Of a DNA stretch of 64,000 bases, positions 1 to 64,000 are shown in pieces; positions within the stretch are counted from its first letter, which is position 1, and the number at the start of each line of letters is the position of its first letter. Both the position numbers and the translations under genes were made by a program. The stretch comes from Blastopirellula sp. J2-11 (GTDB lineage Bacteria; Planctomycetota; Planctomycetia; Pirellulales; Pirellulaceae), in the NCBI RefSeq assembly GCF_024584705.1, contig NZ_CP097384.1:2294001-2358000 (forward strand), in the 5' to 3' direction. Under the pieces are notes generated by a model. That model searched no databases. It saw only the letters and a list, made by a program, of their open reading frames with translations, and was not told the origin of the DNA.

Positions 1-369
1 CCGGCCAAGGTGAATAACGATTCCCCTCTGGAGGATGGTTTGTTTGTCACCTCCCAAGCCAGCAAGTTCGCCGCTCGCGGTGCGAAACAGGCGTACGACC
101 GCCTGGAATCGACCGCTTGGCTCACTCGGACCTGGGCAGACGCCTACGGATACGTCCTTGTGGCCACAGGACGCGCCGTCGTCATGGTCGACCCCATCAT
201 GAGCGTTTGGGACGCGTCGGCCGCTCAGCCGATCCTCGAAGAAGCTGGGGGCATCTTCACTGACTGGAACGGCGACCCCACGGCTCACCACCATGAGGGG
301 GTTGGTTGTAGCAAACGCGTTCATGCTGAAGTCTTGGCGATCTTGCGGCAGTTTCCGCGAACTGCCTAG
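1..369 (+). CDS. Inositol monophosphatase family protein, 3' part
   Basis: The reading frame is open to the left window edge, so only the C-terminal ~122 residues are present. They carry the second signature of the Mg-dependent inositol-monophosphatase superfamily, WDASAAQPILEEAGG, where the Asp binds metal, followed by the usual short C-terminal region. Members dephosphorylate inositol phosphates, histidinol phosphate or 3'-phosphoadenosine nucleotides in the cytoplasm. The N-terminal DPxDGT-type motif lies outside the window, so the substrate cannot be narrowed down. HisN-type histidinol phosphatase is one possibility, but hisDCB lie 53 kb away and offer no support. Confidence 0.85.
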   Translation, partial: PAKVNNDSPLEDGLFVTSQASKFAARGAKQAYDRLESTAWLTRTWADAYGYVLVATGRAVVMVDPIMSVWDASAAQPILEEAGGIFTDWNGDPTAHHHEGVGCSKRVHAEVLAILRQFPRTA

Positions 370-472
370 TGGGGGGTGAGTAACGGCTAAGTCCTCCTGT
401 CTAATTCTGAACGGATTGGACATTCCAAGCCTTTCTTCTGCTGTCCATTCTTGGATGGCCACCGGAACAGAC

Positions 473-680
473 CCCTGTTTTTTCGGTCTGAAACCTGGGA
501 CCGGACTGGACCCCGTTTTTTCGAGTTGAAACCTGGGACCGGACTGGACCCCGTTTTTTCGGACCGAAACCTGGGACTGGACTGGACCCCGTTTTTTCGA
601 GTCGAAACCAGGGACCGGACTGCACCCCGTTTTTTCGGACCGAAACCTGGGACCGGACTGGACCGCGTCGTTTTTTTCTA
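473..680. repeat. 38-bp tandem repeat array (~5.5 copies)
   Basis: A unit starting CCCCGTTTTTTCG recurs at 473, 511, 549, 587 and 625, with a decayed copy at 663, always exactly 38 bp apart. The shared core AAACCTGGGACCGGACTGG starts at 491, 529, 567, 605 and 643. From the second copy on, the five bases after TTTTTTCG alternate AGTTG, GACCG, AGTCG, GACCG, so the real period is probably 76 bp. The period is not a multiple of three, and the open frames across it on both strands are low-complexity by-products. I take it as noncoding. Function is unknown. Confidence 0.9.
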
Positions 681-1105
681 GGGGAGTCTCCCACGGATCT
701 CCGCCAACAGGATCCAGGCGCCGAAGTTGGAAAGTTGGGTTTACCAAGTCCAAAGCACGCATGGTGCATAGAATCCCCCTCTCGCCCATCTCTTCGACCG
801 GCGGCGCAAACGTGATTCGGCGGTTCATCCTCAGCCATCAATCGACCCCAACTCCGTGCGCAATGTCAACCGACAATCTTTTCTCTCCCCCGTTGGTCGC
901 GGGCTCTGCTGACGGGCGATCTCTACGAATCTCGGTAAGAAAATTTGCGCAGATGTAAAAACTTTTTGCGCAGAAGTTGATTGACCGTGAAGAGGCGATC
1001 GAACTACGGTGAGAAGCTTCGCACGTCTAATTCAGTGCAATGCGTGGATGGACGCATCGGAATGGACGCGCTCCCCTTCCCTGGCGTTCCCAAGAACAGG
1101 ATTCG
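681..1105. other. Intergenic stretch, no gene seen
   Basis: Together with the tandem array this fills the 0.7-kb gap between the monophosphatase and esterase genes. Short open frames here have no recognisable domain or convincing ribosome-binding site. The only structure I see is a 10-bp direct repeat close to the esterase gene, listed separately. Confidence 0.6.
944..974 (+). promoter_or_regulatory. Direct repeat TTTGCGCAGA x2, possible operator
   Basis: TTTGCGCAGA occurs at 944-953 and again at 965-974, a 21-bp offset, or about two helical turns, which would place both copies on the same face of DNA. The pair lies about 130 bp upstream of the exported esterase gene in an AT-richer stretch. 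That suggests a binding site for a dimeric or AraC-like regulator. No promoter hexamers are clear nearby. Confidence 0.35.
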
Positions 1106-2437
1106 ATGAATAGGACCGAGATCGTAATGCGGAATTTATCTCGATTGCTCGCGGCCAGTATGGTTGCGATTGGTCTGCCTTGTCTGTCGGCGTTAGGGCA
1201 GGTTCCCGAAGCGAACTACAACGAAGCGAAAGTCCCGAAGTACGAACTTCCTGACCCGCTCCAGTTTGCAGACGGCGGCTCTGTCGCTTCGCCGGAGCAA
1301 TGGACCGAGCAACGTCGTCCGGAGCTATTGAAGCTGTTTGAAGAGCATGTTTATGGTAAGTCGCCGGCGGCGCCTGACAAGCTGAAGTATCGGGTCGTCG
1401 CCGAGGATGACAATGCGCTGGATGGCCTTGCGATCCGTAAGCAGATTGAGATTGTTCTCGCCGAACAGCCGCAGCGCGTGACGATGAACATGCTGTTGTA
1501 TGTGCCGAAAACAGACCGGCCAGCCCCCGTTTTTTGGGGATTGAACTTTCGCGGAAATCAGACGGTGACCGCTGATCCCGAGGTCCTTATCACGCCGAAT
1601 TGGGTGGCCAATGGAACGCCCGGCGTGGTCAACAACAAAGCGACGGAAGCGTCTCGCGGCGTCTATACTGGTCGCTGGCCTATTCGGCGGATTATCGAAT
1701 GCGGCTTTGCCGTCGCTACCGCCTACTGTGGCGACATCTATCCCGATCACCGCGACGGGCGCAGCGATGGAATTGTCCCGGCGTTCTACCGGCCTGGTCA
1801 AGTCAAACCTGATGCGAACCAATGGGGGTGCATCGCCGCTTGGTCCTGGGGACTGAGCCGCGGTTTGGATTATCTGGAAGAGGACCCGGACATCGACGGC
1901 AGGCGCGTGGCCGTCATGGGACATTCGCGGCTTGGCAAAGCGGCTCTCTGGGCCGGAGCTCGCGACCCAAGGTTTGCGTTGACCATTTCTAATAACTCCG
2001 GATGCGGGGGCGCCGCGTTAAGTCGTCGCGCGTTTGGAGAAACGGTCGAAGTGATCAATCGGGTCATTCCCTATTGGTTCTGCGAAAACTTCAAGCAATA
2101 CAACAACAACGAAGCGGCGCTGCCGGTCGATCAACACGAGGTCATCGCTTTAATTGCGCCCCGGCCGGTTTATGTCGCCAGCGCCAGCGAAGATTTGTGG
2201 GCTGATCCCAAGGGAGAGTACTTGGCGGCCAGATTTGCCGACCCTGTCTATCGGCTGCTAGGAACCAGCGGGCTCGGTGGAGACGCGGCGTCCGAGACGC
2301 CTCCGCCGGCCAATCAATCCCTGCAGCAAGGGGTGATCGGCTATCACATGCGAGAGGGGAAACACAACATCGTCGAATACGACTGGGACCAGTATATGAA
2401 TTTCTTCGCTCGACAATCAAAGAAGGAATCTCCCTAA
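1106..2437 (+). CDS. Exported glucuronoyl esterase-like (CE15-type) hydrolase
   Basis: This is an alpha/beta hydrolase of about 443 residues with a signal peptide (residues ~8-31, ending near ALGQ), so it acts outside the cytoplasm. The nucleophile motif GHSRLGKAALW (Ser ~274) resembles the G-x-S-R-x-G-K motif of carbohydrate esterase family 15. A conserved NNSGCGG stretch follows, and the catalytic His is probably in REGKHNI (~420). CE15 enzymes cleave ester bonds between lignin and glucuronoxylan. Starts at 1106 or 1127 both keep the signal peptide; the upstream frame to 1040 would bury it. It stands alone, with a direct repeat upstream. Confidence 0.8.
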   Translation: MNRTEIVMRNLSRLLAASMVAIGLPCLSALGQVPEANYNEAKVPKYELPDPLQFADGGSVASPEQWTEQRRPELLKLFEEHVYGKSPAAPDKLKYRVVAEDDNALDGLAIRKQIEIVLAEQPQRVTMNMLLYVPKTDRPAPVFWGLNFRGNQTVTADPEVLITPNWVANGTPGVVNNKATEASRGVYTGRWPIRRIIECGFAVATAYCGDIYPDHRDGRSDGIVPAFYRPGQVKPDANQWGCIAAWSWGLSRGLDYLEEDPDIDGRRVAVMGHSRLGKAALWAGARDPRFALTISNNSGCGGAALSRRAFGETVEVINRVIPYWFCENFKQYNNNEAALPVDQHEVIALIAPRPVYVASASEDLWADPKGEYLAARFADPVYRLLGTSGLGGDAASETPPPANQSLQQGVIGYHMREGKHNIVEYDWDQYMNFFARQSKKESP

Positions 2438-2498
2438 AAACTCCAGCCGAGGGCAATTTACAGGGACGGCGCCTGTGCGGTTTCCCTGTTTCGAACTC

Positions 2499-2526
2499 TT
2501 GACATATCGTAATGTTCCGATATATT
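2499..2526 (+). promoter_or_regulatory. arsR promoter with embedded palindromic operator
   Basis: A consensus -35 TTGACA (2499-2504) and a -10 TATATT (2521-2526) are 16 bp apart. Between and overlapping them is the palindrome ATATCG-N8-CGATAT (2504-2523). A repressor bound here would block RNA polymerase, which fits autoregulation by the ArsR-family protein encoded directly downstream. Confidence 0.75.
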
Positions 2527-2548
2527 AAGAGGAAGAGAGGAATCGAAG

Positions 2549-2866
2549 ATGGCTGGAACCAAGCTAAAACTGACAACTTTAGAATCGCTGGGCGAAGCGG
2601 CGGAGTGTTTGCGTATTTTGGCGCATCCTCACCGTTTGCGCATCGTGCAGATGCTGTTACAGGGTGATTACACCGTTGGCGAACTGGCCGAAGCGTGCGA
2701 GATCCCCAGCCCGATGGCTTCAGAGCATTTGCGGCTGATGCAGCGTTGCGGTTTTCTCAGCAGTCAAAAGGAAGGTCGCAAGGTTTACTACCAAGTGGCC
2801 GAGCCTCACCTGCAAGATATTTTGCACTGCATCGAGAGTCGATTTGGCGTAAAAGCGGCGACGTAG
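2549..2866 (+). CDS. ArsR-family winged-helix transcriptional regulator
   Basis: This 105-residue protein is all ArsR/SmtB-type winged helix: LAHPHRLRIVQMLLQG (~24-39), recognition helix PSPMASEHLRLMQRCGFL (~53-70), and wing EGRKVYYQV (~75-83). A strong GAGAGGAA sits before the ATG. Such repressors usually lose DNA binding on sensing metal or reactive sulfur. There are four cysteines (20, 50, 67, 94), but none falls cleanly at the redox pair of the sulfur-sensing BigR/SqrR group, and no metal-binding CxC is present. The neighbouring persulfide dioxygenase/rhodanese and TauE genes make a sulfane-sulfur or sulfite response likely; this is inference. Confidence 0.9.
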   Translation: MAGTKLKLTTLESLGEAAECLRILAHPHRLRIVQMLLQGDYTVGELAEACEIPSPMASEHLRLMQRCGFLSSQKEGRKVYYQVAEPHLQDILHCIESRFGVKAAT

Positions 2867-2882
2867 GGTCGCCCCTTTTTTT
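2857..2882 (+). terminator. Rho-independent terminator overlapping the arsR stop
   Basis: GGCGAC (2857-2862), loop GTAGG and GTCGCC (2868-2873) form a 6-bp GC-rich stem followed by CC and a run of T. The stop codon of the regulator lies in the loop. It separates arsR transcription from the next gene, which then needs its own promoter. Confidence 0.6.
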
Positions 2883-2888
2883 GTGAAA

Positions 2889-2910
2889 ATATGTCGTAAT
2901 GTCGCCATAT
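2889..2910 (+). promoter_or_regulatory. Second operator-like palindrome
   Basis: ATATG (2889-2893) and CATAT (2906-2910) flank a core TCGTAATGT, which also appears as TCGTAATGT inside the arsR promoter palindrome. It lies 35-56 bp upstream of the persulfide dioxygenase start. The shared core suggests that the same ArsR-family repressor controls both promoters. Confidence 0.6.
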
Positions 2911-2944
2911 TACTATTTAAATGTTTAAGGAAGGAGTCAGGTTG

Positions 2945-4366
2945 ATGTTGCTCCAATACTTTTACGATCCGGCGCTGGCGCACGCTTCGTATTTGGTCGG
3001 ATGTCAAAAAAGCGGCGAGGCGATCGTGATCGATCCCGGCCGCAACGTGCAGCCCTATCTCGACGCCGCTCTCGCGGCCGGCCTGCAGATTGTCGGCGCG
3101 GCTGAAACGCACATTCATGCCGACTTTGTCTCTGGCGCGCGGGAGTTGGCCGATCGCGTTGGCGCGAAGCTCTATCTTTCGGACGAAGGTCCGGACGATT
3201 GGAAGTATGGCTATGCGGCGGAGGTCAACGCCCAACTGCTGAAAGATGGCGACGCGTTCTACGTGGGCAAGGTGAAGTTGGAGACGTTGCATACGCCTGG
3301 CCATACGCCGGAGCATGTTTCGTTTGTGCTGACCGACGAAGGGGGGAGCGCATCCGAACCAATGGGGATCTTCACAGGCGACTTTGTGTTTGTCGGTTCG
3401 ATCGGTCGGCCTGACTTGCTGGAAACGGCCGCCGGAGTGGTCGGCAGCGCCGACCAAGGGGCTCGACAACTGTTTCAATCGGTCGCCAAGTTTCTAGAGT
3501 TGCCCGATTACTTGCAGGTCTGGCCTGCTCACGGCGCCGGCAGCGCCTGCGGCAAAGGGTTAGGCGCGATTCCTTCGAGTACGGTTGGTTATGAGAAGCG
3601 ATTTAACCCGGCGCTGCAGTACGCTGACGAGCAAGCGTTCGTCGACTACATCCTGGCCGATCAACCGGAGACGCCGTTCTATTTCGCCGTCATGAAACGG
3701 GTCAACAAAGCAGGGCCGGCGCTGCTGGCGAGTCTGCCCTCGGTCGGGCCGATGGATACGATCATGCTGCAGTCGGTCGCCGAATTAAATTTGGTGATTG
3801 ACGTGACGCCGTCGGCCGACTTCGCCGCTGCGCATGTGCCCGGCACGATCAACATTCCGGCCAAGATGCTGGCGCAGTGGTCCGGCTTCTTGGTCGATTA
3901 CGAGCAACCGATTTATCTGATCGTGGATGGTCAGGCGTCGCCGGATTGTCTGGCGTCGTTGCGTGCGATCGGCGTCGATCAGATCGGCGGCTACTTTGAT
4001 GCGAGCGCAGTTCGACAATCTGGGCTGCGGGTGCAATCCTACGCCAGCGCCACGCCGCATCAGCTGCGTATGCAAATCGAACGGCGCGAAGCGACGTTGC
4101 TTGACGTCCGTTCGGCCGAAGAATTCGGGCGCGGGCATATTCCCGGCGCCCAACATCGCTTTCTCGGTAAGTTGCTGCGGACCATCGGCGAACTCGACAA
4201 GTCGCAGTCGTATGTTGTGCAATGCCAAAGCGGCGCGCGGTCGGCGATCGCCGCGAGTCTGCTGCAACGCGGCGGTTTTGACGTGACGAACATGAGCGGC
4301 GGCTTCCAGGCGTGGAGCGGCGAAGATCTGCCGATCATGCACCAGTGGTCTGGCGCCGGCATATGA
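2945..4366 (+). CDS. Persulfide dioxygenase-like MBL protein fused to two rhodanese domains
   Basis: About 473 residues. The N-terminal half is a metallo-beta-lactamase fold of the ETHE1/Blh type, with THIHADF (metal ligands His56, His58; Asp60), HTPGHTPEH and GDFVFVGSIGRPDL. These oxidise glutathione persulfide to sulfite. Two rhodanese domains follow. The first (~residues 262-350) lacks the catalytic Cys loop; the second has CQSGARS and should transfer sulfur. The start at 2945 is preceded by GGAAGGAG with 8-nt spacing; an ATG at 2921 has no such site. Sulfite made here could leave through the exporter encoded 28 bp downstream. Confidence 0.9.
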   Translation: MLLQYFYDPALAHASYLVGCQKSGEAIVIDPGRNVQPYLDAALAAGLQIVGAAETHIHADFVSGARELADRVGAKLYLSDEGPDDWKYGYAAEVNAQLLKDGDAFYVGKVKLETLHTPGHTPEHVSFVLTDEGGSASEPMGIFTGDFVFVGSIGRPDLLETAAGVVGSADQGARQLFQSVAKFLELPDYLQVWPAHGAGSACGKGLGAIPSSTVGYEKRFNPALQYADEQAFVDYILADQPETPFYFAVMKRVNKAGPALLASLPSVGPMDTIMLQSVAELNLVIDVTPSADFAAAHVPGTINIPAKMLAQWSGFLVDYEQPIYLIVDGQASPDCLASLRAIGVDQIGGYFDASAVRQSGLRVQSYASATPHQLRMQIERREATLLDVRSAEEFGRGHIPGAQHRFLGKLLRTIGELDKSQSYVVQCQSGARSAIAASLLQRGGFDVTNMSGGFQAWSGEDLPIMHQWSGAGI

Positions 4367-4394
4367 CGATCGTGTTCGGTAAGGGAGCGGCGCC

Positions 4395-5204
4395 ATGTTG
4401 GTCCTCGCACTATTGTTCGGCGCGATCGTCGGACTTTCGCTCGGTCTGACCGGCGGCGGTGGAGCGATTTTCACCGTGCCGCTGTTGGTCTATGGTTTGG
4501 GCGTTTCGATGCGTGACGCTGTCGGCGTTTCTCTGGCCGCAGTTGGCGCTACGGCGCTGGTTGGTTTCCTCACGCGCTGGCGTCAGGGAGAAGTCGAAGT
4601 TCGAACCGGTTTGCTATTTGCCGCGGCCGGCATGTTGGGGGCTCCGCTCGGAACGTTGCTGGCTAGAGGGATGAGCGAAGCGGTGCTGTTGTCGCTGTTC
4701 GCCGCGTTGATGTTGATTGTCGCCGCAAGACTGTGGCGAAAATCGGCGACGCCGCAAGTTGCCTGCGAAACGAACCAAGACGCCAGCCAATCAACTTGCC
4801 GGCGTGATGAAAGCGGCGCGTTGGTGTTGAATTCTCGTTGCGCCGTCATGTTGTTGATCATCGGCTTGCTAACTGGCGCATTGGCCGGCATGTTTGGCGT
4901 CGGCGGCGGCTTTGTGATTGTGCCGGCGCTCGTTTTCTTCACCAATATGCCGATCCACAAAGCGGTTGGCGCATCGCTAATGGTGATCGCCGTGATTAGC
5001 GTCTCCGGCGTCGCATCGCATCTGATCGCGGGAAGAACGATCGAACCGATGCTGACGGCGCTGTTTATCGCCGGAGGAGTCGCCGGCCTCTTCGCCGGCC
5101 AGGCGATCGGTCGCCGCCTGTCGGGCCCTGCCCTGCAAAAAGGATTTGCAGCGGCGATCGTCGCGGTGGCGATGTTTGTGATCGCCAAGACGTTATGGGC
5201 GTAA
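4395..5204 (+). CDS. TauE/SafE family sulfite/anion exporter
   Basis: A 269-residue polytopic membrane protein with two homologous halves. The first begins GAIVGLSLGLTGGGGAIFTVPLL and the second GALAGMFGVGGGFVIVPAL; both carry the glycine-rich signature of TauE/SafE. Family members export sulfite, sulfoacetate or related anions. It starts 28 bp after the persulfide dioxygenase stop on the same strand, so the two are probably one transcript: oxidise persulfide, then expel sulfite. Confidence 0.9.
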   Translation: MLVLALLFGAIVGLSLGLTGGGGAIFTVPLLVYGLGVSMRDAVGVSLAAVGATALVGFLTRWRQGEVEVRTGLLFAAAGMLGAPLGTLLARGMSEAVLLSLFAALMLIVAARLWRKSATPQVACETNQDASQSTCRRDESGALVLNSRCAVMLLIIGLLTGALAGMFGVGGGFVIVPALVFFTNMPIHKAVGASLMVIAVISVSGVASHLIAGRTIEPMLTALFIAGGVAGLFAGQAIGRRLSGPALQKGFAAAIVAVAMFVIAKTLWA

Positions 5205-5322
5205 AGCGACTTTGCCGCTGAGGTGTTAAGGGGATCAGGGGGGACCATCTTTTTCATTACGTATTCGGTCGGACCACTTTTGAGAAATGCCGATTGGTTG
5301 ATATATTTTTCATGGAGAAATA

Positions 5323-6297
5323 TTGAATCGACCGGAAAGTTTCGCAATGGAAGACTTGGCCAGAATTCTAGAAGTGCGGCGGAAAATGCGCCTTCATGTC
5401 GACACTTGGAAGACTTTCCTTTCGGCGCCGGCCTGGTTTCGGGATCGAGTCATGGCGCTCGATTACCAGGATGAGTCGGATGACGACTGGGAGTATGCGG
5501 AAGCGTTGCTCACCGAGTCGCTGCACGACGGCGACTGCCGCGGCAATTATTTCATCTCGATCCTGGAAGATTGCGACACCCGATATTCGCTGGAAGCCGA
5601 TTTTGGCGCCGGAAAGTTTCTCCGCAGCAGTCAGCCTGGCAATATCATTATCGGCGACGAAGAATCGGTCCAAAAGCTGCAGGGAAAGGGCCCCTATCAC
5701 ACCTACATGATTTTCATCAAAAAGTGCGTGGTGGACGATTTTTTTCGAGAAGCGACCCAAAGCGATCAAGGATTGCCCGAGCATCTGCTGCGAATGTCGT
5801 TTCGGGACGAAAAGCTGAGACTCATCACGAAGCAGATTTTCCAACACTTTCGTCAGCCCCGGAATGTGGGGCGAAGAATGATCAAAGAGTATTTGCAGAA
5901 CCAGGTTTTAGAGCGGTTGCTGGCGATCTCCGGAAAGAAGATAAATCGGCTGACGAGTGACGATACGCTGCAGCCGACGCGCCTGATCGATATTTTGGAT
6001 TACATGAGAGAGCACTGCACCGAAGACCTTAGTTTGAATCAGCTCGCCGAGCATGCGAACGTTAGTCGCAGTCATTTTGTCCGGCTCTTTCGTCAGACAA
6101 CCGGCGAATCTCCAAAACAGTTTTTGTTGAAGCTCAAACTAGAGCGGGCCAAGCAACTGTTGGCGACGGCTCCGCATCTTTCGGTGCTCGAAGTTGCACG
6201 GACCTGCGGCTTTTACGATCAGTCGCATCTGGCTCGCGTGCTTCGGCAGGCCGAGGGGATTACGCCCACGCTTCTCCGCCGCGAGCCTTTTTTCTAG
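5323..6297 (+). CDS. AraC-family transcriptional regulator
   Basis: Up to 324 residues. The C-terminal ~100 residues are a classical double helix-turn-helix: LSLNQLAEHANVSRSHFVRLFRQTTGESPKQFL, then LSVLEVARTCGFYDQSHLARVLRQAEGITP. The N-terminal ~200 residues do not match a ligand domain I know. Two starts are possible: TTG 5323 behind GGAGA, or ATG 5347 behind GGAAAG. The inducer is unknown. No co-oriented partner follows directly; the nearest downstream gene is a DUF1559 gene 470 bp away. Confidence 0.85.
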   Translation: MNRPESFAMEDLARILEVRRKMRLHVDTWKTFLSAPAWFRDRVMALDYQDESDDDWEYAEALLTESLHDGDCRGNYFISILEDCDTRYSLEADFGAGKFLRSSQPGNIIIGDEESVQKLQGKGPYHTYMIFIKKCVVDDFFREATQSDQGLPEHLLRMSFRDEKLRLITKQIFQHFRQPRNVGRRMIKEYLQNQVLERLLAISGKKINRLTSDDTLQPTRLIDILDYMREHCTEDLSLNQLAEHANVSRSHFVRLFRQTTGESPKQFLLKLKLERAKQLLATAPHLSVLEVARTCGFYDQSHLARVLRQAEGITPTLLRREPFF

Positions 6298-6770
6298 TTT
6301 GAATGGGGCCGCCATCGCCGCCAATTTGGCGGTGAAACGCCTGCGATTGCCCAGCTTTTGATCAAGCCGTCTGCCTCTGATTTTGCGTCCAATGAGTCGA
6401 ATATCCTCATCCCTGCGTCACGTGAGAAAAAGTGATGCGCCCCTGCTCTGTGATGCGGCCGCTTTGATTCGCCGCAATTGATTGCTGTGAAAGCACTTGC
6501 GCTGTTTTGGGGCCATCTGTTTTTTGTCGTCTTTGTCGCCTGCCAATCGGCGACGGCATCGCTTTTGCAATTTGCCAGGTCCACTGTCGTCTGGGCTGCC
6601 ACGACATCCCACCTTGGTTTTTGCCTGCATTTATTTGTCGCCGTATTAGTTGGTCTATCCCAGCAATCGAATCTGGACATCGCGGAAGGGAGAGAAGCTT
6701 CTCGCCATTCTCCGATTCAAACGTCCGTCGATTGAGCAGCCAGCTTTGGCTATTCCACTTTGGAGAATCC
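6298..6770. other. Intergenic stretch, no gene seen
   Basis: It holds short dyads only: CCGCCAA-T-TTGGCGG (6318-6332) just after the AraC gene, without a T-run, and the perfect 12-bp palindrome GAGAAGCTTCTC (6692-6703) about 70 bp before the next start. An open frame at 6478-6735 is hydrophobic but has no clear ribosome-binding site. I see no promoter I would trust. Confidence 0.5.
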
Positions 6771-7742
6771 ATGAAACGCGCCGCGTTTACTTTGGTCGAG
6801 TTATTGGTCGTGATCGCGATCATTGGAGTCCTGATCGCGCTGCTTTTGCCCGCCGTCCAGCAGGCTCGCGAAGCGGCGCGCCGGATGAGCTGCAAGAACA
6901 GTCTGAAACAGATTGGATTGGCCTGCCATAACTATCACGACACTTTTAAGGCGCTGCCTCGCTCAGGAGCGTACAAGACATCCGGTGGATTTTTTGGCGG
7001 CGTCATTGTGGATCGAATGAACGGCCCGAATGTGGCGTTACTTCCGTTCTTGGAAGGCGGCAACACCTATGATCTGTATGATCAAAACGAGAACTGGATG
7101 CATGCCAACAACGCGGCGATGAAAGACAAAATGCCGACATTATTCGTTTGCCCGTCTAATCCTGAGGGGGGAATTCCGTTGGCCGTTGCGGATCCAAGAT
7201 TTGAGGGATTTCAGACCCCGGATTACTGCTACTCGACTTTGGCCGTCGAAGAAACGGTGAATCCCACTGCACAAGATTTTCCAGGTGCATTCCCGCTCGA
7301 CAAATGGAATAAGTTTTCTAATATCACCGATGGACTCTCTAACACGCTGCTCGTGTACGAGTCGGCTGGCCGAAATCATTGGCGAGCCAATCGATATGAG
7401 ATGTCAGACTCTCTCAAATCGCTCGGACTCTATAACTGGGGAAGTCGGTGCGAAACCTGGACCAACCCTGTCACGCAAGCGAGTCAGCTTGGCGCCTTTT
7501 TCAAATTCACCTTGGTGATGGACGCGACCAACCCCACCGGCGCCCAACCCAGCATTGTCCAGTTTGCTGGCGGGTTCATGAACGTGAGCAACATTTACGG
7601 CGCCCCTTACTCTTTCCATACTAGCGGCGTGCAGTGCGTTATGGCGGATGGTTCGGTCAGATTTCTAAGTGAGAGTATGGACCGAGCGACGATGGTCGCC
7701 CTCTGTTCCGCCCAGCAGGGTGACATTGTAGGGGGTAACTAA
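6771..7742 (+). CDS. DUF1559 prepilin-like protein (copy 1)
   Basis: 323 residues from an ATG behind TTTGGAGAA. The N-terminus is a type IV prepilin-like leader and helix, [37 protein letters not shown], processed or anchored at the inner membrane. Then come [19 protein letters not shown] and a mixed beta globular domain ending in [14 protein letters not shown]. This is the DUF1559 family, greatly expanded in planctomycetes and of unknown function. The frame extends upstream to 6507, but the prepilin motif fixes this start. Its stop overlaps the ATG of the next gene by one base. Confidence 0.95.
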
Positions 7743-8185
7743 TGCGCATCGTAACGAGCCAAAGAACTATTTCCGCGGGATGCGTCGCGCTGGCGATGCT
7801 GTTCAGTTCGGCAGGCTGCGCCCGCAATGATTGGCAAGCTAGAACCTATCCCGTGACAGGAACGATCACCGTCAACGGAACGCCACCCACGGGGGCGATG
7901 ATCAAACTGATCAAGCTGGGGGAACCGGTCGACTCGCGTAAGTCCGACTGCTGGGCGCTCGTCAAAGAGGATGGCTCCTACAGCTTTTCCACCTATGAAG
8001 TGGGAGACGGCGTTCCTAAAGGCGAGTATGCGTGGATTCTTCGCTGGCCTCAAAATTCGATGCAGCTTGTTCCTGACAAGTTGGGTGAGGAATTTTGGAG
8101 TTTGGAAGAGCCTTATATGACGGTGACGGTCGATGGGCGGATGGAACTCTCGCCCGTCGAGTTGACGAATGTAAAGCTGAAATAA
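7742..8185 (+). CDS. Small lipoprotein paired with DUF1559 copy 1
   Basis: 147 residues. A signal sequence ends in the lipobox SSAGC (Cys26), so it is probably lipid-anchored. The rest, starting YPVTGTITVNGTPPTGAMIKL, resembles the carboxypeptidase-regulatory-like (transthyretin-type) beta-sandwich seen in many small planctomycete lipoproteins. The TAATG overlap with the preceding gene implies translational coupling. Molecular role unknown. Confidence 0.8.
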   Translation: MRIVTSQRTISAGCVALAMLFSSAGCARNDWQARTYPVTGTITVNGTPPTGAMIKLIKLGEPVDSRKSDCWALVKEDGSYSFSTYEVGDGVPKGEYAWILRWPQNSMQLVPDKLGEEFWSLEEPYMTVTVDGRMELSPVELTNVKLK

Positions 8186-8277
8186 CCGAAACCCCGCTTC
8201 GCATTGGAGCGTCGCCGCTGCGATGTCCTCTTTGGGGGCCGCAGCGAGCTGCAATCCTGAACTCGAAAAACTGTAGA

Positions 8278-9405
8278 ATGAAAAACCCCATGAAGATGCT
8301 TTTTTCCGCAGGGCGAACCGCCTTGTTTGCGTTCGGTCATCCCTCTGCTGCCCGAGGGATAGCTGTTGCGCTGCTGCTGGCTCTGCTGACCAGCAGCAGC
8401 GCCGCGGCGGAAGACCAAATGCAGACGTCAGAAGCAGAGAACAGCCAACCGATCTCCAGCAGCCCCGTGCATGTCGACTGGATCAGCGACATAACCGTCG
8501 CCCAAGAGCTTGCGAACAAGGAAGGCAAGGATTTGATCTTGTTCTTCACCGGCTCGGACTGGTGCGCCTTTTGTATTCAGATGGAAGAGGAAGTCCTGGC
8601 GAAACCGGAAACCGCCCAACGGCTTTCCCAGCGTTATGTGCCGGTCGTGCTTGATTTTCCCCATGACAGTGAGCTTTCGATTTATCTGACCCAGCAGAAC
8701 CAAAAACTCAAATCGCAATTAAACATCATCGGTTTTCCCACGATTTACTTTGTGGACGCTGACTTGTTGCCGTATGGTCAGATGGCCGGGTACAAGAGTC
8801 CTGCCGAATTTTGGAAATCGTTTGACCAAATCTCCGCTTTGGGCGCCGAATTATCGGCCATTAAAGTGGGAGAATCTGTCGCGGATATCCAAGACGCTCA
8901 GCGCCTTGATCGTCTGTTCGGGAAGGTTCCGCGTGAAATGCTGGAATACGGATGGTTGACGCAAATCCAACGCATGATCGACGAGCCGAGCGAGGCCGAT
9001 TCGCAGATCCGTCAAAGCTGGGCGAAGCGGCTAGCGCAGATCGTGCAGGAAAATACCAAGCGGGATTTCCTTTCTGCAATGTCGCTCGGTTTTCGGCAGC
9101 GTTTGAAAGTGAAGACCTCGTCGGCTGATATGCTCGAATACCTCGACTCATTTGCCGTCAAGGCCGACGGCAACGCCAAACTGCTGGAAGCGGTGAACGC
9201 TTTTAAGGCTCACTATCTCTTTAATATCAAACGTTTCAAGGAAGCCGCGGCGATCGCCGATGAAATGATCGCGGCGGAATCCGCGGATCCCAAAACGGTG
9301 GCCATGATGCAAGCGCTGAAGCAGCAAATCGCCGCTTCGGAAGAATCGCCAGCGGTAGAAGAGAAAGCCGAGATCGCGCCAATTCTATTTCCCCTGCGAG
9401 ATTGA
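8278..9405 (+). CDS. Exported thioredoxin-fold protein
   Basis: About 375 residues with a signal peptide (RGIAVALLLALLTSSSAAAE). A thioredoxin-like domain has the redox motif WCAFC in DLILFFTGSDWCAFCIQMEE and the cis-Pro region GFPTIYFVD. A helical C-terminal part (~residues 200-370) has weak TPR-like character. The likely role is periplasmic thiol-disulfide exchange or reduction. The start at 8278 (or 8290) precedes the signal peptide; the frame upstream to 8095 overlaps the lipoprotein gene and is rejected. The ribosome-binding site is weak. Confidence 0.8.
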   Translation: MKNPMKMLFSAGRTALFAFGHPSAARGIAVALLLALLTSSSAAAEDQMQTSEAENSQPISSSPVHVDWISDITVAQELANKEGKDLILFFTGSDWCAFCIQMEEEVLAKPETAQRLSQRYVPVVLDFPHDSELSIYLTQQNQKLKSQLNIIGFPTIYFVDADLLPYGQMAGYKSPAEFWKSFDQISALGAELSAIKVGESVADIQDAQRLDRLFGKVPREMLEYGWLTQIQRMIDEPSEADSQIRQSWAKRLAQIVQENTKRDFLSAMSLGFRQRLKVKTSSADMLEYLDSFAVKADGNAKLLEAVNAFKAHYLFNIKRFKEAAAIADEMIAAESADPKTVAMMQALKQQIAASEESPAVEEKAEIAPILFPLRD

Positions 9406-9453
9406 CGCGCGTAATGCAGACCAGCGGGTGCTGCGCTGCGTCAAGAATTCACG

Positions 9454-9488
9454 ACCATCTTATCGCAGTTCCCCTGCGGTAAGATGGT
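9454..9488. terminator. Strong 15-bp hairpin between genes
   Basis: ACCATCTTATCGCAG (9454-9468) pairs with CTGCGGTAAGATGGT (9474-9488), with one G-U pair, around a five-base loop. No T-run follows, so it may be a factor-assisted terminator or a transcript-end stabiliser for the thioredoxin-like gene rather than a classical terminator. Confidence 0.5.
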
Positions 9489-9545
9489 GGTTGATCCGTT
9501 TCCTAGGGATCCGCGGAAAGGAACGAAGACACCGGGAAATCAAAA

Positions 9546-9929
9546 ATGCAAATCGACTTGGAAGCGAATAAGCAGAACGCGATCGCCTTCTACCGCACCG
9601 CGTTTGTCGGAGATCCGATGAAGGCGGTCGAGTTATACGTGGGCGCCGAATACATTCAGCACAATCCGCTCGTTGGCGACGGCAAGCAGGCGTTCATCGA
9701 CTATTTCACAGAGATGCAGGTTCAATATCCTGAAAAGAAAATCCAGTTTGTACGCGCCGTCGCCGAAGGAGATCTGGTCGCGTTGCACACGCATCAGACT
9801 TGGCCAGGCGACGAAGAATATGTGACGATGGACTTCTTCCGCTTCGATGGGGACGGGAAAATAGTTGAACACTGGGACTCGATTCAGCAAATCCCAGCGA
9901 TGTCCAAAAACGGAAATTCCATGTATTGA
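9546..9929 (+). CDS. SnoaL-like / NTF2-fold protein
   Basis: 127 residues matching the SnoaL-like polyketide-cyclase/NTF2 cone fold: NAIAFYRTAFVGDP, VGAEYIQHNPLVGDG, VALHTHQTWPGD, and the closing strand DFFRFDGDGKIVEHWDSIQ. Bacterial members are small cytoplasmic enzymes or ligand-binding proteins with poorly known substrates. GGAAAGGAACG upstream serves as a loose ribosome-binding site. It stands alone and convergent with the next gene. Confidence 0.8.
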   Translation: MQIDLEANKQNAIAFYRTAFVGDPMKAVELYVGAEYIQHNPLVGDGKQAFIDYFTEMQVQYPEKKIQFVRAVAEGDLVALHTHQTWPGDEEYVTMDFFRFDGDGKIVEHWDSIQQIPAMSKNGNSMY

Positions 9930-9963
9930 TACTCCGATCTCAAAGCCGAGCGAGACGCATCGG

Positions 9964-11745
9964 CTATTTCTTCAGGTCCAGATTGCAGTCCATCTCCGCC
10001 GGAACCGCTTCACCCACTTCATCGACCGGGTGCGTAAACAAGTAGCGCCAGACGGCTTCATGGACGTAGTTGCCGTCGGCGTCTTTGATCGCCGAGCCGC
10101 CGGGAGTGACGCTGCCGTGGGCGCGTCGTGCGTCGTTTTTCACATCGCCTGCGGTGATCAGGCGCCGTGTTGATTCGTACGGAGCAGGAACCTGGTCAAC
10201 GTCGACGATCGGGCCGAACTTGTTCAGGCCCAGCATTTGCCAGGAGCGGCAGTAGTGGTCGCCGGTCCAGCCGCCGTCTAGGACGTGGCTGAATCCAAAG
10301 TAGCGATTCTCGGGCGTCGCCGACGGCAGGCCTTGCCAAGAATCCAATTGATCACGCGGGCCGCAGAACATGACGACGCGGGCCACCTTTTGATGCTTCG
10401 CGAAGCGGGCCGATGTGGTCGAGCCGTGCGAACTGCCTGCCATGATCACCTTGTCCCACTGTAGATCGGTCTTGTCTTCGTTGAGAAACTGTCCCCAGTT
10501 CCCCGCCGGGTTTTCTTTCGCGAGCCATTTCACCAGTTGTAAGCTGCGCTGGGCCATGCTGTCCGCCTTGGGGATATCGACCAGCGGGCTAGAATCTTCG
10601 CCGGTCGCAGCTTCCAAGCGAATCTTGCCGAGACTAACTCCGTCATCACGATCTTTCGCTTTGAGCGTTCCGAACCAGCGATTCGCGTAGTGCGGCTGAA
10701 TGCCGTGCAGACCGTAGCTCGTGATTCGGTCGAACAGGCCGCCGTTGTACCCCATCAACCAAATGACCAACTTCCCGCGCTGCGCAGCGCGGGTGTCAAC
10801 CATCGCATGCTGCACGTCTTGCGGTTTTCCTTTGTCATCTTGGAAGATAAAGCCAAGTTCGGGATGCGCTTGGGCGTCCGGATTTATTTCGCTGGCCCGC
10901 ACGCTGAGGTGAAATTTTTGCGGTAGGCTGGCTTTCAGAAACGTGGCGACTTGTTCCCCCAAAAACTGATTTCCAGCGCTGGTAAAGTGAACGTCGTTGG
11001 GGTTCTGCAGTTCTTCCAGACGCGGCGTGATCGCGGTGAACAGATCATCGATGGCAACGCCATGTTCTTTCATTACTTTCGCGGCGGTCGCGTTGCGCTC
11101 GACCATCGACTTGGCGGTGAATTTTCCTGGGACGTCGGGGATCGGAGTCGAACTAGCCCAGGCGACCTTCGCGCCGGTTTTCTGCATTCGCTCCACCAGT
11201 TGTTCGAGCCGCGCGGCGTAATCGGTCAGCGGCGTCGCACGATCGTGAATCCCAAAGTTAAAGTGGATCAGATCCCATTTGTCGTCACCGAGCCAAACGT
11301 CGAGCTTCTTCAATCCGGTCGCGGTCGGTCCGCAGTTGGCCGGAGCCCGATGCACGTTGGCGATTCCCGCTAGTTCTTTACGCACCGTCTGCGTATAGGC
11401 CCGCGAGACCGAATCGCCGATCAGCAGCACGCGCGGCAGCGCCGGGTCGTCGGTGACAAAGTCCCATGCATTCGATTTACCGGCCACTTTTTCTCGTTTG
11501 TGGATCGGCAGATAGAAGCCGCCGAGTTCGGCTTGTAGCGTATTCTCCCAGGCCTGTTGGTCTGGCGTCAAAGTAGCGAACCAGGCTTGGTACTTCTTTT
11601 CGAGTTCGGCTGCTTCTTGCAGTTTTTGGGCGGCCGCTTCGTCGGCGTTGGTCGGCTCGGTATTGGAAGGCGTCTGCGTGGTTTGCGCTTGGGCGGTGAC
11701 AGCCAACAGTAGCAGCACGATCAGACAACGCAGGAAGCAATTCAT
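9964..11745 (-). CDS. Exported SGNH hydrolase fused to a second hydrolase-like domain
   Basis: 593 residues with a signal peptide (MNCFLRCLIVLLLLAVTAQA). The first half is an SGNH/GDSL hydrolase: block I LLIGDSVSRAYT with the catalytic Ser, block III HFNFGIHD, and DVHFTSAGNQFL with the catalytic Asp/His pair. The second half (~310 onward; KLVIWLMGYNGG, IMAGSSHGSTTSARFAKH, VMFCGPRDQ) looks like an alpha/beta-hydrolase of the BPSS1187 type with a GSSHG elbow. Two esterase-like domains suggest action on acylated polysaccharide; this is inference. The start at 11745 keeps the signal peptide. Confidence 0.75.
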   Translation of the reverse strand: MNCFLRCLIVLLLLAVTAQAQTTQTPSNTEPTNADEAAAQKLQEAAELEKKYQAWFATLTPDQQAWENTLQAELGGFYLPIHKREKVAGKSNAWDFVTDDPALPRVLLIGDSVSRAYTQTVRKELAGIANVHRAPANCGPTATGLKKLDVWLGDDKWDLIHFNFGIHDRATPLTDYAARLEQLVERMQKTGAKVAWASSTPIPDVPGKFTAKSMVERNATAAKVMKEHGVAIDDLFTAITPRLEELQNPNDVHFTSAGNQFLGEQVATFLKASLPQKFHLSVRASEINPDAQAHPELGFIFQDDKGKPQDVQHAMVDTRAAQRGKLVIWLMGYNGGLFDRITSYGLHGIQPHYANRWFGTLKAKDRDDGVSLGKIRLEAATGEDSSPLVDIPKADSMAQRSLQLVKWLAKENPAGNWGQFLNEDKTDLQWDKVIMAGSSHGSTTSARFAKHQKVARVVMFCGPRDQLDSWQGLPSATPENRYFGFSHVLDGGWTGDHYCRSWQMLGLNKFGPIVDVDQVPAPYESTRRLITAGDVKNDARRAHGSVTPGGSAIKDADGNYVHEAVWRYLFTHPVDEVGEAVPAEMDCNLDLKK

Positions 11746-11974
11746 GATGTGGATTCCGGTGTGGTGAAAGTTACACCATGCAAGCAGAAGTGCATTGGCA
11801 GGGGAATTCATTGTCGCTGGACCTGCGGCACACAGCAACTAGTTGGGATGCAGCCTGAGTAATGCGGAAGAGCGGAAGACTTGTGATGTATTTGCTGGTT
11901 TTGGGGGCGGATTTCTTCCCTCGGTAGGCAAAGAGGATAAAATCTTGGATTGGCTGAAAAAAAACGACGGCAGA

Positions 11975-11982
11975 TTGCATAT
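11975..11982 (+). promoter_or_regulatory. TTGCATAT element overlapping the GntR -10 region
   Basis: TTGCATAT (11975-11982) overlaps a TATAAT-like -10 (11979-11984) only 8 bp before the GntR ATG at 11993. Its complement, ATATGCAA, occurs twice in front of the DapA-like gene. It is a candidate GntR autoregulatory site. The closeness of the -10 to the ATG would make the message nearly leaderless. Confidence 0.4.
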
Positions 11983-11992
11983 AATATCCAAC

Positions 11993-12730
11993 ATGAAAAC
12001 CGTAGATGAAATGCAGGCCGTCCTGCCGACGTCCGTCAGTGATCTTACGAAGCCGCTCCAGCGAGGGGGGCTTCGATCGCAGGTTAGTCAACGATTGGCG
12101 ATCGCCATCTTTGCGCATCACTTTCAACCGGGTGAGAAGCTAACAGTTCAGCCGTTGGCGGAGCAATTCGGCGTGAGTCGAACCCCGGTTCGGGAAGCAT
12201 TGATGGAACTGGAATCTTTGGGAATGGTGGATGTCCTGCCGCACAAAGGGGTTCGAGTCCGCGAGTTTGGTCCCCAAGAGGCGCGTGAGTTGTGCCATGT
12301 CCGAAAAATTTTGGAACGCGAAGCGATCCGTTGTGCTTGTGGGAACATTCCCCGTGAGCAGCTTGAATCGTTGCAACAAGACCTGATGCAAGTGATCGCG
12401 GCGCCCCCGAGCATGGCCTCCAGTAAAGCGACGCGCGAGATCGATGCGCGTCTGCATGCGACGATCGCGTTCTATTGCCAGAATCGACGTTTGAAGGAAG
12501 AGATCACACGCTATTCGACGATTTACAAAGCATTGAGCGACGCCTATTACATCGTGCTCCAAACCTCCGAGCGTTACGTCAGAACGGAAGAAAACCTGGA
12601 GCATCTGGCGATCGTCAACGCGCTGCTATCCGAGGATCCCGAAGCTTCGCAGCAGGCGCTAGGGATTCATCTGGATACCTGGTTGGATGACTATATTGCC
12701 GAGCGATTTACGGAAACCAACGTAGGCTAG
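11993..12730 (+). CDS. GntR-family transcriptional regulator (FadR/FCD subfamily)
   Basis: About 245 residues. The winged-helix domain is near residues 30-95, with LTVQPLAEQFGVSRTPVREALMELESLGMVDVLPHKGVRVREF. An all-helical FCD ligand domain follows, with metal-site-type residues in EIDARLHATIAF and the terminal NLEHLAIVNALL..ALGIHLDTWL. FCD regulators usually answer to sugar acids or other carboxylates. The start at 11993 is chosen because upstream codons lack family character; 12011 is an alternative. It probably controls the DapA-like and Gfo/Idh/MocA genes downstream, based on the shared ATATGCAA motif. Confidence 0.88.
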   Translation: MKTVDEMQAVLPTSVSDLTKPLQRGGLRSQVSQRLAIAIFAHHFQPGEKLTVQPLAEQFGVSRTPVREALMELESLGMVDVLPHKGVRVREFGPQEARELCHVRKILEREAIRCACGNIPREQLESLQQDLMQVIAAPPSMASSKATREIDARLHATIAFYCQNRRLKEEITRYSTIYKALSDAYYIVLQTSERYVRTEENLEHLAIVNALLSEDPEASQQALGIHLDTWLDDYIAERFTETNVG

Positions 12731-13188
12731 AGCGGTTTCCTGCTAGCTGACCCATTTTGATTTTCCAGCGATTGAAAGTGAAGAGGGTGCTGCGCGGCAC
12801 GCATCGACATCAGCCGTGCGGCTGATTTTGGGGGAGAAGCTAGACGACAGGGGACTCTTTGTTCAGCTTGCTGAAAAGCGCTCGAAGCTTGTCTTGGGCG
12901 ATTTTTCTCTGTTAATGCGGGCTTAACGGGTAGTATCTGGCTGGTAATTCACAAGCGGCCAACTAGAGTTCAACTCTTACCAACCGGCGAGTCAGGTTCC
13001 TCGCTGCGGAGCAAATCTGGTGGAATCTTTCCGCTGGACCTATTTGCTAGCTGGTTCCAACGCGCGTTGGGATGTGACAAGAACCATAGACTAGGCATGG
13101 ATTGTCTCCCCTAGAGAGGGTGAATGGCTGATTTTCAGCAATTTTCCCAAGCTTGGACTTGTTCATCGGGTTTGCCAGGCTTACTGTA
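12731..13188. other. Intergenic stretch, no gene seen
   Basis: No credible reading frame. The only dyad noted is TTCAGC-TT-GCTGAA (12862-12875). Base composition is less G+C-rich than in the flanking genes. The 3' end leads into the GntR-type motifs in front of the DapA-like gene. Confidence 0.5.
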
Positions 13189-13203
13189 ATATGCAATATG
13201 CAA
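13189..13203. promoter_or_regulatory. Tandem ATATGCAA motif upstream of the DapA-like gene
   Basis: ATATGCAA occurs at 13189-13196 and 13196-13203, sharing one A. The same octamer lies on the opposite strand at the GntR promoter. The 7-bp period and the position ~29 bp before the start codon suit an operator. Confidence 0.45.
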
Positions 13204-13231
13204 AATAATGTTCGATCGATTGAGGAGCCCC

Positions 13232-14338
13232 ATGGCGAGTAAGAAATCCATCACCCGTAGAGCCGTATTGAAAGCCGCCGCGGCTGGCGTGTCGGGCGTC
13301 GTTGCCGGATCGGTCCTGTCAGGGGACGTCCATGGGGCAGATGCGAATTCGAGTGCAACTGCCGCAGATCCCAAGATCCGTGGCCCGTTTCCGATTTTGT
13401 CGACACCATTCACCGAAGATGGGCAGGTCGATTACGACGTCTTAGCGAAAGAAGCCAAGTTCGTCGCTTGGGCGGGGACGCCCGGCATGATTTGGCCCCA
13501 GTCTGGCGACAGCATCGATCTATTGACCACCGACGAAAAACGAAAAGGGATGGAGGTCCTCGCCGAGGCGACACGCGGGCTATCGACGGCCCTTTGTCTA
13601 GGCGTTCAGGGGAACGATACGGAAGAGATGCTGGAGTTTGCCGAGCATGCCGAAAAATTGGCGCCGGCGGCGATTATCTCGCGTCCGCCTGACTCGGGGA
13701 AGACGGAAGAAGATCTTCGCCAATATTGGCGCGCTTTGGCCGCGGTAGCGACTCGTCCGGTGATCCTGCAAACGACCGGCGGCGTCGCTTACAAAGGGCC
13801 GCTCCCTTCGCCGAAGCTGATGATCGAATTGGCGGAAGAGTTCCCGCACTTTGGATACATAAAAGAGGAAGCCGGCGACGTGCTAGGCCGGATGAAAACT
13901 TCGCTTGCAGCGCGGCCGCCGGTACGCCGCGTCTTCAGTGCACGCGGAGGAACGCATTGGGTCGAAGAATCACGACTCGGCTCCGAAGGGGTGATCACCG
14001 AACGTGCGGCGTATGCCGACGTGCTAACCCGCATCTGGGAATTACAGCAAAGCGGCGAAGATCCAGAAACGCTGAAAGACGTCTTCGGCAAGTTCCTGGC
14101 CATGGTCAAAGTGAAACCGGGCGGCCTGCGCGACGCCAACTTGTACATTTGGAAAAAACGGGGCGTCTTCAAGAACTTGGTTTCTCGCAATTATGGACCC
14201 GGCCGCTCCACTCCCACTTCGCCGATTGTTTCTGAATTCAAAATGAATGAAGAGAAGATTGCCGAAGTCGAGAAACGATTTGAGGCGCTGAACCCGTACC
14301 TGATTGAGGTAACGCCTGATTTATCTAAGCCGTCTTAG
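13232..14338 (+). CDS. Tat-exported dihydrodipicolinate synthase-family lyase
   Basis: About 368 residues. A twin-arginine signal SITRRAVLKAAAAGVSGVVAG precedes a DapA/NanA-type TIM barrel. GPFPILSTPFTEDGQVDYD opens the barrel, MIWPQSGDSIDLLTTDEK follows, and YIKEEAGDVLG carries the expected Schiff-base lysine. Family members make or split C-C bonds next to pyruvate (KDG, sialic acid, dihydrodipicolinate). Secretion argues against lysine synthesis and for sugar-acid breakdown. The start behind GAGGAG at 13221 is preferred over 13208. A GntR regulator lies upstream and an oxidoreductase gene 84 bp downstream. Confidence 0.85.
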   Translation: MASKKSITRRAVLKAAAAGVSGVVAGSVLSGDVHGADANSSATAADPKIRGPFPILSTPFTEDGQVDYDVLAKEAKFVAWAGTPGMIWPQSGDSIDLLTTDEKRKGMEVLAEATRGLSTALCLGVQGNDTEEMLEFAEHAEKLAPAAIISRPPDSGKTEEDLRQYWRALAAVATRPVILQTTGGVAYKGPLPSPKLMIELAEEFPHFGYIKEEAGDVLGRMKTSLAARPPVRRVFSARGGTHWVEESRLGSEGVITERAAYADVLTRIWELQQSGEDPETLKDVFGKFLAMVKVKPGGLRDANLYIWKKRGVFKNLVSRNYGPGRSTPTSPIVSEFKMNEEKIAEVEKRFEALNPYLIEVTPDLSKPS

Positions 14339-14422
14339 AGCCCTCGGGAGAGATCGGCTTTACTAGCGAACTCCACGTATTTTCCGTGGGAAACAAGAAG
14401 CGACCGCAATAGAAAATTCACC

Positions 14423-15868
14423 ATGTATCGACCTAATCGCCGAAAAGCACTGCAGCACATCGCGGCCAGCACCATCGCCGCTTCGTTCACGATCTCCGGC
14501 ACGAAGTCGTCGGGCCAAGTCATTGGCGCTAACGAGCGCGTGCGCGTCGCGATCGCCGGCATCAACGGCCGTGGGCAGGTCCACATGGGTGTCTTTGGCG
14601 GAATGAAGAATGTGGAGATCGCCTATCTGGTCGATCCCGATAGCCGGCTCTTCAAGCCGCGAAGCGCCACAGTCGAGCAACAGACGGGAAAAAAGCCGAC
14701 ATGCGTACAAGATGTCCGCAAAGCGTTGGAAGACCCGTCGTTAGACGTCGTCTCAATTGTCACCCCCAATCATTGGCACGCTTTGATGACGATCTGGGCT
14801 TGCCAGGCAGGCAAAGACGTCTATGTCGAAAAGCCCTGCAGTCACAATGTGGTCGAAGGCCGGCGGATGGTCGAAGCGGCTCAGAAATATGACCGCATCG
14901 TCCAGCATGGCACGCAGTGGCGCTCCGATCCCAAGTGGCGCGCCTACACGGCCGACATTCGCGGCGGCAAGTATGGCAAACTGCAGACCGCCAATATTGA
15001 AATTTTCCGGCCTCGCAAGAGTATCGGGACCACGACTCCGGTGAAACCGCCGCGCGAACTCGACTACGATCTTTGGGTAGGACCAGCTCCGTTGCATCCG
15101 TACCGGACGAATCTCGTTCACTATCAATGGCACTGGATCTGGGACTACGGCAACGGCGAAGTCGGCAATCTCGGTTCGCACGAATTTGAGATGGCCCGCT
15201 GGGCGATGCCGGAAGACGCGACGCCGCAAAGCGTCGTCAGTATGGGCGGTCGCTACGGTTATAAAGACCAAGGCCAAACCCCCAACACGCAATTGACGGC
15301 CTACGATTTCGGCGAAACAAAATTGATTTGCCAACAACGGGGTCTCGACTACGACAGTCCGATCAGGATGGCGATCGAATTCTATACCGACCAAGGCGTG
15401 ATTCGCGGCGGCAAGTTCTTTCCCCAGGGGAAGCAAGCCGGCGAAGTGATTGCCGATGCGCCTGCGGATGGGTTGCCCGAGAATTACGCTCGCGCGCATT
15501 TTCAGAATTTCATTGATTGTGTGCGCAGCCGAAAAAGTGAGAACCTCAACAGCGACGTCTTGGATGGTCACCAGACGGCGGTGTTGGCGCACTTGGGCAA
15601 CATCTCGTATCGCCTGGGCGAAGAGGTTCCCTTCGGCAAGCAACCTACCGAATTGATTGACAATCCGTTGGCCGACGAATCTTTTGACAGCATGAAGCGG
15701 CACTTGGTCAACGTCGCCGGAGTCGATTTGTCGAGCGCCTCCTATCGACTTGGTCCTACGCTTCACTTTGACGGACAGGCCGAAGAGTTTGTGGGGAGCC
15801 CCGCGGCGAATCAACTGTTGAGTGGAACCTATCGAGCCGGTTTCAAATTGCCTTCAACCGCCAGCTGA
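14423..15868 (+). CDS. Tat-exported Gfo/Idh/MocA family oxidoreductase
   Basis: 481 residues. A twin-arginine-type signal (NRRKALQHIAASTIAASFTIS) precedes an NAD(P)-binding Rossmann domain (VRVAIAGINGRGQVHMGVF). The family hallmark EKP occurs as DVYVEKPCSHNVVEGRRM, and a C-terminal domain follows (WHWIWDYGNGEVGNLGSHEFEMARWAM) of the kind common in planctomycete secreted members. Such proteins oxidise or epimerise sugars with tightly bound cofactor. It is probably co-transcribed with the DapA-like gene upstream. Confidence 0.9.
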   Translation: MYRPNRRKALQHIAASTIAASFTISGTKSSGQVIGANERVRVAIAGINGRGQVHMGVFGGMKNVEIAYLVDPDSRLFKPRSATVEQQTGKKPTCVQDVRKALEDPSLDVVSIVTPNHWHALMTIWACQAGKDVYVEKPCSHNVVEGRRMVEAAQKYDRIVQHGTQWRSDPKWRAYTADIRGGKYGKLQTANIEIFRPRKSIGTTTPVKPPRELDYDLWVGPAPLHPYRTNLVHYQWHWIWDYGNGEVGNLGSHEFEMARWAMPEDATPQSVVSMGGRYGYKDQGQTPNTQLTAYDFGETKLICQQRGLDYDSPIRMAIEFYTDQGVIRGGKFFPQGKQAGEVIADAPADGLPENYARAHFQNFIDCVRSRKSENLNSDVLDGHQTAVLAHLGNISYRLGEEVPFGKQPTELIDNPLADESFDSMKRHLVNVAGVDLSSASYRLGPTLHFDGQAEEFVGSPAANQLLSGTYRAGFKLPSTAS

Positions 15869-15983
15869 CGCCTGATTGCGTTGCCGGCGGAATCCATATC
15901 CATTTTTTGCACGATAAATACACGTTTTATGTATTTCTTTTCCATCTTCATTTCATCTTTCTAATCTAAATACGGAGACCGTG

Positions 15984-16919
15984 ATGCTCAAAGACCCATT
16001 ACGACATAGACATGGCTTTACGCTGGTCGAGCTACTGGTGGTGATCGCTATTATCGGCGTGTTGATTGCGCTCCTCTTGCCGGCGGTTCAGCAAGCCCGA
16101 GAGGCGGCGCGTCGGATGCAATGTACGAATCAGCTCAAGCAGACCACGCTCGCACTGCACAACTACGCAGATACCCACCGAAAATTTCCGTCCGCGGCCT
16201 ACGGCGCGGCGACTAGCACAGGCATCAGTCTGTGGACGCGACTTGCCCCGTTTTTGGAGCAGACCGCCTTTTACGACGCGTATCGTCAGAATGAAAACTG
16301 GAATTCGACAGACAATTTAGCGCTGCTGTTGCAGGCGCCGATGGAGGGCATTCGCTGTCCTAGCGGTTCGGTCGCCACGTACTCAGGTGCCGTCGCGAGT
16401 CGAAAGCCCTATTACACGCCGCATTACTACGGAATTCTCGGCCCCATCGGCGAGAATTTGGCGAATCCAGGGGTCGATTATAAGTATCGCGATGAGGTCC
16501 CAGGCGAAATCGCCACGCAAGGGCTGTTCACGCTCGCGATGAATGATGCGAACAATCCCATTGGATTTTCTGGAATTACCGATGGAACTTCCAGCACGCT
16601 CGCCTTTGGCGAGATCTGCTGGAACGACTATACGGCGTATCGTGAATACACGCTGGGGATGGTCGACTACGGCGGCACGACCGGCATGGGGGCGTTTACC
16701 TACAAGAGCGTCAAGTGGCCGATCAACATCGGTTTTCAAAGCACCAGCGACGTCTATTCAGGATTCAACAACGTCGGTGCATTTGGGAGCCATCATCCTG
16801 GCGGCGCTAATTTTGCCGTTGCGGATGGAAGCGTTCGGTTTTTGCCCGAGACAATAGATATGAGTATTTACTTAGGTCTAGCGAGCCGCAATGGCCAAGA
16901 AGTGGTCGCACTTCCTTAG
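15984..16919 (+). CDS. DUF1559 prepilin-like protein (copy 2)
   Basis: 311 residues. Prepilin-like N-terminus [19 protein letters not shown], then [34 protein letters not shown] and the C-terminal [20 protein letters not shown]. The start ATG 15984 (GTG 15981 adjoins it) lies behind GGAGACC. The preceding 110 bp are AT-rich and probably hold the promoter (TTGCAC..TAAATA region near 15917-15930). Same architecture as copy 1; function unknown. Confidence 0.95.
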
Positions 16920-16938
16920 TTTGCCGCAATGTTCTGCG

Positions 16939-16965
16939 AAACATGCCGGGCGTACCTGCATGTTT
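16939..16965. other. Hairpin between DUF1559 copy 2 and its lipoprotein
   Basis: AAACATGC (16939-16946) and GCATGTTT (16958-16965) form a perfect 8-bp stem around an 11-base loop, about 20 bp after the DUF1559 stop. With no T-run it may adjust the transcript ratio rather than terminate. Confidence 0.4.
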
Positions 16966-17001
16966 ACTTACGTGAAAGCAAACTAGTATTGAGGCGCCAC
17001 G

Positions 17002-17433
17002 ATGTCGATATTTCAGGATTCCCCTTCTCTTCTGAGAGGAGCATTCGTTTGTGCTGTTTTGACGACGGCGGTCATGGGATTGGGGTGCGGTCGAGAGGCC
17101 TCTTCGCTGAATCGCGTTACTGGTCGAGTTACCTTTAAGGGGGATCCGGTGCCGGTTGGAGTGATCCAATTTACGCCGGATACTTCCGCCGGAAATTCAG
17201 GAGCGGCCGGTTTTGCGGAGATACGTGACGGCGTGTATGACACGACTGCCAGCGGGCGTGGAGTAATAGCGGGGGCGATGATCGTCACGATCGACGCCTA
17301 TTCCATGAAGAACGTAAACCCTGACTTCTTGCCGAATGGCGAACCGCTGATCGTCGGATACAAGGAAAGGGTAAATGTCGGGACGGATTTAGAAACGGAG
17401 CTAAATTTTGTAATCGATCCGAAGAGGCGCTAG
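17002..17433 (+). CDS. Small lipoprotein-like protein paired with DUF1559 copy 2
   Basis: 143 residues. An N-terminal hydrophobic segment ends in VMGLGCGRE, a lipobox-like site although the -3 residue is not ideal. A beta-rich domain RVTGRVTFKGDPVPVGVIQFTPDT of the carboxypeptidase-regulatory-like type follows, with later strands MIVTIDAY and LNFVIDP. Such proteins nearly always accompany DUF1559 genes in planctomycetes. Role unknown. Confidence 0.8.
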   Translation: MSIFQDSPSLLRGAFVCAVLTTAVMGLGCGREASSLNRVTGRVTFKGDPVPVGVIQFTPDTSAGNSGAAGFAEIRDGVYDTTASGRGVIAGAMIVTIDAYSMKNVNPDFLPNGEPLIVGYKERVNVGTDLETELNFVIDPKRR

Positions 17434-17549
17434 CCGCCTTGGGATGGTCCACGTTCTCCGTCGGCTCAGGTTCGTATCCTTCCGCTTTGTGAATTACGCA
17501 TTTTTTTTCTCATCAACGCTGCAGTCATCTATTCACTGAGGAGTCGAGC

Positions 17550-18491
17550 ATGGCGAAACGCCGCATAATTTCCGCCGGCTTTACGCTGGTGGAATTGCTA
17601 GTGGTAATTGCAATCATCGGGGTTCTTATCGCATTGCTCTTACCGGCGGTTCAGCAGGCCAGAGAGGCGGCAAGACGGATGCAATGTTCCAACAACTTCA
17701 AACAGGCCGCTCTGGCGGTCCACATGTACCACGACACCTTTTCGCAGTTCCCGCCGGGGTATGACAGGTTTGAATGGACATGGACGGCGCGTCTGCTCCC
17801 TTACCTAGAGCAGTCTGCAGGCGCCGACGTCATTCAATGGGACAAGAACGCGGCCGGTTCTCCTTTGGCGAGCTACATTCCTCTGCTGACTGCTCAGTAT
17901 TCGGCCTTGCAGTGTCCTTCCGATCCGACGGTCACCGTAAGTTGGAGCGAGGGTAACGCCTGTGGAACTTGGGCGACGTCGAAAGGTTTTTCTCGTTCGT
18001 CGATTGCCGGCAATTTTGGGCAAAACGATCCGGCGCACGCCAACTCGGCTCAACTGGAACATGCGAATCATGTTCGCGGCGTATTTGCGAAAGACTACGG
18101 CAGCCCGTTGCGTCATATCAAGGACGGTACGACCAACACGTTGATGTTGGCGGAGATTATTCCCGGCGCCGTTTGTTGTCCGCGTGGAACATGGTGGAAT
18201 GACGAGGGCCCCGTTTTCATGCAGGCCTATGTTCCGAACGACTCGACGCCGGATCTGCAGCGGACCAATCGCTGCGATTCGATCGGCGGCCCCGTCGCCA
18301 AGGCTCCCTGTGCGGAAGTGCTGACGGCGCAAAATATGGTGGTGAACACCGCGCGGGGTTATCATCCCGGAGGCGTCATCACCGCGAATTGTGATGGCAG
18401 CGTGCGATTCGTGCCGGACACGATTTCGCTGACGACCTGGAAGGCGATGGGCACTCCCAGCGGCAATGAAGTCTTCGAGTCGGTCCCTTAG
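17550..18491 (+). CDS. DUF1559 prepilin-like protein (copy 3)
   Basis: 313 residues from an ATG behind GAGGAG. The prepilin-like segment [19 protein letters not shown] is followed by [40 protein letters not shown] and the C-terminal [20 protein letters not shown]. It is shorter in the middle than copy 2 and has several extra cysteines ([18 protein letters not shown]), suggesting disulfides. The stop lies 17 bp before the paired lipoprotein start. Confidence 0.95.
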
Positions 18492-18508
18492 GAAGAGTTG
18501 GAGACATC

Positions 18509-18943
18509 ATGCTAGATTTCCAACGCACGGCAATCCCGTTCGTCGTTTTGACCTTTATCGGCATTGCACTTGCGAGCGGTTGCGGCAGCCAGAGCGATTT
18601 GCACGCCGTCGGCGGTGAAGTGACCATGGACGGAGCGCCGGCTGCGGGGGCAATCATTAGCTTCCAGGCCGTCGCCGGCAGTCTCGGCAACTCGTCGGGT
18701 GCCGTCGTTGACCAGCAGGGAAGGTATTCCATCCCCTCTGAAAAAGGCTTAAAAGCCGGCGCCTACGACGTCACCATCCAATACTGGAAAGAGACCGGCG
18801 AAACTTATACAGACCCCTGCACTGGGCAAACCACCGCGACCACGGCGCCGGTGAAGTTCGCCCAGCAAGGCAAATTGCGAGTCGACGTGAAAGCGGACGA
18901 GGAAGGGCAATTTGACTTTGCATTGACCTCTGCGAAGAAATAG
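18509..18943 (+). CDS. Small lipoprotein paired with DUF1559 copy 3
   Basis: 144 residues. A signal sequence ends LASGCGSQ (lipobox Cys25). The following domain LHAVGGEVTMDGAPAAGAIISFQAV is the same carboxypeptidase-regulatory-like fold as in its neighbours, with GAYDVTIQYWKETGE as the typical late strand. The 17-bp spacing from the DUF1559 stop indicates one operon. Confidence 0.8.
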   Translation: MLDFQRTAIPFVVLTFIGIALASGCGSQSDLHAVGGEVTMDGAPAAGAIISFQAVAGSLGNSSGAVVDQQGRYSIPSEKGLKAGAYDVTIQYWKETGETYTDPCTGQTTATTAPVKFAQQGKLRVDVKADEEGQFDFALTSAKK

Positions 18944-19015
18944 ACGCTGCGGCAAACCATCGAGATAGGGCGCGGCCGCGGCCAAGCGATCTCAGACTCG
19001 TTTTGGGGGTCGCCT

Positions 19016-19050
19016 GCAACAAGAGGACTTGTCATGCGCTTGCGAAGCGC
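19016..19050 (+). repeat. Left copy of a 35-bp inverted repeat flanking the toxin-antitoxin pair
   Basis: This 35-bp segment, starting GCAACAAG and ending TTGCGAAGCGC, matches the reverse complement of 20070-20104 at 31 of 35 positions. Its 3' part GCGCTT-GCG-AAGCGC is itself a perfect hairpin. A GGGTYGC box precedes both copies. The pair brackets the toxin-antitoxin genes. Confidence 0.75.
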
Positions 19051-19237
19051 CATGGGGCATTTCTTTCCAGCGCCGCGTCGATTGGGAGCGCAGCAGACGC
19101 CGGCTCACAAAGTCGTGGCGCACGATTTCTTGTCGTTTCTAGTATTTCTGCCGTATCTCATGCATTCGTTCCGTTGACTTTTCTTGTTATTTGTGACAAT
19201 GCTTAAGGAGTTGTTGCTTCCGATAGGATTGCTGAGT

Positions 19238-19483
19238 ATGTCGCTGAATATTCCGAGCCAATACGAGACGATTCTGCAAGATGCCGTCGCAAGTGGGGCG
19301 TTCGCTAGTCCTGAAGACGCGCTGCGGCACGCACTTGAGCTGTTGACGATCGAGCAGAAAGCATCGTCGCGGTCAGCGGACGCTCTGCATCGCGAGGATC
19401 AAGCAGATCAATTTCGCGTCTGGGCTGAGAGCCATTCTCCGGTAAGTCATTTCGTCGACGATAGTCGCGAGAGCATCTATTAA
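19238..19483 (+). CDS. Antitoxin-like protein of a VapBC/ParD-type pair
   Basis: 81 residues. The start SLNIPSQYETILQDAVASGAFASPEDALRHALELL resembles ParD/CopG-type antitoxins, where a ribbon-helix-helix region precedes a toxin-wrapping tail. The acidic, disordered C-terminus (REDQADQFRVWAESHSP..DDSRESIY) suits toxin neutralisation. The ATG at 19238 follows AGGA; the frame extends upstream to 19184 without family character. The toxin start lies 11 bp after the stop. Confidence 0.75.
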   Translation: MSLNIPSQYETILQDAVASGAFASPEDALRHALELLTIEQKASSRSADALHREDQADQFRVWAESHSPVSHFVDDSRESIY

Positions 19484-19494
19484 GGCTTGGCGGC

Positions 19495-19953
19495 GTGAGA
19501 ATTCTTGTCGATACCAGCATTCTCGTTCGGGCGTCGCAACCGGGGTCGCCTCAATTTACGGCGTCTGTCGATGCGGTAACACGGATATTTAATTCGGATG
19601 TCGGCGCCTGCATTGTCCCTCAGGTGATTTACGAATACTGGGTTGTGGCGACTCGGCCCGCTGCCCAAAACGGCTTAGGACTCTCTGCTGAACAGGCGGC
19701 TCAAGAGCTAGAACGCCTCTCCGATTTTTTTGATCTACAGCGTGACGAGAGGGCGATCTTCGAGCAATGGCGACAACTAGTCAGTACGCATCAGGTGCTG
19801 GGAAAGAACGCTCATGACGCCCGACTGGTGGCGGCAATGCTACGTCATGGGATTTCGCATTTGCTGACGCTCAACCCTAGAGATTTTCAGCGCTATCCGG
19901 CAATCAATGTCATTACCCCAGATACGCTTCCAGCGGATCTGACGAGCCTCTAG
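19495..19953 (+). CDS. PIN-domain toxin, VapC-type RNase
   Basis: 152 residues with a GTG start. The PIN-domain acidic residues are visible: Asp6 in ILVDTSIL, Glu in PQVIYEYWVV (~47), Asp in KNAHDARLVAAM (~107) and a final polar position in LTLNPRDF. These coordinate Mg for single-strand RNA cleavage. The free toxin would arrest translation by cutting tRNA or rRNA. The close upstream antitoxin gene completes the module. It lies between two copies of an inverted repeat. Confidence 0.88.
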   Translation: MRILVDTSILVRASQPGSPQFTASVDAVTRIFNSDVGACIVPQVIYEYWVVATRPAAQNGLGLSAEQAAQELERLSDFFDLQRDERAIFEQWRQLVSTHQVLGKNAHDARLVAAMLRHGISHLLTLNPRDFQRYPAINVITPDTLPADLTSL

Positions 19954-20069
19954 TTTGCATCTTCGGATTGTTTTTGGAACAAGATGCTGCGCCATCCAGT
20001 CTCGATTTCAAATTCCGATCGCAAGCTCATGCTCTACTTCTAACCATTACGGCGGTGGCAATGTTTAAC

Positions 20070-20104
20070 GCGCTTCGCAACCGCATGATGAGTCATCTTG
20101 TTGC
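20070..20104 (-). repeat. Right copy of the 35-bp inverted repeat flanking the toxin-antitoxin pair
   Basis: Reverse complement of the left copy at 19016-19050, with 31 of 35 identities. It lies 117 bp after the toxin stop and ~50 bp from the 3' end of the SulP gene. It could also add transcript-end structure. Confidence 0.75.
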
Positions 20105-20152
20105 TGACGCAACCCAACCAGTCTTGAATAGACTGGCCGGACCACCCAAGTC

Positions 20153-21910
20153 TTACGTCGCCACGTCTTCTTTCGACTTTTCGATCTTTAAGATCCGTTC
20201 GGTCGTCACGTGGTATTGCGGTTCTTCGGCGTGGTTGACCGTGACGATCGCGTGGGCTCGGTCGAGCATCTTGCGGCACTCGGGGCTCAAATGGGTCAGC
20301 ACGAGATGCTTGCCGAGTTGCTCGTACTTTTCGGTTAGGCCGGTGATCGCTTCCAGCCCCGATTGGTCGTAGACTCGCGTGTAGTAGAAGTCGATCACGA
20401 CATCGTCTGGATCGTTCTCGGGATCGAACAGCTTTTTGAAGCTGCTGACCGAAGCGAAGAAGAGCGGTCCATGCAACTGGTAGACTTTGCCGCCCAACTC
20501 GTTGAACTTGATGTCGGCGCCGATGTTCTTAGAGTGTTGCCAGGCGAAAACAAGCGCCGAGACGATCACGCCCAAGATCACCGCCGTCGCCAGATCGTGC
20601 ATCACGGCTGTGTAGCCGGCGACGACCAGCATCACGAAATAATCGCTGATCGGCACTTTGCCGAACGTTTGGATCGACGCCCACTCGAACGTGCCGATGA
20701 CGACCATGAACATCACGCCCACGAGCGCGGCCATCGGGATCATCTCGATCCAAGGCGCCAAAAACAGCACGAACGCCAGCAGACAAACCGCCGCTGTGAT
20801 CCCCGATAAACGTCCGCGACCGCCCGAGTTCACGTTGATGAGCGACTGTCCGATCATCGCACAACCTCCCATGCCGCCGAACAGGCCGCAGACGACGTTG
20901 GCGATCCCCTGCCCTACGCACTCGCGATTGCCGCTTCCCTGCGTCTCGGTGATTTCGTCGACCAGCGAGAGCGTCATCAACGATTCGATCAATCCGACCG
21001 CCGCCAAAACCAACGAATAAGGCAAGATGATCCAGAGGGTCGCCAAGCTGAGCGGCGGCAACACGTATTCTAAAAAGAAGAGCCGCGGCAGGCCGCCTGA
21101 AAGGCCGGTCGTTTCTGGCGTGACGCTCGCGATCGCCGCGGCGACTTCCGGCGTTAGTTCGGTGCCGTCGGCGACGACCGCCGGTCCATGCCCGTCGGTC
21201 GGTTCTCCACCGCGAGCGGCGTCGGCCGCTTTTGATTTGGCGTTGGTCACCAGCATGTCGCCGACCGTCATCACGACATGATCTTGATTTTTCGCCGCCA
21301 GCGACGTGTCGAGCGTTTGATTGAGCACCACCGAAGCGATGGTCACCACCAACAATGCGGCCAGCGAGGACGGAATGGCCCGGGTGAACTTCGGCAGCAG
21401 CCAGATGATCGCCATGGTGACGGCGGTCAGCGCCAGCATGATCCAGAGGACCGGGCCGCGCAGGTAAGTCATGACGCCGATGTCATTGATCGTTTGAAAG
21501 CTGCCAAACTGAGCCATAAAGATCACGATCGCCAGGCCGTTCACAAAACCAAGCATGACCGAATGCGGCACCATTCGGATTAACACGCCCAAGCGCGTCA
21601 GCCCGAAAGTGATCTGCAGAATTCCGCACAAAATGACGGCGGGAAAGAGATATTCGATCCCATGCAGCGCGACCAGCGAAACGACGATCACCGCCATCGC
21701 GCCGGTTGCTCCCGAGATCATCCCCGGCCGACCACCGAAGATCGCGGTCAATAGACCCAGAAAGAAGGCCGAATAAAGCCCGATCACCGGTGAGACCCCA
21801 GCGACAAAGGCGAACGCAACCGCTTCTGGCACGAGCGCCAGTGCGACGGTCAGCCCCGAGAGGATGTCGTTTTTGAAGTTTTGTTGCTGCGATTGGAAAA
21901 AATGAAGCAT
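20153..21910 (-). CDS. SulP-family anion transporter with STAS domain
   Basis: 585 residues. A polytopic core of 10-12 membrane segments contains the SulP landmarks [36 protein letters not shown] and [28 protein letters not shown]-terminal STAS domain (~470-560) follows: [36 protein letters not shown]. Substrates in this family are sulfate, bicarbonate or carboxylates. An Ala/Glu-rich insertion (~250-310) between membrane segments is lineage-specific. The start at 21910 is chosen because the upstream extension lacks family character. Confidence 0.92.
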
Positions 21911-22269
21911 CGGTATTGTTTTATGGGTTGTGGGGCAAAGGAAGGCAGAATCGAGCCAGGCAAAAAAGTCCGTCGACTTTCGGCCATCCGGATCGGATCT
22001 GGAGCACTGCCGGGAGAGGATCGAGACGCGAACCAGCTTTGCTACGGCGGAGAGAACCGTGCAGAAGTCATCCAAAGTTGGTCAGCGTGGCTGGGCGTCA
22101 TAGTTGTGTCAGGCTACTTGGCTCATCGACGACTCGCAAGGTGGAAAATAAGTGCTGCGGAAAATTAATTTCCATTGATTTCGTTAATGCGGCATTAGCG
22201 GCGTATAGTCTGCCGCGATGACCCGTTTTGCGCGCATGACAGCAGAAAAGCCAGGTAAGTGGATGGCCG

Positions 22270-22328
22270 CAGAAAATGGGGTCAGGTCCCCATTCCGCTG
22301 CGAAATGGGGACCTGACCCCATTTTCTG
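22270..22328. repeat. Long hairpin repeat, family A copy 1
   Basis: A 29-bp arm starting CAGAAAATGGGGTCAGGTCC (22270-22298) and its near-perfect complement (22300-22328, one mismatch) are separated by a single T. The same arm core recurs at 28931-28991. It lies ~110 bp upstream of rpmB and just before a T-rich stretch. Confidence 0.9.
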
Positions 22329-22363
22329 TCCCCTTTTTCCTGCACGCAGATCGCGTTCGCCGG

Positions 22364-22391
22364 TTGCTGTCTACGCCCTAATTGCTATATT
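22364..22391 (+). promoter_or_regulatory. Probable rpmB promoter
   Basis: TTGCTG (22364-22369) and TATATT (22386-22391) are 16 bp apart, 50 bp before the rpmB start. This is a good sigma-70-type match, separated from the upstream hairpin repeat. Confidence 0.5.
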
Positions 22392-22440
22392 GGCGGTTTC
22401 CGCGCCAGTACAAGATCTATGTAGTCAGGATGAAACGGCT

Positions 22441-22719
22441 ATGGCCAAGACATGTGAAATCTGCGGTAAGGGTCCGCAGGTCGGCAACCAAGTGACCCTC
22501 CGTGGTAAAGCCAAATACCTGGGTGGTGTTGGTACGAAAATCACCGGCATCACGCGCCGTAAGTTCAAGCCGAACTTACAGATCGTGAAAGCGGTGAAAC
22601 CGAGCGGCGAGCACAAATCGATGCAGGTATGCACCCAGTGCATCCGCAGCGGTCGTGTGAAAAAGGTCGTTCGCCACAAACCGTTCAAGCTGCCGTCCGA
22701 AGAAAAAGCGGCGAAGTAG
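22441..22719 (+). CDS. rpmB: 50S ribosomal protein bL28
   Basis: 92 residues: AKTCEICGKGPQVGNQVTLRGKAKYLGGVGTKITGITRRKFKPNLQ, a typical L28 N-terminus and core. It has the cysteine-containing (C+) form, with CEIC near the start and CTQC later, a pair that can bind zinc. L28 joins late in large-subunit assembly. The ATG at 22441 is certain from family alignment; the upstream frame runs through a hairpin repeat. gatC follows 41 bp later, so a translation-related cluster is likely. Confidence 0.96.
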   Translation: MAKTCEICGKGPQVGNQVTLRGKAKYLGGVGTKITGITRRKFKPNLQIVKAVKPSGEHKSMQVCTQCIRSGRVKKVVRHKPFKLPSEEKAAK

Positions 22720-22760
22720 GTTCGGTTATTTCCCTGAAGCTCGGACGCTGGAGATTTGCG

Positions 22761-23051
22761 ATGAGCCTTTCTCAAGACGACGTCAAAAAGGTGTCGCTAT
22801 TGGCGCGGCTGCTCCTCACGGAGGAAGAGCTGACGACGATGACCGGGCAGATGAGTGATATCGTCGGCTATGTCGAGCAACTGAATGAGCTCGACACGAC
22901 CGGCGTCGAGCCGATGGCCCATGCGGTCGAACAGTTTAACGTGTTCGCCGCCGATGAACGTGCGCCTTCCCTCTCTCGCGACGAGGCGCTGGCGAACGCT
23001 CCCAAACGGGACGACGAATGTTTTCGCGTCCCGGCCGTGTTGGGCGAATAG
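22761..23051 (+). CDS. gatC: Asp/Glu-tRNA amidotransferase subunit C
   Basis: 96 residues with the GatC pattern VKKVSLLARLLLTEEEL, YVEQLNELDTTGVEPMAHAVE and FRVPAVLGE at the end. GatC wraps around the GatA-GatB interface and stabilises the complex that amidates misacylated Glu-tRNA(Gln) or Asp-tRNA(Asn). It is about 100 bp ahead of gatA, in the order gatC-gatA-gatB. Confidence 0.95.
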   Translation: MSLSQDDVKKVSLLARLLLTEEELTTMTGQMSDIVGYVEQLNELDTTGVEPMAHAVEQFNVFAADERAPSLSRDEALANAPKRDDECFRVPAVLGE

Positions 23052-23154
23052 TTTCGCCCATCGTCATACGCTTGGCGACATCGCGCTGCAGCGGTATCGT
23101 GTGAGCACTGTTTCTTGACGCTCCATCACCGAACTTGCGGACTCCGGGGAACTG

Positions 23155-24696
23155 ATGTCTTTGATCCACGCCTCCGCCGCACAACTGCTGACGCAGCTTG
23201 AGTCGGGCGAGATTACCTCGGTCGAATTGACCAAGGCCTGCCTAGCCCAGATCGACGCCGCCGACAAACAAGTTGGCGCCTTTCTGAAGGTCATGCGCGA
23301 CTCCGCTTTGGAGCAAGCCGAAAGCGTCGACGCGCGGCGCAAAAAAGGAGAAAAACTGGGTCGTCTAGCCGGGGTTCCGGTCGCGATCAAAGATCTTCTG
23401 TGCACCCAAGGAGAAACGACTACCTGTGCGTCGAAGATGCTGGAGAACTTTGTTCCTCCGTATGACGCGACCGTGATCGCCAAGCTGAAAGCGGCCGACG
23501 CCGTGTTGATCGGCAAGACGAACATGGACGAGTTCGCGATGGGGGGCTCGACCGAAAATTCGGCGCTCGGCGTGACCCGTAATCCGTGGGATTTGAAGTG
23601 CGTGCCCGGCGGATCGAGCGGCGGCGCGGCCGCTTGTTTGGCCGCTTCGATGGCGCCCCTTTCGATCGGCACCGATACCGGCGGTTCGATTCGCCAGCCC
23701 GCTTCGTTCTGCGGCGTGGTCGGGTTGAAACCAACCTACGGCGTAGTCAGCCGCTTCGGTCTGATCGCGTTCGCCAGCAGTCTTGACCAGATTGGTCCGA
23801 TGGCCCGCACGGCCGAAGACGCCGCGATCTTGCTAGAAGCGATCGCCGGCTATGACCCGCACGATTCGACCTCGGCCAATGTGAAAACGCCTGCCTACTC
23901 GCAGTCGGTCAAACAGCCGCTGAAGGGTTTGCGGCTGGGCGTGGTGAAAGAACATTTTGGCGAAGGGCTTGACAGCGAAGTCGAACAAGCGACCCGCGAA
24001 GCGATCCACGTTTACAAATCGCTCGGCGCGACGGTGAGCGACGTCTCGCTTCCCCACAGCAAGTACGGCATCGCCGTCTATTACATCATCGCTCCGAGTG
24101 AAGCGTCGAGTAACCTGGCTCGCTTTGATGGGGCTCACTATGGGCATCGAACCGACGAAGCGGCGATGCTTGAGCAACTCGCCCAAGAACGAGCGGCGCT
24201 CGAAGCGGCCGGTGACGAAGCCGGCCTGGCGAAACTTGATACGTCGCTCGTCCGCATGTATCGCCAAAGCCGAGCCGAGGGCTTTGGGCCGGAAGTCAAA
24301 CGCCGCATCATGCTGGGGACTTACACGCTCAGCGCCGGCTACTACGACGCCTACTATTTGAAGGCGCTGAAGGTTCGTCGCTTGATTCGCCAAGACTACG
24401 ACGCGGCGTTTAAGAACGTCGATCTGGTCATCGGCCCGACGGCGCCAACGCCGTCGTTCGCCGCTGGGACCAAGACCGACGATCCGTTGTCGATGTATCT
24501 GGGCGACTTGTACACTGTGACCGCCAATCTGGCGGGGATCGGCGGAATTTCGATTCCGTGCGGCTTCTCCAAGTCGGGCCTGCCGATCGGCCTGCAACTG
24601 CAAGGTCCGCCGCTGGCCGAAGAGCGTTTGCTGCAAGCGGCCCATATGTTTCAAACTGCGACCGACTGGCACGAGCGGAGACCGGAACTGTCATGA
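23155..24696 (+). CDS. gatA: Asp/Glu-tRNA amidotransferase subunit A
   Basis: 513 residues, amidase-signature family. The catalytic triad is complete: Lys79 (PVAIKDLL), Ser154 region ([10 protein letters not shown]) and Ser178 ([11 protein letters not shown]), positions matching well-studied GatA proteins. It hydrolyses Gln and channels ammonia to GatB. Its stop overlaps the gatB start by four bases (ATGA), indicating translational coupling. Confidence 0.97.
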
Positions 24697-26165
24697 GCGA
24701 GTCGCCTTACGAGATTGTCATCGGGCTCGAAGTCCACGTCCAGCTTGCGACGCAGACCAAACTGTTCTGCCGCTGCAGCACGCAGTACGGCGCGCCGCCG
24801 AACACGCAGACCTGCCCGGTTTGCTTGGCGATGCCTGGTTCGCTGCCGGTGATGAATCGCACCGCATTTCAGTTGGGGATGAAGACCGCGTGTGCGCTCA
24901 ACTTGCAGATCCCCAACTTCACGAAGTGGGATCGCAAGAATTATTACTATCCCGACTTGCCGAAGGGGTATCAGATCAGCCAGTACGACTTGCCGATGTC
25001 GCAAGACGGCTTTCTGCTGATCACCGATCCGAAGCAGCAGTTCGAGCCGCGCAAGGTTCGCATCATTCGCGCTCACTTGGAAGAAGACGCCGGCAAAAGC
25101 ATGCACGATGAAGCGGCCGGCAAAGCCGATAGCCGCATCGACCTGAACCGCACCGGTACGCCGCTGCTAGAGATCGTCAGCGAGCCGGACATGCGTTCGC
25201 CGCTGGAAGCGAAAGCTTATCTGACCGAGCTGAAGTTGATCCTCGAATATCTCGGCGTTTCGGACTGCAACATGCAAGAAGGCAGCTTGCGCGTCGACGC
25301 CAACGTCAATCTGCATCTGCAAACGCCGGAAGGCAAAGTTGCGACGCCGATCGTCGAGATCAAAAACATGAACAGCTTCCGCGCCGTCGAGCGCGCGATC
25401 GCATACGAAGCGCAGCGTCAGTACGAAATCTGGCTCGAGACGAAGCAAAAAATCGGCGACGTGCCGAAACAGACCCGCGGTTGGGACGATCAGGCTCAAA
25501 TCACACGCGGTCAACGGCACAAAGAAGAATCAAGCGATTATCGCTACTTCCCCGAGCCTGATCTGGCGCCGGTCACCACGACCGACGAAGAGATCGCCGC
25601 GGTAAAAGCGCAGCTCGGCGAACTGCCGCGTCAGATTCGCGATCGTCTGGAAGAGCAGTACAAGATTCCGGCCTACGACGCCGACGTGATCGTGAACCAA
25701 GGGCAGACCACGGTCAACTATTACGAGACCCTCGCCAAGCTTTCTGGCGATGGTAAGTTGGCCAGCAACTGGGTGCAGCAGGAAGTGTTGCGCGTGCTGA
25801 AAGAGCGTTCGCTTGAGATCGACGCATTTCCGATTTCGACCGAGCGATTGGCCGAACTGGTCAAAGCGGTCGCCGGCAAAGAGATTGACGGCACGCGGGC
25901 CAAGGATGTCTTCGCCGAGATGCTCGACTCGGGCAAGTCGGCGTCCGAGGTGATGAAGGAAATGGGAATCGAGAAGGTCGACGACTCGGAACTCGAAAAC
26001 CTTTGTCGTGAGTTACTGGAAGCGAATCCCAAGGTGTTGGCTGACCTCAAAGAGGGAACGCACAAAGCGGTTGGCGCTTTGATCGGTCAGGCGAAAAAGA
26101 AAAATCCGAATATCGATCCCGGCACATTCCGTCAGATGTGCATCGATATGTCCGCCAAAATGTAG
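24693..26165 (+). CDS. gatB: Asp/Glu-tRNA amidotransferase subunit B
   Basis: 490 residues. The kinase/amidation domain opens [25 protein letters not shown] and contains [13 protein letters not shown], zinc-site cysteines, and [17 protein letters not shown] helical part and the tRNA-binding YqeY-like tail (residues ~340-490, ending [12 protein letters not shown]) follow. It activates the misacylated tRNA with ATP and accepts ammonia from GatA. Full length; the start is fixed by the ATGA overlap with gatA. Confidence 0.97.
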
Positions 26166-26174
26166 AAGCCTGCG

Positions 26175-26963
26175 ATGGCCGCTTCGGGGATTATCACGCT
26201 GCTGACCGATTTCGGCGTCGACAGTCCCTACGTCGCCGAAATGAAGGGAGCGATCCTCTCGGTCTTTCGCCGCGCGACGATCATTGATCTGACCCACAGC
26301 GTCGCGCCGCAAAACATTCGCCAAGGCGCGTATCTGCTGGAGCGGACCTATCGCAGCTTTCCGCATGGTACGGTTCATGTGGGCGTGGTCGATCCCGGCG
26401 TCGGCAGTCAGCGAAAAATCATCGCGGCCGAGATCGCCGGTCAAATCTTTGTGTTACCCGACAATGGGCTGATAACGGTGGTGGCCGGCTCGCTCGCAGC
26501 TACGCAGCTTCGCGAAGTATCTAATCCCCAACTGTGGCGTGGCGCCGTCTCGGCGACCTTTCATGGGCGGGATGTGATGGGACCGGTCGGCGCCTATTTG
26601 GCCGCCGGAGGAGATTTTGCCGAAGTTGGCCCCTTGCTCGAAGCGATGACGCGTTTCGATTTGCCTGCCGTTTCGCGCAGCGGCGGAACAATTGACGGTC
26701 AGGTGCTTTACGCCGATTCACTGGGCAACCTGGTGACCAACGTCACAAGAGGCGACCTCGCGGATCAGGTGATAACATCAATCCACATCGAGGGACGCGA
26801 CGTCGGTCCGCTTGCTTTGACCTATAGTGAGCGGAGCGAAGGTTCTCCGATCGCTCTGTGGGGATCAAGTGGTCAGCTCGAGATCTCCATCGTCGGCGGC
26901 AACGCAAACACTTGGATGGGGGGGGCATTTGCATGGAGGGTGACAATTGAAGTTAAGAGTTGA
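26175..26963 (+). CDS. S-adenosylmethionine hydrolase (DUF62 family)
   Basis: 262 residues. The N-terminal domain has ITLLTDFGVDSPYVAEMKGAIL, TIIDLTHSVAPQNIRQGAYLL and HVGVVDPGVGSQRK, the SAM/halide-binding signature of the fluorinase-related SAM hydroxide adenosyltransferases. A C-terminal beta-barrel starts GGTIDGQVLYADSLGNLVTNV. These enzymes convert SAM to adenosine and methionine. It begins 9 bp after gatB, so it is probably in the same transcript. A separate small gene 79 bp downstream resembles its C-terminal domain. Confidence 0.92.
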   Translation: MAASGIITLLTDFGVDSPYVAEMKGAILSVFRRATIIDLTHSVAPQNIRQGAYLLERTYRSFPHGTVHVGVVDPGVGSQRKIIAAEIAGQIFVLPDNGLITVVAGSLAATQLREVSNPQLWRGAVSATFHGRDVMGPVGAYLAAGGDFAEVGPLLEAMTRFDLPAVSRSGGTIDGQVLYADSLGNLVTNVTRGDLADQVITSIHIEGRDVGPLALTYSERSEGSPIALWGSSGQLEISIVGGNANTWMGGAFAWRVTIEVKS

Positions 26964-27042
26964 CTGGTCTTCACTTTAGGTGTTGGCAAGACGCTTGGCG
27001 AATTAGCGCAATCTGGCTAGAATCGCCGCTGACGCTCTTCAT

Positions 27043-27366
27043 GTGAAATCCTATCTCCCTTCATCTGAGGCCCGACCTGTGGCGGCGAAACTAGTCGGCA
27101 GCATCACCGCAATCTCGGAATCCGGCGATCTAATCAGCGATATTTCGCATGACCAGTTGGCCGATGCGCCGCGGGATGAGAAAACGACCATCACTTGTGA
27201 TGAACATCGTACGCTCGGGGTCTATCCAGCCGATCACCAACAGCCCGAGATGACCTATGTCGCGGTGTTGGGGCAGAGCGGCTTTCTTGAGCTTTGCATC
27301 GTCGGCGAAAGCGCGGCGGCGTTTCTGGGGATTCGCCCCGGCGCGAAGGTCGAGATTTCTTGGTAG
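27043..27366 (+). CDS. Stand-alone protein resembling the SAM-hydrolase C-terminal domain
   Basis: 107 residues with a GTG start at 27043; a GTG at 27079 is also possible. VAAKLVGSITAISESGDLISDISHDQLADAPRDE parallels the barrel start of the preceding SAM hydrolase (GGTIDGQVLYADSLGNLVTNVTRGDLAD). VAVLGQSGFLELCIVGESAAAFLG parallels its IALWGSSGQLEISIVGGNANTWMG. The catalytic N-terminal domain is absent. It may be a regulatory or accessory partner, or a diverged duplicate. No clear Shine-Dalgarno is seen. Confidence 0.65.
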   Translation: MKSYLPSSEARPVAAKLVGSITAISESGDLISDISHDQLADAPRDEKTTITCDEHRTLGVYPADHQQPEMTYVAVLGQSGFLELCIVGESAAAFLGIRPGAKVEISW

Positions 27367-27409
27367 GTTGGATCGTTTCTTAGGCCCGAAGGGTCGTCCT
27401 AAAGTAGCC

Positions 27410-27442
27410 CAGGGTGGAGTCGCTGCAAGCGATGCAGCCCTG
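27410..27442. repeat. Interrupted hairpin repeat before bioA
   Basis: CAGGG (27410-27414) with CCCTG (27438-27442), and TCGCT (27420-27424) with AGCGA (27428-27432), build a two-stem hairpin about 40 bp ahead of bioA. It looks like one more member of the intergenic hairpin repertoire. Confidence 0.5.
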
Positions 27443-27479
27443 CGGACGCGTCTATAGACTTTCGAATCCAAGTTTCTCG

Positions 27480-28841
27480 ATGAATTTAACTCACCAGCAG
27501 CTGCGCGACTGGGACCGTTCGGCCCATTGGCATTCTTTCACGCAGATGGCCGAATACGAGCCGCTGATTATTGAACGCGGCGAAGGCTGCATGTTGTACG
27601 ACATCGACGGCAACGCTTACCTCGACGGCGTGAGCAGTCTGTGGTGCAACACCTTCGGCCATCGCCATCCCAAGATCGATCAGGCGATTCGCGATCAGTT
27701 AGACAAAGTGGCCCACGTCACCAATCTTGGCTGTTCCAGCGTGCCGGCGATTGAGTTGACCAAACGGATCGTCGATCTGGCGCCAGGCGAGTTGAATCAC
27801 GTCTTCTACGCGTGCGACGGTTCGTCGGCGGTCGAAGTAGCGCTGAAAATGGCGTTTCAATATTGGCGGCAACGTGACGATCCCCGGCCGAACAAAACCG
27901 GCTACATCGCGTTTCATGAAGCGTACCACGGCGATACGCTGGGGGCCGTCAGTGTTGGCGGCGTCGAGATGTTTCACGACATGTTCCGCCCCCTGCTCTT
28001 CTCGGTCCATCGCTTGCCTTCGCCTGATCGTGATCATCTGCCGGATGGCGTCACTTCGGATACCGCGTGTCGCTACTATCTCGATCAGTTAGAAGCGGTG
28101 TTGAAGGAGCATCACGAGACGATCGCAGCGCTGGTGATTGAGCCGCTGGTGCAAGGTGCGGCCGGCATGTTGATGCAGCCGGCCGGCTATCTCCGCGGCC
28201 TGCGTGAGCTGACCACCAAGTACGACGTGCTGCTGATCTTTGACGAGATCGCGGTTGGCATGGGACGAACCGGCACGATGTTCGCCTGTCAGCAGGAAGA
28301 AGTGACGCCTGACTTTCTCTGTTTGGGCAAAGGCCTGACCTCTGGATATCTGCCGCTGAGCGTTACGGTGGCGACCACCGAAGTTTGGAACGCGTTTCTC
28401 GGGACCTACGCTGAGCGGAAGACCTTCTTCCATGGCCACACGTTCAGCGGTAATCCGCTGTTGTGCGCCGCGGCGCTGGCGACGCTTGATATTTTTGAAA
28501 AAGAAAAAATCCTCGATCAGTTGCCGGCGAAGATCGCGCATCTTGAAATGCGATTGGCCGAACTGATCGATCATCCGCACGTCGCTTCGGTGCGGCAATG
28601 CGGGCTGATCGCAGGAGTGGAACTAGTTGCCGATAAGGAAACCGGCGAGTCTTACCCCTGGACCGAGCGGCGTGGTTGGCAGGCGTGTCGACATGCTACC
28701 CAAAACGGCGTCTGGCTGCGTCCGTTAGGAAATGTGATTGTGATCATGCCGCCGCTGTCGATCACTTTGGACGAGATTGACCGCATTTGCGACGCCGCAA
28801 AAGCGGGGATCGACCATGCGGTCGCCCCTTGCGGGGAGTGA
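27480..28841 (+). CDS. bioA: Adenosylmethionine-8-amino-7-oxononanoate aminotransferase
   Basis: 453 residues of the class III PLP aminotransferase fold. BioA features include WHSFTQMAEYEPLIIERGEGCMLYDIDG, DGVSSLWCNTFGHRHP, AYHGDTLGAVSVGG, the Asp of LLIFDEIAVGMGRTG, and the PLP lysine in LCLGKGLTSGYLPLS. It makes 7,8-diaminopelargonate in biotin synthesis, using SAM as amino donor. The other bio genes are not in the window, but the biotin-carrying accB is. The ATG 27480 start agrees with the family; the ribosome-binding site is weak. Confidence 0.95.
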   Translation: MNLTHQQLRDWDRSAHWHSFTQMAEYEPLIIERGEGCMLYDIDGNAYLDGVSSLWCNTFGHRHPKIDQAIRDQLDKVAHVTNLGCSSVPAIELTKRIVDLAPGELNHVFYACDGSSAVEVALKMAFQYWRQRDDPRPNKTGYIAFHEAYHGDTLGAVSVGGVEMFHDMFRPLLFSVHRLPSPDRDHLPDGVTSDTACRYYLDQLEAVLKEHHETIAALVIEPLVQGAAGMLMQPAGYLRGLRELTTKYDVLLIFDEIAVGMGRTGTMFACQQEEVTPDFLCLGKGLTSGYLPLSVTVATTEVWNAFLGTYAERKTFFHGHTFSGNPLLCAAALATLDIFEKEKILDQLPAKIAHLEMRLAELIDHPHVASVRQCGLIAGVELVADKETGESYPWTERRGWQACRHATQNGVWLRPLGNVIVIMPPLSITLDEIDRICDAAKAGIDHAVAPCGE

Positions 28842-28930
28842 CGGTTCGTTAGAACATAAAGGATTGGTTGCATTCGCTGCGGCAGTGCGGTTCTAACAAT
28901 AGCTGATGCGGGGACAGAAATTGGGACAGG

Positions 28931-28991
28931 CCAGAAAATGGGGTCAGGTCCCAATTTAGCTGCTAAATTGGGACCTGACCCCATTTTCTGG
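28931..28991. repeat. Long perfect hairpin repeat, family A copy 2
   Basis: A 30-bp arm starting CCAGAAAATGGGGTCAGGTC (28931-28960) and its exact reverse complement (28962-28991) are separated by one T: 30 of 30 matches. It shares CAGAAAATGGGGTCAGGTCC with the copy at 22270. It lies between bioA and mqnE. Confidence 0.95.
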
Positions 28992-29047
28992 CCCCCATTT
29001 ATTGATCAATTATTGATTCTGGATTTGAAGTAGGAAGCTGGACTCCC

Positions 29048-30202
29048 ATGACTGCACCTGGCCGAATTTCGCTCGATACGATTGCCAAAAAGGTCGAAAA
29101 CGGTGATCGGCTCACGTTGGACGAAGGGGTTTACCTTTATCAAGAAGACGTGCCGCTGAATGATGTCGCCGCGCTGGCTAATATGGTTCGCGAGCGGAAG
29201 AACGGCAATTTCGCTTACTACAACATCAACACGCATCTGAACGCGACCAACATCTGCGTTTATCGATGCAATTTCTGCGCGTTTCGGGCCGACCTGCGCG
29301 ACCCCCGCGGTTATGCGATGAGCGACGAGCAAATTGTCGCTCGCGGTCAGGAAGCGGTCGACAACGGCTGCACCGAGATGCACATTGTCGGCGGTTTGCA
29401 TCATCAGAAAAAGTACGAGTGGTACGTCAACGTGCTTCGCGTGCTGCACGACGCTTTTCCGAAGTTGCATCTGAAGGGTTGGACGGCGGTCGAGATCAAC
29501 TGGTTTGAGTTCCTGACCAAGAAGTCCGTTGAAGAAGTGTTGACCGATTTGCTCGATGCGGGCCTCGGCAGCATGCCCGGCGGCGGCGCCGAAATCTTCC
29601 ATCGTGAAGTTCGCGATCAAATCTGCGAACACAAAGCGAATTCGAACAAATGGTTCGAGGTTCACAGCACCGCGCACAAGATGGGCATACGCACCAACGC
29701 GACCATGCTGTACGGTCATATCGAAAACGCGTTTCACCGGATCGACCATCTGATTCGCTTGCGTGAGTTGCAAGATCAGACCGGCGGATTCCAGACTTTC
29801 ATTCCGTTGGCGTTCCATCCTGACAATACCGAACTGGCCGCACTCCGTAATCTGAAAAAGCCGTCGGTGGTGATGGATCTGCGGACGATGGCGATCTCGC
29901 GTCTGATGCTCGATAATTTCGACCACATCAAGGCCTACTGGATCATGCTCGGCATTGAGACCGCCCAGACCGCACTGGCCTACGGCGCCGATGATCTCGA
30001 CGGCACGGTTCGGCACGAGCTGATCTATCACGATGCCGGCGCGACGACGCCTGAGGTGTTGTCGGTCGACGACATTCGTCGCCTGATCGTCGAAACGGGG
30101 CGCGAGCCGATCGAACGAGACACGCTCTATCGTCGCGTAGAGCGAGACGCCGCGAATCCATCAGCTTGGACGGTGGGCGAACAAGTCGCGGTCGGCGGCT
30201 AG
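29048..30202 (+). CDS. mqnE: Aminodeoxyfutalosine synthase (radical SAM)
   Basis: 384 residues. A radical-SAM 4Fe-4S motif, Cys70-x3-Cys74-x2-Cys77 (CVYRCNFCAF), is followed by MHIVGGLHHQKKYEWYVNVL and LPGGGAEIF-like SMPGGGAEIFHREVR, characteristic of MqnE. It joins the enolpyruvyl product of MqnA to SAM in the futalosine route to menaquinone. The pathway is thus expected in this organism; its partner genes are not in the window. The start at 29048 is consistent with the family. Confidence 0.95.
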   Translation: MTAPGRISLDTIAKKVENGDRLTLDEGVYLYQEDVPLNDVAALANMVRERKNGNFAYYNINTHLNATNICVYRCNFCAFRADLRDPRGYAMSDEQIVARGQEAVDNGCTEMHIVGGLHHQKKYEWYVNVLRVLHDAFPKLHLKGWTAVEINWFEFLTKKSVEEVLTDLLDAGLGSMPGGGAEIFHREVRDQICEHKANSNKWFEVHSTAHKMGIRTNATMLYGHIENAFHRIDHLIRLRELQDQTGGFQTFIPLAFHPDNTELAALRNLKKPSVVMDLRTMAISRLMLDNFDHIKAYWIMLGIETAQTALAYGADDLDGTVRHELIYHDAGATTPEVLSVDDIRRLIVETGREPIERDTLYRRVERDAANPSAWTVGEQVAVGG

Positions 30203-30340
30203 ACGCCCTCAAGAAATCGTATCGCGGCGCAGACTTGAACGCCGCGTCTCGGCAGTCGACAATGGGACTATCCCCTGTCGTCCGATTCTTCGTCGCCCGA
30301 AACGCAAGTTTTGAACGGTGCGATTTCTCGAACCGATTGG

Positions 30341-30438
30341 ACACTAGCCCGCTGCGCCAGCGAGGGAAAACGGCTCGCCACTTCAATCCGTGTTAGCATC
30401 GCCAACCGAATTTCCTCGCTGGCGCTGCGGGCTAGTGT
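30341..30438. repeat. Hairpin repeat, family B copy 1
   Basis: The left arm ACACTAGCCCGCTGCGCCAG plus 9 bases (30341-30369) pairs with 30411-30438, with one mismatch and one missing base, around a 41-base loop. The same arm type (ACAC-AGCCCG-TGCGC-AGCGAGGGAA) recurs at 56347-56444. Confidence 0.9.
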
Positions 30439-30554
30439 GACGATTTTCGGATTGATTCCGACCATGGTTTTGTCTTCTCTTTCGTCAAGTAACGCAACTT
30501 TAAAGCTTGCGCTACGGGCTACGAAGTAAAAACTCCTGCCGAAAGATTGATCTT

Positions 30555-31382
30555 ATGCGATTCTGTTACGCCGCTTCCCTTGCGCTGGCTCTATTGTTTT
30601 CATCCGCTTGGCAAACGTCCGCCGTCGCGGCCAAGTACCAGACCGAAAGCGATGTTCCGTATCGCGAGGGAGACTCGCTCACCGACTACGAGCAAGAACG
30701 TTGTAAGCTTGACGTTTATTACCCGGCCGATACGAAGAACTTTACGACGGTCGTCTGGTTTCATGGCGGCGGATTGACCGGAGGACGCAAGTCAGTTCCC
30801 AAAGGTCTGCAGAGCAAAGGCTTCGCCGTGGTGACGGTCAATTATCGACTAAGCCCCAAAGTGAAAGCGCCCGCCTACATCGAAGACGCGGCGGCGGCGA
30901 TCGCGTGGACATTTAAGAACATCCAGCGTTTCGGCGGCGATCCGAACAAGATCTTTGTGAGCGGATCGTCGGCTGGCGGATATCTCACCAGCATCGTCGG
31001 GCTCGATAAACGTTGGTTGGCCGCGCATGAGATTGACGCCAACAAGATCGCCGGGCTTGCTCCCCTCAGCGGGCACGCGTTCACCCACTTTACGATTCGC
31101 AGTGAACGAGGCTTGGGTTACAACCAAGCGATCATCGATGATCTTGCTCCGGCGTATCATGCGCGCCAAGACGCACCGCCGATGATTCTGGTTACCGGCG
31201 ATCGCGAGCTTGACATGCTAGGACGCTACGAAGAGAACGCCTATCTCTGGCGCATGTTGAAAGGCTTGGGAAACAAACAGGTCGAACTGTACGAAATGGG
31301 TGGGTTCGATCACGGCGGCACAGTCGATCCAGGCTGCCAACTCGTAGTCAAATTCGTGCAGAAGTACTCGGCCGCCGACTAA
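30555..31382 (+). CDS. Exported alpha/beta-hydrolase, BD-FAE/carboxylesterase type
   Basis: 275 residues with a signal peptide (MRFCYAASLALALLFSSAWQTSAVAA). The oxyanion-hole motif HGGG (VVWFHGGGLTGG), the nucleophile elbow GSSAGG (IFVSGSSAGGYLTS), a likely catalytic Asp in VTGDRELDML and His in GGFDHGGTV complete the hydrolase set. Relatives release ferulic or acetyl groups from plant polysaccharides. The start at 30555 keeps the signal peptide. Its 3' end overlaps the next, oppositely oriented gene by four bases. Confidence 0.85.
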   Translation: MRFCYAASLALALLFSSAWQTSAVAAKYQTESDVPYREGDSLTDYEQERCKLDVYYPADTKNFTTVVWFHGGGLTGGRKSVPKGLQSKGFAVVTVNYRLSPKVKAPAYIEDAAAAIAWTFKNIQRFGGDPNKIFVSGSSAGGYLTSIVGLDKRWLAAHEIDANKIAGLAPLSGHAFTHFTIRSERGLGYNQAIIDDLAPAYHARQDAPPMILVTGDRELDMLGRYEENAYLWRMLKGLGNKQVELYEMGGFDHGGTVDPGCQLVVKFVQKYSAAD

Positions 31383-31645
31383 AATTTTAGATAGAGTAAG
31401 TAGCCAAGATAGGCCGAAGCTGCGATGACGATTGATCCGAACAGACGCGGTCGTTGCAGTACGAATCGATCAATATCGACGCGTTGATCCAATACCGCCC
31501 ACCAGCGATCGGTATCTACCCAACTGCCGCCGATACCTGCAAGACGTTGAAAACAAGTGGGGCATACTACCGCAACGATTCCGGCGACGGCGGAAAGCCC
31601 AATCAGCGAAACCAGCAGCGAGAAAGTGGGCAGCGAAAGGTCCAT
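31379..31645 (-). CDS. Small two-helix membrane protein, unknown
   Basis: 88 residues. A first membrane helix (FSLLVSLIGLSAVAGIVAVVC) and a last one (LFGSIVIAASAYLGYLLYLKF) bracket a short soluble loop with Trp-rich WVDTDRWWAVLDQRVDIDRF. A CPTC motif follows the first helix, reminiscent of a metal or redox site. I do not recognise the family. It overlaps the esterase gene tail to tail by 4 bp. Confidence that it is real is moderate. Confidence 0.55.
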   Translation of the reverse strand: MDLSLPTFSLLVSLIGLSAVAGIVAVVCPTCFQRLAGIGGSWVDTDRWWAVLDQRVDIDRFVLQRPRLFGSIVIAASAYLGYLLYLKF

Positions 31646-31734
31646 GGTCGGTTGGCTCCAAAATGACCAGAAGGCAGGCTACTTGTGGAAACCTACCTTG
31701 AAAACCTTCAGTGGGCAAAATCGGGGGGGGAGAA

Positions 31735-33837
31735 TTACGCGATATCGCCGATTTCTAACGATTTTCCGTAGCGAATGAAGACCATACGCCGCAGTTTTTC
31801 CCATTTGGCGTCGGCCAGCGCCGGATCGGCGGCGATAATCGACCGCGCGTCGGCTCTCGCTTTTTCGAGCAGCTCGCCGTCGCGCTGAAGATCGGCGATC
31901 CGCAGCGGCGGCATCCCATGTTGTTTGAAACCGAACAGGTCGCCGGGACCGCGGAGACGAAAGTCGAGTTCCGCCAGTTCAAAGCCATCGTTCGATTTGG
32001 CGAGCGCTTCCAGGCGTTCGCGAGAATGATCCGTCTTGGGATCGGCGAAGATGCACAGGAAGCCAGCGTGACTGCCGCGACTGATTCGACCACGCAGTTG
32101 ATGCAACTGGGCCAACCCAAAACGTTCGCCCCCTTCGATCGTCATGACGACGGCGTTAGGAACGTCGACGCCCACTTCGATGACCGAAGTGGAGACGAGC
32201 GTTTGAATCTCACCATCGCGAAACTTACGCATTGTTTCTTCTTTGTCTTCGGCGCTCATGCGGCCATGCAAAAGGCCGAGCCGGAATTCTTCGAGCTCGC
32301 CGTTGGACAAGGTTTCCAGCAATTGCTCGGCGCTGGCGCTGTCGGCCGAGGACGATTCGTCGACCAAGGGCGCGACGACGTATCCCTGCCGCCCCTCACG
32401 CAGTTTCTTGCGAAAGAACTTCCACCATTTTTCTCGCTCTTCCTCGGTTCCGATGTAGGTATGAACCGGTTGTCGGCCAGGCGGAGCTTCCCGAATCGAA
32501 GAGACGTCGAGATCGCCAAACAGCGACATCGCGATCGTGCGCGGAATCGGCGTTGCGGTCATCACCAGATAATGCGGATCGAGACCAGCGCCGCGCAACA
32601 GCCCGCGTTGTTTGACGCCAAACTTGTGCTGCTCGTCGATGACGACCAGTCCTAGTTTCTGGAATTCGATTTCGCTGGCGATGATCGCTTGGGTGCCGAC
32701 CAACAGTTGCACGTCGCCGGCGGCGAGTTGGGCCAGCAGTTCGCGTCGTTGTTTTTCGGTCAGCGTGCCGGTCAACAGACCAACGTTCACTTGGGCTTTG
32801 GCCAGCAGTTTGCCTAGGGTACGGACATGCTGCCGGGCCAAGACTTCGGTCGGCGCCATCAGCGCCGCTTGAGCGCCAGCGGCGACCGCGGCCAGCATCG
32901 CATAGAGGGCGACAATCGTCTTGCCTGAGCCGACGTCGCCCTGCAGCAGGCGATTCATCGGCACGTCGAGCGCCAGGTCTTTCGCGACTTCGGCGACCGC
33001 CTGGTTTTGCGCTTCGGTCAGCTCAAACGGGATCAGACGGCGAATCCGTTCGTCGATGCGGCCATCGATTGGGATCGACATCGAATGCCGGCTCGACGTC
33101 AATTGATATCGCCGCACCGCGAGCGCCAGTTGCAAGACGAGCAGCTCTTGATAGATAAACCGCCGCTGCGCCGCGGCTCGGGCCTCGTGATCGTCGGGAG
33201 CATGGATCTGCATGATCGCATCATGCACCGGCATCAGACCATGTTCATCGAGAAACGATTGCGGCAGCACTTCCTCGATCTCTTTCCGATAATCTTCGAC
33301 CGCATGATGGACCAGTCGCCGCATCGCTCCTTGGCGAATTCCTTCGGTCAACGAGTAGACGGGGAGAATTTTACCGCCGATTTCTTCCTGCTCATCTTCC
33401 AGCACTTCAGCGATCGGATGGGCCATTTCCCAGCGGAGCCCATTGATGGTCGGTTTGCCTGACAGCAACACGCGGCGACCTTCACTGAAACGGCGTCGCA
33501 AAAATGGCTGATTGAACCAGATCGCGCGTAGGTATTGGTCATCGCTGCGAATCAAAACGCCCAGCACCGATCGTCCCGGGGCGGTGTTGCGCAGTGAGAT
33601 CTCTTCGACCGTGCCGATCACGCTGGCCAGTTCGTCTTCGACCAGTTGCGCGATTGGAATGACATCGCGGACATCTTGATAGTCACGCGGGAAGAAAAAG
33701 AGGAGATCAAGCGCCGTAAAAATGTTGAGCTTCGCCAGTTTCTCGGCGCGCTGCGGTCCGACTCCCTTCAGAAACTGCACGGGAGTGCGAAGGCGTTCGA
33801 GCGATGGATTGGCGCTGGGGGACGACATGCTCGCCAT
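31735..33837 (-). CDS. recG: ATP-dependent DNA helicase RecG
   Basis: About 700 residues. A wedge/OB region (SVIGTVEEISLRNTAPGRSVLGVLIRSDD) precedes a superfamily-2 helicase: Walker A GDVGSGKT, Walker B variant VIDEQHKFG, motif III TATPIPRT, later motifs ISTSVIEVGVDVPNA-like VSTSVIEVGVDVPNAVVM and QLHQLRGRISRG. RecG remodels stalled forks and Holliday junctions. The start is uncertain among 33870, 33837 and 33828; none has a clear ribosome-binding site. Confidence 0.95.
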   Translation of the reverse strand: MASMSSPSANPSLERLRTPVQFLKGVGPQRAEKLAKLNIFTALDLLFFFPRDYQDVRDVIPIAQLVEDELASVIGTVEEISLRNTAPGRSVLGVLIRSDDQYLRAIWFNQPFLRRRFSEGRRVLLSGKPTINGLRWEMAHPIAEVLEDEQEEIGGKILPVYSLTEGIRQGAMRRLVHHAVEDYRKEIEEVLPQSFLDEHGLMPVHDAIMQIHAPDDHEARAAAQRRFIYQELLVLQLALAVRRYQLTSSRHSMSIPIDGRIDERIRRLIPFELTEAQNQAVAEVAKDLALDVPMNRLLQGDVGSGKTIVALYAMLAAVAAGAQAALMAPTEVLARQHVRTLGKLLAKAQVNVGLLTGTLTEKQRRELLAQLAAGDVQLLVGTQAIIASEIEFQKLGLVVIDEQHKFGVKQRGLLRGAGLDPHYLVMTATPIPRTIAMSLFGDLDVSSIREAPPGRQPVHTYIGTEEEREKWWKFFRKKLREGRQGYVVAPLVDESSSADSASAEQLLETLSNGELEEFRLGLLHGRMSAEDKEETMRKFRDGEIQTLVSTSVIEVGVDVPNAVVMTIEGGERFGLAQLHQLRGRISRGSHAGFLCIFADPKTDHSRERLEALAKSNDGFELAELDFRLRGPGDLFGFKQHGMPPLRIADLQRDGELLEKARADARSIIAADPALADAKWEKLRRMVFIRYGKSLEIGDIA

Positions 33838-34430
33838 TTTAGCGAGAGATTCGTGGGATGCGACGGGCATTGGACGTTGACGCTTCGTAGCCAGCTGAGC
33901 GGCGATTGGATCGCTGACAGATCCCCACATCGAGCACCGCATTGAGAGGCTCGTTCAACTAGCCGAACCGATCGCAGGGCTCACTCGTTCGGTTTTGATA
34001 GCCAAGGATCACATGATCGTCTGGACTAGGAAGACGGGACGTTTCTGGGAGTTCGTCTGGTGCTTTGGGTGGGGGACTTCCCCATTCGACCGATGTCGCT
34101 TGACAGGACTCTCGCTGGCAGGCATTGCGTAGGAATCGGGCAGTATCTCAATTGTTTATTGAGCAGTGATGGATGTTTGGCCTGGATCCACTCACAAAAT
34201 TAGGTGGACGAAATTTTGTTTTTAGTTACAATATGCATTGATATCACGAGTCATCATGCCTTGGGCTAGTCTTAGTGGTAGCCATCGCCTTGTTGTCGCT
34301 TGGCGAAGCTATCCTGGATCACTAGAAAGTGATGAAGTGACAGTTCAAATCTGCTGATTGGCATGCAATTTGTCTTTAGTTCACTGCTGCCGAGTTATCC
34401 TCCACTTTTCATATCAATACGGAGTCTCTT
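33838..34430. other. Intergenic stretch, no gene seen
   Basis: Between the divergent recG and DUF1559 copy 4 genes there is no convincing frame. Small dyads are CTCAAT-TGTTT-ATTGAG (near 34146-34162) and GGGGA-CT-TCCCC (near 34073-34084). The last 250 bp are clearly AT-richer and should contain the DUF1559 promoter, but I cannot place its hexamers. Confidence 0.5.
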
Positions 34431-35447
34431 ATGCGTCGCACGAAATCCTTGCCAGGTTTCACGCTTGTCGAACTGCTGGTGGTGATCGCCATCATCGGCG
34501 TCTTGATCGCACTGTTGCTTCCGGCGGTGCAAATGGCCCGCGAAGCGGCTCGCCGGATGTCTTGCACTAACAACCAGAAGCAACTGGGGTTGGCATTGCA
34601 CAACTACCATGACACCTATCTGGCGTTTCCGCGGTACAACCAAAAAGGAGGGGCATCGGACGCATCGGACGGCTTTTCTTGCGGCCCTCATGTGAAGTTG
34701 TTGCCGTTCATCGAGCAGGCTGCCGTGTACGAACAAATCAAGACGGCGACGGACAATTTCTACGAGAACGTGACCGACTCGGAGGGCTTGGTTCAGAACA
34801 ATCGGATATCGGGGTTTGTTTGTCCGTCTGACGGCGTCTTTCCCGACCCGACTCGAGAAGGTAACTGCAACTATCCGCTTTCAGCGGGATCGAATATCGG
34901 CTGGAACATCGCGGAATCGAAGCAGACCGGCGTTTTCAATTTTCGCAGTGAGAATAACTTTGCTGCGATCACGGATGGTACGACCAACACGATCATGGTT
35001 GGCGAACATACCGTCGGGGATGCGGATGATACCTTTTACCGACTCTCTTCCGACGTGGTGCGGGGGCTTTCGTGGAGTGCCGACGAATCGACATCGCTAG
35101 GGACAATCACGCAAACCATACTCGACACGGCAGGCGCCGCCTGCGAAAGCAACAAAGCGAACCATAGCAGTTACTCGGCTTTGCGGTGGACGCGAGGCAC
35201 CTTTGAGTATGCAATGTTCAACACGATGGCGCCGCCGAACTGGAGATATCCCAGCTGTATGACCTCCAGCAGCACCGGAAACCACGGAAGCTCAAGCGGA
35301 ATTTATGTGGCTCGCAGTCGTCACCCCGGCGGCGTGAACTTTACGCTGGCGGACGGATCGGTTCGCTTTCTGACCGATACGATTAATCTGCAGACGTACC
35401 ACGCATTGGGAAGCCGCAACGGAGGGGAAGTGGCGCAACTGCCTTAG
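34431..35447 (+). CDS. DUF1559 prepilin-like protein (copy 4)
   Basis: 338 residues. [23 protein letters not shown] starts the prepilin-like helix, followed by [37 protein letters not shown], two repeated FxAITDGTTNTIMVGEH-type blocks, and a C-terminal [20 protein letters not shown]. The GGAG ribosome-binding site is 8 bp before the ATG. It differs from the other copies by MAREAAR in place of QAREAAR. Probable operon with the following small lipoprotein gene. Confidence 0.95.
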   Translation: MRRTKSLPGFTLVELLVVIAIIGVLIALLLPAVQMAREAARRMSCTNNQKQLGLALHNYHDTYLAFPRYNQKGGASDASDGFSCGPHVKLLPFIEQAAVYEQIKTATDNFYENVTDSEGLVQNNRISGFVCPSDGVFPDPTREGNCNYPLSAGSNIGWNIAESKQTGVFNFRSENNFAAITDGTTNTIMVGEHTVGDADDTFYRLSSDVVRGLSWSADESTSLGTITQTILDTAGAACESNKANHSSYSALRWTRGTFEYAMFNTMAPPNWRYPSCMTSSSTGNHGSSSGIYVARSRHPGGVNFTLADGSVRFLTDTINLQTYHALGSRNGGEVAQLP

Positions 35448-35500
35448 CGCTAGTTGCTGCTGATTCAACTCTTGTTCTATTTCGGTGAAGGAAACGCAGT

Positions 35501-35809
35501 ATGTCTCGATTGTTTCATTCTATCAGTCTGTTTTTGTTGGTTGGTTGTCTGCTGGGGTGCGGCTTGTCGGGGGAAGAATCGGTCAGGGTGGTTCCGCCGC
35601 CCCCGGATGCAAAGGAAACGCTTCAGCAGATCGCCACCAATGGGAATCTAAAAGCGGTCAAGAAGCGGCTCTATGAAGAAATCGAAGGGATGCGTGAGGC
35701 CAAGCCGCAAAAAGCCGAAGAGTTGATGGCCGATTTTAAGCAACTAGCGGCCGAAAAAGATGCGGCGGCCATCAAAGCCAAAGCCCAAGAGATGGCCGAC
35801 AAGTTGTAA
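35501..35809 (+). CDS. Small lipoprotein paired with DUF1559 copy 4
   Basis: 102 residues. A signal peptide with a good lipobox LLGC (Cys20) is followed by a proline patch (RVVPPPPDAKE) and a helical, charged tail rich in Lys/Glu/Ala, likely a coiled coil. It is not the beta-sandwich seen in the other three partners, so this pair carries a different kind of accessory protein. It lies 53 bp after the DUF1559 stop. Confidence 0.75.
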   Translation: MSRLFHSISLFLLVGCLLGCGLSGEESVRVVPPPPDAKETLQQIATNGNLKAVKKRLYEEIEGMREAKPQKAEELMADFKQLAAEKDAAAIKAKAQEMADKL

Positions 35810-35830
35810 GTCGCTAAGGTCCGCCCTGTC

Positions 35831-35894
35831 GTAGGGTCCGCTGTGCGGACCATTTGAATCGCTAGCGATTCTCGGTCCGCACAGCGGACCCTAC
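35831..35894. repeat. Hairpin repeat, family C
   Basis: A 21-bp arm starting GTAGGGTCCGCTGTGCGGAC (35831-35851) has an exact complement at 35874-35894. The loop contains a second perfect 16-bp palindrome, GAATCGCTAGCGATTC. It lies between the convergent lipoprotein and rnhA genes and could end both transcripts. Confidence 0.9.
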
Positions 35895-35896
35895 AG

Positions 35897-36355
35897 CTAT
35901 TTGAATTTCTGGCAGGCTTCGACCGCAAGTTCGTCACAGCGTTCATTCTCGGGATGGCCGCTGTGACCGGCGACGCGGGTATATTTGACCTGGTGCTTCA
36001 GCAGCAGTTCGTCCAGCTTGCGCCACAGTTCTTCGTTTTTGACCGGCTTCCAGGCTTTGCCTTCTTTGCGTCGCCAGCCGTTTTTCTTCCATTTCGGCAT
36101 CCACTCCGACATTCCTTTGCCAACATAGACGCTGTCGGTGAACAGCTCGACGCGGCAAGGACGGTTGAGCGTGCCGAGTCCTTCGATCACCGCTTGCAAC
36201 TCCATGCGGTTGTTGGTCGAGACTTCTTCGCCGCCAGAACCTTCCAACTCTTTGCCGGTGCCGTGATGACGCAGAATAAACGCCCAACCGCCGGGGCCGG
36301 GGTTGCCGCTGCAGGCGCCATCGGTGAATAGAGAGACTTCGGGCTCGAACGGCAT
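35897..36355 (-). CDS. rnhA: Ribonuclease HI
   Basis: 152 residues. All catalytic residues are present: Asp12 (FTDGACSGNPGPGG), Glu52 (NNRMELQAV), Asp74 (ELFTDSVYV), His131 (VAGHSGHPEN) and Asp141 (CDELA). The basic handle of RNase HI (KWKKNGWRRKEGKAW) is present as well. It degrades RNA in RNA-DNA hybrids. The stop is 3 bp from the family C hairpin. Confidence 0.96.
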   Translation of the reverse strand: MPFEPEVSLFTDGACSGNPGPGGWAFILRHHGTGKELEGSGGEEVSTNNRMELQAVIEGLGTLNRPCRVELFTDSVYVGKGMSEWMPKWKKNGWRRKEGKAWKPVKNEELWRKLDELLLKHQVKYTRVAGHSGHPENERCDELAVEACQKFK

Positions 36356-36420
36356 AAGACAATCGCTAAGCAGAGGGTGAACGAACTAACGGCGAGCAAA
36401 TCGCAAGCAAGTGCAATCGG

Positions 36421-38328
36421 CTACGACAAGCTTCGCTGAGAAGGAGCGGCGGCGTCGGTGGTCGAATTGCCGTTGGGCGAAGTTGGTCCGTTGATGCGGG
36501 GAAACTCGCCGCTCGATTTACTCAGATCGTTAAGCTTACTGCGAAACGTCGATTGCGAAAGGTCAGGCCCTTCGTCAGCGATCCAGGGAATCCGAATCGT
36601 GAACGTGCTGCCAGAGCCGAGTTGGCTTTCCATTTCGATCGATCCGTCGAGAAGCTTGCAGATTTCCATCACGATCGACAGTCCGAGACCGGTGCCGGAG
36701 AACTCGCGGGTCAGCGAGTCGTTGCGCGGCGAAACGGCGCCTTGGCGGAATTTCTCGAAAATGATCTCGCGATCTTCTTCGGCGATGCCGACGCCGGTGT
36801 CTTCGACCGCCAACTTCATCATCTCTTCTTCACGCGAGACGCGACAAATGATGCGGCCCCCTTCGGGCGTAAACTTGATCGCGTTGGACAGCAGATTGGT
36901 TAAAATCTGCTGCAGCTTCGTTTGATCCTGGAACATCGGCTCTCCCCCGTCATGCACATCGCACTCCAGGTCGAGATTCTTTTCTTCGATTAGAGAACGG
37001 ACCATGTCGCAGTTGGCGCGCACGACCGCCGCGACCGAAAACTCGCTGGGGCGAACTTCCATGCGTCCGCTTTCGATCTTCGCCAGATCAAGAATGTCGT
37101 TGATCATGTCCAGCAGCAGACGCCCTGATTTTTGAATATTTTGCACGTAGCGCTTTTGCTTGTCGTTTAGACTGTCGATGCCGCTAAGCACGTCGGAGAA
37201 GCCGAGGATGCTGTTGAGCGGCGTTCGCAGCTCATGGCTCATGTTCGCCAAAAAGTCGCTTTTGACGCGGTTCATTTCGTACAACTGCACGTTGACGCGG
37301 GCCAACTCGTCGACCTTGTTATCCAGATCATCGTTGGCCAGATGCAATTGATTTTGCGCATCGATCAAGTGACGCAGCATCTTGTTGAACGATGCGGCGA
37401 GATCTTCAAACTCGTCGTTGGTGCGGATGTCAGCGCGGACCGACGTGTTGCCGTTGGTCACTTCTTCACTCACCTCGCGCAGATGGTTGAGCGGTTTGAC
37501 GATCACATATTTGACGATCAGGTACAGCGCCGCCATCGACAGCGCCACCGTGATAATGCCGGTGGCCACGAGAAACGCGAAGTTCTTGTTCAGCGCCAGC
37601 TGCGTTACGTCATCCGGCTTGGTGATTTTGACGACCGTGAACGGCAGACGATCTTCGGTCGCCGGTTGTCCTGCAGGAAACGCGGCCGCGACATCATTGT
37701 TGTGGCAGAGCGTGCATGAATACTTCCAATAGATCGGCTGGTAGTAGACGTAGGTTTTGCTGCTGTCGTTGTACGAAGAACGCGAAACCGGCGAATACTC
37801 GATTAGATTTTTGTCATCGGTCTGCGGTTTGAACTTGACCCACTCTTCGTCGACGACTTTCGTTTCAAGCTCTGGCGTCGCCAAAAAGCGTTGCAAAATT
37901 TCTTTGTCACGCGTCTCTTGCTCATACTGCAACTCGGCCAGCGTTTGGTATTCTTCCTCGTTGGCCGGCAGCGAAATTTTTTCCTCTTTGTTCAGCGTCC
38001 GCGCCAAAGCACGGGCCTCAGGATCGCGAACCAAAATCTCCCAGTCGTAATCAATGTACTCCAGTTCCAAGCCTGTTTCGGCGACGTAGGCGTCATAGCC
38101 GGGCTGCGATGTTTTCTCGTTGCTCTGCCAGTGAATTTTCAGCAGCACCGCATCGACCAGCAAGCGGCCGGTCGCTTCGTTCTTCTCGTGCACCAACTGT
38201 TCGGTCGATTGGCCATACCAGGTGAAGCTCCCCATGATGAGCAACAGCAAGCAAGTCCCGAACAGAAAGCGGCACTTTCGTTCGAGATTGGTTTCGCCGA
38301 GAACGCGTTTTAGCGAGCGGTAAGACAT
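36421..38328 (-). CDS. Membrane histidine kinase with a c-type heme motif in its sensor
   Basis: 635 residues. Membrane helix 1 is ~20-38 and helix 2 ~249-275; between them lies a ~210-residue extracytoplasmic domain of the DUF3365/Tll0287 type containing CTLCH (Cys205, Cys208, His209), a covalent heme c site. HAMP (~276-330), a coiled coil, HisKA with phospho-acceptor His365 (MSHELRTPLN), and HATPase boxes (N-box NLLSNAIKF, DTGVGI, GTGLGL) follow. It probably senses redox state, O2 or NO outside the membrane. No response-regulator gene adjoins. Confidence 0.9.
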   Translation of the reverse strand: MSYRSLKRVLGETNLERKCRFLFGTCLLLLIMGSFTWYGQSTEQLVHEKNEATGRLLVDAVLLKIHWQSNEKTSQPGYDAYVAETGLELEYIDYDWEILVRDPEARALARTLNKEEKISLPANEEEYQTLAELQYEQETRDKEILQRFLATPELETKVVDEEWVKFKPQTDDKNLIEYSPVSRSSYNDSSKTYVYYQPIYWKYSCTLCHNNDVAAAFPAGQPATEDRLPFTVVKITKPDDVTQLALNKNFAFLVATGIITVALSMAALYLIVKYVIVKPLNHLREVSEEVTNGNTSVRADIRTNDEFEDLAASFNKMLRHLIDAQNQLHLANDDLDNKVDELARVNVQLYEMNRVKSDFLANMSHELRTPLNSILGFSDVLSGIDSLNDKQKRYVQNIQKSGRLLLDMINDILDLAKIESGRMEVRPSEFSVAAVVRANCDMVRSLIEEKNLDLECDVHDGGEPMFQDQTKLQQILTNLLSNAIKFTPEGGRIICRVSREEEMMKLAVEDTGVGIAEEDREIIFEKFRQGAVSPRNDSLTREFSGTGLGLSIVMEICKLLDGSIEMESQLGSGSTFTIRIPWIADEGPDLSQSTFRSKLNDLSKSSGEFPRINGPTSPNGNSTTDAAAPSQRSLS

Positions 38329-38438
38329 GCTCTGCCGAAAAAGATGCGGGAATTCAGGGGACTCGTAAGCATTCTAGAGGTTTGGACCGCTCGGAGCCAG
38401 ACAGATTCGCACCCCCGAAAGTACTGGTCTGGCGCGAT

Positions 38439-40715
<2,277 letters not shown>

Positions 40716-40834
40716 GAGCGATGGTTGGTGCAGATCAGCGCTTGGATGGTCGGCGCGGAAGTGGGGAGTTACATTGAATTGTAACGACTTCTGCACGGCT
40801 TCCGGCGGCGATCTAGAAAAAGCGAAAGAGTTCA

Positions 40835-41455
40835 ATGCGTCTGGGAATCTTTGGGGGATCTTTTTCGCCGGTTCATTTTGGCCATTTACTATTGGCCGAA
40901 TATGCACGAGAGCAGCTTTCGCTCGACGAAGTTTGGTTCGTGCCGGCTGCGATTCCCCCCCACAAGCTCGATCAGCAATTGGCGGCCGACGCGGATCGTG
41001 TCGCGATGTTGCAGCTAGCGATCGCCGGGAACGAAGCGTTCAGCGTTTGTCCGCTAGAACTGGAGCGCGGAGGGGTCAGTTTCACCGTCGACACGCTGGC
41101 CGAGATCTGCAAGCAGACGCCGCATGCCGAACTGTTCCTGTTGATCGGCGGCGACACGCTGGCCGAATTCTCGACTTGGCGCAGTCCAGAGAAAGTTTGT
41201 CAGCTGGCGGCGCCAGCAGTGATGCGGCGACCGGGCTCGCCGGAACCCGATTGGAGCGTCTTGGCGCCGTATTGCTCGACCGAGCGTCTGGCCGCTTTTG
41301 CCGGCAATCTAGTCGATGTGCCAGGAGTTGGACTCAGCAGCACCGAAATTCGCCGCCGCTGCGCTGCCGGCGAAACAATCCGCTATCAGCTTCCCCGCTC
41401 GGTCGAAATGTACATTCAGACCAAGCGGTTGTTCGGGTTTGCGGGACTGCCGTAA
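40835..41455 (+). CDS. nadD: Nicotinate-mononucleotide adenylyltransferase
   Basis: 206 residues with the nucleotidyltransferase signatures GGSFSPVHFGHLLLAEYA (HxGH-type His pair) and SSTEIRRRCAAG (ISSTxIR). It makes nicotinate adenine dinucleotide from NaMN and ATP in NAD synthesis. It is divergent from priA with about 120 bp between starts. Confidence 0.95.
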   Translation: MRLGIFGGSFSPVHFGHLLLAEYAREQLSLDEVWFVPAAIPPHKLDQQLAADADRVAMLQLAIAGNEAFSVCPLELERGGVSFTVDTLAEICKQTPHAELFLLIGGDTLAEFSTWRSPEKVCQLAAPAVMRRPGSPEPDWSVLAPYCSTERLAAFAGNLVDVPGVGLSSTEIRRRCAAGETIRYQLPRSVEMYIQTKRLFGFAGLP

Positions 41456-41479
41456 AGAGATTCGGCGCCAGAAAGTTGT

Positions 41480-41764
41480 CTAGGCGGCTCGTCTGGAGCG
41501 GTGGGTGAGCGATTGCAGCGACGCCGGCAGCGGGATCGTCGTCAGCGCTTCATCTTGCGCGATCGCATCCAAGACTTGCATCAGTTGTTCGTGTGAATCG
41601 AGCGAGAGATCCAGGAAGATCCATTTCTTGCCGGCGACTTCGCAGCTTCCGCCCCCGCTGCCGTCGAGCCATTCGCGGCGGACCTGATACCCCAGTTGCT
41701 CGGCGGCGGTGACGGCTTGTTCCAGCAAATCGAGCGTATGCATGCGCAGAATCCTTTGCGACAT
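41480..41764 (-). CDS. Small conserved-looking protein, unknown
   Basis: 94 residues. I do not recognise a family. It has an N-terminal amphipathic helix (LDLLEQAVTAAEQLGYQVRREWL), then GGGSCEVAGKKWIFLDLSLDSHEQLMQVLDAI, a pattern of alternating strand and helix that suggests a compact alpha-beta fold, and a basic tail. A later Met (41743) may be the true start. It is convergent with nadD 25 bp away. The clean codon pattern supports a real gene; the function is open. Confidence 0.65.
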   Translation of the reverse strand: MSQRILRMHTLDLLEQAVTAAEQLGYQVRREWLDGSGGGSCEVAGKKWIFLDLSLDSHEQLMQVLDAIAQDEALTTIPLPASLQSLTHRSRRAA

Positions 41765-41953
41765 TGGGGGATCTGTATCGGGGGCGCCGATTGTAGCGGG
41801 TTCGGTTTGAGTCGCGAAGAGGAAAACGACGATACGTTTCTATGCGGTAAATCTCCATTTCCCAGGACTTTAAGAGACGCCGACAGGGAAGATTCGGCAG
41901 CTTTGCGAAGTCCAGCAGGGTGGGAAGTTTCTAGTAGGAAAGGCAGGACGCGC

Positions 41954-42790
41954 GTGTCAAGGAAGACGTCGGCGGACACAGATTCCCCCAACCAGCCATC
42001 GCTTGAAGAGCAAGTCGAAACGCTCAAACGACGACTGGCTGAAGCCCAAAAGTTCACCGCACTGGGTGAACTGATGAGCTCCACTACACACGAATTCAAC
42101 AATGTCCTGACTTCGGTCATCAACTACGCTCAGATGGGACTTCGCCATCAGGACGAAGCGACCCGCAATCGCTGCTTTGACAAAATTCTGGCCGCCGGAC
42201 AGCGGGCCGCGAAGATCACCACCGGCGTGTTGGGCTTGGCCAAAAACCGCAGTGATCGCCGCGAGCCGACCGATCTGGCGCCGCTGGTCAAAGACGCGAT
42301 CATGCTGCTGGAACGGGAGATGCAAAAGTATCGCGTCGAGTTGGACGTTCAACTAGACGACGTTCCCCCTGCCCTGGCGATCGGCAATCAGATTCAACAA
42401 GTGTTGCTCAATCTATTGATCAACGCTCGTCAGGCGATGCCCAAGGGAGGTCGTTTGGTCGTTCGCTTGTCGCATGACGCCGCAGAAGGCGTTGTCAGCT
42501 TGATGGTGCGTGATAGCGGTACTGGCATCCCGGCTGATCAATTGCCAAAAATTTTCGATCCATTCTTCTCGACGAAAAGTGGACCGGACGACAGCGGCAA
42601 GGGAGGAACCGGGCTGGGACTCGCGACTTGCCGCGATATCATCGAGGCGCACGAAGGGAAAATCCGCGTGCAAAGCACCGTCGGCGTCGGCACGGCATTT
42701 ACGATACGGCTTCCCGCGGTGAACCCGGTCGTGCCGCAAACAGTCATCAAACCTGCGGCCGTTGTGACTCCGTCGACCGCAACGCGATAG
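41954..42790 (+). CDS. Soluble histidine kinase without a sensor domain
   Basis: 278 residues from GTG 41954 (GGCAGGA upstream). A short coiled coil (SLEEQVETLKRRLAEAQKFTALGELM) leads into a dimerisation domain with His in TTHEFNNVLTSV, as in NtrB-like kinases. HATPase motifs are present: N-box VLLNLLINARQAMP, G1 DSGTGI, G2 GTGLGLATC. No membrane helix or input domain exists, so it must be driven by a partner. No receiver gene lies beside it. The aroF leader region begins ~70 bp after its stop. Confidence 0.85.
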   Translation: MSRKTSADTDSPNQPSLEEQVETLKRRLAEAQKFTALGELMSSTTHEFNNVLTSVINYAQMGLRHQDEATRNRCFDKILAAGQRAAKITTGVLGLAKNRSDRREPTDLAPLVKDAIMLLEREMQKYRVELDVQLDDVPPALAIGNQIQQVLLNLLINARQAMPKGGRLVVRLSHDAAEGVVSLMVRDSGTGIPADQLPKIFDPFFSTKSGPDDSGKGGTGLGLATCRDIIEAHEGKIRVQSTVGVGTAFTIRLPAVNPVVPQTVIKPAAVVTPSTATR

Positions 42791-42857
42791 GGAACAGATC
42801 GGAAGATGCGTCCCCGTTTGGACGTTTTCTTTACGATTCGTGAAGAATGCCATAGTG

Positions 42858-42888
42858 CCGAGCAGAACGACTTGCGTTCGCCGCTCGG
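42858..42888 (+). other. Hairpin upstream of the aroF leader peptide
   Basis: CCGAGC (42858-42863) with GCTCGG (42883-42888), and GAACG (42865-42869) with CGTTC (42875-42879), make a two-part 11-bp stem. It ends nine bases before the leader ATG and includes part of the only purine-rich stretch that could bind the ribosome. It might end the upstream kinase transcript or modulate leader translation. Confidence 0.5.
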
Positions 42889-42897
42889 ACAGTCATA

Positions 42898-42978
42898 ATG
42901 ACCAACATGATCGTGCGAAACAGCTACTTTTGGCAGTCCTTTACCTACTTTACCGGTGGGCCTGGAGGAGCTGCGTAG
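42898..42978 (+). CDS. aroF leader peptide (predicted attenuator ORF)
   Basis: A 26-codon frame, ATG 42898 to TAG 42976-42978, encodes a peptide with the run NSYFWQSFTYF. Within nine codons (42925-42951) there are three Phe, two Tyr and one Trp. This is the hallmark of a leader peptide that makes the ribosome pause when aromatic aminoacyl-tRNA is short. It is followed by a terminator and then by aroF, which encodes the first enzyme of aromatic synthesis. The ribosome-binding site is weak (CGGACAG), and a second in-frame ATG lies at 42907. Confidence 0.8.
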   Translation: MTNMIVRNSYFWQSFTYFTGGPGGAA

Positions 42979-43013
42979 ACGCACAATCGCTAATACGAGT
43001 CACTTTCAGGCCC
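42958..43013 (+). promoter_or_regulatory. Predicted antiterminator pairing of the aroF attenuator
   Basis: GGGCCTGGAGG (42958-42968), inside the last leader codons, can pair with CTTTCAGGCCC (43003-43013) over 11 bp, two of them G-U. The right-hand strand contains the first six bases of the terminator 5' arm, so the two structures exclude each other. A ribosome at the leader stop codon would cover 42958-42968 and allow termination; one paused at the aromatic codons would leave it free. Confidence 0.7.
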
Positions 43014-43043
43014 TGAACTTCCTTAGAAGTTCAGGGCCTTTTT
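43008..43043 (+). terminator. Rho-independent terminator in front of aroF
   Basis: AGGCCCTGAACTTC (43008-43021) and GAAGTTCAGGGCCT (43026-43039) form a perfect 14-bp stem with a four-base loop, followed by a T-run to 43043. It lies 40 bp before the aroF ATG and 29 bp after the leader stop, as expected for an attenuator. Confidence 0.92.
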
Positions 43044-43082
43044 CGTTTTCCTACAGCGTTTTTCAATCGGAGCACCCAGGCA

Positions 43083-44096
43083 ATGATCGTGGTAATGCAG
43101 CGTGGAGCCGGACAGCCGGAGATCGAACACATGGTAAAGCGAGTCGAAAATTTAGGACTGAAAGCGCACGTGATCGTCGGCGAGGAACGGACCGTGATCG
43201 CGGCGATCGGCGACAAACGCGCAGAGATGAAAGAGTCGCTGGAAAGCGGACCCGGCGTCGCCGCGGTGATGCCGATCCTGGCGCCGTACAAAGTTGCGAG
43301 TCGCGAAGTGAAACCGGAATCAACCCAAGTGGTCGTCCGCGATTTGAAAGTAGGCGCCGGTTCGTTGGGCGTGATCGCCGGACCTTGTTCGGTCGAAAGT
43401 GAAGAGCAACTGATCACGACTGCCCACGCGGTCAAAGCGGCTGGCGCGACGGCGCTGCGTGGGGGAGCGTTCAAGCCGCGCACCAGTCCTTACGCATTCC
43501 AAGGGATGAAGGAAGAAGGTCTGAAGCTGCTGGCCGCCGCTCGCGAAGAAACCGGCCTGGCGATCGTCACCGAAGTGATGTCTCCGGAAGATGTCGAGCT
43601 GGTCGCCAAGTACGCCGACGTGTTGCAGATCGGCGCTCGCAATATGCAGAACTATCGCTTGCTAGAAGCCTGCGGCCGTGTGGACCGAGCGGTGCTGCTG
43701 AAACGCGGACCGGCTGCGACGATTGACGAACTGCTGTTGGCGGCGGAGTACATTCTGAACGAAGGAAACCAGAACGTCATGCTGTGTGAACGAGGGATCC
43801 GCACCTTCGAGGCGCATACTCGTTTCACCTTGCCGCTGGCGACCGTTCCTTATTTGCACCAAAAGACCCACTTGCCGGTCGTGATTGATCCGAGCCACGG
43901 CACTGGGCACGCTTACCTGGTCGAAGACATGTGCGCCGCCAGCGTCGCCGTTGGCGCCGACGGATTGATCATCGAAGTTCATCCGAAACCGGAAGAAGCG
44001 ATGAGCGACGGCTATCAATCTTTGACGCTGCCGCAGTTCGCCCAAACGATGGCCAAATGCCGCAAAGTGGCCGATGCGCTGGACATCAAGATGTAG
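43083..44096 (+). CDS. aroF: 3-deoxy-7-phosphoheptulonate (DAHP) synthase
   Basis: 337 residues, type I-beta. An N-terminal ferredoxin-like regulatory domain (~1-75, [25 protein letters not shown]) precedes the barrel with [59 protein letters not shown] and [11 protein letters not shown], covering PEP, E4P and metal sites. It condenses PEP with erythrose-4-phosphate to start the shikimate pathway. In homologues the N-terminal domain mediates Phe/Tyr feedback. GGAG lies 10 bp before the ATG. An attenuator precedes it. Confidence 0.96.
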
Positions 44097-44132
44097 CCGG
44101 TAGGGTCCCATGCGTAGCTTGTCGGTTCCGCT

Positions 44133-46295
44133 CTACGGCGCTCGCATTTTTGCGAGCGTCGCGGAGAGTTCCTCTTGCTTCGGCTGCGGCAAGCGAACGA
44201 GTAGATGTTTGCTCGGCTCGTCGTAGAGCAGTGCGAATTCGGGATCGTCGGCGATCCCAAGTTCGGTCTTCAAGCGATGGATCAAAGCGGCGGCTTGCGT
44301 AGGGCCGTCCGCGAGATCGCTGATGGGGTAGAGTTCGACAAGACCATGCTGTGCGATGTCGGACTTCATCGCGATTTGCAGCGTGCGCTCATCGATCGTA
44401 CGGAAGTCCATCTCCAGCGGCTTGAGCAGCGACTGCAGCGCTTCACGCAACGTGACGTCGATCGCAAACATCGTTCCCTTGGTATCGGGATTCCAGCCTT
44501 CCTGCAGTAACGAGCCCCAATCGATCAAGATGACCGTTCCGGTCGCGTCTTCCAGTTGTTCGACAATCTCGATCAATTCGGTCGGTTCGGCAAAACTGAG
44601 TTGCACTTTTTTATCGAGCATCGCCGCCGCTTGCTCGCTACGCGGCTCCAGCTTGAATAACTTGGCGTCGTAACGACTCAGCGGCGACTTGCCGCGAGCG
44701 ACACGCAGCTTTTCGACCATCACCATCGCCTGAAAGATCGTTTTCGAGTCGGCCGAAAGCAGCAATTCTTTTTTACCGGTGCGGCACGTGTGCGTTCCGC
44801 CAGCGCCTTGCCAGGTGGTTGGTTCAACCAAGTGCGTCAGCGTATAGGCGAGTTCGGCCATCGCTTTCTCGTCCGTCGCCAGATCGTCGGCCGGAAAGCG
44901 AATCGTCGGAGGTTTGACGCCAGCTTGTTTCAGCGGCACGATCTGAATGTGATCGGCCGTGACATCCACTGACATCCGCAACGGTTCGACGGCGGCGCGC
45001 AGGAGATTTCCCGTATTGGTCCCGCTGAGGTTGACGTCGATTTTCTTGTCCCCCGGAACATCCGCCGATTGCAGCGCCAGCGGATCGACCGAGATCGGGA
45101 TCGTACTCCAGCGGGTCAAGTTGCGCAAATGATCCATAAGCGGGATCTTACGAAACTTGGCGCTGAGATAAGGATCGTTCAACCGAGCGGAGATATTCAC
45201 GGTTCGCGGCGCCGGTTTTTCGATGATCGGCCCCGGCGGCAGTTGTTCCTCCGAATCGGGAACCGCTGGCACTGACTCGGCCGTATCATCAACGATCGAT
45301 TCCGAAGCGGGAACGTCGAACATCGAGTCATCAAACAAGGGGAACGCTTCGCCCAACACGCCGGTTAGCGGATCGTTGGCGAACTTCATCCGCTGCTCAT
45401 CGGTCGTCTCCGGCGCGTCAACCGCAGCGGCGTCGATCGAAGGTTTGGCCTGCACCGGATCATCAAACAGAAACGGGTTCTCTTGGGGTTGGGTTTCGTC
45501 GAGCGGCATCTCGACCGGTTCGGCGCTAGCGACTGCTTCTTCCGTCGCCGCTGGATCGGCTTCTGCCGGCATGGCCGCTTCGACAGGCGTTGCTTCAGCC
45601 GTCGCTGGCTTCTCAACCGGCGTCTCGACGGCGACTTTCTCGTTCGGCGTTTCGGCTTCCGCTGCTGGTTCTTCGGCAGGCGGCTCGGGAGCCGCGTCGA
45701 CCGGGGTCGTCGCGACCGCCGTTTCGCTCTGAGCGACCGGCGCATCGTCAAGCAAGATCGCTCGCACGACCAGCGCCAGCAGCAGACCACCCACGACTAC
45801 GCCGCCGCCGATCATCGCGATCAGCCGATACGTAGCGAATTTTGGCGCCACAGGAATCGCCGAGGGAGTCTCGCTTGGCGAAGATTCTGCTGCAGTCGGT
45901 TGGGGTTGCGGAGGCGATGGATTTTCTGGCGGCGCGTCGTCCGAAAGCATCTGGGCGGCGTTGGCGAATAGCTCTTCCGAGCTTTCGGCGACCGACGCCG
46001 CAGCAGCGGCAGCCGGACGAGGCGTTGCGGCTGACCGAGAGGAAGCGGCGTTTTTTGTGGGAGACGTTGTTGGGGCTGCGGTCGACTTGCTGGGTTTCGT
46101 CGACTCGGCAGGCGGTAGATGAACCGTCTTGGCGTTGGCTGCGTCAGCCGCCGACAGATTGGAAGACGCGCTCGACGCGATGATCTGCACCATGCTGCCG
46201 CATTTCGGACAAGGTAGAATCTGTCCGATCAACTCCGCATGTTTCACACGGAGAGGCGCCTGGCAGGTCGTACATCGGATTGAGAAAGGTTCCAC
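44133..46295 (-). CDS. Zinc-ribbon membrane protein with secretin-N-like (STN) repeats
   Basis: 720 residues. It starts with a zinc ribbon (CTTC at ~8-11, CPKC at ~29-32). A low-complexity Ala/Pro/Ser linker, one membrane helix (~165-187, LIAMIGGGVVVGGLLLALVVRAILL), and a long Ala/Glu/Pro stretch follow. The C-terminal half has at least two STN-like blocks: NISARLNDPYLSAKFRKIPLMDHLRNLTRWS, and FAIDVTLREALQSLLKPLEMDFRTIDERTLQI. Topology predicts a cytoplasmic ribbon and an extracytoplasmic STN part. It lies 34 bp after the pseudokinase gene. Function unknown. Confidence 0.7.
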   Translation of the reverse strand: MEPFSIRCTTCQAPLRVKHAELIGQILPCPKCGSMVQIIASSASSNLSAADAANAKTVHLPPAESTKPSKSTAAPTTSPTKNAASSRSAATPRPAAAAAASVAESSEELFANAAQMLSDDAPPENPSPPQPQPTAAESSPSETPSAIPVAPKFATYRLIAMIGGGVVVGGLLLALVVRAILLDDAPVAQSETAVATTPVDAAPEPPAEEPAAEAETPNEKVAVETPVEKPATAEATPVEAAMPAEADPAATEEAVASAEPVEMPLDETQPQENPFLFDDPVQAKPSIDAAAVDAPETTDEQRMKFANDPLTGVLGEAFPLFDDSMFDVPASESIVDDTAESVPAVPDSEEQLPPGPIIEKPAPRTVNISARLNDPYLSAKFRKIPLMDHLRNLTRWSTIPISVDPLALQSADVPGDKKIDVNLSGTNTGNLLRAAVEPLRMSVDVTADHIQIVPLKQAGVKPPTIRFPADDLATDEKAMAELAYTLTHLVEPTTWQGAGGTHTCRTGKKELLLSADSKTIFQAMVMVEKLRVARGKSPLSRYDAKLFKLEPRSEQAAAMLDKKVQLSFAEPTELIEIVEQLEDATGTVILIDWGSLLQEGWNPDTKGTMFAIDVTLREALQSLLKPLEMDFRTIDERTLQIAMKSDIAQHGLVELYPISDLADGPTQAAALIHRLKTELGIADDPEFALLYDEPSKHLLVRLPQPKQEELSATLAKMRAP

Positions 46296-46329
46296 GTCGT
46301 TACGGCTTTGGGGTCAACGTCCGGCAATC

Positions 46330-49300
46330 TTATTTTTTCAGCTGAAAAGGCGCTGGCAAGGGGATTCCCTTTTTGGCCGACACGGCTCGGGTAGTTATCA
46401 ATATAACCTTGTCACCGTCCGGTTTCTCCGGATCGGGTCCAATTACATAAACAAGTTTTTGGTCGACTTCGTCAGGCGACTGGACAGTCGTGATCGGATT
46501 CGCCTTCATCAGCAGCGCGATCAGCACCTCTTCGGCCGGCTTATCCATCATGTTGAACTGCCGGATCTGCTGGTTTTGGGTGATGCCGTCTAACTGCAAG
46601 TCACCGCCGATCAGTTTGACCGGCACGCCGACTTCGTCTCCGAAATCACGCATTGCGAAATCGAGAGAATTCTGCGGAAAGGCTAAGCTTATCTTCTTTT
46701 TCAGCTTGTCTTCAATCGTTTGCGGCCCCCCGCCGCCGGTACCAGCGACTGCCGTGGGGGGCGCTGCGGCGCTTCCGCTCGAAGAGGCCGAGATGGTTAA
46801 CTCGGTTGCCGCCAGCAAGTTGGGCGCGGCGTACGAAGGGAGCGCGATGTTGATGATCGCCTGTTTTCCATCCGCCCCGGTCCGAGCAAATTTGTGAGCG
46901 AACTCCAGCATCGTCGGAAATTTGCTTCCCAGCGATTGCCAATAGGGGGTGGGCCCCAACAACGTAATCGCATTCGAGATCAACTTCGACCCGCCCAAAA
47001 TCCGGGCTCTTAACGATTCGGCCAGCGAGAACGGCTCAGCCGCGAGTGAGCCGATAAAACGCCCTTCGGTATAGCAATAGGTGTCGTCCAACTGGCAACT
47101 GACAAGCCCAGCCTGAATCATATCACCCAGAAACCAACCGACCGGTTCTTTCAAACCGGCGAGCGCGCCAGAGCTGAGCGGCGATTGGGCCGATTGCAAA
47201 TAGCGTGCGTCAAAAAGCAAGTTCAGCGTGCGTTGATCGTCCGAACTGCGCCGTAGTTGTTCTAACTCAAGCGGTAACATCGGCGCGCTGCCGCCGGTGG
47301 CGGCGATCGCCGCGATGTCGCTTTCGACGCCCATCACAAAGCTGCGACCACTCTCGGACGGCAGCGGATAAAACGACCAGGCGCCCAGCTTGAAGTATTG
47401 CGCCGGAGCCTGACCGACGGTCTCTGCTCCGCCCCACTTCGACATCAAGTTGGTCGCTCCTTTTAGGCGAACGACCATCGTCGGTTGGGCAGGCGGCGTT
47501 GTCGGACCATAAGCGACGGTCGCCGTTTCGACTTCGTTCCAGCCAAAACCGCTGGTCGTTTCCCATCCTTGCCAGACGGCGTTAAACTGCGGACCAAGCG
47601 ACTGCAGCGCTTTGCGACCTGCTTCGCTGCCGGTCAATTCAGCGACGCGCAACGTCAGGACGCTTTTCACGCCGGCCGGCAATCCTGCCAACGAGATCGC
47701 TTCTCCCTGGGTCGGTGACGCCCACAACGTTCTTTGATCGTCGGCGATCAGTTGCACCGGATTGTCGCCGGCCGGAGGCTGCGGCATCGGATTGGTTGGG
47801 CCGCCGCCATCTGGATTGGCTGGCGGATTGGTCGGATCGACAGCAACCGGCGGCGGATTGTTCTCGGCGATCGGCTCGTTTTCATCCGGCATGTTTTGCA
47901 GCACCCACACGCCGGCGCCCAGCATGCCAACCGCTAACAGGCCAAGGACGACTAGTTGCGTGATCCGTTTCGCCTTTTTCCGTTTGCGGACGCGCTCGGC
48001 CAAGCCAGTCGCGCGACTTTCTCCTTGCACGCCGCCAACGGGAGCCGCGACAGGAGTCGCCACCGGCGCAGCGATCGGCGTCGCGACTGGTGTCGCCACG
48101 GGCATCGCCATCGGCGGAGCGCCATAACCGGGCATCGTCGGAGGTGCGCCCGGCGTCGGCATGCCTGGAGCACCGGGAAACGGCATCCCCGGCGCGCCGG
48201 GAAAGGGAGCGGCCGTCGGAGGTGAAAAATGTTGCGGCATCCCCTGGGGCGGAGTCGCGCTCGGCGGCGGCGCCATTTGCGGTAGCGTTTGCAAATAGGG
48301 GCCCAAGGTCGGCGGCGCTGTCACCACCGGCGGATTGAGTTGAGATGGATCGACCAGCGGCGTCAGTGCGTTGACGACATCGCTTGCCGACTGATAACGA
48401 ACCGTCGGGTTCTTCGCCATCATGTAGGAGATCGATTGAAACAGCTGCGGCGGAATCGACGGCGCTTGAGCGACAGGTTCGGCCGCATGTCGGCTGAATT
48501 TTTGAGCGATATCGCCACCGGCGAACGGCGGATTTCCGGTCAGCAGATCGAACATGATGCAGCCGAGCGCATAGATATCGCTGAGCCGCGTTGGCGCCGT
48601 TCCAGGAGTCGACAGCTCTGGCGCCGCAAAATCGGCGCGACGGAGCGTCGCTTCATCACTCTTGCTCCAGTCGGCAGGACTCGGCAATTCCAGCGGATTG
48701 TGCATCACTTTCAGGTTGCCGTTGGCTTCGAGCCATAACGAGTCGGAGGTCAGCTTGCCCTGAATCATCCCCGCGCTATGCAGGCGATCCACCGCCTGAG
48801 TCGCCTGACGAACCAGACGCGTGCAGTCGGCCGGCGGAACAGGTTGTCCCGGACCAGGGCGACTTTCCTGCAACGGATTACCGGTCGGTTCTTCGGTCGC
48901 TAAAAAGTAGTTACCGCTCACTTCGACCAATTCGTAGCAGCGCCATAGATGCGGGTGAGGCGCGGCGCAGCGACTGCGAATCTGTTGCTGGACGACGGCC
49001 CATTTCTGTGCGTCTTCGATCGTCGACTTCGAAATCTTGTGCAGCAAGACCGGCTGTCCCGAAGCGATATGTTCGGACCGATAAGCGCCGGCGAGCGCGC
49101 CGGAGTCGATCCGATCCAGCAACTTGTAAGCGCCCAATTGAAACGGACCGGACTTGCCCCCCAGCAAAATGCGCGCTTGATAGGGAGTGATCGCTGACTC
49201 GCCGATCAGCCATTTGGCGAGCTTCTTGGGATCGCTTTCTCCACCGGCGTGCTGCTTATAGCTTTCGTGAAGCTGCTGGCAGCGCTCCTTGGGAAGCAGG

Positions 49301-49350
49301 TTGCTTTTCAGCAACAATTTCCAGAAATCATGAGTGTTGGCGACGGCCAT
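46330..49350 (-). CDS. Membrane pseudokinase with C-terminal STN-like domain
   Basis: 1006 residues. Residues ~1-70 form the N-terminal region common before planctomycete Ser/Thr kinases; ~70-330 are a kinase fold. Lys105 (VLLHK) and the APE (APEL) and DxxALG (SDIYALG) motifs remain. However, the P-loop reads DSGALAGAY, HRD is replaced in GMIQGKLTSDS (~195), and DFG is lost (KVMHNP), so catalysis is unlikely. A Pro/Ala-rich linker, a membrane helix (RITQLVVLGLLAVGMLGAGVWVL), a large extracytoplasmic domain and an STN-like end (KISLAFPQNSLDFAMRDF) follow. Confidence 0.75.
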   Translation of the reverse strand: MAVANTHDFWKLLLKSNLLPKERCQQLHESYKQHAGGESDPKKLAKWLIGESAITPYQARILLGGKSGPFQLGAYKLLDRIDSGALAGAYRSEHIASGQPVLLHKISKSTIEDAQKWAVVQQQIRSRCAAPHPHLWRCYELVEVSGNYFLATEEPTGNPLQESRPGPGQPVPPADCTRLVRQATQAVDRLHSAGMIQGKLTSDSLWLEANGNLKVMHNPLELPSPADWSKSDEATLRRADFAAPELSTPGTAPTRLSDIYALGCIMFDLLTGNPPFAGGDIAQKFSRHAAEPVAQAPSIPPQLFQSISYMMAKNPTVRYQSASDVVNALTPLVDPSQLNPPVVTAPPTLGPYLQTLPQMAPPPSATPPQGMPQHFSPPTAAPFPGAPGMPFPGAPGMPTPGAPPTMPGYGAPPMAMPVATPVATPIAAPVATPVAAPVGGVQGESRATGLAERVRKRKKAKRITQLVVLGLLAVGMLGAGVWVLQNMPDENEPIAENNPPPVAVDPTNPPANPDGGGPTNPMPQPPAGDNPVQLIADDQRTLWASPTQGEAISLAGLPAGVKSVLTLRVAELTGSEAGRKALQSLGPQFNAVWQGWETTSGFGWNEVETATVAYGPTTPPAQPTMVVRLKGATNLMSKWGGAETVGQAPAQYFKLGAWSFYPLPSESGRSFVMGVESDIAAIAATGGSAPMLPLELEQLRRSSDDQRTLNLLFDARYLQSAQSPLSSGALAGLKEPVGWFLGDMIQAGLVSCQLDDTYCYTEGRFIGSLAAEPFSLAESLRARILGGSKLISNAITLLGPTPYWQSLGSKFPTMLEFAHKFARTGADGKQAIINIALPSYAAPNLLAATELTISASSSGSAAAPPTAVAGTGGGGPQTIEDKLKKKISLAFPQNSLDFAMRDFGDEVGVPVKLIGGDLQLDGITQNQQIRQFNMMDKPAEEVLIALLMKANPITTVQSPDEVDQKLVYVIGPDPEKPDGDKVILITTRAVSAKKGIPLPAPFQLKK

Positions 49351-49570
49351 GCGCTGGGAAGTCTTGCGGGGAGGAAAACGAGGGACGGAAACAGGGAGTC
49401 AGCAGTCGTTAAGTCTCTAGGACTATTTAGCTTACATTCTTTTGTCACTTCTCGGCAAAGAGAATGCAAAAATCGGACTTAACTGCGTACTTCGCTCCCT
49501 CAGCACGAAATTCTTCCCTGGTTATAGCAATTATTCGTCCCTCCTGCTAATTCGGGGGGGCCTGACGTCG

Positions 49571-50599
49571 CTAACTTCCCAGTTTCTTTAAGGTCGCCGC
49601 CGCTTCTTCGATCTGCTGGCGACGGACGTCCAGATGGGTGACGGCTCGCACCGCTTGAGCGCTGATCGCCATCATCGCGACTCCCGCCTCTTTCAACTGA
49701 GAGACGAACTCAGCGGCCGTGGCGATTTTTGGATCAACGCGGAAGATGACAATATTGGTATCGACCGTCTCCGGCGTCAGCGAAAGCCCCGCCGCTTGCT
49801 GGATCGCGGCGGCCAAGATCTGGGCGTGCTCATGATCTTCGGTCAGACGCTCGCGGTTGTGCTGAAGTCCGTACAGCGCTCCGGCCGCGATGATGCCGGC
49901 CTGACGCATTCCGCCGCCAAATAGCTTCCGGTGACGCCGAGCCTCGCGCATCATGTCGGCAGGACCGGCCAGACACGAACCGACCGGCGCGCCGAGCCCT
50001 TTACTAAAGCAGACGCTGACCGTGTCAAAATGCTTCCCCCAATCGGCCAACGAAACGCCGGTCGCCGCGACCGCGTTAAAGAGCCGCGCCCCATCCAAGT
50101 GGGTCTGCAATCCGGCGGCGTGGGCCCAACGGCAGATTTTTTCGACATCTTCGTAAGGCTGAACCTTGCCGGCGCCGCGGTTGTGGGTGTTCTCAAGACA
50201 GACCAGACGCGTGCGGACCATGTGGTCATTTTCGGGCCGCACAAGTCCGTCATGAAACTGCTCCGGCTTCAAAACGCCATATTCCCCTTCCAGCGTGTGC
50301 GTCGCGACGCCGCTGAGTTGGGCGAAGGCGGCTTGCTCGTAGTTGTAGACATGGCAGCCAACTTCGCAGAGGAACTCGTCTCCCGGCTTGCAGTGAATCC
50401 GGATCGCGATCTGGTTGGTCATACTGCCTGACGGCATGTAGACCGCCGCTTCTTTCCCCAGCAACTCGGCGGTGAGCCGTTCGAGTCGATCGACCGTCGG
50501 ATCGACATCAATCACGGCATCCCCCACTTCGGCGTTGGCCATCGCTTGCCGCATCGCCGTGGTCGGCTGGGTGACGGTATCGCTGCGGAGGTCGATCAT
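49571..50599 (-). CDS. Low-specificity L-threonine aldolase
   Basis: 342 residues of the PLP fold-type I beta-eliminating lyase group: [20 protein letters not shown] start, [27 protein letters not shown], and the PLP-binding Lys200 in [15 protein letters not shown]. It cleaves threonine or allo-threonine to glycine and acetaldehyde. Length and start match the family. It is divergent from rlmKL, 160 bp away. Confidence 0.93.
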
Positions 50600-50759
50600 C
50601 GGCGGATCCTACAAGCTGGGAATCATCGGAAATGGGGAGCATCGTGCTTCAATTATCCGCTTTCTGCCGTGAGAGCCAAGCAGACGGCGGGTTCGCGGGG
50701 GCGAAGTCATTCGCCAATGGAGGCCAATCGGGTAGGATGAATGGTTTCCCCACAGTCTT

Positions 50760-53147
50760 TTGCAAACCGTAGAGAGTTCGTTGGACGACGCATACGACTT
50801 ATTGGCCGCCGCCGCGTTCGGCATCGAGAAGGTCGCCGCGCGCCAGATCGAGCAGCTTGGCTACGAACCGAAAATCATCGGCTCCGGCAAGATCTTGTTC
50901 CGCGGCACGATGGCCGACGTTGCGAAAACCAACCTTTGGCTCCGTACCGCCGATCGCGTGCTGATCCGGCTCGGCACGTTTCATGCCGATGACTTTGGTC
51001 TGCTGTTTGACGGCGTTCGCGCGTTGCCGTGGGAAAAGTTCATCCCGGCCGACGGCTGCTTTCCGGTCAACGGACGTTCGCTAAAGTCCCAGCTTTCCAG
51101 CGTCCCAGCTTGCCAAAAAATCGTCAAAAAGGCGATCGTCGAACGACTCTTGGCCGAACACAACGTCACCGAACTGCCCGAAACCGGCCCCCGCGTTACG
51201 GTGGAAGTGGCGATGCTGGAAGACGAAGCGATCTTGACGATCGACACCACCGGCTCTAGTTTGCACAAACGGGGCTATCGCACGTTGGTCGGCACGGCGC
51301 CGCTGAAAGAAACGTTGGCCGCCGCGATGATCGATCTCAGCTATTGGAAGCCGGGGCGCCCGCTGATCGATCCCTTCTGCGGCAGCGGCACGATCCCGAT
51401 CGAAGCGGCGCTGGTCGCGCGGAACGTCGCTCCCGGTTTGACGCGTGAGTTCGATTTTGAAAGCTGGCCGATCACGCCGCCAGAGTTGATCTCGGACCTG
51501 CGCGCTGATGCGCGCAAAGCAAAGCGGAAAAAGTTGGAACGCCCATTGCTGGGCTTTGACGCTGACGCCGACGTGTTGCGACTGGCCAGACAACACGCCA
51601 ACGCAGCCGGCGTGGCGCATGATGTCCGTTTTGAGCAACGTGACTTCCGCGACTTGCAATGTGACGACGAGTATGGCTGCGTCATCACCAATCCGCCGTA
51701 TGGCGAACGGATCGGCGATCCCCGCGAACTGATCGACCTGTACAAATCGTTCCCGCATGTATTGCGACGTCTGCCGACCTGGTCGCACTATGTGCTGACT
51801 GCCGAATCGCAGTTCGAGAATCTGATCGGCCAGCGCGCCGACCGTCGCCGCAAGATCTATAACGGCCGGATCGAGTGCCAACTTTACCAGTTCTATGGGC
51901 CGCGACCGCCGAAAACGCAAGATGCCGTCGAGTCATCTGCTGCGCCAACATCCACTCCGCCGACGATCGCCGATGCGTGGGACGAGGATGACGCCGCCGA
52001 GGTCCAATCGACCCAGTCAGCAGACAAGCCGTCGCCGCGTCGTGCAGCGCCAGTCATTGAAGTCCCTGCCGACGCCGCTACGCCGGAGATCGAAACTTTA
52101 GCAAGCGATTCGCCAAAGACGGAAGCGACGCCAAGCGAAGCTCCGCCGCGTAAGACGCCGCAAGAGCCTGCTTTCAAACCGGCTTTCGGTGGAATCTCGG
52201 CCAAAGGAGAAGAGCAGGCCGAACTTTTCCGCAATCGCCTGGTCAAACTGCAGCGCCATCTGCGCCGCTGGCCGAAACGGGGAGTCCATTGCTACCGCTT
52301 GTACGAGCGTGATATCCCAGAGATCCCGCTGGTAGTCGATCGCTATCACGACTACTTGCACATCGGCGAGTACGAACGTCCGCATGATCGCACGCCGGCT
52401 CAACATGCCGAGTGGTTGGATCGCATGTGCGATGTCGCCGCTGACTCGCTGGAGCTTCCGCGTGAAAATGTTTACGGCAAGACCCGCGTCGTGCAGCGCG
52501 GCGACCAGCAGCATCAGCGACAAGATGATCGGCGACTGACGATCAACGCCGAGGAAGGAGGTTTCCAGTTTGAGGTCAACATGTCCGACTATGTTGATAC
52601 CGGACTCTTTCTCGATCATCGCATTGCCCGTGGTATGGTTCGCGACGAAGCGAAAGGGAAACGCTTTCTCAATCTCTTCTGCTATACCGGCGCATTCTCG
52701 GTTTATGCCGCTGGCGGCGGTGCAGCCAGCACGACGTCGGTCGATCTCTCTCCCACTTATGTCGCTTGGGCCGATCGCAACTTGCGCCGCAACGGATTCC
52801 GCGGCAACGAGCACCGTCTGCTGCAGGGGGACGTGATGGAATGGCTCCGCGCTCCCGTCGAGGAGACTTACGATCTGGCGGTGATCGATGTGCCGACCTT
52901 CTCAAACAGCAAGCGAACCGAAACCGTCTGGGACGTTCAGCTGGACTATATCGAGGCGCTCGAACTGCTGATTTCGCGGATGTCACCCGAAGGCGTGATC
53001 TATTTTTCGACCAATTTTCGCCGCTTCAAATTCGATGAATCGCTCTTCGAGGGGGTCGCAATTCGCGAAATCTCGAAGAAGACGATTCCCGAAGACTTCC
53101 GCAACAAGCGAATCCATCGCTGCTGGCGGATGATTGTACGCCCCTAA
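50760..53147 (+). CDS. rlmL: Bifunctional 23S rRNA methyltransferase RlmKL
   Basis: Up to 795 residues. A THUMP region (~45-165) precedes the RlmL m2G2445 methyltransferase (DPFCGSGTIPIEAAL, NPPYGERIGD). A linker rich in Ala, Pro, Asp and Ser (~385-475) connects to the RlmK m7G2069 methyltransferase (FLNLFCYTGAFSVYAAGGG, VDLSPTYVAWADRN, VIDVPTFSNSK). The linker is unusually long. The start is uncertain: TTG 50760 or, with less extension, TTG 50781 behind AGAG; no ATG is available near the N-terminus. Confidence 0.92.
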   Translation: MQTVESSLDDAYDLLAAAAFGIEKVAARQIEQLGYEPKIIGSGKILFRGTMADVAKTNLWLRTADRVLIRLGTFHADDFGLLFDGVRALPWEKFIPADGCFPVNGRSLKSQLSSVPACQKIVKKAIVERLLAEHNVTELPETGPRVTVEVAMLEDEAILTIDTTGSSLHKRGYRTLVGTAPLKETLAAAMIDLSYWKPGRPLIDPFCGSGTIPIEAALVARNVAPGLTREFDFESWPITPPELISDLRADARKAKRKKLERPLLGFDADADVLRLARQHANAAGVAHDVRFEQRDFRDLQCDDEYGCVITNPPYGERIGDPRELIDLYKSFPHVLRRLPTWSHYVLTAESQFENLIGQRADRRRKIYNGRIECQLYQFYGPRPPKTQDAVESSAAPTSTPPTIADAWDEDDAAEVQSTQSADKPSPRRAAPVIEVPADAATPEIETLASDSPKTEATPSEAPPRKTPQEPAFKPAFGGISAKGEEQAELFRNRLVKLQRHLRRWPKRGVHCYRLYERDIPEIPLVVDRYHDYLHIGEYERPHDRTPAQHAEWLDRMCDVAADSLELPRENVYGKTRVVQRGDQQHQRQDDRRLTINAEEGGFQFEVNMSDYVDTGLFLDHRIARGMVRDEAKGKRFLNLFCYTGAFSVYAAGGGAASTTSVDLSPTYVAWADRNLRRNGFRGNEHRLLQGDVMEWLRAPVEETYDLAVIDVPTFSNSKRTETVWDVQLDYIEALELLISRMSPEGVIYFSTNFRRFKFDESLFEGVAIREISKKTIPEDFRNKRIHRCWRMIVRP

Positions 53148-53253
53148 TTTAGGCGGGGACGGGGCTTTCGTGATCGCTTCCGAGCGAACAAAATGGGACA
53201 CTCCCCTGTCTGAACCACCGTCCGCCCCACCTTAGCCGCCGCCTGAAAGCAAG

Positions 53254-54615
53254 ATGGCCGAAATCGCTTTGAAAATTGCCCGCATCGACGCCCGTCGCGA
53301 CGACGTTGTCGCCGAGCTTGCCGCGCTCCGCGAAAAGCTGAGCCCCCGCGGCAACGTGGTGAGCGAAGCTGGCCGCCGCCGGACGATCGACACGTTTGGC
53401 GAGCCTCTCTCACCGCAGCAAGTGGTCGAACGCATCTGTCACCAAGTGCAATCTGAAGGGCTGGCCGCTGTACTTCGCTATGGTGAAAAGCTAGACGGCA
53501 AAAAACTGACGGCCGAAACGATTCGTGTGCCGCAATCCGAACTTGCCGCGGCACATGACGCCGCGGCGCCAGAGTTCCTGGAAACGATCCGCCAGATTCG
53601 CGATAACATCTGGCAATTTCAAACCGCGATTCTGCACCAAGATGTGCAAGTTGATCGTGCCGACGGCGTCTATTTGCGCCAGCGCTATCTGCCGCTGCAA
53701 AGAGCTGGTCTCTGCGTTCCCGGCGGCGCCGCCGCTTATCCGTCGACCGTGTTGATGACCGCCGTGCCGGCCTTGGCCGCCGGCGTAAAAGAGTTGGTCG
53801 TGGTCGCTCCGCCGACTCCGTTTGGTTCGTACAACGCCGATTTGTTAGCGACCTGTCATGAGTTGGGCGTGACTGAAGTTTATCGAATGGGGGGCGCTCA
53901 AGCGGTCGCCGCGTTGGCTTACGGAGTCGAAGGGATTCCGCAGGTCGACAAGATCGTCGGCCCCGGCAACTTGTTTGTCGCGCTCGCCAAGAAGCATGTC
54001 TACGGCGAGGTCGACATTGATTCGATCGCCGGACCAAGTGAAGTGGTCGTGATCGCCGACGAAACGACGCGTCCGGATTACACCGCCGCCGACCTGTTAG
54101 CCCAAGCCGAGCACGCGCCCGGCGCCAGCATTTTGATCACTTGGAGCGCTGAAACGTTGGAGGCGACCTACGCCGAGTTGAACCGGCAAGTCGCCCAACT
54201 TGAACGCTGCGATCTGACGGTGCAAAGCCTCGAAGCGTTTGGCTGTTTGATCTTGGCCGAAGATGCCGAGCAAGCCTGCCGGTTGGCCAACGAGATCGCG
54301 CCGGAACATCTACACATTGCGACCGACAACGCCGAGTCGCTGTTGGACAGTATTCCCAATGCCGGCGCGACCTTCTTGGGCAACTACGCTCCGGTCGCGT
54401 TGGGAGATTACGCCGCGGGACCTTCCCATGTGTTGCCGACCGGCGGAACGGCTCGCTGGGCGAGCGGACTGTCGGCCAACGACTTTCTGCGCTCCAGCAG
54501 CGTGATTCATTACAGCGAAGCCGGCATTCGCGCGATTGCACCGCACGTGCAGCGCATGGCCGACAAAGAAGGGCTGACCGCCCACCGCCGCAGCGTTGAT
54601 ATTCGCGTTTCCTAG
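53254..54615 (+). CDS. hisD: Histidinol dehydrogenase
   Basis: 453 residues: LPLQRAGLCVPGGAAAYPSTVLMTAVPA, YRMGGAQAVAALAYG, VDKIVGPGNLFVALAKK, DSIAGPSEVVVIAD, and LGDYAAGPSHVLPTGGTARW near the end. These include zinc- and NAD-binding and catalytic residues. It performs the last two oxidations of histidine synthesis. It is 23 bp ahead of hisC in a hisDCB cluster that seems to have no attenuator; no His-codon-rich leader is seen upstream. Confidence 0.96.
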   Translation: MAEIALKIARIDARRDDVVAELAALREKLSPRGNVVSEAGRRRTIDTFGEPLSPQQVVERICHQVQSEGLAAVLRYGEKLDGKKLTAETIRVPQSELAAAHDAAAPEFLETIRQIRDNIWQFQTAILHQDVQVDRADGVYLRQRYLPLQRAGLCVPGGAAAYPSTVLMTAVPALAAGVKELVVVAPPTPFGSYNADLLATCHELGVTEVYRMGGAQAVAALAYGVEGIPQVDKIVGPGNLFVALAKKHVYGEVDIDSIAGPSEVVVIADETTRPDYTAADLLAQAEHAPGASILITWSAETLEATYAELNRQVAQLERCDLTVQSLEAFGCLILAEDAEQACRLANEIAPEHLHIATDNAESLLDSIPNAGATFLGNYAPVALGDYAAGPSHVLPTGGTARWASGLSANDFLRSSSVIHYSEAGIRAIAPHVQRMADKEGLTAHRRSVDIRVS

Positions 54616-54638
54616 TTCCCTACCTTCGAGCGTCCGCT

Positions 54639-55700
54639 ATGTCTTTCGTGCGACCAGAGATCGACGCGATGGCCGGCTATGTCCCCGGCGAACAGCCGCA
54701 GGCCGGCAAGTTCATCAAGTTGAACACCAACGAGAATCCGTATCCGCCGTCGCCGGCCGTCAATCGCGCGATCAAAGAACGGCTCGAGCAGGGGCTTGAA
54801 CGCTATCCCGATCCGATGGCGACTTCCTTCCGCATGCGTGCCGCCGAAGTGTTGGGCGTCGAGCCTGATTGGATTATGTGCGGAAACGGTAGCGACGATA
54901 TTCTGACGATCGTCACGCGGGCCTTTGTCGGCACAGGGCAATGGTTGCGACTGCCGACTCCCAGTTACGTTCTCTACAAAACGTTGGCCGAGATCCAAGG
55001 ATCCGACAGCGAAGAGATCGCTTTCAACGACGATTGGTCGTTGCCGACCGAGTTCTCGACCGGCAGCAATCAATTGCGTCTCGCCTTTTTGCCGAATCCA
55101 AACAGCCCCTCCGGCACCATCGTACCGAAGTTGCAAATCGCCGCAGCGGCCGATGCCCTCCCCTGCCCTTTTCTGGTCGATGAGGCGTACGTTGATTTCG
55201 CCGAAGAAAACTGCGTGGACTTGGTCAAACAAAACGACAAGGTCCTAGTCTCCCGTACGCTGAGCAAGTCGTATGCGCTGGCCGGGCTGCGGTTTGGCTA
55301 TGTTGTCGCACAGCCGCATGTGATTGCGCAGCTGTTGAAGGTCAAAGACTCTTACAACTGCGATGCGCTGTCGATCGCCGGCGCCACGGCGGCGATTGAT
55401 GATCAGCAGTGGCTCGCCGACAATCGGGCCAAGGTGATCAAAACGCGAAAGCGGATGACCGACAAAATGCGAGAAATCGGCTTCACCGTACCTGACTCGC
55501 AGGCAAACTTCGTCTGGGGGACCTTCCCCGGTCGGAATCTGAAGGCGCTGTACGAGTTTCTCAAACAGAATCGAGTGCTCGTCCGATATATGCACTATCC
55601 GAATTATGAACCGGGAATTCGAATCTCGGTTGGCGGCGAAGATCAGATCGACGCCTGTCTGATGTTGATCGAAACCGCTTTGGCTCAAGGAATCGCTTAA
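54639..55700 (+). CDS. hisC: Histidinol-phosphate aminotransferase
   Basis: 353 residues, PLP fold type [46 protein letters not shown] and the PLP lysine Lys210 in [17 protein letters not shown] are all present. It converts imidazole-acetol phosphate to histidinol phosphate with glutamate. The stop and the hisB start are separated by only two bases, so translation is probably coupled. Confidence 0.95.
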
Positions 55701-55702
55701 TC

Positions 55703-56296
55703 ATGTCGCGCACCGCGAAAATCAGCCGCCAAACGGCCGAAACGCAAATCGAGTTGGAATTGAACCTCGACGGCGAAGGAAAAAGCGAGATCGCCACCGG
55801 CGTCGGTTTTTTCGATCACATGCTCGAGTTGTTCACGCGACATGGCTGCTTCGATCTAAAGGTTAAAGCGAACGGCGATTTGCACGTCGATCAGCATCAC
55901 ACCGTCGAAGATGTCGGCATCTGTCTCGGCCAGGCGATCCGCCAGGCGATCGGTGACAAGAAGGGAATCCGTCGCTATGGGCACTTCACGTTGCCGATGG
56001 AAGAAACCCTCTGCACCACCGCGATCGATCTGTCTGGTCGTTACTTTCTGGTCTTCAACGCCCAGTTTCATTCGTCCAAGATCGGCGAGTTCGATAGCGA
56101 ACTGGTCGAAGATTTCTGGCAATCAACCGCCGCGAACGCGCTCTGCAATCTGCACGTCAACGTCTTCTACAGTCGCAACAGCCATCACGTCGCCGAAGCG
56201 ATCTTCAAGTCGGCTGCCCGAGCGCTGCGCATGGCGGTGGAGCAGGATCCCCGCATGCCGGGCGTGCCGAGCACCAAAGGCACGCTGTCCGAGTAG
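55703..56296 (+). CDS. hisB: Imidazoleglycerol-phosphate dehydratase
   Basis: 197 residues, the monofunctional form without the phosphatase domain. [13 protein letters not shown], the metal-binding [10 protein letters not shown] and a second [11 protein letters not shown] motif show two diiron/manganese half-sites. It dehydrates IGP in histidine synthesis. Histidinol phosphatase must be a separate gene. It is last in the hisDCB cluster and followed by a hairpin repeat and terminator. Confidence 0.96.
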
Positions 56297-56346
56297 GGAT
56301 GAAAAGCGGAAAGCGGAAATTTTGAAGGGCGCGTCAAATACTTCGG

Positions 56347-56444
56347 ACACCAGCCCGTTGCGCGAGCGAGGGAATGCGGTAGGCAATACAAACACGGCTT
56401 GAAGTGGCATACCGCATTCCCTCGCTCGCGCAGCGGGCTGGTGT
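56347..56444. repeat. Hairpin repeat, family B copy 2
   Basis: The 35-bp left arm starting ACACCAGCCCGTTGCGCGAG (56347-56381) pairs with 56410-56444 with one mismatch across a 28-base loop. The arms match the type of the 30341-30438 element (AGCCCG-TGCGC-AGCGAGGGAA). Confidence 0.93.
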
Positions 56445-56461
56445 TTGATCGTATAAGAAAT

Positions 56462-56503
56462 AAAAAAAGGGCCGGTTGTTCGTTCGAACAGCCAGCCCTT
56501 TTT
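56462..56503. terminator. Bidirectional terminator between hisB and the phosphofructokinase gene
   Basis: GGGC-GG..GTTCG (from 56469) pairs with CGAAC..CC-GCCC (to 56498) in a ~13-bp stem with one mismatch and one G-U around the loop GTTC. A run of seven A precedes it and five T follow, so it can stop transcription from both convergent genes. Confidence 0.85.
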
Positions 56504-56524
56504 GTATTGAAATTCAACGACAAG

Positions 56525-57820
56525 TTAGTCGTTGATATAAGTCTCCAGGAATCGAGCCAACCGATGAAAATCGCTCATCGGGTTAATGTAGCGAACCACC
56601 GTGACCAGCGTTTCCGGATCGACCAGATTCTCGAACGCGACATAGTGCAGGTTCAACTGGCCCGAGACCGAAACCATCACGCCGTTCAGGCCTTCTTCGA
56701 CCAAAGCGCGATAGGCGCCGACGCCGAGTTGGCTGCCGAGCATGACGTCAAATGCGTGCGGCTTCGAGCAGCGAGCTTCGTAGCCCAACTGCAGGCCGGT
56801 CACTTTGCGGCTGCGGCCGGTTTGCTCTTCGTACCGCTTTGAGATCCATTTGGCGAACTGGCGACCCAGGCTCACTTCGGTGATCGAGATGTGTCCGTGA
56901 TCGTCGCGTTTGATTCCTTCCAGGTATTCCGGCGGCAACATTTCGGCCAAGCCTTCGGCCAGGATGACTACGCCAAATTTTTTCCCTTCGGCTTCGCGAG
57001 CGAGCATCGTTTTGACGATGCGATCGACGACTTTGTCGACGTTCATCACCTTTTTCGTGCGGCCGTCGACTTCTTCCTCTTTGCCGACGTAGTCGCCGAT
57101 GATGTCTTCGACGCTAATCACCAGACTCGCTTCCCCAGCGATCGCGGTGCCGTAGGGCAACCAACCGGCGCTGCGTCCCATGCATTCGACCAGGAAGTAG
57201 GCCTGACCTGCTTCCGCATCGTAAAGCAAGTTTCGGACTTCACCGGCCAGGAAATCAACCGCAGTGAAGTAACCGAAGGTGAAGTCGATCCCCATGTAGT
57301 CATTGTCGATCGTCTTCGGCAGATGAACGACCGGGATCTTGTGGCTTCCTTCGGGAAGGGTCTCTTGGAACAGCTTGAATTTGTTGGCCGTCTTCAACGT
57401 GTCGTCGCCGCCGATCGAGATCAATGCGTCAACGCCCAACGAGCAAAGCGCGTCGTACGTGGTCTGCAGCGGAGCCGAACGCTCCGGATCTTTCAGGTGA
57501 TCGGGATGCGAGACTTGTTTGCCGGGGTTGGCCCGTGCGGTGCCGATCATGATTCCCTGCTGAGCTCGCGAGCGCGAGAGAGCTTGATGATCGAGCATGA
57601 TGTAGTCGCGGCCCAGTTCCATCGGGCGATCGGGACCAAACTGCATCAGGTTCGAGTAACCATGCTTGATGCCGAGGACTTCGACGTCGTTTCGCAGAAA
57701 CGAAACGGCTGCAGTCGAGATCACCGCATTCGCGGCCGGCGCCGGTCCACCGGCGAACAGGATCGCCACGCGGCGGAAGTTGTGTTGCTTTTTCGGGGGG
57801 CGGGCCAACGTATTGGGCAT
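56525..57820 (-). CDS. 6-phosphofructokinase, probably pyrophosphate-dependent
   Basis: 431 residues. AILFAGGPAPAANAVIS, ISIGGDDTLKTANKF (GGDD at 137-140), LPKTIDNDYMG (PKTIDND at 168-174), and ECMGRSAGWLPYG mark the PFK family. The second Asp in GGDD (Gly in ATP enzymes) and the Lys in PKTID (Gly in PGTID) are the classic signature of pyrophosphate use. It interconverts fructose-6-phosphate and fructose-1,6-bisphosphate, reversibly if PPi-dependent. Confident in family; phosphoryl donor inferred. Confidence 0.9.
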   Translation of the reverse strand: MPNTLARPPKKQHNFRRVAILFAGGPAPAANAVISTAAVSFLRNDVEVLGIKHGYSNLMQFGPDRPMELGRDYIMLDHQALSRSRAQQGIMIGTARANPGKQVSHPDHLKDPERSAPLQTTYDALCSLGVDALISIGGDDTLKTANKFKLFQETLPEGSHKIPVVHLPKTIDNDYMGIDFTFGYFTAVDFLAGEVRNLLYDAEAGQAYFLVECMGRSAGWLPYGTAIAGEASLVISVEDIIGDYVGKEEEVDGRTKKVMNVDKVVDRIVKTMLAREAEGKKFGVVILAEGLAEMLPPEYLEGIKRDDHGHISITEVSLGRQFAKWISKRYEEQTGRSRKVTGLQLGYEARCSKPHAFDVMLGSQLGVGAYRALVEEGLNGVMVSVSGQLNLHYVAFENLVDPETLVTVVRYINPMSDFHRLARFLETYIND

Positions 57821-58105
57821 CGAGGTGACTCCTGACGGACCGGTGAAAGCGGACGCGTTTCGGCGTTGAGGGAAACTACTGCCGATATGACGGCATGCTG
57901 GGTCAAAGATCTGATTGTATTGAGCGTCGCGTAGGCCACAAGTTTACGCACTTTGACCAGGGGAACGAAAATTCCCCCTACCGGCGCTTTCTCAGGCCGT
58001 ATGGGAAACCGAACGCCGCAACAGCGAGCGTGAGGCGCTGCGTCGCGCGTTGCAGATTCACGCAAACGCAAATTTTTTTCGTCGCGCCGGCAGAGACGGC
58101 GACCG

Positions 58106-59452
58106 TTACGACTGCAAAAAGGTCCGTTCGACAAATGTGGTGTCGATCTTCCCTTCGGCAAACGTCGAGTGGCTAAGCAGCTTTTTATGGAACGATGCAG
58201 TCGTGCGAATACCGTCGACCCGAATTTCGTCCAAAGCACGCTGCATGCAGCGGATCGCATCTTCGCGCGTTTTGCGATGGACGATCAGCTTGCCGATCAT
58301 CGAATCGTAGTGGGGCGGAACGGTGTAGCCGCTGAAAACATGCGAATCAAATCGAACGCCAGGTCCGCCGGGGGCGATAAATCGCTCGATCTTGCCGGGG
58401 CACGGCATGAAGTTGCGATCGGGATCTTCGGCGTTGATGCGACATTCGATCGCGGCGCCGGTGACTTGAATGTCGTCCTGCGTGAACGGCAACCGTTCGC
58501 CGGAGGCGATCCGAATTTGCGTTTGAATCAGATCGATGCCGGTCACCATTTCGGTAACGGGATGCTCGACCTGGATGCGAGCGTTCACTTCGATGAAGTA
58601 GAAGTTTTCGTCTTTGTCGACGATAAACTCGACCGTGCCGGCGTTCGTGTAGTCGGCGCCTTGGATCATGCGAACGGCGGCGGCGCAAATCGCGTCGCGC
58701 GTCTTGGTCGACAGGTTAGGAGCCGGACTCTCTTCGATCAGCTTTTGATGGCGACGCTGCGTCGAGCATTCGCGCTCGTACAAGTGGACCACGTTGCCGT
58801 GATGATCGGCGACGACTTGAACTTCGACGTGACGCGGGTGTTCGACATACTTTTCGAGATAGACGCCGCCGTTGCCGAACGCCGCTTGGGCTTCGTTCTG
58901 GGCTTGCTGCAGCGCGGTCTTCAACACCAGGTCGTTCGCCGCGACCCGCATCCCTTTTCCACCGCCGCCGGCGGTCGCTTTGATCAAGACCGGAAAGCCG
59001 ATCTCGTGAGCGGTCTTCAACGCTTCTTCGTGATCTTCAATCAGTCCGTCCGAACCGGGAACGACCGGCACTTCGGCCGCACGGGCCATTTTGCGGGCTT
59101 CGTTCTTGTCGCCGAGTCGCAGCATCGCTTCGGGCGAGGGGCCGATAAAGTCAATGTTGCAGCTGCGGCAGATCTCGTTGAACTGGGCGTTTTCGGCCAG
59201 AAAGCCATAGCCGGGATGAATCGCTTCGACGTTGCCGACTTCGGCGGCGCTGATGACGCGATCGATCTTCAGGTAGCTTTGGGCGCTTTTGGCGGGGCCG
59301 ACGCAATACGCTTCGTCCGCGAGCTCCAGATACGAAGCGCCGCGATCGGCTTCGCTAAAAATAGCGACCGTTTCGACGCCAAGCTCTTTGCAAGCGCGGA
59401 TGATTCGCAGGGCGATCTCGCCGCGATTCGCAATTAGAATGCGGTTATACAT
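58106..59452 (-). CDS. accC: Biotin carboxylase subunit of acetyl-CoA carboxylase
   Basis: 448 residues, ATP-grasp fold. [24 protein letters not shown] starts the biotin-carboxylase domain; ATP-binding glycine loop [14 protein letters not shown]; catalytic [15 protein letters not shown] with the metal-binding Glu and the Arg; and [10 protein letters not shown] near the end. It carboxylates the biotin of AccB with bicarbonate and ATP. It follows accB by 33 bp on the same strand, a standard accBC arrangement. Confidence 0.97.
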
Positions 59453-59485
59453 GAGTTGGTCCGGGTGCGGGACAGTGACGCGTTC

Positions 59486-59965
59486 TTAGCCGCGCGGGTC
59501 GACCTTGAACAATGGCTGGCCGTACTCGACCGGATCTTCGTTTTTCACCAGTACGGAGACGATTTTGCCGGTCAACTCGGCTTTGATCTCGTTGAAGACC
59601 TTCATTGCCTCGATGATGCAAACGACCGATTCTTCGCCGATATGATCGCCCACTTTGGCGAAGTTCTCTGAATCGGGCTTCGGTTTGGCGTAGAACGTGC
59701 CGACCATCGGGCTGTTGATCGTCACCAGATGCGAATCTTCAGCGGCCGGAGCCGGAGCCGGAGTCGGCGCGCCGGCGACGGGAGCCGGTGCGGCAGCCAG
59801 CGGAGCCGGAGCATAGGCGACGGTCGCGCCCCGTTTCATTTGGATCTGGCGTTCCCCTTCCCGGAGATCGATTTCTGAAAGCTCGTGTTCTTTCATTAAT
59901 TCGATGATTTGTCGCAACCGATCGAGATCAAAGACGCCGCTCGCAGCGGGCTCAGACTTGGCCAT
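59486..59965 (-). CDS. accB: Biotin carboxyl carrier protein of acetyl-CoA carboxylase
   Basis: 159 residues. An N-terminal helical part (LRQIIELMKEHELSEIDLREGERQIQMKRG) precedes an Ala/Pro-rich flexible linker (~50-76) and the biotinyl domain, with the target Lys122 in IIEAMKVFNEI, followed by KNEDPVEYGQPLFKVD. It shuttles carboxylated biotin between AccC and carboxyltransferase. It is in an apparent operon with an Xaa-Pro peptidase gene upstream and accC downstream. Confidence 0.97.
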   Translation of the reverse strand: MAKSEPAASGVFDLDRLRQIIELMKEHELSEIDLREGERQIQMKRGATVAYAPAPLAAAPAPVAGAPTPAPAPAAEDSHLVTINSPMVGTFYAKPKPDSENFAKVGDHIGEESVVCIIEAMKVFNEIKAELTGKIVSVLVKNEDPVEYGQPLFKVDPRG

Positions 59966-60065
59966 GGATCGAAGGTCTCCAGAACGCGGCGTGCAGCCGC
60001 TTAGTCTTGTGGGAAAGGAAGCGTCAGCGACTCGCCGATGACGCTCTCGTTGAAATCTTTAGGGC

Positions 60066-61157
60066 TCAATCGAAATCTTTGGGTACGCTGGTCAAAACCT
60101 CGTGTCCGTGTTTTGTCACCAGCACATCGTCCTCAATGCGGACACCGCCAAACCCAGGAATATAGATGCCCGGCTCCACGGTGACCACCATGCCTACCTG
60201 TAGGGGGCGGGTTTGAGAACTGTTAAATCGGGGCGCCTCATGGACTTCGAGGCCGATGCCATGGCCGAGGCCATGACCAAAACGTTTGCCGAAACCAGCG
60301 CTGGCGATCTCGTCACGAGCCGCTTTGTCGACATCGCACATCAGCGCGCCAGGCTTGATCGCTTCGATCGCACGGAGCTGAGCTTTTAAGACAATGTCGT
60401 AAATACGCTTGATTTTTGGCGAAATTTTACCGGTCGCTAAAACACGCGTCAAGTCGCTCACATACCCCCCAAACAGCGCGCCCCAGTCAATCAGCACGAA
60501 ACGGTCTTCGCCCACTCGCTTCTCGCTGGGGACCCCGTGCGGCAAAGCGGCCCGCTCTCCGACTCCGACGATCGGCGGAAAACTAAGCGCTTTACCGCCG
60601 AATCTCCGCACTTGGTATTCCAGGTCGGCGGCGATCTGGCGTTCGGTTTGATCGGGGTGCATCGCGGCGCGAATCACGGCGAACGCCTTCTCGGCGCAGT
60701 GGATCGCTTGGCGGATTGCGGCGACTTCTTCGGCGTCTTTGATCTCGCGCAACTCTTCAACCAGTCCGGCGGCCGGTAGGAGCGCAACCTTGGCCAGCTT
60801 GTCGGCAAGTTGGTCGCGCATTGCGACGGTGATCGAAGTTGACTCGAACGCCAACTGCGTGACGCCCGCCGCTTGGATCATTTTTTGGACCGAAGTCAAA
60901 ATCGACTTCCCCGGCGTGCGGCTCTCGAGATTCAGCCCCGGACATTCTTCTTCCAATTGCTGCGTATAGCGAGGATCGCTGAGCAATACCTCGGTATCGG
61001 GGGTGACCAACAGATAGCTATCGTGCCCTGTAAAACCGGTCAGATAGCTGACGTTGTGGACATTGGTCACCAAGATCGCGCCAGCGGCGGCTTTCTTCAC
61101 TAACCGGCGAAGTTTGTTGCGTCTGGCGGCGAAGCGATCGTTGTCAGCTGGCGGCAT
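60066..61157 (-). CDS. Xaa-Pro aminopeptidase (M24 family)
   Basis: 363 residues. A creatinase-N domain (~1-130, VHNVSYLTGFTGHDSYLLV) precedes a pita-bread catalytic domain. Five metal ligands are visible: Asp in LIDWGALFGG, Asp in VSDLTRV, His in GHGLGHGIGL, Glu in VTVEPGIY and Glu in GVRIEDDVLVT. It removes N-terminal residues before proline. It is 100 bp upstream of accB on the same strand, a neighbourhood also seen in other bacteria. Confidence 0.94.
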   Translation of the reverse strand: MPPADNDRFAARRNKLRRLVKKAAAGAILVTNVHNVSYLTGFTGHDSYLLVTPDTEVLLSDPRYTQQLEEECPGLNLESRTPGKSILTSVQKMIQAAGVTQLAFESTSITVAMRDQLADKLAKVALLPAAGLVEELREIKDAEEVAAIRQAIHCAEKAFAVIRAAMHPDQTERQIAADLEYQVRRFGGKALSFPPIVGVGERAALPHGVPSEKRVGEDRFVLIDWGALFGGYVSDLTRVLATGKISPKIKRIYDIVLKAQLRAIEAIKPGALMCDVDKAARDEIASAGFGKRFGHGLGHGIGLEVHEAPRFNSSQTRPLQVGMVVTVEPGIYIPGFGGVRIEDDVLVTKHGHEVLTSVPKDFD

Positions 61158-61294
61158 CGATGATTCGGCGGATTGGGGAGATTGGTGTAAACTCGCTAAG
61201 CAGTCGTCGCTCCAAGTACGATTTTTCGGCTTTTTCGTTTCTCCGCAAGGTTGAGGAAGCGATCCAACAGCGACAATTTCCCCCTTTTTCTTTC

Positions 61295-62176
61295 ATGACG
61301 CAACGAGCAAACATGCCGCAGCAGTGCCCCTGGATTGTAGAAGTAACGCCTGAAAACTTCGAAACCGAAGTGCTGGAGCGCTCTCGCGAAGCGCCGGTGA
61401 TTGTCGATTTTTGGGGCGCCTGGTGTCAGCCTTGCCAAATGCTGATGCCGATCTTGGAGAAGCTGGCCGTCGAGATGGCGGGGAAGTTTTACCTCGCCAA
61501 AGCCGATACCGAGGTCGTTCCGCAATTAGCGGCTCAGTTCAACGTCCAAGGGGTTCCGGCCGTTTTCGCGCTTCGCGACGGCGCGGTCGTCGATTTCTTC
61601 GACGGGATGCGTCCCGAAGAGTTCGTCCGCAGTTGGATCGAGCGGCAATTGCCGAGTCAGGCCGAATCGCTGTTAGCCGAAGTCCGCAACACGCTGGGCG
61701 CCGATCCGCAAGAGGTCGAACGGAAATTGCAGCAAGCGATCGAACTCGACCCCAAGTTGGATATCGCGAAAATCATGCTGGCCGAACACTACTACGACCA
61801 ACATCGCAATGAAGAAGCAGCGGCGATGATCACAGCGCTGGAAGAGCGGGGGTTTCTCGAGCCGGAAGCGGAAAAGGTGAAAGCGGCGCTCGAATTGCGC
61901 AAGCTAGGGGACGCAGCCGGCGGAGTCGACGCCTGTCGCGCCGAACTGGCCGCAAGTCCGGAAGACGCCGAAAAGCTGCTGAAACTTGCCGAGGCCCTGG
62001 CCGCTGCTGGCCAATTTGAAGAATCGCTCGAAACCGCTTTGGCGGTTGTCCGCAAAGACCGCGCCGCCTACGGCGAAACCGCTCGACAGCTAATGGTAGA
62101 TATCTTCCGACAGTTGGCGGATGACGAAGAGTTGGTGAATGATTATCGACGGAAGCTGGCGACAGCGTTGTATTAG
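61295..62176 (+). CDS. Thioredoxin-TPR protein, CnoX/YbbN-like
   Basis: About 293 residues. A thioredoxin domain with redox motif WCQPC (DFWGAWCQPCQMLMPILEKL) and cis-Pro (VQGVPAVFALRDG) is followed by ~150 residues of helical TPR-like repeats (ESLLAEVRNTLGADPQEVERKLQQAIELDP). CnoX relatives pass unfolded, oxidised clients to chaperones; the intact CxxC would also permit reductase activity. Starts at 61295 and 61313 are both possible; the open frame to 61160 is discounted. It is divergent from the Xaa-Pro peptidase gene. Confidence 0.88.
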   Translation: MTQRANMPQQCPWIVEVTPENFETEVLERSREAPVIVDFWGAWCQPCQMLMPILEKLAVEMAGKFYLAKADTEVVPQLAAQFNVQGVPAVFALRDGAVVDFFDGMRPEEFVRSWIERQLPSQAESLLAEVRNTLGADPQEVERKLQQAIELDPKLDIAKIMLAEHYYDQHRNEEAAAMITALEERGFLEPEAEKVKAALELRKLGDAAGGVDACRAELAASPEDAEKLLKLAEALAAAGQFEESLETALAVVRKDRAAYGETARQLMVDIFRQLADDEELVNDYRRKLATALY

Positions 62177-62188
62177 AGAGCGGCATTT

Positions 62189-62208
62189 CGATACGAATAC
62201 TAGTATCG
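62189..62208. terminator. Weak hairpin between convergent genes
   Basis: CGATAC (62189-62194) and GTATCG (62203-62208) make a 6-bp stem with an 8-base loop and a T-rich tail on the plus strand. It lies between the thioredoxin-TPR and HAD genes, where a terminator is expected. Confidence 0.35.
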
Positions 62209-62224
62209 TCGTTTTCTTTCGGTT

Positions 62225-62902
62225 TTATCCCCTCAATTCCGCCAACAGCGCATCGGCGTTTTCCAGATCATCGAACAACAAATCGGGCTCGCTCATCGCC
62301 AGCTCTTCACGCATGAAAACGCCGGTGGCGACTGCCGCCGCTTTGGCGCCGATGGCTCGGGCGCAGCGGACGTCGTTGGCGGTGTCGCCGATGACCCAGA
62401 TTTGATCGCCGCGGACGGCATGACCAAGATGAGCTTCGCAGGCGTCCTTCGCCGCTTGGGCGACATCGTTGCGGTCGGGATGCTGATCACCGTATCCGCC
62501 GAACTTGAAATGATGCATCAAGTCGTAGTGGGTCAGCTTCAGGTAGGCGCCTTGGGCGACGTTGCCGGTCAGAAGCCCCAAGGCGATGTCGTCTCTCTCG
62601 GCTAATTGATTGAGCAGCGCTTCGATGCCAGGCAAGACGCGTCCGTCGCGTAGCGGAAGATTGCGCGCCAGACCTATCATGTAGCTATCTAAGAACTTGC
62701 TCCACGCTTCGTCGGTCAACGGCATGTGATGCGCGTCAAACAGCTCTTGCGCGATGCCGCGATCGGTTTTGCCGCTGACGCGGACCTCGGTCGTCAGCAC
62801 GTCGATTCCGGCAGTCGATTGAAAAGAATCGATCATCGCATCTTTGCCGGCGGCGGCGGTGTTGATCAACGTTCCATCGATATCGAACAGGCAGATTTTC
62901 AT
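62225..62902 (-). CDS. HAD-superfamily phosphatase, phosphoglycolate phosphatase-like
   Basis: 225 residues. HAD motif I LFDIDGTLINT (nucleophile Asp7, acid Asp9), motif II in LLTGN, and the terminal QIWVIGDTANDVRCARAIGAKAAAVATG with metal-binding Asp. The cap is a C1 helical type (INTAAAGKDAM...), as in phosphoglycolate phosphatases and beta-phosphoglucomutases. The substrate is not determinable. It starts 21 bp after the HtrA stop on the same strand. Confidence 0.9.
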   Translation of the reverse strand: MKICLFDIDGTLINTAAAGKDAMIDSFQSTAGIDVLTTEVRVSGKTDRGIAQELFDAHHMPLTDEAWSKFLDSYMIGLARNLPLRDGRVLPGIEALLNQLAERDDIALGLLTGNVAQGAYLKLTHYDLMHHFKFGGYGDQHPDRNDVAQAAKDACEAHLGHAVRGDQIWVIGDTANDVRCARAIGAKAAAVATGVFMREELAMSEPDLLFDDLENADALLAELRG

Positions 62903-62923
62903 GCGTATTTCTTTGAGACGGCG

Positions 62924-64000
62924 TTAGTGCGCTTCGGACAAAGTAACGTCCACATCCAGTTTTTCGGGCTTGTCGGTTCCGGCGCCGCGAATGATGGTGA
63001 CTTGGATCGTGTCACCCACTTTGTGCTGAATGAGTTGACTCACGACATCGGAGTGATTGGTGACCGGTTTTCCGTCGACGGCGATAATCACATCGCCCAT
63101 TTGATCGAGTCCTTGCTCGGTGACAATGGTCGGCTGCAGACCGGCGTTGGCGGCTGGACTTCCTTCGACCACTTCGCCGATCAGCGCGCCTTGCAGGTTG
63201 AGTTGGGCGACGGCCGACGCCGGTAACAACGCGACTCCCAAGTAAGGTTTCGAGACTTTGCCGGTGCGCAAGATCTCGGTCGTGACGGCGTTGACCGTAT
63301 CAACAGGAATCGCCAGGCCAATGCCGGAGTAGGCGCCTGAAGGGCTGTAAATCGCGGTGTTCACGCCGATCAACAGGCCGCTGCTGTCCAGCAATGGGCC
63401 GCCAGAATTGCCGGGGTTGATCGCCGCATCGGTTTGAATCAGGTCGTTGATTGGCTGGCCCGACTCGCTGCGGATCGATCGCCCGAGACCGCTAATCACG
63501 CCGGTCGTGAGCGTTTGATCAAAGCCAAACGGGTTGCCGATCGCGAAGGTCTTCTGGCCGACCTTGAGGTTCTTCGACTCGCCGACGCGAATCGGAATGA
63601 GGGTTGCGTTTTGCGGATCAACCAACTGCAGCACGGCGAGATCATTGTCGGGCGAGCCTCCCAAGACTCGCGCTTCATGCGAGGTATGATCGGCGAAGGT
63701 GACGATAGCTCGACCTCCATTCCCCTGCTCGACATCACGAATGACGTGGTAATTGGTGACGAGATGTCCTTTTTCATCCCAGACGAAACCGCTGCCGGCG
63801 CCGGCCGGAATCTCGACTGGGTTGACGTTCATCGAGCGGCGTGAGAGCGCCGTAGTAGTGATAAAGACGACGGACGGCGAGGCCGATTCAAACAACTCGA
63901 TTGTTGATTTTTCATCTTCGGCCAAATCCCCTCTGGCAGTTACCTGACGCGGTACGGCGCTGGGATCAATCCTGGGAGTCTGATCCGACAGCATAAAGCT
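62924..64000 (-). CDS. HtrA/DegP-family serine protease with PDZ domain, 5' end outside window
   Basis: At least 356 residues. The trypsin-like triad is His in TNYHVIRD, Asp in SPDNDLAVLQL and Ser in AINPGNSGGPLLD. A single PDZ domain (~260-350) follows: PYLGVALLPAS, GDVIIAVDGKPVTN. The family normally has an N-terminal signal anchor, which is absent from the visible part, and the frame is open to the window edge. The true start is therefore probably outside. Expected role: periplasmic protein quality control. Confidence 0.92.
   Translation of the reverse strand, partial: SFMLSDQTPRIDPSAVPRQVTARGDLAEDEKSTIELFESASPSVVFITTTALSRRSMNVNPVEIPAGAGSGFVWDEKGHLVTNYHVIRDVEQGNGGRAIVTFADHTSHEARVLGGSPDNDLAVLQLVDPQNATLIPIRVGESKNLKVGQKTFAIGNPFGFDQTLTTGVISGLGRSIRSESGQPINDLIQTDAAINPGNSGGPLLDSSGLLIGVNTAIYSPSGAYSGIGLAIPVDTVNAVTTEILRTGKVSKPYLGVALLPASAVAQLNLQGALIGEVVEGSPAANAGLQPTIVTEQGLDQMGDVIIAVDGKPVTNHSDVVSQLIQHKVGDTIQVTIIRGAGTDKPEKLDVDVTLSEAH

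Follow-up and report, generated by a model that had tools for sequence, protein, structure and literature searches.

In the planctomycete Blastopirellula sp. J2-11, transcription of aroF is very probably controlled by a ribosome-mediated transcription attenuator that senses phenylalanine, tyrosine and tryptophan together. The controlled gene (43083-44096 on the forward (+) strand of the 64-kb window, which is the whole stretch of DNA that was analyzed; all features of this locus given below are on the same strand) encodes a DAHP synthase, the enzyme that catalyses the first step in making aromatic amino acids, here with a ferredoxin-like domain at its N terminus (NF006421, TIGR01361, PF00793, PF18152), and is preceded by a Shine-Dalgarno-like GGAG (43069-43072). 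It is the only DAHP synthase found in the J2-11 genome, the sole other AroF-like match in that genome being a KDO-8-P synthase, and a search of nine genomes, J2-11 included, turned up no class II DAHP synthase. With a single enzyme serving three products, pooling of the three signals would make sense.

According to the proposed mechanism, RNA polymerase would begin transcription at ATG 42907 or immediately beside it, and a ribosome would bind the AUG at the 5' end of the emerging transcript. Scarcity of any aromatic aminoacyl-tRNA would stall the ribosome on codons in 42925-42951, leaving 42958-42968 free to pair with 43003-43013, so that the terminator would be blocked and aroF transcribed. 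With all three aromatic amino acids plentiful, the ribosome would reach the stop codon at 42976 and cover 42958-42968, the hairpin at 43008-43039 would form, and transcription would end near 43044. This model, built from sequence, predicts a translated leader, a 5' end at this place, stalled ribosomes, in vivo termination and regulation by amino acids.

Leader frames and terminators upstream of aroF

The leader frame, its aromatic codons, the terminator, the co-varying pairing, the geometry and the promoter-to-ATG spacing are established by the sequence and by comparison among genomes. The original prediction placed a leader of 26 codons at 42898-42978 (ATG 42898 to TAG 42976-42978, translated as MTNMIVRNSYFWQSFTYFTGGPGGAA). 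The frame exists, but its start is probably ATG 42907: ATG 42898, judged too early, was rejected because it overlaps a conserved -10-like CATAAT and because the -10 spacing described below favours ATG 42907. On this comparative evidence, the preferred leader (42907-42978) would encode 23 amino acids, MIVRNSYFWQSFTYFTGGPGGAA. The other predicted elements are present: Tyr, Phe, Trp, Phe, Tyr and Phe codons within nine codons at 42925-42951 (TAC TTT TGG CAG TCC TTT ACC TAC TTT, encoding YFWQSFTYF); a perfect 14-bp terminator with a U-run, predicted from sequence and fold at 43008-43044, in which arms 43008-43021 and 43026-43039 enclose a 4-nt loop and are followed by TTTTCGTTTT, the start of a T-rich tail; and an alternative helix of 11 bp, including three G-U pairs, between region 2 (42958-42968, within the leader frame) and region 3 (43003-43013), which takes the start of the terminator 5' arm. 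Pairing comparisons, given below, support the assignment of regions 2 and 3 as antiterminator strands. The 196-nt region folds with a stability z-score of -3.67, one of 200 shuffles being equally stable. At the thresholds used, a frame with at least five aromatic codons in nine followed by a terminator has no other occurrence on either strand of the window. Elsewhere in the window (13598-13690, reverse (-) strand), the end of an Arg-rich frame has behind it a weak hairpin (-13.1 kcal/mol) that resembles a terminator, probably by chance.

When 60 related genomes were searched with AroF (E <= 0.001), 59 had a match, the weak ones including KDO-8-P synthases, and 49 had a copy at least 68% identical; at least 80 loci were on named contigs, and the best match listed was 83% identical, in a Blastopirellula metagenome bin. 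The relatives with aroF loci are planctomycetes, the setting that the original prediction had named. Removal of four duplicates from 110 loci left 106, and the leader-frame test covered 105 of these. A short frame with at least five aromatic residues in nine recurs in 62 of the 105 upstream regions (for example MRNYFYTYFWFFFSLRGRRAGGGI, MNLFAFSYFWFYFFTPPGERR and MTTLRSYYFYFWFFFTLAGRGEEGAM). As controls, such frames occur in 64 of 2100 dinucleotide-shuffled sequences, in 3 of the 105 regions read on the reverse strand and in 2 of 99 regions downstream of the gene. An enlarged set of 160 distinct upstream regions contains 92 such leaders; 90 have a terminator, and in 89 of these it begins 9-52 nt past the stop codon of the leader. 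A span of 13 codons around the cluster encodes Phe in all 92, Tyr in 87, Trp in 79 and all three in 74. The combined pattern of at least four aromatic codons in nine plus a terminator occurs in 99 of the 160 regions, with 4 of 800 shuffles and 1 of 160 reverse strands as controls; with at least five in nine, the counts are 89 of 160 real regions versus 0 of 800 shuffled. The conservation of aromatic codons anticipated upstream of aroF is thus observed. The other 61 regions fail the combined test; among the 160 are 13 regions from AroF copies of 50-56% identity (L174, L177, L179-L189), none of which has a leader and some of which are probably second copies. Some weak leader calls (L051, L101, L105, L106, L111, L178) may be false.

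A chance frame was rejected on the low rates in shuffles, on reverse strands and within the window. The combined pattern was absent from all 129 other regions tested, comprising 20 upstream of a second aroF, 27 of trpE, 27 of hisG, 28 of ilvB and 27 of pheA (the last four from 30 loci each), and a general feature of aromatic or amino acid genes was rejected accordingly. The second aroF, approximately 50% identical, directly follows pheA in several relatives; none of its 20 regions (L130-L149) has a leader, and therefore the leader marks one particular aroF.

A kinase gene that ends at 42790 on the same strand as aroF raises the alternative that the hairpin is the terminator of that gene, or that the frame is a chance ORF beside a hairpin, with the promoter of aroF lying downstream. 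This is most improbable, given the low chance rates above and given that, of 106 loci, 6 have the kinase gene upstream of aroF, as do 5 of the 64 loci with a leader, while the leader and its terminator accompany aroF. After the kinase gene, at 42808-42825 and ahead of the leader promoter, lies a weak hairpin of 6 bp that resembles a terminator and is partly conserved in the genus; on this separate hairpin and the rarity of the kinase gene, assignment of 43008-43039 to the upstream gene was rejected.

By record names, leaders are found in Pirellulaceae, Thermoguttaceae, Lacipirellulaceae, Planctomycetaceae, Gemmataceae and Isosphaeraceae. Outside the class of the window, 11 of 34 fetched regions have a leader (L156-L189, one being too short to test), in families coded f51, f62, f65, f76, f83 and f84. 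In an AroF tree with 105 rows, of which 68 have a leader, the leader label requires 20 changes versus a mean of 30.7 when shuffled, and none of 500 shuffles was as low; one clade of 12 rows is without a leader (L053, L069, L083, L086, L088, L090, L093, L094, L096, L097, L100, L102). Common ancestry with losses is a plausible explanation of this distribution.

Codon choice in the leaders differs from that of the downstream aroF genes, which served as the yardstick in place of whole genomes: among 64 leaders (L001-L110), Phe is encoded by 168 TTT and 67 TTC versus 91 and 311 in the downstream genes, and Tyr by 58 TAT and 61 TAC versus 151 and 337. In theory, the choice among synonymous control codons affects the sensitivity of an attenuator (PMC1183508). 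Apart from the cluster of aromatic residues and the Gly-rich end, whose codons contain region 2, the leader peptides vary widely. Such divergence argues against the highly unlikely alternative that the leader peptide is itself a working small protein, or that the short terminated RNA acts in trans, with regulation of aroF being secondary, for which the trp attenuator RNA of S. meliloti and its peptide, both acting in trans, provide a model (PMC7298713). A small-protein or trans role may nevertheless be added to attenuation.

Promoter-like elements and the start of the leader

Upstream of the leader are a -35-like TTGCGT (42872-42877), which matches the sigma-70 consensus at three of six positions and is kept in four members of the genus, and, 16 nt further on, the -10-like CATAAT (42894-42899), which ends 7 nt before ATG 42907. 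Among these four members, GACTTGCGTTC upstream of the leader is conserved, and the sequence is almost invariant from approximately 42893 to the terminator while the flanks on both sides diverge; CTTGC is found at the -35-like position in many relatives. Across the 79 of 92 leaders that begin with ATG and have 50 nt upstream, a -10-like hexamer ends 6 nt before the ATG in 26 and 7 nt before it in 13, the other tested distances accounting for 0-6 each, and Shine-Dalgarno-like 4-mers precede 5 of the 79 leader starts versus 62 of the 79 aroF starts. ATG 42907 is the likely start of the leader, and transcription would begin there or right beside it; the leader is thus probably leaderless.

Alternatively, the RNA of the same attenuator could start further upstream and the leader be translated from a 5' UTR, from ATG 42898 or ATG 42907. 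A consensus promoter scan predicted no promoter at the leader, TTGCGT being below the scan threshold; the fixed spacing is present in only about half of the leaders, with 40 of 79 having no -10-like hexamer at 6-7 nt if none counts at both distances; and by eye, the hexamer next to the ATG is mostly a Pirellulales feature that was not seen in the low-GC family f62 or in several Planctomycetales leaders. Against these points stand the peak of -10-like hexamers at 6-7 nt, the conservation of promoter-like elements in the genus and the scarcity of Shine-Dalgarno-like 4-mers before leaders, which make an upstream start unlikely, though by no means negligible. In family f62 (L172, L173, L175, L176, L178), the aroF leaders are rich in Tyr and Phe and have terminators, with no clear promoter next to the ATG.

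The upstream regions of other amino acid genes from the same genomes (26-28 of 30 loci per gene for leuA, trpE, hisG, ilvB and pheA, the rest being cut by contig ends or containing N) were searched for frames rich in the matching codons. For leuA, a frame with at least five Leu codons in nine was present in 21 of 27 regions versus 18 of 270 shuffles, and a terminator was called for 20 of these 21, although a few calls are unconvincing, such as the long, weak folds of L229 and L240. The leuA leader of J2-11 (L227), MPCISLLPLLLLTGHRPQGTA, has a terminator. No excess of matching frames was found upstream of trpE, hisG, ilvB or pheA. The leuA leaders (L220-L249) are a probable second attenuator family in planctomycetes. 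A leaderless start was rejected for them as there is no peak of -10 spacing, even though Shine-Dalgarno-like 4-mers precede only 3 of 21. It is slightly more likely than not that the aroF leaders represent an old attenuator family of Planctomycetota in which a leaderless ORF pools the charging signals of three aromatic tRNA families to control a DAHP synthase, with a Leu version before leuA; ribosomes would then bind the 5' AUG of the emerging RNA while the polymerase is just clearing the promoter.

Antiterminator pairing and ribosome position

If region 2 is an antiterminator strand, it should pair better with the terminator arm of its own locus than with that of another. For 57 of 62 loci (L010, L042, L055, L061 and L075, with odd terminator calls, were omitted by hand), the mean pairing energy was -21.95 kcal/mol with the own arm versus -17.46 (sd 0.39) kcal/mol with swapped arms, and none of 5000 permutations reached the own-arm value. 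These partner swaps and shuffles count related loci as independent, except in a set of 36 representatives with less than 80% AroF identity, for which the values were -21.18 versus -16.94 (sd 0.50) kcal/mol and none of 10,000 swaps did as well; with partners matched for GC content and length, the representatives gave -20.46 versus -16.69 kcal/mol. Compared with shuffled region 2 sequences, the mean z-score over 89 of 90 loci was -2.63, with p <= 0.05 in 59 and p <= 0.01 in 36. Thus, region 2 pairs best with its own arm, and within each lineage the antiterminator strand has kept pace with the terminator, which is the compensation that the original prediction anticipated for the alternative helix. 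This antiterminator is exclusive with the terminator and conserved through compensation, as in ribosome-mediated attenuators. A 1:2 (anti-antiterminator) helix is strong in the fold of the window and weak over the loci (mean z -0.87); some accepted ribosome-mediated attenuators do not have one.

The effect of ribosome position was modelled for the same 89 loci on RNA folded before the terminator 3' arm is made, with the ribosome edge assumed to lie 13 nt beyond the point where the A-site codon begins. Mean occupancy of the terminator 5' arm was 0.67 with the ribosome stalled on aromatic codons versus 0.18 with the ribosome at the stop codon, a difference that exceeded 0.2 in 81 of the 89 loci and was reversed in none. 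In the window, stalls at 42925, 42928, 42931, 42940, 42946 and 42949 permit antiterminator folds of -28.9 to -14.9 kcal/mol, and with the ribosome at the stop codon only a hairpin of -2.3 kcal/mol remains; under the assumed 13-nt edge, the geometry of stall and stop is that of a ribosome-mediated attenuator. When the complete RNA is folded to equilibrium, the terminator is favoured whether the ribosome is stalled (0.84), at the stop codon (0.96) or absent (0.93). Equilibrium folding by itself thus fails to yield the switch, which would have to be kinetic.

RNA that carries no ribosome also shows occupancy of the 5' arm (0.59) before synthesis of the 3' arm. The terminator and the alternative helix, taken by themselves, would be consistent as well with a non-ribosomal device (a riboswitch, a T-box or an RNA-binding protein) that sets the terminator beside an incidental frame, and free RNA can form the antiterminator. 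Such a device is very unlikely, for it would have no need of nine-codon aromatic clusters placed before the helix or of the bias toward TTT, and a known Rfam RNA family was rejected on the lack of any match at gathering score in the window, the best match near the leader scoring a non-credible 18.7 bits against a threshold of 50. This sub-threshold match, to the Pseudomon-1/ErsA sRNA at 42907-43052 (+) with an E-value of 0.19, starts exactly at ATG 42907, probably by chance. Attenuation by a translating ribosome, as in the original prediction, is supported by the recurrence of the leader, the distance from its stop codon to the terminator and the compensation in the helix.

Comparison with known attenuators

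The unusual cell plan of planctomycetes has raised doubts about the coupling of transcription and translation. If the aroF leader acts as proposed, the two processes are coupled on these planctomycete genes, classical attenuation extends to another phylum, and the locus offers a compact system where a single ORF combines the signals of three amino acids, probably with no Shine-Dalgarno sequence at its start. Several amino acid inputs in one leader are known from ilvGMEDA.

Classical ribosome-mediated attenuators include trp, his, leu, thr, ilvGMEDA, ilvBN and pheA of E. coli and Salmonella (PMC1183508). The aroF leader resembles them in having a leader ORF with control codons for the products of the pathway, mutually exclusive antiterminator and terminator, and the position of the ribosome as the switch; it differs in pooling three aromatic amino acids, in its occurrence in Planctomycetota, in its probable leaderless start and in its weak 1:2 helix. 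Other literature on attenuation and leaders was consulted for comparison (PMC4833913, PMC3937554, PMC2965389, PMC1262725, PMC3847290, PMC3160421). No planctomycete amino acid attenuator is described in the passages searched of the cited attenuation papers, and a literature search, with subscription papers mostly beyond its reach, located no paper on leader-peptide attenuation in Planctomycetota.

The original prediction named Proteobacteria as the setting of such attenuators, a scope that is too narrow for aroF, leaders of which have already been proposed in Corynebacterium and Acholeplasma (PMC4046766, PMC8632094). The aroF gene (cg1129) of C. glutamicum has a putative attenuator leader with Phe-Tyr-Phe (PMC4046766, PMC3890552), which precedes a DAHP synthase gene as in planctomycetes but belongs to another phylum, and the passage that describes it names no Trp codon and no structure. 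The uORFC-13-1 motif is likewise a short ORF plus terminator, found exclusively upstream of aroF (PMC8632094); its description names at least one Phe residue and places it in the genus Acholeplasma and in unassigned environmental sequences. Attenuation of aroF was also hypothesized for E. coli and Shewanella, citing a paper of 1980, but with Tyr-tRNA as the only signal (PMC2659441, PMC8632094). Leaderless leader ORFs are described for trpL of S. meliloti (PMC7298713), ilvBNC of C. glutamicum (PMC11857589) and the polycysteine sORFs of mycobacteria (PMC13236596). These three systems have the control ORF at the 5' end of the RNA, as proposed here, but sense Trp, branched-chain amino acids or Cys in other phyla, and the 5' end of the aroF leader is placed by inference. 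The class of mechanism is known, and what makes the aroF leader a new variant is the phylum, the proposed pooled sensing of aromatic amino acids and the probable leaderless start.
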